NCBI RefSeq assembly: GCF_027000115.1
Contig: NZ_JALTON010000055.1
Coordinates: 1-36,837 of the forward strand
DNA from: Thiohalobacter sp.
Lineage (GTDB): Bacteria > Pseudomonadota > Gammaproteobacteria > Thiohalobacterales > Thiohalobacteraceae
Reading direction: 5' to 3'
DNA: 36,837 bases
Shown here: positions 1 through 36,837 of the stretch, piece by piece
Position numbering within the stretch: the first letter of the stretch is position 1
Layout: each line of letters opens with the position of its first letter
The notes under the pieces: model-generated
Seen by the model: only the letters and a program-made list of their open reading frames with translations
Databases searched by the model: none
What the model was told of the DNA's origin: nothing
Made by a program: the position numbers and the translations under genes

Positions 1-184
1 AGCCGTAGCCGTCGCTACGGCTTGAGTGAAGCACCCCCGAGGCCGAGCGAAAATCCGCCAGGGCCGCAGCAGGAAGCGGGCGGGCACAAATCGTACTCCG
101 GGCCATGGGCAAAAAATCCGGTTCATTGCCCGCCAGGACAACAAGCTGCCCGCCGCCTGCTTCCGCCCTGGTGCAATATGCGGG
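1..184 (+). repeat. MITE-like element, long form, truncated by window start
   Basis: This segment is about 92% identical by eye to 29867-30047, with roughly 12 mismatches and one 3-base gap. It begins inside the internal hairpin (AGCCGTAGC, loop CGTC, GCTACGGCT at 1-22). It runs through the shared core and ends with the terminal repeat GTGCAATATGCGGG at 171-184. The left end lies outside the window. The next three bases, CTA at 185-187, are the reverse-complemented stop codon of the HDOD gene, so the element edge abuts that stop. No convincing protein is encoded; the open frames across it look like GC-driven shadows. Confidence 0.85.
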
Positions 185-1090
185 CTACAGGTCGTAGAGG
201 ATGCGCAGCGTCTCCTCGAAGGCCTCGCCGGCCCGGGCCACGGCCTCGGCGAGATCGTCCGGCCCGATGCGCGCTGCGGCCCAGACAGCGGGCGCGATCC
301 CGGCCAGGCAGGGGGCATCGAAATCGGGTGGGGGCGGATCCACGAAGCCGGCAAAGGGATCGCGCAGCAGCGGATCGGCGCTGCCGGCCCGCGCCTCCAC
401 CTGATGGGTGGCGGCGTTGGCCAGGTGCAGCAGCGAGGCCTCCAGCTCGTGCTCGCCGGCGGCCAGTGGGTGATGATGGTGACGGACCGATTCGCGCAGT
501 GCCCGCGGCAGCTTCCAGGCCAGCAGCAGCTCACCCCCGACCTCGGCGTGATCGAAGCCCAGCACCCGGCGCTCCGCCACGTCCGGCATGCAGTCGTCGG
601 GACTGCTCCCGGCCTGGATGTGGGCCGCTTGCTCCGGCAGCCGACTGTAGATCAGCAGCCGGCCGACATCATGCAGCAGCCCGCCCACGAACAGGCGCTC
701 GCCGTGCAGGACATGGGCGGCATCGGCCAGATTGCGTGCCACCAGCCCGCAGAACACGCTGTGCCGCCAGAAGGGGAACAGCGCCAGCCGCTGCCCGGGC
801 AGATTGGCGAACAGCTCCACCGCGGCCGTGGCCAGCGCCAGATTGCGCAGGGCGAGAATGCCGACCAGGTTGACCGCCCGGCTCACCGTTTCCACCCGCG
901 AGGGAAAGCCGTAGAAGGCGCTGTTGACCAGCTTGAGCAGTCGCGCCGTCAGCGATGGATCGTGTGTAACCACTGCGGCGAAATCGTCGAGGGTGCAGTC
1001 GGGATCGTCGGCCAGCTCCTGCACCCGCGCGCAGACTTCAGGCAATGAGACCAGATCGATGTTGTCGGCAACGAGATCGCGGGCCTGCAT
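185..1090 (-). CDS. HDOD domain signalling protein
   Basis: A 301-residue soluble protein of the HDOD family (HD-related output domain). It has the conserved early motif DPSLTARLLKLVNSAFYG and the HD-like stretch GGLLHDVGRLL, with further histidines in RHHHHPLA. HDOD proteins usually lack the full metal site of true HD-GYP phosphodiesterases and act as signalling or scaffolding modules in chemotaxis, motility and stress pathways; whether this one is catalytic cannot be read from the sequence. There is no signal peptide or membrane segment and no attached REC or EAL domain, so it is a stand-alone HDOD. The start at 1090 fits the family N-terminus. The stop codon TAG abuts the MITE-like element ending at 184. 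The upstream neighbour (PEP-CTERM gene, same strand) ends in a terminator, so this gene probably has its own promoter in 1091-1146. Confidence 0.9.
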   Translation of the reverse strand: MQARDLVADNIDLVSLPEVCARVQELADDPDCTLDDFAAVVTHDPSLTARLLKLVNSAFYGFPSRVETVSRAVNLVGILALRNLALATAAVELFANLPGQRLALFPFWRHSVFCGLVARNLADAAHVLHGERLFVGGLLHDVGRLLIYSRLPEQAAHIQAGSSPDDCMPDVAERRVLGFDHAEVGGELLLAWKLPRALRESVRHHHHPLAAGEHELEASLLHLANAATHQVEARAGSADPLLRDPFAGFVDPPPPDFDAPCLAGIAPAVWAAARIGPDDLAEAVARAGEAFEETLRILYDL

Positions 1091-1146
1091 GGGTGACTCG
1101 CCGGTTTGAGGGAGCGGCCAGTCTAGCCAGTGCCGTGCGCGGGCAC

Positions 1147-1174
1147 AAAAAACCGGGGCATCTGGCCCCGGTTT
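1147..1174 (-). terminator. Rho-independent terminator of the PEP-CTERM gene
   Basis: Read on the minus strand, the stem CCGGGGCC / GGCCCCGG with a short loop is followed by a run of six T (plus-strand A run at 1147-1152, stem arms 1153-1159 and 1164-1171). It starts about 20 bases after the PEP-CTERM stop codon at 1193-1195 and separates that gene from the HDOD gene. Confidence 0.85.
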
Positions 1175-1192
1175 CTCGTTCCGACCCGCTGT

Positions 1193-1981
1193 TCAGCGCC
1201 GACGCAGGCGCATCACGCCCAGCCCGGCCGCCAGCAGGGCCAGCGTGCCCGGCTCCGGGATGCCGCTGGGCGGCGCGCCGACGCGACCGCCGAGCGCGGA
1301 GAGCTTGAAGAAGTCATTGCCGGTCGACCAGTTCTTGCTGGAGACGAAGGGATTGAAGGCGCTGACCAGCCACAGGCTCGAGCTGTAGCCGCCGCCGTTG
1401 ACCGACACCGTCTTGCCCGGCTGCTGGGCGACATTGCTGTAATCGCCGGCATGGGCCCAGCCCTGGCTCAGCAACTGGCTGTAGTCGAGATTGCCGAGAT
1501 AGTCGCTGTCGCCGGCGTTGAGCGGATCGCCGCTGCCGGTGTAGGCCAGCAGGCTGATATCTGAATCGTAGCCGCTGCTGCTGCCCGGCCAGCCGATCTG
1601 CAGGCTGTCCAGGGTCACCAGGCTGGTGCCGAAGTCGATGAGCACGGCGTCGATGTAGCCACTGTTGTCGGCGGCGTGGTTGGGGACCGATCCGCTTTCC
1701 GCCGCGTTCTTCACGCCGATGCCCGACCACAGGGCCACTGCCGAGGACCGGAGGCGTCCGGCGCGACCCGTGTTGGAGATGCCACTTACCGTGACGTTAC
1801 CCTGCCCGGTCGGCGAGCTGAACACCATGGTGTCGCCGTAGACGCCGGTGCTGCTGCAGGCGCCGGAGACGCAGTTGGCGGTGCTGAACACCCAGTCGAA
1901 GGCGGCGTGGGCCGGCAGGCTGGCTGCGAGGGTCAGGGTGGCGACGCCGGCGAGGCGGCGGATGACATGTTTTCTGGTCAT
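1193..1981 (-). CDS. PEP-CTERM exosortase-target surface protein
   Basis: A 262-residue exported protein. An N-terminal signal peptide (charged MTRKHVIRRLAG, hydrophobic core, AHA cleavage region) is followed by a Ser/Gly/Asp-rich body with one Cys pair (CVSGAC). The C-terminus is a textbook PEP-CTERM sorting signal: IPEPGTLALLAAGLG, then the basic tail RLRRR. Such proteins are processed by exosortase (EpsH/XrtA family) at the inner membrane and displayed on the surface or in the exopolysaccharide matrix. The body, with DSDISLLAY and a DFGTSLVTLDSL segment, resembles exosortase-dependent proteins of the XDP1 type; this is from memory of the family and is uncertain. The start at 1981 is chosen because the signal peptide follows directly; upstream in-frame starts only add an arginine-rich leader. 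It sits behind a sigma-54-like promoter and next to prsT. Confidence 0.92.
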   Translation of the reverse strand: MTRKHVIRRLAGVATLTLAASLPAHAAFDWVFSTANCVSGACSSTGVYGDTMVFSSPTGQGNVTVSGISNTGRAGRLRSSAVALWSGIGVKNAAESGSVPNHAADNSGYIDAVLIDFGTSLVTLDSLQIGWPGSSSGYDSDISLLAYTGSGDPLNAGDSDYLGNLDYSQLLSQGWAHAGDYSNVAQQPGKTVSVNGGGYSSSLWLVSAFNPFVSSKNWSTGNDFFKLSALGGRVGAPPSGIPEPGTLALLAAGLGVMRLRRR

Positions 1982-2068
1982 GGCACTGTTCCCGATGGTC
2001 GGAGTTCGTGGGCGCGGCCGCTGCAGGCGGTCGCTGGGCCTCTCCCGGGCCTTCCATGCCAACAGACT

Positions 2069-2084
2069 AGCAAGGAGTGCGCCA
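2069..2084 (-). promoter_or_regulatory. Sigma-54 (RpoN) promoter of the PEP-CTERM gene
   Basis: Minus-strand sequence TGGCGC-ACTCC-TTGCT matches the sigma-54 consensus TGGCAC-N5-TTGCW with one mismatch, keeping the invariant GG (-24) and GC (-12) and their spacing. It lies 87 bases before the ATG at 1981, on the correct strand. PEP-CTERM genes in other bacteria are known to be controlled by RpoN with the PrsK/PrsR two-component system, so the context is consistent. Confidence 0.75.
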
Positions 2085-2170
2085 GAAAACCGTCCTGCTT
2101 TGAAAACAGCCTGTTGGCGCCGGGCACTGCGGATGTCACCCAGCCAGTGTAAAAAACATGGACGGTTTTC
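2085..2170. promoter_or_regulatory. 11-bp inverted repeat upstream of the sigma-54 promoter
   Basis: GAAAACCGTCC at 2085-2095 and its exact reverse complement GGACGGTTTTC at 2160-2170 are separated by 64 bases. One arm touches the -24 box and the other lies about 75 bases upstream, which is where sigma-54 activator sites usually sit. It may be an activator (PrsR-like) binding pair. Alternatively, as RNA read through from prsT it could form a long-loop stem. The sequence alone does not decide. Confidence 0.5.
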
Positions 2171-2173
2171 GGG

Positions 2174-4981
2174 TCAGGGCGCGGGCCGGCCCAGCCGCTT
2201 CCGGGCATCGTCACGCCCCGGGAAAGGCTGGTCGCTTGCGAGCGCCGCGCGGTATTCGGCGCGCGCCTCGTCCATCCGTCCCAGCGCCTCCAGCGCCCGA
2301 CCGAGGTGGTAACGGATGTCGGGCAGGTCGGCCCGGCGGGCGTGCGCCTGGCGCAGCGGCGCCAGTGCCCGTTCCGGCTGGCCGGCTTCCACCAGCGCCC
2401 AGCCCAGCGTATCCAGGTAGCGCGGGTCCTCGGGCCGGAAGGCCACCGCGCGTTCGGCCAGGGCGCGCGCCGCATCGGCCTCGCCGAGCAGGAGGCGGAC
2501 CGTGGCGAGGTTGTTGAGCAGCCGCGGGTCGTCGGGATGGTGTTCGAGCAGGCGCTCGAGCTGGGCCGCCGCGCCTGCGTGGTCGCCTTCCGCGAACAGG
2601 GCCTCGGCCAGCACCAGTCGCGCGTCGTCTGCCTGCGGATGTCGTGTCACCCAGTCGGCCAGCCAGCGCCGCGCGGCTGCGGATCCCTGTGCCGCAGTCA
2701 GCGCCCGGTACAGTGCCAGCGCGTTGCGGGCGTCGTCACGCAGGCCAAGTGCGCGGCGCAGATGCCTCACTGCGGCGGCACGCTCGCCGCCGGCAAGCTC
2801 GGCAAGACCGAGCGCCCGCAGCAGGTCCGGGTCCTCCGGTGCCCGTTTCCGCAGTTCGCGGGCCAGGCGCAGGGCGGGCGCGACGCGTCCGGCGGCGAGC
2901 CGGTAGTCGATCAGCTGCAGGGCCGCCGGACCCATTTCCGGCGGGTCCCCCACCTGTCTTTCCAGCGACCAGATGGCACCGGCAAGATCGCCGATGGCGG
3001 CCTGGCGGCGGGCGACCTCCTGCAGGCCGGTTCCGGTGACGGCGCGTGACAGGCGCTCCAGGGTGGCGCGGGCAGCCGCCGTGTCGCCACCGGCAGCCTG
3101 CACGTCGGCCTGTGCCAGGTTCAGTTCGACGTCATCGGGATGGCTGCGCAAGGCCCGGGCCAGTGCCCGGCCCGCTGCCTCGACCTCGCCCCGTGCGAGC
3201 CGGAACCGCGCCAGCGCCACCGCCGTATCCGGCCGGGTCTCGTCCAGCGCGAAGGCCTTTTCCAGCAGCCGCCCGGCGGTGCCGGTATCCTTCTCGGCCA
3301 GCGCGATGCGGCTGCGCTCGACCAGCAGGCCGGGATGCTCGGCGTGGGTCGCCAGCAGGCGGTCGATGCGGGCACGGGCAACGTCGGCATGCCCGGCCGC
3401 CAGATCCAGCCGGGCGAGATTGATATGGGCCGGGACGAACTCGGCGTCAAGCGCCAGCGCTGCCTCGAAGGCCTTGCGGGCGGAGGCGGCATCGCCGCGG
3501 GCAAGCCGCGCGACGCCGGCGAGATTGTGCACCAGCGGATGCGTCGGGTAATCGTCGACGAGTGCACGGGCGGTGGCGTCGGCATCCTCGAGGGCGCCGG
3601 TACGCAGCTCGAGCACCAGCCGCAACAGCCGCGCCTGCAGGCTGTCCGGCGCCGGCCCCGCCTTCGGCCGCAGATCGAGCAGTGCGCTGTCGATCCTGCC
3701 CTGCGCCAGGTGATACAGGGCCAGGCGTTCGCGGGCGCGGCCGAACCCGGCGCCGGCGGCCTTGGTCAGCAGCTCGGCCGCGGAAGCCTCCCGACCCGTC
3801 GCGAGATAGGCGCTGCCCAGCAGGGTCAGGAGTTCCGGGTCGCTCTGCCCCTCGCGCAGTGCGGGCTCCAGTACCGCCACGGCATCGTGCGGCCGCTGCT
3901 GCCGCAGCCGGAGCTGCCCCAACAGCTTGCGCGCGCCCAGGTGGCGGGGATGACTGCCGAGGTAGCGCTGGAGTTCGGCCTCGGCACGGCCGAACTCGCC
4001 CAGGCTGTAATGGACCACACCGGCCAGCAGGGTGGCCGCCGGCCGCGTGGCCAGCGCCTTTGGCGGGATGCGCTGGAAGATGGCGCCCGCCTCCTTGAGC
4101 GCCGCGAGTGCACGGTCGGAATCGCCAAGGCGGTTGAGCACCACGGCGCGCAGATACTGGACGCGGGGCTCGGCCGGCTGCGCTTCGGCCAGCCGGTCGA
4201 GGGCTTCCAGTGCGGCGTCGAGGCGACCGGTGTCGATGTCCAGGGTGATGCGGGCAAAGCGCACCGCGTCGAACTCGGGCTGCAGCTCAAGGGCGGTGTC
4301 GTAGGCGTGTGCCGCCCCCCCGGCGTCGCCGCGGGTATGCAGCACAGTGCCGAGCAGGTACCAGGCGGGCGCGTGCTTGCCGTCGCGGGCGACAGCGGCC
4401 CGGGCCAGCGCCTCGGCGCCTTCGGTGTCGCCCAGCGCCAGCCGCGCCCGGGCACGTCCCAGCAGGGGGGCGAGCGCGGTGGCATCGCGGCGCTCCGCTT
4501 CCGCATAGCTGGCCTCGGCCTCGGCGGCCCGGTCGAGGGCGAGCAGGGCGTCACCGCGCAGGCTCAGCAATTCGCTCGCCAGGCCCTCTGGGTAGTCCTT
4601 CGGATCGAAATCATCGAGGACGGCCTGGTAGCGCTCCTGCATGATCAGGGCCGTGGCCAGCGGCACCGCGATCAGACTGGGGTCGGCACCCATGTCCGCG
4701 GCCTTGCGCAACTGCTTCTCGGCGCCCGCCGCATCGCCGGCACGCAGGTAGGCACGCCCCAGCAGCACCTGGCCCGGCAGATGCCCGGGGGACTCCAGCA
4801 GCAGGTTCTTGAGCTGGATGGTCGCGGTGGCGACATCCCCGCGCTCGAAGGCGCCGAGGGCCGACTCGTAGCGCTGTTGTGCCGCGTCCGCTCGCGCAAC
4901 GGTCGGCAGCGCCGACAGCGAAAGCAGGCAGAGGATGATCGGAAAGGACGGCAGGCGCATGGGCAACGGGCGTTGGATCAT
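2174..4981 (-). CDS. prsT: PEP-CTERM system TPR-repeat protein PrsT
   Basis: A protein of about 935 residues built almost entirely of tetratricopeptide-like repeats behind an N-terminal signal sequence (MRLPSFPIILCLLSLSA, cleavage near VARA). Length, architecture and the opening (ADAAQQRYESALGAFERGD, then LLLESPGHLPGQVLLGRAYL) match PrsT, the large TPR protein that accompanies exosortase and exopolysaccharide loci. It is thought to act in the periplasm in assembly or export of the EPS/PEP-CTERM system. No lipobox Cys is evident at the expected cleavage site; the only early Cys (in LCLLSL) lies in the hydrophobic core. Possible starts are 4981 (MIQRP) or 4960 (MRLPS); neither has a strong ribosome site, and upstream in-frame extension is not signal-like. 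It follows pirin by about 50 bases and precedes a PEP-CTERM target gene. The exosortase and glycosyltransferase genes that often surround prsT are not in this window. Confidence 0.88.
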   Translation of the reverse strand: MIQRPLPMRLPSFPIILCLLSLSALPTVARADAAQQRYESALGAFERGDVATATIQLKNLLLESPGHLPGQVLLGRAYLRAGDAAGAEKQLRKAADMGADPSLIAVPLATALIMQERYQAVLDDFDPKDYPEGLASELLSLRGDALLALDRAAEAEASYAEAERRDATALAPLLGRARARLALGDTEGAEALARAAVARDGKHAPAWYLLGTVLHTRGDAGGAAHAYDTALELQPEFDAVRFARITLDIDTGRLDAALEALDRLAEAQPAEPRVQYLRAVVLNRLGDSDRALAALKEAGAIFQRIPPKALATRPAATLLAGVVHYSLGEFGRAEAELQRYLGSHPRHLGARKLLGQLRLRQQRPHDAVAVLEPALREGQSDPELLTLLGSAYLATGREASAAELLTKAAGAGFGRARERLALYHLAQGRIDSALLDLRPKAGPAPDSLQARLLRLVLELRTGALEDADATARALVDDYPTHPLVHNLAGVARLARGDAASARKAFEAALALDAEFVPAHINLARLDLAAGHADVARARIDRLLATHAEHPGLLVERSRIALAEKDTGTAGRLLEKAFALDETRPDTAVALARFRLARGEVEAAGRALARALRSHPDDVELNLAQADVQAAGGDTAAARATLERLSRAVTGTGLQEVARRQAAIGDLAGAIWSLERQVGDPPEMGPAALQLIDYRLAAGRVAPALRLARELRKRAPEDPDLLRALGLAELAGGERAAAVRHLRRALGLRDDARNALALYRALTAAQGSAAARRWLADWVTRHPQADDARLVLAEALFAEGDHAGAAAQLERLLEHHPDDPRLLNNLATVRLLLGEADAARALAERAVAFRPEDPRYLDTLGWALVEAGQPERALAPLRQAHARRADLPDIRYHLGRALEALGRMDEARAEYRAALASDQPFPGRDDARKRLGRPAP

Positions 4982-5030
4982 GAATGTCCGCAGTATGCCA
5001 CAGCGCCCGGTCCCCCCTTCAGTCCACCCC

Positions 5031-5756
5031 TCAATCCACATAGGACCCGTGCTGATGGATGGCTTCGCCATGGGGCCGGCCGAAGGCCAGCATCAGGCGC
5101 GAGGGGTGGCAGGCCTCGATATCGAGCGGTGTGGCCTTCGGCAGGAACAGCGCTTGAGCTTCAGCGAGCGGATGACCGTTGACCTCGGCCGCGCCCTGGA
5201 CCAGATACACCAGGCCGCGGAAACCCGGCGGTGGTGAGTGGCGGTAATGCCCGCCGGAATCGAGCGCGAGGTCCAGGTACTCGACCGGGGTGTGCAGGCG
5301 CAGTGGCGACCCCGCGCCGACGATGGTGCGCAGCCGGCCATCTGTCAGCGCGCGGTCGGGCAGGGCGTCGGCGTCCACCTGCTGGTAGTCGGGCGGCAGC
5401 GACTTCAGCCGTTGCGGCAGGTTGATCCAGAGCTGGATGCCGCGGGCACCGCCGACCGGCATCTCCGAGTGGCGGATGCCGCGGCCGGCGGTGAAGCGCT
5501 GGGCGCCACCGGCATGCACCACCGAGCGGTTGCCGAGATTGTCGGCGTGTTCCATGCCGCCGTCGAACAGGTAGGTGATGGCCTCGAAGCCGCGGTGCGG
5601 GTGCTCGGGGAAGCCGGTGCCGGCCTCGATGGCGAAATGGTCCCAGAGCACGAAGGGGTCGTGGTGGCGACAGTGCACCACCGGGAACAGGCGCCGCACC
5701 ACCACCCCGGCGCCCTCCATCGTCTCCACGGCGTCCTGCACGAGTTCGTGGTCCAT
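5031..5756 (-). CDS. Pirin family protein (bicupin)
   Basis: A 241-residue cytosolic bicupin. The N-terminal cupin has the pirin metal site (HPHRGFEAITYLFDGG with two His; later RHSEMP supplies His and Glu), followed by GIQLWINLP typical of the family. Bacterial pirins include quercetin 2,3-dioxygenases and redox-responsive regulators; the specific role cannot be assigned. The start at 5756 is supported by an upstream GGAGG; the longer frame upstream is arginine/proline-rich and overlaps the divergent gene. The C-terminal cupin (residues about 140-240) keeps the fold signature LDIEACHPSRLML. It is divergent from the SEC-C protein across a 62-base intergenic region. Confidence 0.9.
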   Translation of the reverse strand: MDHELVQDAVETMEGAGVVVRRLFPVVHCRHHDPFVLWDHFAIEAGTGFPEHPHRGFEAITYLFDGGMEHADNLGNRSVVHAGGAQRFTAGRGIRHSEMPVGGARGIQLWINLPQRLKSLPPDYQQVDADALPDRALTDGRLRTIVGAGSPLRLHTPVEYLDLALDSGGHYRHSPPPGFRGLVYLVQGAAEVNGHPLAEAQALFLPKATPLDIEACHPSRLMLAFGRPHGEAIHQHGSYVD

Positions 5757-5784
5757 GCCCCTGCCTCCGCTGCGCAATACGGAC

Positions 5785-5792
5785 ACTATAAT
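5785..5792. promoter_or_regulatory. Divergent -10 elements (ACTATAAT)
   Basis: A perfect TATAAT hexamer at 5787-5792 points toward the YchJ-like gene (start 5819). Its overlap, read on the minus strand, is TATAGT (5785-5790) pointing toward pirin (start 5756). No good -35 box is visible for either. It is the only AT-rich patch in the divergent intergenic region. Confidence 0.45.
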
Positions 5793-5818
5793 TGGCTTTT
5801 GTTCCGGGGGACATCGGC

Positions 5819-6277
5819 ATGGCGAACAGCGACAAGGCACCCTGCGCCTGCGGCAGCGGACGGGCCTACGCGGACTGCTGCGGTCCGGTGCATGCAGGAA
5901 TCCCGGCGGACACGGCCGAGGCCCTGATGCGGGCCCGCTACAGTGCCTACGCCCGCGGTGACGCGGCCTTCCTCGCAGCAAGCTGGCATTCGCGCAACCG
6001 GCCGCCCGTGCTGGAACTCGCGCCCCCACAGCCCGAGTGGCTGGGGCTGGTCATACGCTGTCGTCGCGCCGGTGGCGCGGGCGATGCCGAAGGCGAGGTC
6101 GGCTTCGTCGCCCGCTACCGCTTCCAGGGCGAGACGGGCGAGATCGCCGAGCTGAGCCGCTTCGAGCGCGAGGGCGGTGCCTGGCGTTATCTGGACGGGG
6201 CGCCGCTGCCCGCGCGCAATGCCCCCTGCCCCTGCGGCAGCGGCCGCAAGTTCAAGCGCTGCTGCGATGCTCAGTAG
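5819..6277 (+). CDS. YchJ-like protein with two SEC-C motifs
   Basis: A 152-residue member of the YchJ (UPF0225) family. SEC-C zinc-binding motifs sit at both ends: CACGSGRAYADCC near residues 9-22 and CPCGSGRKFKRCC at the C-terminus. Between them is an NTF2-like domain (ALMRARYSAYARGD, then VGFVARYRF). The SEC-C motif is the metal-binding tail also found on SecA. The molecular function of YchJ is unknown. The start at 5819 follows a GGGGGACATC leader. The last 7 bases overlap, tail to tail, the stop of slyX. Confidence 0.9.
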   Translation: MANSDKAPCACGSGRAYADCCGPVHAGIPADTAEALMRARYSAYARGDAAFLAASWHSRNRPPVLELAPPQPEWLGLVIRCRRAGGAGDAEGEVGFVARYRFQGETGEIAELSRFEREGGAWRYLDGAPLPARNAPCPCGSGRKFKRCCDAQ

Positions 6278-6489
6278 TGCGGCGGGGGCGGTTCGGCGGC
6301 CGCCGCGCCGGTATCGGGGGGTGTGAGCTCGCGGACCTGGCGCTCCAGCCGTTGGAGGCGGTCGGTCAGGGCCTCGACGGCACGGGTCAGGTCGAGCTGG
6401 CCACGGGTCAGGGCATCCAGCGCCGCTTCCTGTTCCATGAGCCGGATCTCCAGGGCCTCCAGTCTTTCGGCAGTGTGCTCGGGGGTCAT
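6271..6489 (-). CDS. slyX: SlyX family protein
   Basis: A 72-residue coiled-coil protein. It consists of a single amphipathic heptad helix (ERLEALEIRLMEQEAALDAL through RLQRLERQVREL) and the family-typical tail PPPPHY. SlyX is widespread in gammaproteobacteria; its function is undefined. The start at 6489 gives the standard family length. It overlaps the convergent YchJ-like gene by 7 bases, so each stop codon lies inside the other gene. Confidence 0.9.
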   Translation of the reverse strand: MTPEHTAERLEALEIRLMEQEAALDALTRGQLDLTRAVEALTDRLQRLERQVRELTPPDTGAAAAEPPPPHY

Positions 6490-6609
6490 GTCGGTGCCTC
6501 GTTCGTTGCGGCTTGCAGTGTACCGGTTCCACTGGCCCTCGTGGGCGCGATGACGTAGGGTGCCGGAACCCATGTCGATTGCGGATGACGAGGTATGGAG
6601 GCTGGAGCG

Positions 6610-7137
6610 ATGAAACCGAAGAACATGCAGGCAGGCGTGCGCGGCACCATTCTGGGACTGTCACTGGCACTGACGGTCGGCGGTGCAGCGGCCGAGGAAG
6701 AACCGGGGCTGGTTACTTTCCGTACCCTGTCCCCGGAACTGGCGCTGGAACTGGCGCAGGCCACCCTCGCGGCCTGCCGCGAAAGGGGCTTTCAGGTCGC
6801 GGTGGCGGTGACCGATCGCAGCGGCCTGTTGCAGGTGCTGCTGCGCGATCGCTACGCCGGGCCGCACACGGTTGAAGTGGCCACGCGCAAGGCCTGGACC
6901 GCTGTGAGCTTCCGCACCGATACCCTGACCATGATGGAAGAGACCCAGGCCGGCAAGCCCCAGTCGGGGGTGCGTTTCATCTCCCAGGCGATGATGGTCG
7001 GCGGGGGTCGCACTGTGGAGGTCGCCGGCTCCATGGTGGGCGGCATCGGAGTGTCCGGGGCGCCGGGCGGCGACCAGGACGATGTCTGTGCCGAGGCAGG
7101 GCTGGCGGCGATCGCCGACCGGCTGGCGTTTCTGTAG
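6610..7137 (+). CDS. GlcG/HbpS-like heme-binding protein, exported
   Basis: A 175-residue protein: a signal peptide (residues 1-29, ending near GGAAAEE), then a single GlcG/HbpS (DUF336) domain. The domain hallmarks are a long first helix with ALELAQATLAAC, AVAVTDRSGLLQVLLRD, ATRKAWTA and the glycine-rich VGGIGVSGAPGGDQDDVCA. HbpS-type proteins bind heme and act extracellularly as redox sensors; many family members have unknown ligands. The start at 6610 is placed 8 bases after GGAGG (6597-6601); an ATG at 6595 is possible but less well spaced. It is single-gene, convergent with the small hypothetical gene downstream. Confidence 0.85.
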   Translation: MKPKNMQAGVRGTILGLSLALTVGGAAAEEEPGLVTFRTLSPELALELAQATLAACRERGFQVAVAVTDRSGLLQVLLRDRYAGPHTVEVATRKAWTAVSFRTDTLTMMEETQAGKPQSGVRFISQAMMVGGGRTVEVAGSMVGGIGVSGAPGGDQDDVCAEAGLAAIADRLAFL

Positions 7138-7154
7138 CGGCCGGTTGGCAGAGA

Positions 7155-7451
7155 CTAGCTGGCGACCTTCTGGGCAACCAGTGCCAGGATCTGCTCGCTG
7201 TCATCGGTGGTGGCGAGGATCTCACGGACCCGGTTGAAGGCGTCCGCGGCCACCTCGGGATGCGAGGCATAGGTCGTCAGGCGCTCGTATTTCCAGCCCG
7301 CGGCGCGCATGACCTTGCGGCTGAATTCCATGCCCTTGACGCCGGTACCGCCGATCAGGATCAGGGCCGCCTCGATCTTCTGGTGCGGCAGGCGCTCGGT
7401 GGTGATCTTGGTGAAGTCTTCGGCTGCTACGGGTTCGAATTGTTCGGCCAT
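7155..7451 (-). CDS. Conserved hypothetical protein, 98 residues
   Basis: A 98-residue soluble protein that I do not recognise. It is mostly helical with a small hydrophobic strand and glycine turn in the middle (AALILIGGTGVKGMEF) and no Cys, signal peptide or membrane segment. Codon use matches the neighbours. The start at 7451 precedes MAEQFEPV; the upstream frame is arginine/proline-rich. It ends 17 bases from the convergent GlcG/HbpS-like gene and is divergent from the FMN reductase over a 200-base region. Confidence 0.7.
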   Translation of the reverse strand: MAEQFEPVAAEDFTKITTERLPHQKIEAALILIGGTGVKGMEFSRKVMRAAGWKYERLTTYASHPEVAADAFNRVREILATTDDSEQILALVAQKVAS

Positions 7452-7613
7452 GGGCGAGTCTCTTCGGGGTCTGCCTGGGTTGTTCCGGGCACGCCTGGCG
7501 CGCCGCGGCTTCAGGGTATGCTTCGGCCACCGCGGGGTCTTTCTTGAGTCCGCGCGGCCAACGGGCCGTACGATTCCCTGAAATCCATGCGGTTTCGGCT
7601 CACGGGCTGCAGC

Positions 7614-7619
7614 TACAAT
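7614..7619 (+). promoter_or_regulatory. Possible -10 box (TACAAT) of the FMN reductase gene
   Basis: TACAAT lies 33 bases before the ATG at 7652. The best upstream hexamer, TTTCGG at 7593, gives a short 15-base spacer, so this is only a candidate. Confidence 0.3.
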
Positions 7620-7651
7620 CGGGCCGGCCCACGGCATCTGGAGAAGAAGGC

Positions 7652-8266
7652 ATGAAAATCAGCATCGTCAGCGGGAGCCACCGGGCGCCCTCGCAGAGCA
7701 TGAAGGTGGCCCACTTCATCGAGGCGACACTCAAGGAAAAGGCGCTTGCCGATGAAACCTGGCTGCTCGACCTCGGCAACAACCCGCTGCCCCTGTGGGA
7801 CAGCGGGGTCTGGGAAGGCGAGCCGCGCTGGAAGACCCTGCTCGACCCCATTCGGGCCGAGCTGGCGGCCAGCGACGGGCTGGTAGTGGTGTCCCCGGAG
7901 TGGCACGGCCAGGTGCCGGCCGGGCTGAAGAACCTGTTTCTGTTGCTCAGCCGCTTCGAGGTCGGGCACAAGCCGGCCCTGATCGTGACCGTATCCTCGG
8001 GCGACGGCGGCGCCTATCCGGTTGCCGAGCTGCGCATGAGCTCCTACAAGAACAACCGCCTGTGCTACATCCCCGAGCATGTGATCGTGCGCAACGTGGA
8101 GTCGGTGCTCAATGACGACCCGGCCGACAACAACCCCGACGCCGATACCTATTTCCGCAACCGCATCGCCTGGGCGCTGGGCATCCTGCGCGAGTATGCC
8201 CTGGCCCTGCGCCAGGTCCGCGCCTCGGGCGTGACCGAGCACGAGATGTTCAAGAACGGCATGTGA
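7652..8266 (+). CDS. NADPH-dependent FMN reductase family protein
   Basis: A 204-residue flavodoxin-fold protein. The N-terminal phosphate-binding loop is SGSHRAPSQSMK, and the second flavin-contact motif is SPEWHGQVPAGLKNLF, matching the NADPH-dependent FMN reductase family (azoreductase/ChrR-like group). It would reduce free flavin or quinone-like substrates in the cytosol; the physiological substrate is not evident. The start at 7652 is supported by GGAG plus GAAGG within 12 bases upstream. The C-terminal 40 residues form a helical extension. The adjacent ABC-F gene is convergent, with 32 bases between stops. Confidence 0.88.
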   Translation: MKISIVSGSHRAPSQSMKVAHFIEATLKEKALADETWLLDLGNNPLPLWDSGVWEGEPRWKTLLDPIRAELAASDGLVVVSPEWHGQVPAGLKNLFLLLSRFEVGHKPALIVTVSSGDGGAYPVAELRMSSYKNNRLCYIPEHVIVRNVESVLNDDPADNNPDADTYFRNRIAWALGILREYALALRQVRASGVTEHEMFKNGM

Positions 8267-8298
8267 GGCGACGCACTGCAACGGCGTGACCCTGCGGT

Positions 8299-10194
8299 TC
8301 ATTCCGCGAGGCGGGCAGCCTCCAGCGCCTCCATCAGTGCCAGGCAGCGTTCCTCGGCCTCGGCCAGCCGGCGTTCCAGCTCGCCGCGCGCCCGCAGCAG
8401 TGGCGTGAGTTCGGCGCCCGCGCCCTCGGCATAGAGCGCCGGGTCGGCCAGCCGGCGTTCCAGCGCGTCGCGTTCGTTTTCCAGTCGTTCCAGCTCGGCC
8501 TCGGCCTGTGCCAGTCGGCGGCGCAGCGGCGCCAGCCGCTGCCGGGCCTCGGCCTCGGCGCGGCGGCGGTCCCGGCGGTTGCCGGCCGAGTGCGGTGCCG
8601 CTGGCGCATGCGTCGCCGCCGTCTCCCTGCCCTGAGCCAGTCGCTGGCGATAGTCGTCGAGATCGCCGTCGAAGCGCGTGACGCGGCCATCCTCGACCAG
8701 CAGGAGGCGTTCGGTACAGGTGCGCAGCAGATGGCGGTCGTGGGAGACCAGCACCAGCGCGCCGCCGAAGTCGTTCAGCGCGAGCTCCAGCGCCAGCCGC
8801 ATGTCCAGGTCGAGGTGATTGCTGGGCTCGTCGAGCAGCAGCAGGTTGGGGCGCTGCCACACCACCCGCGCCAGAGCCAGCCGGGCACGCTCGCCGCCGG
8901 AGAAGGGGGCCACCGGGTCCAGCGCGCGATCGCCGGAGAAACCGAAGCCGCCAAGGAAGTCGCGCAGCGCCTGTTCCGGCGCGCGCGGATCCAGCCGCTG
9001 CAGATGAGCGAGCGCGCTGGCCTCGCCGTCCAGCTGCTCGAGCTGGTGCTGGGCGAAGTAGCCGATGCGCAGGTCGGCCGCCGGCTGCCGGCGGCCCGCC
9101 AGCGGCGCCAGTTCCCCGGTGAGCAGGCGGATCAGCGTGGACTTGCCGGCGCCGTTGCGGCCGAGCAGGCCGATCCGGTCCTCGGGGCCGATGTCCAGAT
9201 CGATGCCGCGCAGCACCGGCTCCCCGTCATAGCCGGCGGCCGCGCCGTCGAGCCGGATCAACGGGTTGGGCAACCGCTCGGGCCCGGGGAAGGAAAACCG
9301 GAACGGCGAATCCACGTGCGCCGGCGCAATCTCCTCCAGCCGTTCCAGCGCCTTCAGCCGGCTCTGCGCCTGCCGGGCCTTGCTGGCCTTGGCGCGAAAG
9401 CGGCGCACGAAGTTCTCGATGTGGGCGATCTCGCGCTGCTGGCGCTTGCGGGCCGCGGCCTGCCCGGCCAGCCAGGCCGCGCGCTGACGCTCGAACCCGG
9501 AATAGTTGCCGGTGTACAGGCGCAGGCCTTGCTGCTCGATGTGCAGAATCCGGTCCACCACCCGGTCGAGGAAGTCCCGGTCGTGGGAGATCAGCAGCAG
9601 CAGGCCGGGGTAACCGCGCAGCCACTCCTCCAGCCAGAGTACGGCATCCAGGTCCAGGTGGTTGGTGGGCTCGTCGAGCAACAGCAGGTCCGAGGGGCTC
9701 ATCAGTGCCCGCGCCAGATTGAGCCGCATGCGCCAGCCTCCGGAGAAGCTGCTCACCGGTCGTTCATGGGTGTCGGGCGGAAAACCGAGCCCATGCAACA
9801 GCCGCCCTGCGCGCGCCGGCGCCTCGTAGCCGCCGATCCCGGCCATGCGGTCGTGCAACCGGGCCAGCGCCGGCCCGTCGCCCGCGACCTCGGCGGCATC
9901 CAGTTCCCGCCGCAGCGTGGCAAAGCGTGCATCGCCCTCGAGCACGAAGTCGCGGGCCGGCATGTCCAGCGCCGGCGTTTCCTGGGCGACATGGGCGATC
10001 ACCCAGTCCGGCGGCAGCTCGATGCTGCCGGCATCGGCCGAGAGTTCACCAAGAATCAGCGAGAACAGGCTGGACTTGCCGCTGCCGTTGGCGCCGGTCA
10101 GGCCGGCGTGCTGCCCCGGGAACAGGGTGAGATCGGCATCGCGGATCAGCAGCCGGTCGCCGCGTCGCAGGCTGAGATGGTCGAAACGAAGCAT
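8299..10194 (-). CDS. ABC-F family ATPase, YheS-like
   Basis: A 631-residue soluble protein with two fused ABC ATPase domains and no membrane span. Walker A loops are GANGSGKS (34-41) and GRNGAGKST (about 345-353). Signatures are SGGWRM and SGGERARLA; Walker B motifs are LLLLDEPTNHLDLD and LLLLDEPSNHLDLD. The interdomain linker is the charged helical hairpin with FVRRFRAKASKARQAQSR diagnostic of ABC-F proteins. The C-terminal 110 residues form a coiled coil rich in Arg, Glu and Leu. ABC-F proteins act on the ribosome (EttA, Uup, YheS types) rather than in transport. Length and linker fit YheS best. It is single-gene; the start at 10194 matches the canonical MLRFDHLSLRRG opening. Confidence 0.92.
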   Translation of the reverse strand: MLRFDHLSLRRGDRLLIRDADLTLFPGQHAGLTGANGSGKSSLFSLILGELSADAGSIELPPDWVIAHVAQETPALDMPARDFVLEGDARFATLRRELDAAEVAGDGPALARLHDRMAGIGGYEAPARAGRLLHGLGFPPDTHERPVSSFSGGWRMRLNLARALMSPSDLLLLDEPTNHLDLDAVLWLEEWLRGYPGLLLLISHDRDFLDRVVDRILHIEQQGLRLYTGNYSGFERQRAAWLAGQAAARKRQQREIAHIENFVRRFRAKASKARQAQSRLKALERLEEIAPAHVDSPFRFSFPGPERLPNPLIRLDGAAAGYDGEPVLRGIDLDIGPEDRIGLLGRNGAGKSTLIRLLTGELAPLAGRRQPAADLRIGYFAQHQLEQLDGEASALAHLQRLDPRAPEQALRDFLGGFGFSGDRALDPVAPFSGGERARLALARVVWQRPNLLLLDEPSNHLDLDMRLALELALNDFGGALVLVSHDRHLLRTCTERLLLVEDGRVTRFDGDLDDYRQRLAQGRETAATHAPAAPHSAGNRRDRRRAEAEARQRLAPLRRRLAQAEAELERLENERDALERRLADPALYAEGAGAELTPLLRARGELERRLAEAEERCLALMEALEAARLAE

Positions 10195-10342
10195 GGGCAG
10201 GCACGTTGGGCGGAGGCGCAGACTCTACCGCAGTCACCGGGCTCCGCCAAAGGGGCAGGGAACCCGACCGGTCTCGTTTGCATTCCGGCCGGAAATCACA
10301 GAGTCTTTGCGCACCTGCACGCCGGCCCGGGTGAAGCGGTAC

Positions 10343-10540
10343 TCAGGATCGTTCGCGTGCCCGAAGGCGACGGGCCGCCTGCGCCAGAATGACCCGCCGA
10401 CGCACGTCATCGGCCCCGCCCCATTCGATGATCTCTTCGAGGGCGCGGCCACAGCCCAGGCATATGTCGTTCCGGTCCAGGCAGCAGTTGCGGACACAGG
10501 GCGAACGGGGTGCGGGTTCGGGTGCGGGCTCTGTCTTCAT
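10343..10540 (-). CDS. DUF1289 family small cysteine-rich protein
   Basis: A 65-residue protein with the DUF1289 pattern: SPCVRNCCLDRNDICLGCGRALEEI, then a short helix (ADDVRRRVILAQAARRL). The cysteine cluster (C-x3-CC-x6-C-x2-C) suggests metal or Fe-S binding, but function is unknown. It is divergent from rnd, with starts 16 bases apart, so the two share a very short regulatory region. No ribosome-binding site is obvious. Confidence 0.85.
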   Translation of the reverse strand: MKTEPAPEPAPRSPCVRNCCLDRNDICLGCGRALEEIIEWGGADDVRRRVILAQAARRLRARERS

Positions 10541-10556
10541 CGGGAGTGACTGCCGA

Positions 10557-11705
10557 ATGGCGAACGATATTGTCCTTATAGACCAGCCCGACGCCCTTGC
10601 GAAGGCCTGCGCGCAGTTGCAGGATGCCGAGTGGCTGGCGCTGGACACCGAGTTCCTGCGCGAGCGCACCTACTACCCGCGCCTCTGCCTGGTGCAGATC
10701 GCGGTGCCCGGACACATCTTCTGCATCGATCCGCTCGCGGTTCCCGATCTCGGGCCGCTGTTCGAGCTGCTGTTCCGCGAGGACCTGCTGAAGGTGGTGC
10801 ATTCCGGTCGCCAGGATTTCGAGATCTTCCATCACCTCGCCGGGCGGGTGCCGGCGCCGGTGTTCGATACCCAGCTCGCCGCGCCACTGCTCGGCTACGG
10901 CGATCAGATCGGTTACGGCAACCTGGTCCGCGAGCGGCTCGGCGTGCAGCTTGGCAAGGCGCATACCCGCACCGACTGGTCGCAGCGCCCGCTGTCCGGC
11001 GACCAGATCCGCTATGCCGCCGACGACGTCCGTTATCTGGCCGAGCTGTTTCCCGCCATGCGCCAGGCGCTGGCCGAGCGCGGTCGCCTGGACTGGCTGG
11101 CCGAAGACTTCGCGCGGCTGACCCACCCCGAGACCTACGCCAACCCGCCCGAATCGGCCTGGCGCCGCATCAAGGCCGCGCAGCGCATGAAGGGCGGCAG
11201 CCTCGCGGTGCTGCAGGCGCTGGCCGCCTGGCGCGAGAGCGAGGCGCAGCGCAGCGACCGTCCGCGCAAGTGGGTGCTAAGCGACGAGGTGATCGAGACC
11301 CTGGCGCGCATGAAGCCGCACAGCCGCAAGGAACTCAAGCGGGTGCGGGGACTCAACGACGCCCAGATCGAACGCCTTGGCGACACCCTGCTGGCCATCA
11401 TCGGGGAAGCGCGCGAGCGTGCGCCCGAACCCCTGGACCGGGGCGAACGCCCGCGCCCGCTCACGACCGCCGAGGAGGCGCTGGTCGACGTGCTCACCGG
11501 CGTGGTGCGGCTGCTCGCGGCGCAGGCCGATCTGCACCCCTCGGTGCTGACCGGCCGCAAGGGCCTGGAGGCGCTGGTGCGCGGCGAGCGCGCGGGGCCG
11601 CTGTTCGAGGGCTGGCGCGCCCAGGCCGTGGGCAGGCCGTTGCTGGACATCCTGGAGGGACGACGCAGCCTTCAGGTCGGCCCGGAGGGGCTGGAACTGG
11701 GCTGA
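10557..11705 (+). CDS. rnd: Ribonuclease D
   Basis: A 382-residue 3'-5' exoribonuclease acting in tRNA 3'-end maturation. The DEDD catalytic motifs are visible: D30 and E32 in LALDTEFLRERTYYP, the HSGRQDFEIF block, and the third motif YAADDVRYLAELF. One HRDC domain follows (SEAQRSDRPRKWVLSDEVIE, then MKPHSRKELKRVRGL). The length is normal for the family. The start at 10557 (MANDIVLID) gives the standard N-terminus; the long upstream frame crosses the DUF1289 gene and is not real. No terminator is visible downstream. Confidence 0.93.
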   Translation: MANDIVLIDQPDALAKACAQLQDAEWLALDTEFLRERTYYPRLCLVQIAVPGHIFCIDPLAVPDLGPLFELLFREDLLKVVHSGRQDFEIFHHLAGRVPAPVFDTQLAAPLLGYGDQIGYGNLVRERLGVQLGKAHTRTDWSQRPLSGDQIRYAADDVRYLAELFPAMRQALAERGRLDWLAEDFARLTHPETYANPPESAWRRIKAAQRMKGGSLAVLQALAAWRESEAQRSDRPRKWVLSDEVIETLARMKPHSRKELKRVRGLNDAQIERLGDTLLAIIGEARERAPEPLDRGERPRPLTTAEEALVDVLTGVVRLLAAQADLHPSVLTGRKGLEALVRGERAGPLFEGWRAQAVGRPLLDILEGRRSLQVGPEGLELG

Positions 11706-11832
11706 TCCGGCCCGCCGCGAATTCACCCTCACCCGCAGTCGTCGCTGCCCTAAGCGATGCCGCATGAGCGTCCGCCGCGCGGCGTTCGGCAGGCACGAAG
11801 CGCGCCCTGGCGGCGTGTCCGCAAGCGCTCTG

Positions 11833-11859
11833 TCAAGTTCGCGGAAGGCCGGCCGATAG
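11833..11859 (+). promoter_or_regulatory. Sigma-28 (FliA) promoter
   Basis: TCAAGTTC (11833-11840), an 11-base spacer, then GCCGATAG (11852-11859). The FliA consensus is TAAAGTTT-N11-GCCGATAA, so the -10 matches 7 of 8, the -35 6 of 8, and the spacing is exact. It lies 56 bases before the ATG at 11916 on the same strand, in an otherwise empty intergenic region. Confidence 0.8.
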
Positions 11860-11915
11860 CCTGGCGGAGGCAGGAACACCTCACCGTCCAGCGCATCCCA
11901 CAGGGAGGTATCGAC

Positions 11916-13109
11916 ATGCAGACCGAAAACGCGCCCGCACTCCAGGCACAGGCCACGCCGGCCCGGGATCAGGCAGCCGCTTCCCTGCGCCCGGCAGCCA
12001 ACAACAGAACAGAGCCCGCAAACACCACCGGCTCGGGTGTTGTGTCCGATACAGTCAGCGTATCCGCATCAGGGCAAACACTGGCGCTGGGGGCCGCCGG
12101 GAGCATCGTCCGCCAACGCAGCACATCGGTGACGATAGAGACCCGGCAAGGCGACCGTATCCGTCTCGACATCCAGGCGCTCGCCCGTCTCGACACCGCA
12201 GCCGTCACGGCCACCGACGGGACACAGGGCCTGGCGCGCGCGGCCGTAGCGAGCCGGTCCGGGTTGTCCCTGCAGTTCAGCGTGGAGGGTACGCTGGATC
12301 GCAGGGAACTCAAGTCACTCGCCCGGGTTCTGCATTACGTCGAAGAGGCAGCCGAAGAATTCTACGAGGGAGATGCAGCCGAGGCGCTCAAGAAACTCGG
12401 AGGAATGAAGGTCGACCCGAACGTGCTGGCCGGGGTGTCCGTGGATTTCCAGCGCAGCGCCGCCGTTCGCTATGCCGAAATCCAGCGGCTGGCTGATGAA
12501 CCCGCGTCCGCATTGCCCACGGATTCCCGACCGCCTGCCGCCTCGCAGACCGGGACCGCGGCCGTGTCCCGCCCGGCGCCGACCGGTTCCGACAGGCCGG
12601 CCAGCGCGATGCCTGCGCCCGAGACCTCGTCGGGTGTCTCCGGCCCCGGCCGCCTGTTCCCGGACCCCGCCGGTGGCTCGCAGCGAACCCCGATCGTGCC
12701 GTCCCAGGCCAGCCCGGTTGCCCGTCTTGCAACAGCCGTCCGCAGCAGTCTGGACCTCGGCACCGAAAGTGGACTGTTCCAGTCCCCCGAAACCGGCGTG
12801 AAGGATCTGTTCCGTGCCGTGTTCGACCTGGTCGCCGGGCTCCGAGGAGACGACGAAGGCGAGGACGAGAAAGGGCTTCCAGCCCTACTGGACAGCCTGC
12901 TCGAAATCCTGACCAGTGCGGGCGGGGCCGAGGCGCGTGATGCCGAGGACCATGGCATGGCCGCTGCCCCTGAATCCGAAGAGGGTGACGCGGTGACGGT
13001 CGACTCCGAGCATGATGCGGACGACGTGGTCGCGTCCCCGGCTACAGCGGCGACATCTGACACGCGCCCGGACAGGGATGCCGTATCGTTCACCCCGTCC
13101 GCCGCATGA
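11916..13109 (+). CDS. Uncharacterised protein, probable FliA regulon member
   Basis: A 397-residue protein that I do not recognise with certainty. Residues 1-60 are Ala/Thr-rich and disordered without a signal peptide. Residues about 60-200 are a folded region: a beta stretch with SVTIETRQGDRIRLDIQ and LQFSVEGTLDRRELKSLARVL, then helices with HYVEEAAEEFYEGDAAEALKKLG. This order resembles the DUF5610-type domain, a tentative assignment from memory. Residues 205-300 are Pro/Ser-rich, and the tail is very acidic (DDEGEDEKG, EHDADD). The start at 11916 has a strong AGGGAGGT ribosome site 6 bases upstream. The FliA-type promoter suggests late expression with flagellin, motor or chemotaxis genes. 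The last codons and stop (GCCGCATGA) fall in an imperfect hairpin made of a solitary MITE end. Confidence 0.8.
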   Translation: MQTENAPALQAQATPARDQAAASLRPAANNRTEPANTTGSGVVSDTVSVSASGQTLALGAAGSIVRQRSTSVTIETRQGDRIRLDIQALARLDTAAVTATDGTQGLARAAVASRSGLSLQFSVEGTLDRRELKSLARVLHYVEEAAEEFYEGDAAEALKKLGGMKVDPNVLAGVSVDFQRSAAVRYAEIQRLADEPASALPTDSRPPAASQTGTAAVSRPAPTGSDRPASAMPAPETSSGVSGPGRLFPDPAGGSQRTPIVPSQASPVARLATAVRSSLDLGTESGLFQSPETGVKDLFRAVFDLVAGLRGDDEGEDEKGLPALLDSLLEILTSAGGAEARDAEDHGMAAAPESEEGDAVTVDSEHDADDVVASPATAATSDTRPDRDAVSFTPSAA

Positions 13110-13138
13110 CCAAGACCCGCCTTGGCGCAATATGCGGG
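13102..13138. repeat. Solitary MITE end forming a hairpin at a gene's stop codon
   Basis: GGCGCAATATGCGGG at 13124-13138 equals the terminal repeat of the MITE-like family. CCGCAT (13102-13107) and CCAAG (13110-13114) pair with its complementary bases to give an imperfect hairpin around ACCCG. The stop codon of the 11916 gene lies inside the left arm. Only the terminal repeat is present; no core sequence is seen. Confidence 0.6.
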
Positions 13139-13211
13139 CTGACGGCGGCTGCACCAGGCCGCCATTCCCCAATATCCCGTACCCATGAGGCAACATGGGC
13201 TCCGGGCGCTC

Positions 13212-13985
13212 TCAGCTCCGAATGCCGACGCCGCGATTGAGCAGATTCACCGCAAAGGCGAACAGTACCGCGATGAAGGCCAGGGTGATGGCGAAGGAAA
13301 CGCCCAGGCCGATATCGCTGACGCCCAGCATGCCGTAGCGGAAGCTGTTGATCATGTACAGGATGGGATTGGCCAGCGAGGCCTTCTGCCAGAACTCCGG
13401 CAGCATGTCGATGGAATAGAAGATACCGCCGAGGTAGGTCAGTGGGGTCAGCACGAAGGTCGGGATCAGCGAGATGTCGTCGAAGCTGCGGGCATAGATG
13501 CCGTTGATGAAACCGCCGATGGAAAACAGGATGGCGGTAAGCAGCACCATGGCCAGGGCGATGCCCAGGTCGTGCACGCGCAGGTCCGCGAACACCGAGG
13601 CAGTGAGGGTCACGGCCAGGCCGACGGTCAGGCCGCGGGCCACGCCGCCGGCCACGTAGCCGCTGAGAATGAGCGCGTTGGGTATGGGCGAGACCAGCAT
13701 TTCCTCGATGTGGTGCTGGAACTTGGCGCCATAGAAGGACGACACCACGTTGGCATAGGCGTTGGTGATCACCGACATCATGATGAGGCCCGGCACGATG
13801 TAGTCCACATAAGGATAGCCCGCCATGTCGCCGATCTGCGAGCCGATAAGATTGCCGAAAATGATGAAGTAGAGTGCCGTGGTCACCACTGGCGGCAGGA
13901 TGGTCTGTATCCAGATGCGTGAGAATCGCAGCACCTCGCGGATGACAATGGTCTGGAATGCGATGCGCTTTTCCCGGAAGGTCAT
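13212..13985 (-). CDS. ABC-2 type transporter permease, YadH-like
   Basis: A 257-residue inner-membrane protein with about six transmembrane helices and the ABC-2 permease signature region (GFINGIYARSFDDISLIPTF, then LTYLGGIFYSIDMLPEFW). Together with the upstream ATPase it forms an exporter of the YadG/YadH or NodJ type; the substrate (drug, polysaccharide or lipid) is unknown. Its start codon overlaps the ATPase stop by 4 bases (ATGA), implying translational coupling. The gene ends 73 bases from a solitary MITE end. Confidence 0.9.
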   Translation of the reverse strand: MTFREKRIAFQTIVIREVLRFSRIWIQTILPPVVTTALYFIIFGNLIGSQIGDMAGYPYVDYIVPGLIMMSVITNAYANVVSSFYGAKFQHHIEEMLVSPIPNALILSGYVAGGVARGLTVGLAVTLTASVFADLRVHDLGIALAMVLLTAILFSIGGFINGIYARSFDDISLIPTFVLTPLTYLGGIFYSIDMLPEFWQKASLANPILYMINSFRYGMLGVSDIGLGVSFAITLAFIAVLFAFAVNLLNRGVGIRS

Positions 13986-14920
13986 GCCGTGGTCCTGCAG
14001 CAGTCGTTGTCGACTTCAACCAGGTTCATGAACAGCTGTTCGAGGCGGTTGGTCTTGTTGCGCATGCTCAGCACCTCGATGCCGTGCGCGCTCAGCTCCT
14101 CGAACAGGTGGTTGATGCTGCGGTCGCGCGATATGTCGGCCTCGATGGTCAGCTTGTCGATCAGGCGCAGGCGGTAGTCGCGGATGTCCGGCAGTTGCCG
14201 GATCGGGTCGCGCAGGTCCAGCACGAAGGTTTCCGTTTGCAGCTTGGCCAGCAGATTTTTCATGCTGGTGTGCTCGATGATCCGGCCCTCGTTGATGATG
14301 GCGATGTCACGGCACAGGCTTTCCGCTTCCTCAAGGTAGTGGGTGGTGAGGATGATGGTCGTGCCCTGGGCATTGATGCGGCGCAGGTAGGCCCACATGG
14401 AGCGCCGGATCTCGATGTCCACGCCGGCGGTCGGTTCATCGAGGATGAGCAGGCGAGGCTGGTGCACCAGGGCGCGCGCGATCATCAGCCGCCGCTTCAT
14501 GCCGCCGGAGAGATTGCGGGCCATGACGTGGCGCTTCTCCCACAGTCCGAGTTCACGCAGATAGCACTCCGCGCGTTCGAATGCCAGCCGCCTCGGAATG
14601 CCGTAATAGCCGGCCTGGTTGACCAGGATCTCCACCACCGGCTCGAACACGTTGAAATTGAACTCCTGCGGCACCAGCCCGATGCAGCTCTTGGCCGCCG
14701 CAAGGTCAGTGTCGATGTCGTGGCCGAACACCTGCACCCGCCCGCGGGACTTGTTGACCAGCGAACAGATGATGCCGATGGCTGTAGACTTGCCGGCGCC
14801 ATTGGGGCCAAGCAGGGCGAAGAAGTCGCCTTCCGCGACCTCCAGGTCGATGCCGCGCAACGCCACATGCCCGTTGGCATAGGTCTTGTGCAGGTCCTGG
14901 ATGGCAAGCGCGGCGATCAT
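13982..14920 (-). CDS. ABC transporter ATP-binding protein, YadG-like
   Basis: A 312-residue ATPase. Walker A GPNGAGKST is at 38-46, followed by the signature LSGGMKRRL, Walker B LLILDEPTAGVD and the H-loop LTTHYLEEAE. A C-terminal extension of about 90 residues (LRDPIRQLPDIRDYRLRLID and onward) is typical of ABC-2 exporter ATPases. It energises the permease encoded immediately downstream. The start at 14920 (MIAALAIQDLHKTY) is preferred; an ATG 12 codons upstream only adds a short leader. It is divergent from the glycine-zipper gene over 160 bases. Confidence 0.92.
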   Translation of the reverse strand: MIAALAIQDLHKTYANGHVALRGIDLEVAEGDFFALLGPNGAGKSTAIGIICSLVNKSRGRVQVFGHDIDTDLAAAKSCIGLVPQEFNFNVFEPVVEILVNQAGYYGIPRRLAFERAECYLRELGLWEKRHVMARNLSGGMKRRLMIARALVHQPRLLILDEPTAGVDIEIRRSMWAYLRRINAQGTTIILTTHYLEEAESLCRDIAIINEGRIIEHTSMKNLLAKLQTETFVLDLRDPIRQLPDIRDYRLRLIDKLTIEADISRDRSINHLFEELSAHGIEVLSMRNKTNRLEQLFMNLVEVDNDCCRTTA

Positions 14921-15081
14921 GTCGGTTCCGTGAATGGCGAGCGGCGATTCTAGCATGGCCGGATACCGCCGACGGGGCCGGCAATCCCCCGTGATTTCCG
15001 GGCGTTCGGCTGTTCAGCCGCCATTCAGCGAGCGCGGTTCAGACTGGCACCACCCTGAAGAAGAAATCACGGAGGTGTGTC

Positions 15082-15624
15082 ATGAATCGCAACAGCGTTC
15101 GAGCACTGACCCTGGCGGCCTGCCTGGGTGCGCTGCCCGGCCCGGCGCCGGCCGACCCCGGCGAGCGGGCGGTGTTCTATGACGAGGCGCGCGTGGTGCG
15201 GGTGGAGCCGCTGGTGCGCGTGGTCCGGGTGGCCGAACCGCGCGAGACCTGCCGGGAGGCGCGGGTGCCGGTGCACGAGGCCGGCTACCGCTCGGCTACC
15301 CCCATGATCCTGGGCGGTATCCTCGGCGGCGTGATCGGAAACCAGATGGGCAAGGGGCACGGCAAGGACGTGGCCACCGTTGCCGGCGTGATACTGGGCG
15401 GCTCCATCGGCCGGGATATCGAGCGTGATCGCCGCACCGACCGCGTGGTGGGCGAGGAGGTGGTGGCGCGCTGCACCACCGAAACCGCCTGGCGCGAAGA
15501 GGAGCGTATCGAGGGCTACCGGGTGACCTATCGCTATCGCGGCGAGCTGTTCACCACGCGCATGGATCATGATCCGGGTTCGCGCCTGCGCATGCGAGTG
15601 GTCGCCGAGCCGGCGGCGGACTGA
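15082..15624 (+). CDS. Glycine-zipper 2TM envelope protein
   Basis: A 180-residue exported protein. A signal peptide (cleavage near PAPADP) is followed by a Val/Arg-rich linker. The glycine-zipper 2TM segment of the Rickettsia 17-kDa antigen type comes next (MILGGILGGVIGNQMGKGHGKDVATVAGVILGGSIG, residues about 74-110). A C-terminal beta region follows (RIEGYRVTYRYRGELFTTRM). Such proteins usually sit in the outer membrane or periplasm and support envelope integrity. No lipobox Cys is seen at the cleavage site. A GGAGGTG ribosome site lies 6 bases upstream. It precedes the PepSY-PhoP-PhoQ-like operon by 45 bases and may be linked to it. Confidence 0.85.
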   Translation: MNRNSVRALTLAACLGALPGPAPADPGERAVFYDEARVVRVEPLVRVVRVAEPRETCREARVPVHEAGYRSATPMILGGILGGVIGNQMGKGHGKDVATVAGVILGGSIGRDIERDRRTDRVVGEEVVARCTTETAWREEERIEGYRVTYRYRGELFTTRMDHDPGSRLRMRVVAEPAAD

Positions 15625-15669
15625 GCCGGACGCTGTCGCCGCCCGCGCCGGACTGCTAGCATCTCTGCC

Positions 15670-15963
15670 ATGCCGCTGCTTCGACTGCTGCCACTGCTGA
15701 TCCTGCTGCCTGCCCTCGCCGGGCCGGCCCAGGCGCGCCCGGACCCGGAGCGCTGGCACCCGCGTGGCCCGGGTCACGGCCTGCGCGAGGCGCCCCCGCC
15801 GCCCGGCCGCGGCCTCGGCGGCGTGGTCCGCGACCTGGAGCATCGCAGTGGCGGCCGGGTGCTGGCCGCCGAGCCGGTGGAGACGGGCGATGGCCTGCGC
15901 TACCGCGTCAAGCTGCTGACCCCGGATGGCCGGGTGCGGGTGATCTGGGTGGATGGCCACTGA
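15670..15963 (+). CDS. Small secreted PepSY-like protein
   Basis: A 97-residue protein with a signal peptide (MPLLRLLPLLILLPALAGPAQA). A Pro/Arg-rich spacer is followed by a short PepSY-like fold (SGGRVLAAEPVETGDGLRYRVKLLTPDGRVRVIWVDG). Small PepSY proteins often accompany envelope-sensing two-component systems and may modulate the sensor or a protease. The stop codon overlaps the response-regulator start by one base (TGATG), so co-translation is likely. Confidence 0.8.
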   Translation: MPLLRLLPLLILLPALAGPAQARPDPERWHPRGPGHGLREAPPPPGRGLGGVVRDLEHRSGGRVLAAEPVETGDGLRYRVKLLTPDGRVRVIWVDGH

Positions 15964-16646
15964 TGCGGGTGCTGGTGGTCGAGGACGAGGCGCCGCTGCG
16001 CGAGCAGTTGGCGGAGCGGCTCCGGGCCGCCGGCCATGTGGTCGACATCGCCGCCGACGGCGAGGAGGGGCTGTACTTCGCGCGTGAATATCCCGTCGAC
16101 CTGGCCGTGGTCGACCTCGGTCTGCCCGGGCTGGACGGCATTTCCCTCATCCGCCAGGCCCGTGCCGAGGGCCGGCGCTTTCCCATCCTGATCCTCACCG
16201 CCCGCGGCCGCTGGCAGGACAAGGTCGAGGGCCTGGAGGCCGGGGCCGACGACTACCTGGTCAAGCCCTTCGAGTTCGAGGAGCTGCTGGCCCGGCTGCG
16301 GGCGCTGGCGCGGCGGGCGGCGGGCTGGAGCCGTTCGGAACTGGTCTGCGGCCCGGTCAGAGTGGACACCGCGGCCCAGCAGGTAACCCTGGACGGCCAG
16401 CCGGTGGAGCTGACGGCCTTCGAATACCGCCTGCTCGAATACCTGATACTGCATGCCGGCGAGGTCATCTCCAAGACCCGTCTCACCGAGCACCTGTACG
16501 AGGAAGACCAGGATCGCGACAGCAACGTGATCGAGGTGTTCGTCGGTCGCCTACGGCGCAAGCTCGACCCCGACAACCGGCTGCGGCCCATCGAGACGGT
16601 TCGCGGCCGCGGCTACCGCTTCGTGCTGGAACGGAGCGAGGGCTGA
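15963..16646 (+). CDS. OmpR-family response regulator, PhoP-like
   Basis: A 227-residue two-domain regulator. The receiver domain has acidic E7/D8, phospho-acceptor D51 (VVDLGLPGLDG) and the conserved Lys in DDYLVKPFEFEELLAR. The winged-helix OmpR/PhoB domain contains LTAFEYRLLEYLI and VRGRGYRFV. The N-terminus, D51 position, WQDKVEGLEAGADDY and LTAFEY closely follow enterobacterial PhoP, so a PhoP-type assignment is likely; orthology and the signal (Mg2+, antimicrobial peptides) remain unproven. The gene is locked by 1-base overlaps to both neighbours. Confidence 0.9.
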   Translation: MRVLVVEDEAPLREQLAERLRAAGHVVDIAADGEEGLYFAREYPVDLAVVDLGLPGLDGISLIRQARAEGRRFPILILTARGRWQDKVEGLEAGADDYLVKPFEFEELLARLRALARRAAGWSRSELVCGPVRVDTAAQQVTLDGQPVELTAFEYRLLEYLILHAGEVISKTRLTEHLYEEDQDRDSNVIEVFVGRLRRKLDPDNRLRPIETVRGRGYRFVLERSEG

Positions 16647-17986
16647 TGCGTTCCCTGCAGGGGCGGCTGCTGCTGGCCGGGGGACTGCTGGTGCTGGTGT
16701 TCATGGGACTGACCGGGCTGGCGCTCGACCGTGCCTTCCGCGACAGCGCGGCCGAGGCCGTGCGCGAGCGGTTGCAGGCGCAGGCCTGGGGGCTGCTGGC
16801 CGCGCTGGAACTGGATGCCGACGGTCGGCTGCAGATGCCGGTGCAGCTTTCCGATCCCCGCTTCGGTCAGCTCAATTCGGGCCTGTATGCCCAGCTCGAT
16901 GCCGATGGCGAGGTCCTCCTCTGGCGCTCGCCCTCCCTGCTCGACGAACGCCTGGCCAGCGTGCCGGTCGCGCCCGGGCAGAGCGACTTCCGGCGCCAGA
17001 GCAGGCCGGCGGCCTGGGTGCTGGCACTGGGCATCGACTGGGAGTACGCCCCGGACCGGAGCCGGGCGCTGGTGCTGCGGGTGGGCGAGGATGTCCGCTT
17101 CCAGCAGGCGGCGGTGGCCGGATTCCGCCGCACCCTGCTGACATGGCTGGGGCTGGCGACCGGGGTGCTGCTGGCCGCCCAGTTGCTGCTGTTGCGCTGG
17201 GGCCTGCGGCCGCTGGCGCGGGTCGCCGACGAGCTGGCCGAGGTGCGCAGCGGGGCGCGGGCGCGCATCGGCGAGGACTATCCCCGCGAGCTGCGGCTGC
17301 TGACGGCCCGCATCAACGAACTGATCGACCAGCGCGAGCAGCGCCTGGCCCGTTCCCGGGATTCGCTGGCGGACCTGGCGCACAGCCTGAAGACGCCGCT
17401 GGCGGTGCTGCGCGGTGCCGCCCAGTCGGCCACCGATCTCGACAGCCTGCGCGCGGCAGTGGAGGCCGAGGCCGGACGCATCAACCAGAGCATCGAATAC
17501 CAGCTACAGCGGGCCGCGACCGCCGGGCGCTCCGCGCTGCGGCCGCCCCGACCCCTGCGGCCGCTGCTGGAACGCCTGCGCGATTCGTTGCTCAAGGTGC
17601 ATGCGGATCGTCCCTTGCGTTGCGACATCGATTGCGCCGAAGACCTGAGCTATCCGGCCGAGTCCGGCGACCTGATGGAACTGCTGGGCAATCTGCTCGA
17701 CAACGCCTGCAAGTGGGCGCGCGGTCGGGTGACGGTGGCGGCCCGCGCGGTGCCGGACAGCGGCCTGGAGCTGGTGGTGCGCGACGATGGCCCCGGTTTC
17801 CCGGCCGGGCTGGCCGACCGCCTCACCGAGCGCGGCGTGCGCGGCGACGAGCAGGTGCCGGGCCATGGGGTGGGGCTGGCCATCGTCGCCGACATCGTCG
17901 CGGCCTACGAGGGCGAACTGTCGCTGGGTGATGCACCGGGGGGCGGCGCGGAGGTGCGGGTGCGATTGCCGGGCGGGTCCGGCTGA
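16646..17986 (+). CDS. Sensor histidine kinase, PhoQ-like
   Basis: A 446-residue membrane kinase. TM1 is at about residues 7-27, with a periplasmic sensor of about 130 residues and TM2 at about 164-190 (LLTWLGLATGVLLAAQLLLL). HAMP follows, then the dimerisation/H-box DLAHSLKTPLAVLRG with H246. The ATPase core has the N-box NLLDNACKWA, G1 RDDGPGFP and G2 GHGVGLAI. The H-box wording HSLKTPLAVL is characteristic of PhoQ. The periplasmic domain is not obviously acidic as in enteric PhoQ, so the ligand may differ. The start overlaps the regulator stop (TGATG). It phosphorylates the PhoP-like regulator encoded upstream. Confidence 0.9.
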   Translation: MRSLQGRLLLAGGLLVLVFMGLTGLALDRAFRDSAAEAVRERLQAQAWGLLAALELDADGRLQMPVQLSDPRFGQLNSGLYAQLDADGEVLLWRSPSLLDERLASVPVAPGQSDFRRQSRPAAWVLALGIDWEYAPDRSRALVLRVGEDVRFQQAAVAGFRRTLLTWLGLATGVLLAAQLLLLRWGLRPLARVADELAEVRSGARARIGEDYPRELRLLTARINELIDQREQRLARSRDSLADLAHSLKTPLAVLRGAAQSATDLDSLRAAVEAEAGRINQSIEYQLQRAATAGRSALRPPRPLRPLLERLRDSLLKVHADRPLRCDIDCAEDLSYPAESGDLMELLGNLLDNACKWARGRVTVAARAVPDSGLELVVRDDGPGFPAGLADRLTERGVRGDEQVPGHGVGLAIVADIVAAYEGELSLGDAPGGGAEVRVRLPGGSG

Positions 17987-18004
17987 GGTCGGGCAGGGTG
18001 CGGT

Positions 18005-18259
18005 TCAGCCCGCCAGGTCGTCCAGCGCGCCGTCCATGTGCAGCTCGGTGAGCTCGGTGAAACCGCCGATCCACTTGCCGTCGATGGTGATCTGCGGCAC
18101 CATCCGGGCCCCGTTGGTGACCTTGACGAACTCGCGCAGGGACGCCTGATCCAGGTCCACCCGGACTTCTTCGTAGCCGATGCCCCACTTTTCCAGCAGG
18201 GCCTTGGTCTTGTCGCAGATGGGGCAGATCCCGGTGCTGTAGATCCTGACACGGGCCAT
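18005..18259 (-). CDS. Glutaredoxin-like protein (CPIC active site)
   Basis: An 84-residue thioredoxin-fold protein close to GrxC-type glutaredoxins. The active site is TGICPICDKTK, with Ile in place of the usual Tyr of CPYC. The cis-Pro loop is RMVPQITIDGKWIGGFTEL. It would reduce glutathione-mixed or protein disulfides. The start at 18259 (MARVRIYS) fits the family length; an in-frame upstream ATG adds 11 residues. It is divergent from the HExxH protein, with 39 bases between starts, and convergent with the PhoQ-like kinase. Confidence 0.88.
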   Translation of the reverse strand: MARVRIYSTGICPICDKTKALLEKWGIGYEEVRVDLDQASLREFVKVTNGARMVPQITIDGKWIGGFTELTELHMDGALDDLAG

Positions 18260-18298
18260 GGGCAGTTCCGCCGGTAGTGGAGAGCGCGACAACGTTGC

Positions 18299-18817
18299 AT
18301 GACTGAAGCCCTTTCGTCAACTGCCGGGGTCTTGCGTCTGGCTGACCTCGATCCGGCGCCGCTGGCCGCCCTGCTGTCCGGCTACGGGCTGGCGCTGACC
18401 CCGGTCGCGCCGGGCGAGCCCATTCCGGGTTCCTTCTGGGGCGAGTCCGAGGCGGGCCTGATCGGTGACCGCCTGTATGCGCGGCCGGACACCCCGCTGC
18501 ACTCGGTACTGCACGAGGCCTGTCACTACATCTGCATGAGTCCCGAGCGGCGCGCGGCCCTGCACACGGATGCCGGCGGCGACACCGCGGAGGAGAACGC
18601 CGTCTGCTACCTCCAGATCCTGCTGGCGGCGCGGCTGCCGGGCGTGGGCGCGGCGCGGCTGATGGCGGACATGGACCGCTGGGGCTACAGCTTTCGCCTC
18701 GGCAGCGCGCGACGCTGGTTCGAGCAGGATGCCGAGGATGCACGCGACTGGTTGCGCGGCCACGGCCTGATCGATGGCGCGGACCGGCCCACGGGGCAGC
18801 GCCGCGAGCGCGGGTGA
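18299..18817 (+). CDS. Conserved hypothetical protein with HExxH motif
   Basis: A 172-residue cytosolic protein with a clear zinc-peptidase-like motif HEACH (H72, E73, H76) followed by YICMSPERRA. A possible third ligand region is DTAEENAVCYLQ about 25 residues later (E..E spacing typical of gluzincin-like folds). The function is not known; the motif suggests a metalloprotease or a zinc-binding structural relative. There is no signal peptide. It is followed by a rhodanese gene 43 bases downstream, probably the same transcript. Confidence 0.78.
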   Translation: MTEALSSTAGVLRLADLDPAPLAALLSGYGLALTPVAPGEPIPGSFWGESEAGLIGDRLYARPDTPLHSVLHEACHYICMSPERRAALHTDAGGDTAEENAVCYLQILLAARLPGVGAARLMADMDRWGYSFRLGSARRWFEQDAEDARDWLRGHGLIDGADRPTGQRRERG

Positions 18818-18860
18818 AGCCCCCCACCCTTCTTTCACCGGACAACATGGAGACGCTGCA

Positions 18861-19271
18861 ATGACCGACAAACCCCTCGGCCTGATGGACTTCGTGAAGA
18901 CGGCGCGGGCGCAGATCCGCGAGCTGGAGCCCGATGCCTTCGAGGCCCTGCGCGCCGAGCGCGACGACCTGCTGGTGGTGGACGTGCGCGAGTCCAGCGA
19001 GCACGAACAGGGCCACATCGAGGGCGCCCTGCTGGTGCCGCGCGGCATCCTGGAGGCGGCGGCCGACCTCGACTACCCCAAGCACGTCGAGGCCCTGTAC
19101 ACCGCCCGCAACCGCCCCGTGGTGCTCTACTGCGCCACCGGTGGCCGCTCGGCGATGGCCGCGCTGACCCTCCAGCAGATGGGGTTCGCCGAGGTCTACA
19201 GCCTGGCCGGCGGCATGGCGCGCTGGGAAAAGGAAGGCCGCCCGCTGGTGCGCGAGGCCCGCTACGTCTGA
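18861..19271 (+). CDS. Rhodanese domain protein, cytosolic
   Basis: A 136-residue single-domain rhodanese with active-site loop YCATGGRSAMAA (catalytic C91). The N-terminal motif is VVDVRESSEHEQGHIEGALLVPRG and the C-terminal one is SLAGGMARWEKEG. It would carry sulfane sulfur as a persulfide. The start at 18861 follows GGAGACGCTGCA. The second rhodanese, exported, lies 185 bases downstream, suggesting related sulfur-transfer roles on both sides of the inner membrane. Confidence 0.9.
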   Translation: MTDKPLGLMDFVKTARAQIRELEPDAFEALRAERDDLLVVDVRESSEHEQGHIEGALLVPRGILEAAADLDYPKHVEALYTARNRPVVLYCATGGRSAMAALTLQQMGFAEVYSLAGGMARWEKEGRPLVREARYV

Positions 19272-19456
19272 CGATCTCGCCTGTAAGGCACTGTGCCGAG
19301 GAGGGAAAGTCGCTGGTCCGAGGCGCTGCGAAGGTGCGCGTGAAGGGTCAAGGATTCCACGCCCGAGGCCGCTAACCGGTGGAGGGGCTGCGCCTCGATG
19401 GCGCCGCTTTGACCGGATACAGCGCACCCGGACCCGATCCGGGCAGGAGTGGAACA

Positions 19457-19900
19457 GTGCAAACGATCCTTTCGACCGTCGCCCGCCGCTGGCTCGGCTG
19501 CCTGCTGGCGCTGTGGGCCGGCTGGGCCGTCGCCGAGAGCGAGATCCGTTCGCCGGACGAGATACCCGGCACCGTCAGGGTGGATGCCGAGGGCCTGATC
19601 GACCTGATCTACCGCATCCCCGAGCTGACCCTGATCGACTCGCGGGTGCCCATGGACCGGCGCCAGGGCTACATCGAGGGCTCCGAGAGCCTGCCCGATA
19701 CTCATACCGACTGCGATACCCTGGCCCTGCATCTCGACGACCTCGATGCCCCGGTCGCCTTCTACTGCAACGGACCCCGGTGCGGGCGCAGCGCCAAGGC
19801 CGCGCAGGTCGCGGTGGACTGCGGCTACCGCCGCATCTACTGGTTCCGCGGCGGCTTCGAGGAATGGCTCGGAAAGGGCTATCCGGTGATCAAGGAATAG
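19457..19900 (+). CDS. Periplasmic rhodanese-like protein
   Basis: A 147-residue exported protein. The N-terminus (RRWLGCLLALWAGWAVAES) is a signal peptide, followed by one rhodanese domain with the loop FYCNGPRCGRSAKAA (C104 catalytic position, with a second Cys four residues on). The GTG start at 19457 is chosen because AGGAG lies 8 bases upstream and the signal peptide begins at once; an upstream in-frame ATG at 19379 lacks this context. The extra Cys in the loop may form a disulfide or dithiol site. It ends 12 bases before the GGDEF-EAL gene, so the two are probably co-transcribed. Confidence 0.85.
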   Translation: MQTILSTVARRWLGCLLALWAGWAVAESEIRSPDEIPGTVRVDAEGLIDLIYRIPELTLIDSRVPMDRRQGYIEGSESLPDTHTDCDTLALHLDDLDAPVAFYCNGPRCGRSAKAAQVAVDCGYRRIYWFRGGFEEWLGKGYPVIKE

Positions 19901-19912
19901 GGGCGTCCCCTG

Positions 19913-22318
19913 ATGCGCTTCTCCTGGTCCATCGGCGGCATACTGGGCGCGGTCATCGGGCTGCTCGGCCTGCTGGTGGTGGCGCTGGTGTTCGTCACCG
20001 GCTCGGTATATCGGGATCTCACTCTGGACAACAAGCGGGCCTCGCTGTCGGAGCTGATCCATCTCAAGGTCCGTGACCGGCTGGCGGACCTGCACGAGCT
20101 GTCGGCCGACCTGGTCATGGGGCTGGAAAAGGACGCGCAGTTCCGCGCGGCCGTGCGCGCCCGCGACCTGCCGCGCATCGGTGCCCTGCTGGAACAACAG
20201 TTCCACCAGTACTTCGTCACCGCCGGCATCCTCCGGCTGGAGGCCCTCAACTACTACAACGCCGAGCTGCAACCCCAGGGCACGGCCATCGGTGGCCACT
20301 GGCGACAGCCGGGCGAGTTGAGTCCCTGTTCCGGGCTGGTCGCGGACGCCAGGAAACGCGGCCGCGCCGAGCGCGCCCGCATCCGGGGGCGACTGTGCGT
20401 CAAGGACGGCAGGGCGCACTATGCCGTGCTGGCCCCGCTCGGTGGCCTGCGTCCCCAGGGCTACCTCGAAGTCGTCAGTGCGCCCTGGCATCTGCTGATC
20501 GAGGCCGAGCAGGCGCTCGGCATGCCCATCGCCATCCATCAGGCCAGTGGCGAGGAGGTCTATCGCTCCGCCGACTGGCCGGCCGCGCCCGATCCCGACA
20601 CCACGCTGGAGACGACCTACTGGGTGAGCACCGGCGACGGCCGGCCGGCGCTGCGCGTGACCGCGCTGTCCGATGTCGCTGCCTTTATCGGCCGCATCGA
20701 CCGTACCCGCGGTACGCTGCTGGCCATCACCCTGATCGCCACCCTGCTGGCGCTGACCGCCGCCATCGCCCTGCTGCGTGTCACCATGCTGAATCCGCTG
20801 GAATACCTCACCGGACAGATCCGGCTGGTACGCCAGGACCCCATCTACCTGCGCGGCGCGGTGGACGAGCGCGGCACCCGCGAGACCCGGGTGCTGGCGC
20901 GCGCCTTCAACCAGATGACCCATGAGCTGCACGACCTGTACAGCACGCTCGAGGACATGGCCTTTCGCGATCAGCTCACCGACCTGCCCAACCGCAACCA
21001 GTTCAACGAGCGCCTGGACCAGCTCAGCGACCCCATGCAGCCGCGCGGCTTCGCGCTGTTCCTGATGGATCTGGATCGCTTCAAGAGTGTCAACGACACT
21101 CTGGGTCACCACGTCGGCGACGTGCTGCTGCGCGAGGTCAGTGCCCGCCTACGCGGCTGCCTGCGCACCAGCGAGCTGCCCGCCGGTGCGGCGCGCCTGG
21201 TCTGTGATGTGGAGAATGATCTCATCGCCCGTATCGGTGGCGACGAGTTTGCGGTGCTGCTGCCCGGGGTGGAGGACCCGGTGCTGGCCGAACGGGTCGC
21301 GCGCAAGCTCATCAAGGCCCTCGACGATCCGGTCATGGTCGGCGAGGAACGACTGTCGGTCGGCATCAGCATCGGCATCGCGCTCTGCCCCGACCACGGT
21401 CGCGACCGGCACACCCTGATGCGACATGCCGACGTTGCCATGTACCATGCGAAGCAGACGCGTCGCGGCTTCGCCTTCTATCGTCCGGACCTGGACGAGG
21501 AGGCCACCATCCATGCCCTGTTCGAGCGCGATCTGCGCCATGCCCTCCAGTCCGACGCGCTCGAACTCTACTACCAGCCGAAGATCCTGCTCGACGGCGA
21601 TCGCCTGCAGGGTGCCGAGGCGCTGGTGCGCTGGCGGGATCCGGACAAGGGCTTCATTCCGCCGGACGAGTTCATCCCCGCGGCCGAGCGTCTGGGCCTG
21701 ATCCAGCCGCTGACCCTGTGGATCATGCGCCGCGCCCTGCGCGACTGTGGGCGCTGGCGTGCCGCCGGCGTCGACATCGGGGTGGCCATCAACCTGTCGG
21801 CAGTGAATCTGCACGACCCGGACCTGCTCGACCAGCTCGACCGGCTGCTGGAAGAGGCCCGCGTGCCGCCGGGCCAGGTGACCTTCGAGCTGACCGAGAC
21901 CACGGTGATGTCCGATCCCGAGTACGCCCTCAATGTGCTCGATCGCATCGCCGAGCGTGGCATCCGCATTTCCATCGACGACTTCGGTACCGGCTATTCC
22001 TCGCTGGCCTACATCAAGAAACTGCCGGTGGGCGAACTCAAGATCGATCGCTCCTTCGTGCGCGACATGGTCAACGACGCCAATGACGCGGCCATCGTGC
22101 GCACCACCATCGGCCTGGCCCACAACATGGGCATCCGCGTGGTGGCCGAAGGCGTCGAGGATGGCGTGACGGTGGAGGCCCTGCGCGATCTGGAATGCGA
22201 CCAGATCCAGGGCTATCACATCTCCCGGCCGCTGCCGCTGCCCGAGTTCCTGGCCTGGGCCGAGGACTGGCAACGGCAGAGCGCCCGGCGCAGCCGGGCG
22301 TTTCGGGCGGAGGGCTGA
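19913..22318 (+). CDS. Membrane GGDEF-EAL c-di-GMP signalling protein
   Basis: An 801-residue protein. TM1 is at about residues 7-30, with a periplasmic sensor of about 235 residues (cache-like size), TM2 at about 266-290, HAMP, GGDEF and EAL. The GGDEF motif is intact (RIGGDEF, 442-446). The EAL motif is intact (EALVRW, from 569), with DDFGTGYSSLAYIKKLP and the downstream catalytic region EGVEDG. No RxxD inhibitory site precedes GGDEF. Both activities are possible; which dominates cannot be told. AGGGG lies 9 bases before the ATG. It follows the periplasmic rhodanese gene by 12 bases, an arrangement that could let the sensor respond to periplasmic sulfur or redox chemistry (inference). Confidence 0.92.
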   Translation: MRFSWSIGGILGAVIGLLGLLVVALVFVTGSVYRDLTLDNKRASLSELIHLKVRDRLADLHELSADLVMGLEKDAQFRAAVRARDLPRIGALLEQQFHQYFVTAGILRLEALNYYNAELQPQGTAIGGHWRQPGELSPCSGLVADARKRGRAERARIRGRLCVKDGRAHYAVLAPLGGLRPQGYLEVVSAPWHLLIEAEQALGMPIAIHQASGEEVYRSADWPAAPDPDTTLETTYWVSTGDGRPALRVTALSDVAAFIGRIDRTRGTLLAITLIATLLALTAAIALLRVTMLNPLEYLTGQIRLVRQDPIYLRGAVDERGTRETRVLARAFNQMTHELHDLYSTLEDMAFRDQLTDLPNRNQFNERLDQLSDPMQPRGFALFLMDLDRFKSVNDTLGHHVGDVLLREVSARLRGCLRTSELPAGAARLVCDVENDLIARIGGDEFAVLLPGVEDPVLAERVARKLIKALDDPVMVGEERLSVGISIGIALCPDHGRDRHTLMRHADVAMYHAKQTRRGFAFYRPDLDEEATIHALFERDLRHALQSDALELYYQPKILLDGDRLQGAEALVRWRDPDKGFIPPDEFIPAAERLGLIQPLTLWIMRRALRDCGRWRAAGVDIGVAINLSAVNLHDPDLLDQLDRLLEEARVPPGQVTFELTETTVMSDPEYALNVLDRIAERGIRISIDDFGTGYSSLAYIKKLPVGELKIDRSFVRDMVNDANDAAIVRTTIGLAHNMGIRVVAEGVEDGVTVEALRDLECDQIQGYHISRPLPLPEFLAWAEDWQRQSARRSRAFRAEG

Positions 22319-22328
22319 GAGAGGACGG

Positions 22329-22649
22329 TCAGCCGAGCGGCTGCCAGCTGCCGGTGAAGGCGGCGAGGTCCTCTTCGGTGAGGCGGCGGTTGACGTACAG
22401 ACCGTCCAGGGTGTCCTGGTCGAGTGCCTGGCGCTGCCCCGAGGCATCCCGGTATTCCCATTCCCCGTGAATCACCAGCTGGAACAGGGTGACCATGATG
22501 TCATCGAGGCGGATAGCATGCTCGCGTGCCAGCGCACGGAAGTCTTCAAGGTTCAGGGCGCGGCCCTGCTGCTGACTGGTTTCGCGGGCCAGCCCGGCCA
22601 GCGCCAGGTCCCACTTGGGTACGTCGATGTCGGGGGCAGAGTTCGCCAT
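22329..22649 (-). CDS. Conserved hypothetical protein, 106 residues
   Basis: A 106-residue soluble, mostly helical protein that I do not recognise. Visible segments are LNLEDFRALAREHAIRLDDIMVTLFQLVIHGEWEYRD and LYVNRRLTEEDL. There is no Cys, signal peptide or membrane span. The start at 22649 (MANSAPDIDVPKWDL) is the only reasonable one. It is convergent with the GGDEF-EAL gene (10 bases between stops) and divergent from the small-ORF cluster. Confidence 0.7.
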   Translation of the reverse strand: MANSAPDIDVPKWDLALAGLARETSQQQGRALNLEDFRALAREHAIRLDDIMVTLFQLVIHGEWEYRDASGQRQALDQDTLDGLYVNRRLTEEDLAAFTGSWQPLG

Positions 22650-22735
22650 TTGTGAGCCTCTTCACGGTCCGGGAATCTTCCTGTGACAGTATGTCGCCCG
22701 CGGGGCCGGAAACTTGAACGACCGTTTCCGGCGAG

Positions 22736-22764
22736 GGAACAAATCCGGCCGGCCCTGCGTCTAA
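22736..22764 (+). promoter_or_regulatory. ECF-sigma-type promoter upstream of small ORFs
   Basis: GGAAC at 22736-22740, a 17-base spacer, then CGTCTAA at 22758-22764. This has the layout of extracytoplasmic-function sigma promoters (GGAAC -35 and CGTC-type -10). It lies about 30 bases before the first small ORF (22793). A related motif precedes the P460/ECF operon at 35372-35398. Confidence 0.55.
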
Positions 22765-22792
22765 ATTAGTAAGCTGCCATGGAGGGCCGCAC

Positions 22793-22924
22793 ATGTGCCA
22801 TGAATACCAGGGACGAGATCCTGCCCGTCCGTCCATTCCGGGACGGTCAACAAGAATCATGAGACGAGCATCGGGGTCTGGAGGAGGTACGCCGGGTCCC
22901 CGGCATCGGAGTCGAGAGCAATGA
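22793..22924 (+). CDS. Small ORF, 43 residues
   Basis: A short ORF (MCHEYQGRDPARPSIPGRS start) with an excellent GGAGG ribosome site 7 bases upstream. Its stop codon overlaps the start of the next small ORF (ATGA). Composition is basic and Gly/Pro-rich with no recognisable domain. The case for reality rests on the promoter, ribosome site and overlap, not on homology. It could instead be a leader peptide for translational coupling. Confidence 0.45.
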   Translation: MCHEYQGRDPARPSIPGRSTRIMRRASGSGGGTPGPRHRSREQ

Positions 22925-23085
22925 ACGCGCAGCAGCGGCTGCAGAGGGATCTGGAAAGGCTGGAAGCGCTGGCGCGGAACGCACGGCCGCGTGCCGGCAC
23001 CCCGCTCACGCGCCAGATGCTGGATGACTGCATAGAATGGAACCGACGCTGGCTGGAACGGCGGAAGCGGTTGCACCTCGACTGA
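22921..23085 (+). CDS. Small basic protein, 54 residues
   Basis: A 54-residue ORF, strongly helical and basic (MNAQQRLQRDLERLEALARN, then DDCIEWNRRWLERRKRLHLD). It has heptad-like leucines and one Cys, and no signal peptide. GGAG at about 10 bases upstream and the ATGA overlap with the preceding small ORF support translation. I do not recognise the family. It is followed 46 bases later by another small ORF with its own ribosome site. Confidence 0.6.
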   Translation: MNAQQRLQRDLERLEALARNARPRAGTPLTRQMLDDCIEWNRRWLERRKRLHLD

Positions 23086-23131
23086 CAAGGGGCCGCGATC
23101 GGGTGGATCGCCGACCGACGGGAGGGGTCTC

Positions 23132-23338
23132 ATGACGGAATACGAACGCAATGCCTTCGTGGACGGCGAACTGGTGGGCCAGTCTCGCGCGGATGCCCTG
23201 CTGGAACTGCTGGACAGCGCCGAGGAGCGTGCCCGCGTGGCCACACTGCGACGGCTCAAGGAATGGCTGAAGCTCGCCTACGAACATCCGCCGCGACCCG
23301 ACCTGTATCATCGCCGGCCCCATGCCGATCGGGCATGA
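23132..23338 (+). CDS. Small hypothetical protein, 68 residues
   Basis: A 68-residue soluble helical protein (FVDGELVGQSRADALLELLDSAEERARVATLRRLKEWLKLAYEH). A GGGAGGGG ribosome site lies 6-7 bases before the ATG. The family is not recognised. It is the last of three consecutive small ORFs on this strand and is convergent with the large PilZ-like candidate gene (40 bases between stops). Confidence 0.65.
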   Translation: MTEYERNAFVDGELVGQSRADALLELLDSAEERARVATLRRLKEWLKLAYEHPPRPDLYHRRPHADRA

Positions 23339-23378
23339 CCCTTGCGCCGGCTTCGGGACCCGCGGCCCTGCATCCAGG

Positions 23379-25010
23379 CTATACCAGGTGGCTGGCGAAT
23401 CGGCTGTAGCAGCCGCTTGCCTCGATCTGTCGTGTGAGATGCAGGCGCGCAAGCCGTTGCGGGTGCTCGACCTCCAGAATGGTCCCTACGTCGAACACCG
23501 CGGATGGCGCCAGGATCTGGCCGGCGGGTTCCTGGGGCGAGTGCCGCAGCACAAGGACGGGGACCTCCGCTCCGCCGCTGGCCGGCCCGCCCACCGGGCG
23601 GGCGCGGGTGGCCTCGAACAGGGCGCCGAGTTTCATGATGCCGAGCGTGATGTTTCCGTCCGCGTCCAGTTGCAGCCAGCGCACGCTGGCCAGTTGCCAG
23701 CCCCCGGTCGTGTCGTCCTCCGTTCGCCAGGCCACCAGATCCCCGACCTTGCAACAGGGCAGCGGTTCGCTGCTGTCTTCGCCGCTGAGCCGCAGACGGG
23801 CGCCCGGCCGGAGGCGCAATGCCTGTCCGCCGTCGGAGACATTCACCCGCTCGAAGGTATGGGCATCCGGGGTGTCCGATAGCGGCTCGTGCCGGCAGCG
23901 CCAGGGATCGGCCTCGTCGGCCAGCGCTTCGGCGGACTTGTGCGGCGCCAACCGGGCGGGCTGCGGGTCGGGATCGACCAGGGCATGGATGCGTGCCAGC
24001 CCGAATACCACGGATGTCCGGCCCTGGGCGGGTTCGCGCGCGTGGCGGCGTTCCGGCCGGGATTCCCAGGCCTGCAACAGGCGCAACAGACGGTCCCGGC
24101 GGCTGCGGACGGCCATATCGAGCGTACGATGACCGCCGCGGGTAGCGGAAAGCAGGCTTTCGCGCAAGGTCTCGCGCAGCCGGTCGAGCAGGCCATCGAT
24201 CTCGACGATGCGGGGTTCGCGGGCGGCGGGTTGGTCCGCATCGGCGCGCAGGCGGCGCGGCGGCGCGTCGGCGGCCAGATCGACCAGACAGCGGCCGCCG
24301 GGCTGTCGGGTTCCGGGCTGGGCGATGTGGATGACGTCGGTCCAGTCGGCGGTCAGCGCATGGGCGGTCTCGGCATCGCCCGGCATCAGCCGTGGCGGGC
24401 AGGCCAGCGCCACCGCGACAATGCGTTTGTAATGGAAGGCAACCTCGGTCTCGCGCGCCTCGGGGGCTGGCATGACGCCGATGGTCTCGCTGAAGTCGTA
24501 GATCTGGTTGGCCTGCAGCCACAGCCCGGCCGGAATGGGCTGGTAGTGGGCGTAGCGGTCGGCAAGGGCCTGTGCGGTGAAGTGCATGCCGCGCCCCAGG
24601 GCGGTGGCGAGCATCTTCCGCGCCTGGTGGTCGGCCTGGGCTTGCAGGTCGGCCAGTTGGCGGGCCACGATGCAGTAGTGCAGGGCGAGCTGCTGGCTCA
24701 GAGCCAGCGCCAGCTCCAGTACCCGCTGCTTCTCCGGGGGCAGCGGCACCGCCGCGGTCTGGGTGGCGCGCCGCAGGCCGTCGATGACGGGAAGGACGTA
24801 GGACTCGATGACGCCCAGACCGTTCAGCCGGCGCCGGGGTTCCAGGTGCGCGCCCGCCGCGAGCGTCAGCCAGTCGAGCAGGCGTACGGCCCTCTCGCCG
24901 GTGGTCCGGCCGGGCAGTTCCCCGAGCCAGGCGGCCAGTCGCGAAGGATCACGGAACAGCGCGGTGACCTCCGGCATCGCCGTCGTGGCCGGCACCTCGA
25001 TGCGCAACAT
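23379..25010 (-). CDS. Large conserved hypothetical, possible C-terminal PilZ domain
   Basis: A 543-residue cytosolic protein. Residues 1-200 are all-helical (VPLPPEKQRVLELALALSQQLALHYCIVARQLADLQ, then GRGMHFTAQALADRYAHYQPIPAGLW). The middle has HYKRIVAVALACPPRLM. The C-terminal 150 residues are beta-rich, with NVSDGGQALRLRPGARLRL at N390, matching the N-x-S-x-x-G half of a PilZ c-di-GMP motif. The arginine half (RxxxR) is not clear upstream, so c-di-GMP binding is only a proposal. The start at 25010 is chosen because the frame before it is Pro/Arg-rich; AAGGGGGG about 11 bases upstream could be the ribosome site. Surrounding GGDEF, EAL and HDOD genes make a signalling role plausible. Confidence 0.7.
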   Translation of the reverse strand: MLRIEVPATTAMPEVTALFRDPSRLAAWLGELPGRTTGERAVRLLDWLTLAAGAHLEPRRRLNGLGVIESYVLPVIDGLRRATQTAAVPLPPEKQRVLELALALSQQLALHYCIVARQLADLQAQADHQARKMLATALGRGMHFTAQALADRYAHYQPIPAGLWLQANQIYDFSETIGVMPAPEARETEVAFHYKRIVAVALACPPRLMPGDAETAHALTADWTDVIHIAQPGTRQPGGRCLVDLAADAPPRRLRADADQPAAREPRIVEIDGLLDRLRETLRESLLSATRGGHRTLDMAVRSRRDRLLRLLQAWESRPERRHAREPAQGRTSVVFGLARIHALVDPDPQPARLAPHKSAEALADEADPWRCRHEPLSDTPDAHTFERVNVSDGGQALRLRPGARLRLSGEDSSEPLPCCKVGDLVAWRTEDDTTGGWQLASVRWLQLDADGNITLGIMKLGALFEATRARPVGGPASGGAEVPVLVLRHSPQEPAGQILAPSAVFDVGTILEVEHPQRLARLHLTRQIEASGCYSRFASHLV

Positions 25011-25496
25011 GGCTGGCTTCCCCCCTTTTCTTCTGGTTGCATGTATGCCGGCGGCTGGCAGGGGGATGGCGGTCTTGGGATGCCCCGGAACCGGCAACCC
25101 CGCTGTCATAGGGTGCGAGCACCCCTTAGACCGGTGGCTTTGCGCCCTCGCCTTTCGGCTGAGTTCGCCCGTGCAGTTCCCGTCGTCTACGGTCGGTTGA
25201 CTCTAGCAGGGGATGACGCCAGATGTCAATAATGTGACGAACTTCACGGAAACCAGTACCTGAACTCAGGGCCCTATAATATTTAACTTATTGAACCACC
25301 GTTATAATTAACGCCAAGTTATTGGCGGTATCATTTGAGCATCATTTGAGGAATGAAGCCTCCGAAATCCGGGTCGGTTGCCCCTGGCCCGCATATTGCG
25401 CCAGGCGCCCTGTCCGTCCGTTTCTTGATCTGCGTCTGTAAGATAGGCCGGCTTATCCCTATAGTGGGGGGGTCGCGCACCGCTTCGGAGGCTGGG
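25011..25496. other. Intergenic region with AT-rich patch and solitary MITE end
   Basis: No gene is seen in this 486-base stretch. The segment 25225-25330 is AT-rich, in contrast to the rest of the window. It holds two TATAAT hexamers (25275-25280 and 25303-25308, plus strand) and a perfect hairpin CGCCAA-GTTA-TTGGCG (25312-25327). Neither TATAAT has a good -35 box. A solitary MITE-type end lies at 25388-25405. The beta-CASP gene start at 25497 follows. Confidence 0.6.
25388..25405 (+). repeat. Solitary MITE terminal repeat
   Basis: CCCGCATATTGCGCCAGG equals the inward-reading end of the MITE-like family with one base difference from the most common form. CCTGG just upstream (25383-25387) pairs with the terminal CCAGG, so the site forms a small hairpin. 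No core sequence follows. Confidence 0.65.
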
Positions 25497-26882
25497 ATGA
25501 AACTGCATTTTCTGGGCGCTGCCGGAGAGGTCACCGGTTCCTGCTTCCTGGTCGAGGCGGCGGGTCGGCGCGTGCTGATCGACTGCGGCCTGATCCAGGG
25601 CTCGCGCCAGGACGAGGCCCGCAACCGCGACCCCTTTCCCTTCGACGTGCGCAGGCTGGATGCGGTCATTCTCACCCACGCCCATCTGGACCACTCGGGG
25701 CGCATCCCCCTGCTGATCAATGCCGGTTATCAGGGTCGCGTGTATGCACAGCGGGCGACCCGCGATCTGTGCCGGGTGCTGCTCAAGGATGCCGGTCATC
25801 TCAATGAAAAGGACGCCGAATGGGAGAACCGCAAGCGCCAGCGCAAGGGCTTGCGTCCGGTGGAGCCGCTGTACACCCTGGCCGAGGCGCAGGCGGCCAT
25901 GCGTGCCTTCCGCGCCCTGGATTACGACACCGAGGTGCCACTGTTCCCCGGCATCCGTTTTCGCTTTCGCGACGCCGGCCACATTCTCGGTTCCGCCCAT
26001 GTCGAACTCTGGTGCGAGGAGGGCAGCCAGCGTCGCAAGCTGGTGTTCAGCGGCGACATCGGTCACTACGGCGCGCCCATCCTGCGCCAGCCCGCTGCCA
26101 TCGACAGCGCCGACCTGGTGGTGATGGAGAGCACCTACGGCGACCGTCGCCATCGCGGCTGGGACGAGACCTGGGCCGAGCTGGGCGAGATCCTGAGCGG
26201 GGCCAACGCGGCGCGCGGCAATGTGTTGATTCCGGCCTTCGCCGTCGGTCGTACCCAGGAACTCCTCTACGCCTTTCGCGAGCACTTCGACGAATGGGGC
26301 CTGGGCAACTGGCAGATCTTTCTCGACAGCCCCATGGCCATCGAGGCCACGCGCCTCTATGCCCGCTACGACGAGCTGTTCAATCCCGAGGCGAAGGCCA
26401 GCCAGCGGCGCAACGGCAATGGCTTCATGCTGCCCAATCTCACCCTCAGCCATACCGCCAACCAGTCCATGGCCATCAACCGCATCCGTGCCGGCGCCAT
26501 CATTATCGCCGGCAGTGGCATGTGCACCGGCGGGCGCATCAAGCACCACCTCAAACACAATCTCTGGTGGCGGGACTCGCACCTGGTGTTCGTCGGCTTC
26601 CAGGCGCGCGGCACCCTGGGCCGGCAGCTGGTGGATGGCGCGCGGCGGGTGCGGCTGTGGGGGGAAACCATACGGGTCGCGGCGCAAGTGCATACGGTCG
26701 GCGGCCTGTCGGCGCATGCCGGCCAGGATGGCCTGCTGCGCTGGTATGGCAACTTCAGGGACAGGCCGCGGCTCGCCGTGGTCCACGGCGAGCCGGAAGC
26801 GAGCGCGGCGCTTGACGAGCAGCTGCGCCGGATGGGGGCGCACAGCCGCATTCCTCGGCGCGGGGAGGTGTGGACGCTCTGA
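25497..26882 (+). CDS. MBL-fold beta-CASP RNA-processing nuclease family protein
   Basis: A 461-residue protein of the YSH1/CPSF-like bacterial branch of beta-CASP metallo-beta-lactamases. The metal site is H61-A-H63-L-D65-H66 (THAHLDHSG), with further ligands in FRDAGHILGSAHVE and FSGDIGH. The beta-CASP cap includes LIPAFAVGRTQELLY, SGMCTGGRIKHHLK and HTVGGLSAHAGQDGLL. Family members are RNA endo/exonucleases. The start at 25497 (MKLHFLGAAGEVTGS) has GGAGG 5 bases upstream and matches the family N-terminus. It is convergent with the PAS-GGDEF gene. Confidence 0.9.
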   Translation: MKLHFLGAAGEVTGSCFLVEAAGRRVLIDCGLIQGSRQDEARNRDPFPFDVRRLDAVILTHAHLDHSGRIPLLINAGYQGRVYAQRATRDLCRVLLKDAGHLNEKDAEWENRKRQRKGLRPVEPLYTLAEAQAAMRAFRALDYDTEVPLFPGIRFRFRDAGHILGSAHVELWCEEGSQRRKLVFSGDIGHYGAPILRQPAAIDSADLVVMESTYGDRRHRGWDETWAELGEILSGANAARGNVLIPAFAVGRTQELLYAFREHFDEWGLGNWQIFLDSPMAIEATRLYARYDELFNPEAKASQRRNGNGFMLPNLTLSHTANQSMAINRIRAGAIIIAGSGMCTGGRIKHHLKHNLWWRDSHLVFVGFQARGTLGRQLVDGARRVRLWGETIRVAAQVHTVGGLSAHAGQDGLLRWYGNFRDRPRLAVVHGEPEASAALDEQLRRMGAHSRIPRRGEVWTL

Positions 26883-26897
26883 GTGCTGGCGCCGGGA

Positions 26898-27860
26898 TCA
26901 GGACCGACCGTAGACGATGGCGCGGTTGCGGCCGCTCTGCTTCGCCCGGTAGAGGGCCTGGTCGGCGTGCTCGATCCAGTCGGTGTGGGCGTCCATGTCC
27001 GCAGTGACTTCGGCCAGGCCCAGGCTGATGGTGTAGTCGATGCGGTGGTCCTCGGTTTCCACCGTCAGCGCCTCGATGCGCGTGCGCAGGCGCTCGGCCA
27101 GGATGAGGCCGTTCTCGGCGCTGGTGTTGACCAGGATGATGCCGAATTCCTCGCCACCGTAGCGGCCGGCGATGTCGGTGGCGCGGATGGTGTCCTGCAG
27201 GGTCTTCGAGGTGACGCGAATCACCTCGTCGCCGGCCTGGTGGCCGTAGGTGTCATTGACCTTCTTGAAGTGATCGATGTCGAACATGACCAGAGTACAG
27301 GGATGCCTGGTGCGCCGGTAGCGCGCGAACTCCGCGTTCAGGCACTCCTCCCAGAAGCCACGGTTGTACAGCCCGGTGAGGCGGTCGGTACGGCTCAGTT
27401 CCGCCAGTTGGGCGTTGGCCTGCTCCAGGGCCTCGGTGCCGACCGCCATGTCGGTCACGTCATAGACGATCAGTCCGATGTGCTCGACCTCGCCGGTGGC
27501 AGAACTCAGTGGAATCAGGGTGATGTTCTGGTACATGAAATCGACCGTGCCGGTGATCGGGCGATAGTGCTTGAAGCGCAGCAGCCAGGGGCGCTGCTCC
27601 CAGGTGCAAAAGGCGCGGCTCCTGAGCAGGAACACCGACTCCGCCTTGCGCCGAAACCAGTCCTGCGGGATTTCCGGAAACTGCTCGAACAGGTTCTCGC
27701 CCATGACGTGCGCCGATGAACGGCCGCTGTGGCTCTCCATGAAGCTGTTCCAGAGGCGAATGTCGTAGTTCCGATCGAGGATCACCAGGCCGACATCGAT
27801 GCTTTGCAGCATGTCCATCAGCCAGTGGATTTCCTTGATGTCGATGCGCTGGCCTTCCAT
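26898..27860 (-). CDS. PAS-GGDEF diguanylate cyclase
   Basis: A 320-residue cytosolic protein. The N-terminal PAS domain (residues about 12-140: LQSIDVGLVILDRNYDIRLWN start, HIGLIVYDVTD end) is followed by a short coiled linker (EALEQANAQLAELSRTDRLTGLYNR). The GGDEF domain has the active variant GGEEF (235-239) and an RATD inhibitory I-site exactly five residues before it. It should make c-di-GMP with product inhibition. It lies 5 bases after the REC-CheC/CheX gene stop, so the two form an operon and probably one signalling pathway. Confidence 0.92.
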   Translation of the reverse strand: MEGQRIDIKEIHWLMDMLQSIDVGLVILDRNYDIRLWNSFMESHSGRSSAHVMGENLFEQFPEIPQDWFRRKAESVFLLRSRAFCTWEQRPWLLRFKHYRPITGTVDFMYQNITLIPLSSATGEVEHIGLIVYDVTDMAVGTEALEQANAQLAELSRTDRLTGLYNRGFWEECLNAEFARYRRTRHPCTLVMFDIDHFKKVNDTYGHQAGDEVIRVTSKTLQDTIRATDIAGRYGGEEFGIILVNTSAENGLILAERLRTRIEALTVETEDHRIDYTISLGLAEVTADMDAHTDWIEHADQALYRAKQSGRNRAIVYGRS

Positions 27861-27865
27861 GCGAT

Positions 27866-28852
27866 TCAGCCCAGGTAGGAGACCCGCTCGTTGAGGGCGT
27901 TCAGGGACTCACCCGTGAACAGCAGCAACAGGTCCCAGTGCACCTGGTGGCCCTCGATACTGTACGGGATGTCGATGGCCAGCGTCGGTCCCCAGCGGCC
28001 GGCATTGCGTTTGACCAGTTCGGCGACATGAATGTGACGGCCAATGAGGATGGGATGGCCCTGACTGAAACTGATGTCGAGCTGCTCCCCCATGCCCTTG
28101 AGGCAGGCGCCGACGAGGATGCCGGTCACATCCATGAGCAACTCGGTTTCGGTGTTCTCGTCAATCGTTCCGTCCGCGCCCACGAGCCGGGCCACGTCCT
28201 CGCGGCGACTGTCGCCGAAGGAAAGAAAGGCCTCGCCGGCGATGCCGGCGCCTATGAAGCCCTGGCAGATGGCAGTACCGGAGTCGCCGTCGCCCAGCGC
28301 CTCCAGAGTCATCTTCAGGTCCTGGCCGTCGATCATGCTCACCTTCGGCACCGGCAACTCGATGAAGCTTCCCAGCAGGCGCGCCAGCAGGTCACCGGCC
28401 TGACCCATGGCCACATTGGCGATTTCCTGATAGCAATCGTGGATATTGACCTCGAAGTCGAATTCGCCGAGATCGCCGCCCGGCTCGCCGCGGATGCCGA
28501 ACCGGTCGAGGATCTCGCCGATGGTGTCGCTGTCGATGGGTTTCTTCACGAAGTCCATCGCGCTCAGCCGGATCACGCGCTCGCGCGCTTCCCGCTGCAC
28601 GTCGCCCGACACCACGATCACCAGGGTATTCAGATCCTCGCGGCGAATGGCCTCGAGCACGCCGTAGCCGTCCAGTACCGGCATGTTGAGGTCCAGAAAC
28701 AGGATGTCGCCCTTGCCGGCACGCAGGGCCTCGAGGCACTCCTCGCCATTGCCGGCGAACGAGACCTCGACGTCCCAGTCACGGGGCAGGGCGCGCGCCA
28801 TCTGCTTGCGCGCGAAGCTGGAGTCGTCGCAGATGAGGACCGGCGTGGTCAT
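27866..28852 (-). CDS. Receiver-CheC/CheX fusion protein
   Basis: A 328-residue protein. The receiver domain is residues 1-120 (CDDSS acidic pair, phospho-acceptor D54 in LFLDLNMPVLDG, Lys in VKKPID). A CheC/CheX/FliY-type phosphatase-like domain follows. The first active-site helix is present as QEIANVAMGQAG with the E-x2-N pair and the conserved Pro about 22 residues later (LPVP). The second helix, ETELLMDVTGILVGAC, lacks the canonical Asn. REC-CheC fusions dephosphorylate CheY-like regulators or act as adaptors. As first gene of the operon with the diguanylate cyclase, it may set the phosphorylation input for c-di-GMP output. Confidence 0.88.
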   Translation of the reverse strand: MTTPVLICDDSSFARKQMARALPRDWDVEVSFAGNGEECLEALRAGKGDILFLDLNMPVLDGYGVLEAIRREDLNTLVIVVSGDVQREARERVIRLSAMDFVKKPIDSDTIGEILDRFGIRGEPGGDLGEFDFEVNIHDCYQEIANVAMGQAGDLLARLLGSFIELPVPKVSMIDGQDLKMTLEALGDGDSGTAICQGFIGAGIAGEAFLSFGDSRREDVARLVGADGTIDENTETELLMDVTGILVGACLKGMGEQLDISFSQGHPILIGRHIHVAELVKRNAGRWGPTLAIDIPYSIEGHQVHWDLLLLFTGESLNALNERVSYLG

Positions 28853-29028
28853 GGTGGCTCATGATAGCGGACCCCATGCACCCCGTCGATGCATCGGGCC
28901 GGATCATGGCCCGGCGCCCCGGATCCTGATTGCAGGCCCCACGGTGCTGCCGCAGGCCACGACCGTTGCGGATCGCGTGCGCCTTCTGGCCTATGATTGC
29001 AGAAACGGGTATGAGTGCGGAGGACGCC

Positions 29029-29796
29029 ATGCGTGCAATCCTGTTCGATCTGGACGGTGTCTTCTATGTCGGCGAGCAGCCCCTGCCCGGCGCGGCCAGC
29101 GTCATGGCCTGGGTGCGCGAGGCAGGCATACCGCATGCCTTCGTCACCAATACCTCTTCGCGACCGCGCGGCGCGCTGGTCGAAAAGCTGGCTCGCTTCG
29201 GTCTCGAGGTCAGCGCCGAGGAGATATTCACCCCGGCTCGCGCTGCACGCGACTGGTTGCTGGCCGAGGGCCGCTCGCCGGTGGCGCTGTTCGTGCCCGA
29301 GGGGACCCGCATGGATTTCGACGGCCTTGCAGTCGCCGACAGCGAGGCGGTGCAGGCGCTGGTGGTGGGTGACCTCGGCGAGGCCTGGCACTTCGCCACC
29401 CTCAATCGTGCCTTCCGCCTGCTCATGGCCGGCCCGGACGTGGCGCTGGTGGCGCTGGGCATGACGCGCTACTGGCAGGCGCCGGACGGCCTGCGTCTGG
29501 ACGTTGGCCCCTTCGTCAGCGCCCTGGCCTATGCCGCCGAACGCAAACCTGTGGTCTGCGGCAAGCCTTCCCCGGCCTTCTTCCATGCGGCCTGTGCCGC
29601 GCTCGGTGTGCCGCCGGCGGAGTGCCTGATGATCGGTGATGACATCCGCGGCGACATCGCCGGTGCCCAGGCAGCCGGCCTGCGTGCCGCGCTGGTGCGC
29701 ACCGGCAAATTCCGTCCCGCCGACCTTGAGGGCGATGTGCGGCCCGATGCCGTGCTTGATTCCATCGCCGATCTCCCGGCACGCTGGCCGGGTTAA
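29029..29796 (+). CDS. HAD-superfamily hydrolase, LHPP/NagD-like
   Basis: A 255-residue C2-cap HAD phosphatase. Motif I is LFDLDGVFYVGE, motif II FVTNTSSRPR, motif III Lys CGKPSPAFF, and motif IV IGDDIRGDIAGAQAAGL. It belongs to the TIGR01458/LHPP-like group, which hydrolyses small phosphoesters or pyrophosphate-like bonds; the substrate is unknown. GGAGG lies 5 bases before the ATG at 29029. The stop TAA is directly followed by CCCGCAT, the left end of the MITE-like element, and is itself part of the terminal repeat. Confidence 0.9.
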   Translation: MRAILFDLDGVFYVGEQPLPGAASVMAWVREAGIPHAFVTNTSSRPRGALVEKLARFGLEVSAEEIFTPARAARDWLLAEGRSPVALFVPEGTRMDFDGLAVADSEAVQALVVGDLGEAWHFATLNRAFRLLMAGPDVALVALGMTRYWQAPDGLRLDVGPFVSALAYAAERKPVVCGKPSPAFFHAACAALGVPPAECLMIGDDIRGDIAGAQAAGLRAALVRTGKFRPADLEGDVRPDAVLDSIADLPARWPG

Positions 29797-30047
29797 CCCG
29801 CATAGTGCACCAGGGGCTGCGGATGATGGCGGATTTGCAGCCGGGCTCGGGGGATGCTGGAGCGAAAGCCGTAGCCGTCGCTACGGCTTGAGTGAAGCAC
29901 CCCCGAGGCCGAGCGAAAATCCGCCAGGGCCGCAGCAGGCCGCGGGCGGGCACACATCGTACGGGCCGTGGGCAAAAAACCCGGTTCATTGCTTGCCAAC
30001 ACAACAAGTTGCCTGCCGCCCGCTTCCGCCCTGGTGCAATATGCGGG
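29797..30047 (+). repeat. Complete long MITE-like element (251 bp)
   Basis: The left end CCCGCATAGTGCACCAGGG and the right end CCCTGGTGCAATATGCGGG are inverted copies with one mismatch; TTAA flanks both sides (29793-29796 and 30048-30051), extending the match to 22 of 23. Inside, 29833 to about 29928 fold into a long imperfect hairpin: GCGGATTT and AAATCCGC at the base, AGCCGTAGC-CGTC-GCTACGGCT at the tip. The core that follows is shared with 1-184 and, inverted, with 33040-33178. No ORF for a transposase is present, so it would be mobilised in trans. TTAA could be a target duplication or part of the terminal repeat. Confidence 0.85.
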
Positions 30048-30258
30048 TTAATGCAGCGGCAAAATGGACGCTATATATTTTAGTCGTCTCACAATTGTCT
30101 GAACATGGAAGCCCTGTCTCGTAGGATGGGCAAAGGCGCGCAGACAATGGCCCAGCCCTTGGCAAGAGCCACAACGCAGTGCAGGGGCTTTCTCTGCATC
30201 CTGAACACGACATATTGGGTTGCCGGGTTAAAAATAGACCAATCCAAGCGGGGTGGAC
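30048..30258. other. Non-coding region between MITE and hypothetical gene
   Basis: No supported gene. It includes an AT-rich patch (CTATATATTTTAG at about 30070-30083). It also holds GTAGGATGGGCAAAGG near 30121-30136, which resembles one half of a repeat common in gammaproteobacteria; this is from memory and unconfirmed. The stretch TTAAAAATAG lies just upstream of the next gene. No promoter can be fixed with confidence. Confidence 0.5.
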
Positions 30259-30936
30259 ATGCAACTCCTCAACAGCCTGCAACAGCGCCTGGAACGCATC
30301 TATGAAATCGGCCTCGGACTCGACGTGCGCGACTTCGTCACCGATGACCGCCGGCTGGCCCGGATGCTCGATGACGGCGCCGGCACCCGCAACGCCGCGG
30401 AGAAACTGCTCGTGCACCAGGATGCCAGCGGCCTGTCGATGTCGCTGTTCCTCGACCCTGAACTGCTGGAAGCACTCGCCGGCGTGGAGGATCCCGAGGC
30501 GCTCGAGGAAGAGGCCCTGCCCGAGCTGATGACCGCCATCGAGGGCATCAGCCACTTCCTGTACCTGGCCTGGAACGCCCACCACGACCGGCCGGTGAGC
30601 CGTTTCGAGATGGAATTGCAGGCGGAGGTGGACAAGTTTGTGCTGGCCGGCGTGATGGCCGCCGCCCGTAACCGCGGCCGCATCCCGTGGCGCCTGCACC
30701 ACTGGTTGTTCGGTCGGCTGCGGCTGAGTCCGGGACTGTCGGCCGCGGAGAGGCACCGCTACCAGTCGGCTCACGCCTATGCGCGCAGCTATACAGAAGG
30801 CCTGCGTCGGCGCTTCCTGGCCTCCGGCCAGCCGGGTCTGCTGCACGAGCTGCGGCGCTTCTACCGGCTCACGCACCGTTACAAGCTGCGCCACATCACC
30901 CGGCCGGCGGCGCCGGCCCTGTTCCCCTGTCTCTGA
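30259..30936 (+). CDS. Conserved hypothetical protein, 225 residues
   Basis: A 225-residue soluble, all-helical protein that I do not recognise. Visible segments are an acidic N-terminal half with GLGLDVRDFVTDDRRLAR and LFLDPELLEALAG, then a His/Arg-rich C-terminal half (RGRIPWRLHHWLFGRLRL, then RFYRLTHRYKLRHITRP). There is no signal peptide or membrane helix. ATG at 30259 follows GGGGTGG; an in-frame GTG six bases earlier is possible. GGGGCGGG-TTAT-CCCGC (30958 onward) just after the stop could form a hairpin, but no T run follows. Confidence 0.72.
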   Translation: MQLLNSLQQRLERIYEIGLGLDVRDFVTDDRRLARMLDDGAGTRNAAEKLLVHQDASGLSMSLFLDPELLEALAGVEDPEALEEEALPELMTAIEGISHFLYLAWNAHHDRPVSRFEMELQAEVDKFVLAGVMAAARNRGRIPWRLHHWLFGRLRLSPGLSAAERHRYQSAHAYARSYTEGLRRRFLASGQPGLLHELRRFYRLTHRYKLRHITRPAAPALFPCL

Positions 30937-30992
30937 AAACCACGAAATGCCGCCCTCCGGGGCGGGTTATCCCGCGCCCCGGGGACATCGGC

Positions 30993-31021
30993 TTGACCGG
31001 CCCGAATCCGTTGACTATAGC
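30993..31021 (+). promoter_or_regulatory. Sigma-70-type promoter of the 31084 gene
   Basis: TTGACC (30993-30998), a 17-base spacer, then TATAGC (31016-31021). The -35 matches 5 of 6 and the -10 matches 4 of 6, with ideal spacing, 63 bases before the ATG at 31084. Confidence 0.55.
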
Positions 31022-31083
31022 AGTAGAGGGGACTGTCGAGGCGGCCCCTATCCGCGGATCTGGAGGGCAGGAGGTCAAACACC

Positions 31084-31305
31084 ATGCATGCAGTCTATAT
31101 TCATATCGATGAAGCGCTTGATGCCAGGGAGCAGGCCAGGGTCGGCAAGGAGTTGCGCAGGCTCGCCAGGGTCACTGATGTCGAACTGAGCCCGGGGCAG
31201 CCACACGACCTGCTGGTCGAGTATCAACCTGGCCAGGGCATGCCGATGACGATCCTGCGTCGGCTCGCCGGCCTGGGGCTTCATGCGGATGTGATGTCCT
31301 GTTGA
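31084..31305 (+). CDS. Small hypothetical protein, possible HMA-like fold
   Basis: A 73-residue protein. The pattern beta (AVYIHID), helix (DAREQARVGKELRRLA), beta (VTDVELS), beta (DLLVEYQP), helix (MTILRRLAGLG), beta (HADVMSC) matches the ferredoxin-like layout of heavy-metal-associated (HMA) domains. The CxxC metal loop is missing; the only Cys is the last residue. AGGAGG lies 8 bases upstream. It has its own promoter and terminator. It is convergent with the merR-type gene, so it is not in the classic divergent arrangement with it. Confidence 0.7.
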   Translation: MHAVYIHIDEALDAREQARVGKELRRLARVTDVELSPGQPHDLLVEYQPGQGMPMTILRRLAGLGLHADVMSC

Positions 31306-31358
31306 AAGGCTGAACACCGCGTACACGTCTCTTGCGGAGACTTGCCTCTCAACCCGTC

Positions 31359-31390
31359 AGCCCGGGGCCGGACGCGGTCCCGGGCTTTTT
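31359..31390 (+). terminator. Rho-independent terminator
   Basis: The stem AGCCCGGG (31359-31366) pairs with CCCGGGCT (31379-31386), with a 12-base loop, and is followed by TTTTT. It lies about 55 bases downstream of the small HMA-like gene. Confidence 0.85.
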
Positions 31391-31413
31391 CCTTCCAGCA
31401 ACAGGAAATTCCG

Positions 31414-31432
31414 CCCTGGCGCAACAGGCGGG
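31414..31432 (-). repeat. Solitary, degenerate MITE end abutting the merR stop
   Basis: CCCTGGCGCAACAGGCGGG is the family's right end with CAG replacing TAT. The preceding TTCCG matches the adjacent part of the core. The next bases, TTA, are the reverse-complemented TAA stop of the merR-type gene at 31433. No further core is seen. Confidence 0.6.
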
Positions 31433-31855
31433 TTATCGCTCATGCTGGTTCAGCGCCTCCATGATCGGACAGTCGTCGAGCGGTGCCGGGTCATTGCATC
31501 GTGCCGCCATGCCGGCCAGCGCGTCGCGGATACGGGTCAGGGCGGCGATGCGGGCCTCGATGTCGGCGATCTTGGCCTCGGCCCGGGCGCGCACGTCACC
31601 GCAGCCGCTGGCCGGATCATCCTGCAGGGCCAGCAGCTCGCCGATCTCGCGCAGAGAAAAGCCAAGCTTCTTGGCCTGCAGGATGAACCGGAGCCGGTCG
31701 ACCGCCTGCGACGGGTAGTAGCGATAGCCGTTGGCACCCCGGCAGGGCTCGGGCATCAGGCCGCTACGCTCGTAATAACGCAGGGTTTCGACGCCGACTC
31801 CGGCCGCCTTCGCCAGGCGGCCGATGGTCAGCGGTGAGTTCCTATGCTTGTCCAT
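31433..31855 (-). CDS. MerR-family metal-responsive regulator
   Basis: A 140-residue activator. The winged helix-turn-helix is LTIGRLAKAAGVGVETLRYYERSGLM with the family's RYYP; a dimerisation coiled coil (ARAEAKIADIEARIAALTRIRDALAG) follows. Cysteines lie at C85, C120 and C129. The gaps of 35 and 9 equal those of the Hg(II) regulator MerR (C82/C117/C126) and of the lead regulator PbrR. It should therefore bind a soft metal ion, Hg(II) or Pb(II) being likeliest; no mer or pbr structural genes are in the window. The start at 31855 is preferred; an in-frame ATG two codons upstream is possible. The stop TAA abuts a degenerate MITE end. Confidence 0.88.
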   Translation of the reverse strand: MDKHRNSPLTIGRLAKAAGVGVETLRYYERSGLMPEPCRGANGYRYYPSQAVDRLRFILQAKKLGFSLREIGELLALQDDPASGCGDVRARAEAKIADIEARIAALTRIRDALAGMAARCNDPAPLDDCPIMEALNQHER

Positions 31856-31895
31856 CAGCATCTGTGATGCAAGAAGGCCGGGGAATGTTCCCTGC

Positions 31896-32831
31896 TCAGT
31901 GCCGGTCGTTGGCGGCAGTCGCTCCGGGCGTGCGGGCCTCGGCGACTTCCTTGCGAATCTGGTTGAACAGCGCAGCCAGCTTGCGGCCGTCGGTGGCGCC
32001 GCGCTGGATGCGTCGCAGCCCCATGTTCGACCACTGCTCGATGGCTTTGAGACGGGCCTCGGCGTCGGCCGGGCCAGCCGCAGATTCGCGACGCAACTGC
32101 GCCGGCGCCTGCCAGTGTCCGAGTGGCTGTGCCAGCGCCCCCGTGTCGGCTGGCCGGCGCAGCAGCAGCGCGGCGCGGCTGGCCGCGGCGAGAAAGGCCA
32201 GGCCCAGCGGGGTGATGAAGGGTGCGGGCGACCAGCCGCCCAGTGCCAGAAGGTCGTGGATGGCGCAGCCTGTGAGCCCGGCGAGGCCTGCCGTCCAGAC
32301 CGCCGCGGCAGTGCTTTCGCCCGCCCGATGCCAGCGAACGGCCGCATGCAGCCCCAAAAGCAACTGCAACACGAAGGTGGTTTGCAGCGAATACCACCAG
32401 ACCGTGGCCGCCATGGGGCGCCCGGGCCACAGGCCCTCCGGGGTGCCTGGCACGGAAAAGAACAGGGGCACGGGGCTGGCGGCAGCGGCCATCAGGTGGA
32501 CCAGCCAGCTCGCCGACAGCAATACCAGCAGCGCGACCGGGCGGAAGCCGGTCAATGCGCCGCCCAGCCAGAGCGCAATGCCCAGGGCGAGGATGCCGGC
32601 ACTGACGGTGAGCTGGCCGAGGAGCTGGCGTGCCAGCGGTGCGTCGAGCTGCAGGGTCGCCGCATACAGCAGGCACAGGCCCGCCACGGCCAGGCCGTAC
32701 CACCCGAACAGGGCCCGCGACGAGGCCTCGCTGCGGTTGCGCGGCAGGCGCAGCGACAGGCCGGCCTCCAGTGCCAGCATCAGGCTGGCACCGCCGGCCA
32801 TGAACAGCAGCGGCAGGAACAGGGGGCTCAT
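31896..32831 (-). CDS. Polytopic membrane protein, unknown function
   Basis: A 311-residue protein with about seven hydrophobic segments in the first 225 residues (first: PLFLPLLFMAGGASLMLALEAG; last: FITPLGLAFLAAASRAALLL). A cytosolic C-terminal tail of about 85 residues follows, with a helix near the end (ALFNQIRKEVAEAR). The 7TM layout resembles sensory or DISM-like membrane domains without a catalytic output, but I cannot assign a family. It lies 40 bases upstream of the merR-type gene on the same strand, so they may be co-transcribed. Confidence 0.72.
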   Translation of the reverse strand: MSPLFLPLLFMAGGASLMLALEAGLSLRLPRNRSEASSRALFGWYGLAVAGLCLLYAATLQLDAPLARQLLGQLTVSAGILALGIALWLGGALTGFRPVALLVLLSASWLVHLMAAAASPVPLFFSVPGTPEGLWPGRPMAATVWWYSLQTTFVLQLLLGLHAAVRWHRAGESTAAAVWTAGLAGLTGCAIHDLLALGGWSPAPFITPLGLAFLAAASRAALLLRRPADTGALAQPLGHWQAPAQLRRESAAGPADAEARLKAIEQWSNMGLRRIQRGATDGRKLAALFNQIRKEVAEARTPGATAANDRH

Positions 32832-33039
32832 CGAACCGGTCCAGTCCTCGGTCTCGTTCGGCCACCGTCCTCCCTGATGGGGTGCCGAAAATCAGTCGTT
32901 TCCTCATGCCAGTTTGGACCGCAGCCCGGACAGGCTCAAGCCTGTCCGCCCCGGTGATCCCGGAAAAGGCGGTAACAGGCTGTTTGAACAGGGTGTCGGA
33001 GTAAGGCAGAGCGCCCCCGAAAGACCCGGAAGGGTCTAA
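32832..33039. other. Non-coding region with two hairpins
   Basis: No gene is seen. GGACAGGCT (32928-32936) and AGCCTGTCC (32939-32947) form a perfect palindromic hairpin. AGACCC-GGAA-GGGTCT (33022-33037) is a six-pair stem with a GNRA-like tetraloop that directly abuts the left end of the short MITE copy at 33040. Neither is followed by a T run. Confidence 0.55.
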
Positions 33040-33178
33040 CCCGCATATTGCACCCGGGGGAAGCGGGCGGCAGGCAACTTGTTGTCCTGGCGGGCAATGA
33101 ACCGGGTTTCCTGCCCATGGCCCGCAGTCCAACTCGTACCCGCCCGTATCCTGCTGCGGCCCCGGCGCAATATGCGGG
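33040..33178 (-). repeat. Complete short MITE-like element (139 bp), inverted
   Basis: The ends are CCCGCATATTGCACCC on the left and GGCGCAATATGCGGG on the right, inverted copies of each other with minor mismatch. The interior is the reverse complement of the core in 1-184 and 29797-30047; for example TTGTTGTCCTGGCGGGCAAT matches exactly with the first copy. The internal hairpin of the long copies is absent: the right terminal repeat joins directly to the GCAGCAGG-equivalent base. Flanks are TAA on the left and CTGA on the right, so no exact target duplication is visible. Confidence 0.82.
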
Positions 33179-33200
33179 CTGATCGGGGATCGCGGGCGGG

Positions 33201-33659
33201 TCAGTCTGCCTGTTCGGCCAGGGGGTCACCCTCGAGCTTCAGGGCCGTGGTGGCCTCGCCCCACGGGGTCAGAATGTCATGCACCACCACGTGTCCGCAC
33301 CCGTCCAGATGCACCTGGCCGCGACCACGCGCGGCCAGCCGGATGTCGGCACCGGTCAGCGCCACCCGCCAGGTGGGGCCGCTGATGCGCGCCTGGCCGT
33401 CGAAGCCGAAGTAGGCCACGGCGCCGTTGGGCAGTTCGACGCGTCGGCCCTGGCCGGTGACCTCGACGCGGGCGTCGGCACCGGCATCATGGATCACCAG
33501 CACGCCCTTGCCCTCGATGCGGGTGGCACCGCTGCCGGTGAGCCGGGCGATGCCCGAGCCCTGGGCCAGCAGGGTACCGGTGAGTGTCTCGGCGGGCGCG
33601 GTCAGCGGAGCGGTGGCGGCCGCCAGCGAGCACAGGGAAATTACTGCGAGTTTCTTCAT
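33201..33659 (-). CDS. Exported hypothetical protein, beta-rich
   Basis: A 152-residue secreted protein. A signal peptide (MKKLAVISLCSLAAATAPLTAPAE) is followed by about 125 residues of short beta strands separated by Gly (GSGIARLTGSGATRIEGKGVLVIHDAGADARVEVTGQG). This suggests a single-stranded beta-helix or auto-transporter-adhesin-like (DUF2807-type) fold; the family is not certain. One Cys remains after cleavage. A strong AAGGAG ribosome site lies 7 bases before the ATG at 33659. It is a single gene followed by the MITE copy. Confidence 0.78.
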   Translation of the reverse strand: MKKLAVISLCSLAAATAPLTAPAETLTGTLLAQGSGIARLTGSGATRIEGKGVLVIHDAGADARVEVTGQGRRVELPNGAVAYFGFDGQARISGPTWRVALTGADIRLAARGRGQVHLDGCGHVVVHDILTPWGEATTALKLEGDPLAEQAD

Positions 33660-33816
33660 GTCGGACTCCTTGTCGTCGGTGGCAGCGGGCAGGTGCGCCC
33701 GTTGCCCTCGACTGCTACAACGCGTCCGAATGGTTCAGGTTGACAGCTTAGCCCGCATATCGTCGCGCCTCCGGTCGTGGGTGGAGGGGCTCGGGGAGAT
33801 GCCACCCTGCGCGAGA

Positions 33817-34122
33817 CTAGTCCACCGGCGGCCGTTCCTGTACCAGTACCCACGGCGCCACCACCAGCGCCCACAACTCGGGCGCGTCTGCCGCCCAGTG
33901 CCTCGCCTCGGCCGGCCCCAGCCGCGCCAGGGCACCGGTGGCCAGAGCGGCCTCGACGGCGGCGCGGTCACCGGCGGCAAAGTCGCGCCCGACGGCGATC
34001 AGGTCGAGTTCCGGCGCGACCCGGATCACCAGGCCACGGGCGAAGTGGCGCTCCAGTTCGGGCCAGGTCACACGGGCGGTCTGGGCGAGAAGCTCGGCGA
34101 TCAGGTCGTCACCTTCGGTCAT
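33817..34122 (-). CDS. DUF2288 family protein
   Basis: A 101-residue soluble protein with the DUF2288 pattern: AELLAQTARVTWPELERHFARGLVIRV, LDLIAVGRDFAAGD and the C-terminal LWALVVAPWVLVQER. Function is unknown. The start overlaps the GIY-YIG gene stop by 4 bases (ATGA), so the two form a coupled operon. Confidence 0.88.
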   Translation of the reverse strand: MTEGDDLIAELLAQTARVTWPELERHFARGLVIRVAPELDLIAVGRDFAAGDRAAVEAALATGALARLGPAEARHWAADAPELWALVVAPWVLVQERPPVD

Positions 34123-34406
34123 GGCGACTCCGGTCGCGAGGCGTCGGCGATCAGCGCCAGCTTGGCCGCGCGTGGCAGGCGCTTGATCTCGACCTCGCGG
34201 CGGCTGGCGCTGGCGCGGTCGTGACCGCCCTCGCGATAGAGGATCGCCACCGGCGCCCGGCCGCGGAAGTAGCGTGCCCCCTGCCCGGCGGCATGGTCAC
34301 GAAAGCGGCGTTCGACGTCGGTGCTGATGCCGGTGTACAGGCTGCCGTCGGAACACAGCAGGATGTAGACCTGCCATTCGGCTGCGCTGCGGACGGGCTC
34401 GGGCAT
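34119..34406 (-). CDS. GIY-YIG nuclease domain protein
   Basis: A 95-residue single-domain GIY-YIG protein (UPF0213/YhbQ type). The two catalytic strands are VYILLCSDGSLYTGIS (Y-I and Y-T-G in place of the canonical GIY/YIG), followed by RRFRDHAAGQGARYFRGRAPVAILYREGG. Members of this family are small structure-specific nucleases or nucleic-acid-binding relatives. It is the first gene of a two-gene operon with DUF2288. Confidence 0.9.
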   Translation of the reverse strand: MPEPVRSAAEWQVYILLCSDGSLYTGISTDVERRFRDHAAGQGARYFRGRAPVAILYREGGHDRASASRREVEIKRLPRAAKLALIADASRPESP

Positions 34407-34508
34407 GGACGAAGTTTTGATGATTCAGTAGCTTGGCGCAAGCCTGCTTGCAGCCAGCGACGGCTGGGCTAGGTTTGGAGTGAGTCCGGGAACCCTGGGA
34501 GATATCCG

Positions 34509-35300
34509 GTGAGCAGCCACAGCGAATCCCGACCGCAGCCCATGCTGGCACCCTGTCGCACGCTGGACACCCTTGAGCCCGTGGCCTGGCTGCACGCCGG
34601 CTGGGCCGATTTCCTGCGTGCGCCACGGCAGAGCCTGATCTACGGTCTGGGGCTGTGGCTGCTGTGCCTGCTGGTCGCGGGGCTGACCTGGGTGACGGGT
34701 GGCTATGTGCTGTTGCTGGCGCTGCTGTCGGGATTCGTGTTCATCGGCCCGGTGCTGGCCATCGGACTCTATTCGGTGAGCTGCCAGCTCGAACGGGGCC
34801 TGCGCCCGCGCCTGGGCCTGTGTCTCGCCGAGGGCCGCAGGCAGCTCGGCAACGCGCTGGTATTCTCGGTGATCCTGCTGGTGGTGTTCCTGGTCTGGGC
34901 CCGGGCGGCCTCCATGGTGCATGTCTTCTTTCCCGTCGAGGGCCATCCGGACTTCGCCGACCTGTTGCTGTTCCTCGGCGTGGGATCGGCAGTGGGCTCG
35001 GTCTTCGCCGCTGTTGCCTTCAGCGCCAGTGCCTTTGCCCTGCCCATGCTGCTGGATCGCAGGGTGGACACGGTGACGGCGGTGCTCACCAGCGTGCATG
35101 CCGTGCTGCGCAACCCGCGGGCCATGGCGGTGTGGGCGGGCATCATCGTGCTGGGGGTGATGATCTGCCTGCTCACCGGGCTGCTGGCAGTGCCGGTGGT
35201 GATGCCGGTGCTGGGCTACGCGACCTGGCACGGCTATCGCCGCGCCATCGATCCGCATGACTGGCCCGAGCAGCCGAAGCTGCCGATGGAAACCGCCTGA
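34509..35300 (+). CDS. DUF2189 integral membrane protein
   Basis: A 263-residue inner-membrane protein with about six transmembrane helices and the DUF2189 pattern: LHAGWADFLRAPRQSLIYGLGLW, GPVLAIGLYSVSCQLERG, PMLLDRRVDTVTAVLTSVHAV and the C-terminal VLGYATWHGYRRAID. Function is unknown; these genes often lie near respiratory or c-type cytochrome genes. GTG at 34509 is the start (GGGAG 7 bases upstream); an internal ATG at residue 12 is less likely. The cytochrome P460 gene lies 160 bases downstream. Confidence 0.88.
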   Translation: MSSHSESRPQPMLAPCRTLDTLEPVAWLHAGWADFLRAPRQSLIYGLGLWLLCLLVAGLTWVTGGYVLLLALLSGFVFIGPVLAIGLYSVSCQLERGLRPRLGLCLAEGRRQLGNALVFSVILLVVFLVWARAASMVHVFFPVEGHPDFADLLLFLGVGSAVGSVFAAVAFSASAFALPMLLDRRVDTVTAVLTSVHAVLRNPRAMAVWAGIIVLGVMICLLTGLLAVPVVMPVLGYATWHGYRRAIDPHDWPEQPKLPMETA

Positions 35301-35371
35301 ACGGCGCCGCCCGGCAGGGATCGGTGCCCGATGCCTGCAACAAGCGGGCTGCAGATCTCGTGAAACGTGCC

Positions 35372-35398
35372 GGAATATTTCCTGCCCCCGAACGTTGA
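35372..35398 (+). promoter_or_regulatory. Candidate ECF-type promoter of the P460-sigma operon
   Basis: GGAAT (35372-35376), a 16-base spacer, CGTTGA (35393-35398). This resembles ECF-sigma promoters and the motif at 22736-22764. It lies about 65 bases before the P460 start and could serve autoregulation by the ECF sigma factor of the operon. Confidence 0.45.
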
Positions 35399-35407
35399 CC
35401 CGGGGAA

Positions 35408-35433
35408 GGGCGCCGCCGCGGAGGGCGGCGCCC
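35408..35433 (+). promoter_or_regulatory. Strong GC hairpin in the P460 leader
   Basis: GGGCGCCGCC (35408-35417) and GGCGGCGCCC (35424-35433) pair perfectly around a 6-base loop. It lies 27 bases before the P460 start and just downstream of the candidate ECF promoter. No T run follows, so it is unlikely to be a terminator; it could stabilise the mRNA 5' end or limit translation. Confidence 0.6.
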
Positions 35434-35460
35434 CGGTATGAAAATCAGGGAGAAAGGACC

Positions 35461-35967
35461 TTGAAGAACACTATGCTGGCCATACTGCTGCTGGCCCTGG
35501 GCGGCGCCGCCCAGGCCACGGACCCCGTGCCCCCGGCGCCCAACGGCATCGCCTTTCCCGAGGGTTATCGCGACTGGCGGGTGATCTCGACCAGTCACCG
35601 CCTGGACAACAACACCCTGCGGGTCATCCTCGGCAACGACATCGCTGTCGCCGCCGCCCGCGCCGGCAACACCAACCCCTGGCCGGACGGGGCCATCCTC
35701 GGCAAGCTGGTATGGAAGGAGGCGCCCGAGGCGCACTGGCCGCAGGCGATCGCCCCGGAAACCTTCGTGCATGCCGAGTTCATGATCAAGGACAGCCGGC
35801 GCTTTGCGGACAACGGCACCGGCTGGGGCTGGGCGCGCTGGACCGGGCTGGCGCTCAAGCCCTGGGGCGAGGACGCCAACCTGGCACAGGCCTGCATCGC
35901 CTGCCACACCCCGGTCAAGGGCCGGGACTGGGTATTCACCACGCCGGCACCGTTGCCGCCGAGGTGA
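35461..35967 (+). CDS. Cytochrome P460 family protein
   Basis: A 168-residue periplasmic c-type heme protein. A short signal peptide (MLAILLLALGGAAQA) is followed by the P460 domain (FPEGYRDWRVISTSHR start). The C-terminal heme site is CIACH (C145, C148, H149), followed by TPVKGRDWVFT. P460 cytochromes carry a Lys-crosslinked heme and oxidise hydroxylamine, or bind NO in the cytochrome c'-beta branch; the crosslink Lys cannot be fixed here, but Lys residues in ILGKLVWKE are candidates. TTG at 35461 (GGAG 8 bases upstream) or ATG at 35473 is the start. It leads an operon with an ECF sigma and anti-sigma gene, suggesting induction by a heme-reactive stress such as nitrogen oxides (inference). 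Confidence 0.88.
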   Translation: MKNTMLAILLLALGGAAQATDPVPPAPNGIAFPEGYRDWRVISTSHRLDNNTLRVILGNDIAVAAARAGNTNPWPDGAILGKLVWKEAPEAHWPQAIAPETFVHAEFMIKDSRRFADNGTGWGWARWTGLALKPWGEDANLAQACIACHTPVKGRDWVFTTPAPLPPR

Positions 35968-35971
35968 GGTC

Positions 35972-36481
35972 ATGGCCGACCCGCGCCAGCGCCTGATCGA
36001 GCAGATTCCCCGCCTGCGCCGCTATGCCCGTGCGCTGCTCGGCGATCCCGCGCAGGCCGACGAGCTGGTGCAGGAGACGCTGGCCCGGGCGCTGGCGCGG
36101 CTGGATCGCTGGGAGCGGGGTACCGACCTGCGCGCCTGGCTGTTCACCCTCATGCACCATCTGCAGGTCGACCGCTGGCGCAGGAAGCAGCGCGAAGCGG
36201 CGGCACTGGCACAGGCGCCCGGAACGGACAGCGTGCCGGATGCCGGCCCGGCCGCGGTCGAGGTCGGCGAACTGGAACGGGCGCTGGCCCGGCTGCCCGA
36301 GGAACAGCGCGAGGTGCTGCTGCTGGTCGGCCTGGAAGGGCTGGCCTACCGGCAGGTTGCCGAGGTGCTGGGCATCCCGCAGGGCACCGTCATGTCACGC
36401 CTGCACCGGGCGCGGGAGGCGCTGCGCGCCGCGCTTGACGGGCGGCGGTCCGGCGCGGTCGGAATGAGGCGCATCAAATGA
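35972..36481 (+). CDS. ECF RNA polymerase sigma factor
   Basis: A 169-residue sigma-70 of the extracytoplasmic-function class. Region 2 contains DPAQADELVQETLARALARLDRW and DLRAWLFTLMHHLQVDRWRR. Region 4 is LPEEQREVLLLVGLEGLAYRQVAEVLGIPQGTVMSRLHRARE. GAGGTGAGG lies just upstream. The start is 4 bases after the P460 stop, and the stop overlaps the anti-sigma start (ATGA), so all three are translationally packed. It should direct transcription at GGAAY / CGTY-type promoters, perhaps including its own. Confidence 0.92.
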   Translation: MADPRQRLIEQIPRLRRYARALLGDPAQADELVQETLARALARLDRWERGTDLRAWLFTLMHHLQVDRWRRKQREAAALAQAPGTDSVPDAGPAAVEVGELERALARLPEEQREVLLLVGLEGLAYRQVAEVLGIPQGTVMSRLHRAREALRAALDGRRSGAVGMRRIK

Positions 36482-36837
36482 GCGACGAACGCAAGGACGG
36501 CATCCAGGATGCCGACCTGCACGCCTACCTGGACGGCGAGTTGGATGCCGACCGGCGGCTGGCGGTGGAGGCGCACCTGGCCCGCCACCCCTCGGACCGG
36601 GCCCGGCTGGAATCCTGGCGGGCGCAGCAGGCGGCCCTGCACCACCGGTTCGACGCCGTGCTGGCGGAACCCCTGCCCGCCGCGTTGGGCCGGTTGCCCG
36701 CCCCGCCGCCGCGCCCCCGCCCCTGGCGGCTGGCGACCATGCTGGTGCTTGCGGCGGTGCTGGCCGGTGGCCTGGGCTGGGTCCTGGGCCGGCACCAGGC
36801 ACAGCCGGCGCCGGCACTGGCCCACCTGGTGGCCCCG
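36478..36837 (+). CDS. Anti-sigma factor, partial at window end
   Basis: At least 120 codons, open to the window edge. The N-terminal anti-sigma segment is DADLHAYLDGELDADRRLAVEAHLARHPSDRARLESW, followed by a Pro/Arg-rich linker and one transmembrane helix (LATMLVLAAVLAGGLGWVLG). The layout is that of membrane-anchored ZAS-type anti-sigma factors, but the HxxxCxxC zinc motif is missing: there is no Cys in the visible part. It should hold the upstream ECF sigma at the membrane until a periplasmic signal releases it. Confidence 0.85.
   Translation, partial: MSDERKDGIQDADLHAYLDGELDADRRLAVEAHLARHPSDRARLESWRAQQAALHHRFDAVLAEPLPAALGRLPAPPPRPRPWRLATMLVLAAVLAGGLGWVLGRHQAQPAPALAHLVAP

Follow-up and report, generated by a model that had tools for sequence, protein, structure and literature searches.

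The question raised by this locus is whether a solitary gene for an uncharacterised protein, lying behind what appears to be a promoter for the flagellar sigma factor FliA (sigma-28), belongs to the late flagellar regulon and, if so, what its product might do. The gene encodes 397 amino acids (11916-13109, + strand) and lies in the 36,837-nucleotide stretch of a Thiohalobacter sp. contig that was analysed here (the window). The predicted promoter occupies 11833-11859 on the same strand as the ORF, the orientation given in the initial annotation, and ends 56 nt before the ATG. Read on the sense strand as TCAAGTTC-GCGGAAGGCCG-GCCGATAG, it consists of a -35 element TCAAGTTC and a -10 element GCCGATAG separated by exactly 11 nt, and it carries 13 of the 16 bases of the consensus TAAAGTTT-N11-GCCGATAA. 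The match had been called almost perfect, which holds for the spacing and is slightly generous for a box with three mismatches in 16. The ATG at 11916 is preceded by the Shine-Dalgarno sequence GGGAGG (region AGGGAGGT, 11902-11909, + strand), and the stop codon ends at 13109. An alternative in-frame ATG at 11757 would place the box within the gene; the start at 11916 is preferred because the Shine-Dalgarno sequence and the homologues favour it. A scan of both strands of the window revealed no second match with three or fewer mismatches (chance expectation 0.03), a shuffle test confined to the 300-nt region before the ATG returned p = 0.001 for the box, and no sigma-70-type promoter was found upstream of the gene. 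Taken alone, the window box is suggestive, about three-quarters convincing, rather than proof.

The gene was described as isolated from flagellar loci, and we agree: as read from ORF sequence only, it is flanked by an RNase D-like gene upstream and a convergent ABC permease gene downstream. The window genome does encode fliA and a flagellin, whose box has two mismatches, and FliA-like boxes elsewhere in the genome precede fliC, flgM, a PilZ gene, and an HD-GYP gene (names read from sequence, with a profile test for the flagellin only). In total, 16 sites with three or fewer mismatches were found in this genome as compared to four for a reversed control pattern, so that about one quarter of the sites may be due to chance. 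One further box, matching at 14 of 16 positions, overlaps the flgB start codon and its ribosome-binding site (L001:1501-1526; G000:C2:42466-42491, - strand) and could be a secondary promoter or a coincidence. These counts bear on the possibility that the window box is itself a chance match or inactive, the gene being read from another promoter and unrelated to flagella; its three mismatches, the four control sites of equal quality, and the similar match at flgB would all fit. In E. coli, over half of the FliA-bound sites are intragenic, and most of those are without detectable RNA (ChIP-seq, PMC4183435). Unproductive binding of this kind is answered here by the conservation of the box at orthologues, for which the family first has to be defined.

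The protein contains a domain at residues ∼60-188 (12093-12479, + strand) that is conserved in the alignments. An AlphaFold2 model (pLDDT about 80-94) predicts three long beta strands for it, then a helical hairpin followed by a fourth strand. A linker rich in Pro, Ser, Ala, and Thr follows (residues 191-275, 12486-12740, + strand; 59% PSTA), and the remainder (residues 276-397, 12741-13106, + strand) combines short predicted helices with an acidic C-terminal tail, with 29 Asp/Glu vs 8 Lys/Arg. The model, which starts after residue 59, assigns low confidence to the linker and tail; in the model of a full-length relative the first 31 residues are also of low confidence, and the N-terminus of the window protein is probably disordered. 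Inspection revealed no signal peptide. The predicted layout of a folded helical/beta middle, a disordered Pro/Ser region, and an acidic tail on a protein lacking a signal peptide is thus borne out. Pfam and NCBIfam scans of the whole protein returned zero matches, and no model in either collection covers the middle domain. A PDB structure search with the domain gave no convincing chain, which does not show a new fold; usher barrels were considered and rejected, as the best VIA Z was only 4.9 and reflected long-strand geometry only.

A contig scan with the window protein as single query detected no relatives. The wider search used a five-sequence alignment as the contig-scan query and profiles against 369 genomes of the class, plus named genomes. 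Three homologues were found in the order of the window organism, in genomes G002 (44% identity), G004, and G005, and the window domain matches the family alignment over ∼130 residues (E = 3.2e-24) with invariant T..GD, G.L..E, and F..G positions. In most homologues this domain is the C-terminal neighbour of Pfam DUF5610 (PF18433) within one protein, the common architecture being a disordered N-terminus, the helical DUF5610, the window's domain, and a variable tail. In the G004 draft contig, a frame change separates the homologous domain from an upstream frame that matches DUF5610 (E = 5.9e-26). The PF18433 profile matches neither the window protein nor anything else in the window genome, and no DUF5610 was detected in the nearest relative either. 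Proteins with the domain and no DUF5610 are those of the window, G002, L017, and L023, while DUF5610-only proteins occur in Rheinheimera and at L134-L139. The window protein thus belongs, as a divergent member, to a family of Gammaproteobacteria that normally joins DUF5610 to a beta-rich domain, and it has only the second. It shares a promoter type and the absence of Cys with the PF18433 family, whose function is unknown, and differs from it in that neither it nor its nearest relative has a detectable DUF5610. In genome G201 (contigs C13 and C14; L023 and L103) the two domains, fused elsewhere, are encoded by separate genes, each with its own FliA-like box of one to two mismatches. PDB sequence searches with whole-length profiles yielded nothing beyond designed helical proteins and chance hits. 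In one relative, the DUF5610 half is similar to PDB 3SJR (VIA Z 10.4, rmsd 2.9 over 84 residues; profile E = 0.0022), an experimental structure of a protein of unknown function, CV_1783 of Chromobacterium violaceum, that is distantly related to DUF5610, although 3SJR spans only DUF5610, the domain that the window protein does not have.

The promoter was then sought at these loci, a check that had been proposed with the initial annotation. Among 58 upstream regions of 300 nt, a sense-strand FliA box was found at 32 with p ≤ 0.01 and at 38 with p ≤ 0.05 (shuffle p), as compared to none of the 58 on the reverse strand. Since the loci are related to one another, the counts do not represent independent events. 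The three nearest homologues have boxes with three to four mismatches, and boxes also precede distant homologues in Nitrincola, Stutzerimonas, Marinobacterium, Rheinheimera, and Methylococcaceae. The box is perfect (16/16) at L028 and L052 (a Nitrincola MAG) and has one mismatch at L029, L044, L050, L055, L058, L066, and L069. At nearly all loci having a good box (three or fewer mismatches), it is the single best match on both strands of ∼12 kb. About a third of the family loci have no significant box. A clade of MAGs with a weak consensus retains a ATAAAGAA...AGACGCTAATA element amid diverged DNA, which we infer to be a clade-specific variant of the box. A variant promoter ATAAAGAAAA...AGACGCTAATA is conserved upstream of L030, L031, L033, L035, L039, L041, L042, and L065, possibly representing a lineage-specific sigma-28 preference. 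The DUF5610-only genes L135, L136, L138, L139, and L144 have no recognisable box though their genomes carry fliA; with several DUF5610-only genes of flagellated genomes lacking a box, it is the form carrying the second domain that shows the strongest conservation of the promoter. Sense-only boxes at the same place in nearest and distant homologues speak against a chance or inactive box, which we consider highly improbable.

The distribution of the family points in the same direction. Of the 369 class genomes, 31 carry the family and 208 encode FliA above the curated cut-off. FliA is present in 26 of the 31 carriers vs 182 of the 338 non-carriers (Fisher p = 0.0008, phylogeny ignored; p = 0.002 without two weak hits), so the suggested phylogenetic profile against flagella also came out in favour of the link, and this co-occurrence is again at odds with a chance box. 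Three of the five fliA-negative carriers (G223, G230, and G242, all draft genomes) still encode flagellins, while the other two, G325 and G063, have no FliA and no flagellin. In G325 a stop and a frame change interrupt the family copy. G063, a complete genome, keeps an intact DUF5610-only gene, L102 (G063:C1:977375-977746); it has no box, and its protein has one Cys and one Trp. The DUF5610-only proteins clearly read from flagellated genomes contain no Cys, and a single Trp occurs among them, in L103. Taken together, the box, its conservation at orthologues, and the co-occurrence with fliA support the proposal of a candidate late flagellar regulon member, and we consider it very likely that transcription of the window gene is FliA-dependent.

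Sigma-28 control could merely time expression to motile cells for a product with a non-flagellar role, as for modA and flxA, the E. coli precedents for such regulon passengers. An isolated, unlinked gene in diverse neighbourhoods and a patchy spread (31/369 genomes) would suit a passenger, and the patchy distribution means that the family is therefore not essential for motility in general. The decay of the gene in G325, whose lineage lacks both FliA and flagellin, argues against a passenger, as does the flagellin-like composition of the family, and we regard this explanation as unlikely.

That composition bears on the fate of the product. The 59 family proteins contain three Cys in 22,477 residues (0.013%) vs 1.1% in 239 long ORFs of the same loci; these three occupy position 4 or 15, and in two cases the start codon assumed is a doubtful GTG. 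Trp makes up 0.14% of the family vs 1.35% of the neighbouring ORFs, and the flagellins compared have 0.00% Cys and 0.20% Trp. This near-total absence of Cys together with low, flagellin-like Trp is a new observation for the family of DUF5610 and its companion domain. It is a signature of export substrates rather than proof of export, and low Cys and Trp could be due to something else. The Pfam and NCBIfam scans placed none of the domains of known export substrates (flagellin, FlgM, FliK, FliD, and FlgK/L) in the window protein. A FlgM-like N-terminus was considered and set aside (p = 0.76 in the window protein, and not general in the family).

The main rival to export is a FliA-driven protein that stays in the cytoplasm as an accessory protein serving the motor, chemotaxis, or the cell pole. 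E. coli YcgR, YhjH, and Aer, which are made with the late genes, set the precedent, and the same promoter evidence applies to such a protein. FliA-like boxes of the window genome also precede the PilZ and HD-GYP genes, but these cytoplasmic proteins do contain Cys, whereas Cys and Trp are almost absent across the 59 family proteins. A CZB-type soluble chemoreceptor gene directly precedes the family gene in two sister genomes only, G004 and G005; against this, no neighbour is conserved across lineages at the family loci. We therefore see a cytoplasmic accessory as possible but doubtful. The initial annotation had offered the chemotaxis regulon as a second option, for which the adjacency in G004 and G005 speaks weakly; a Pfam scan found no MCP, Che, or PilZ domain in the window protein.

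Our preferred reading, to which we assign a probability of roughly 55%, is that the window gene is a FliA-driven late gene whose product is exported through the flagellar type III apparatus. FliA-RNA polymerase is freed after completion of the hook-basal body and export of FlgM. It would then transcribe the window gene from the 11833-11859 box as a single-gene late (class III/IV) transcription unit, and the product would be exported unfolded via the flagellar type III apparatus and act on or outside the flagellum. Export is favoured because Cys is near-absent, Trp is as scarce as in flagellins, there is no signal peptide, and the N-terminus is probably disordered; a folded, Cys- and Trp-poor protein without a signal peptide would be made together with flagellin. 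Points that weigh against this reading are the three mismatches of the box, the family loci without a significant box, the lack of a conserved neighbour or of a flagellar gene cluster at the locus, the lack of a match to known substrate families, and the intact DUF5610-only gene of non-flagellated G063. Taken by itself, export through the flagellar apparatus stands at close to even odds. Because relatives in many motile Gammaproteobacteria share the promoter and lack cysteine, the gene probably encodes a late flagellar protein that has so far gone unrecognised. More tentatively, DUF5610 and its companion domain may form an unrecognised class of late flagellar proteins in many Gammaproteobacteria that are FliA-made, cysteine-free, exported, and modular (fused, or split as in G201), and that decorate or leave the filament.

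The window gene resembles the E. coli FliA class III genes (fliC, flgM, tsr, aer, ycgR, and yhjH) in promoter type, spacing, and position, but no sequence relation to them was found, and FliA control is here a prediction. The sigma-28-dependent secreted non-flagellar proteins of Campylobacter (FspA and the Fed group) are likewise encoded by late-regulon genes outside flagellar clusters, with flagellar export a candidate here; the likeness concerns regulation and gene location. A literature search found no paper mentioning DUF5610, though subscription journals or naming by locus tag could hide one, and the titles and abstracts of FliA regulon studies, as distinct from their every table, list no DUF5610 gene. 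The analysis would assign this uncharacterised Pfam family to the late flagellar regulon and offer flagellar export as a directly testable mechanism. If correct, many motile Gammaproteobacteria, including Pseudomonas and Stutzerimonas species, possess a late flagellar component that work on E. coli could not have brought to light, since the E. coli control genome has no DUF5610 match.

Two other features of the window were observed. A dispersed repeat of ∼110-190 bp ending in GCAATATGCGGGCTA occurs at 1-187, 29867-30050, and 33056-33167, two copies being direct (89-97% alike) and one inverted (86%), and a short repeat-like piece, cgcaatatgcgggct, lies near 13128-13145, just 3' of the window gene; the repeat resembles a small, non-coding element of mobile or REP-like type. 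The ORF at 1193-2062 (- strand) has a signal-like N-terminus and a C-terminal ...GIPEPGTLALLAAGLGVMRLRRR that looks like a PEP-CTERM sorting signal, and it adjoins a gene for a 965-aa TPR-repeat protein at 2174-5071 (- strand).
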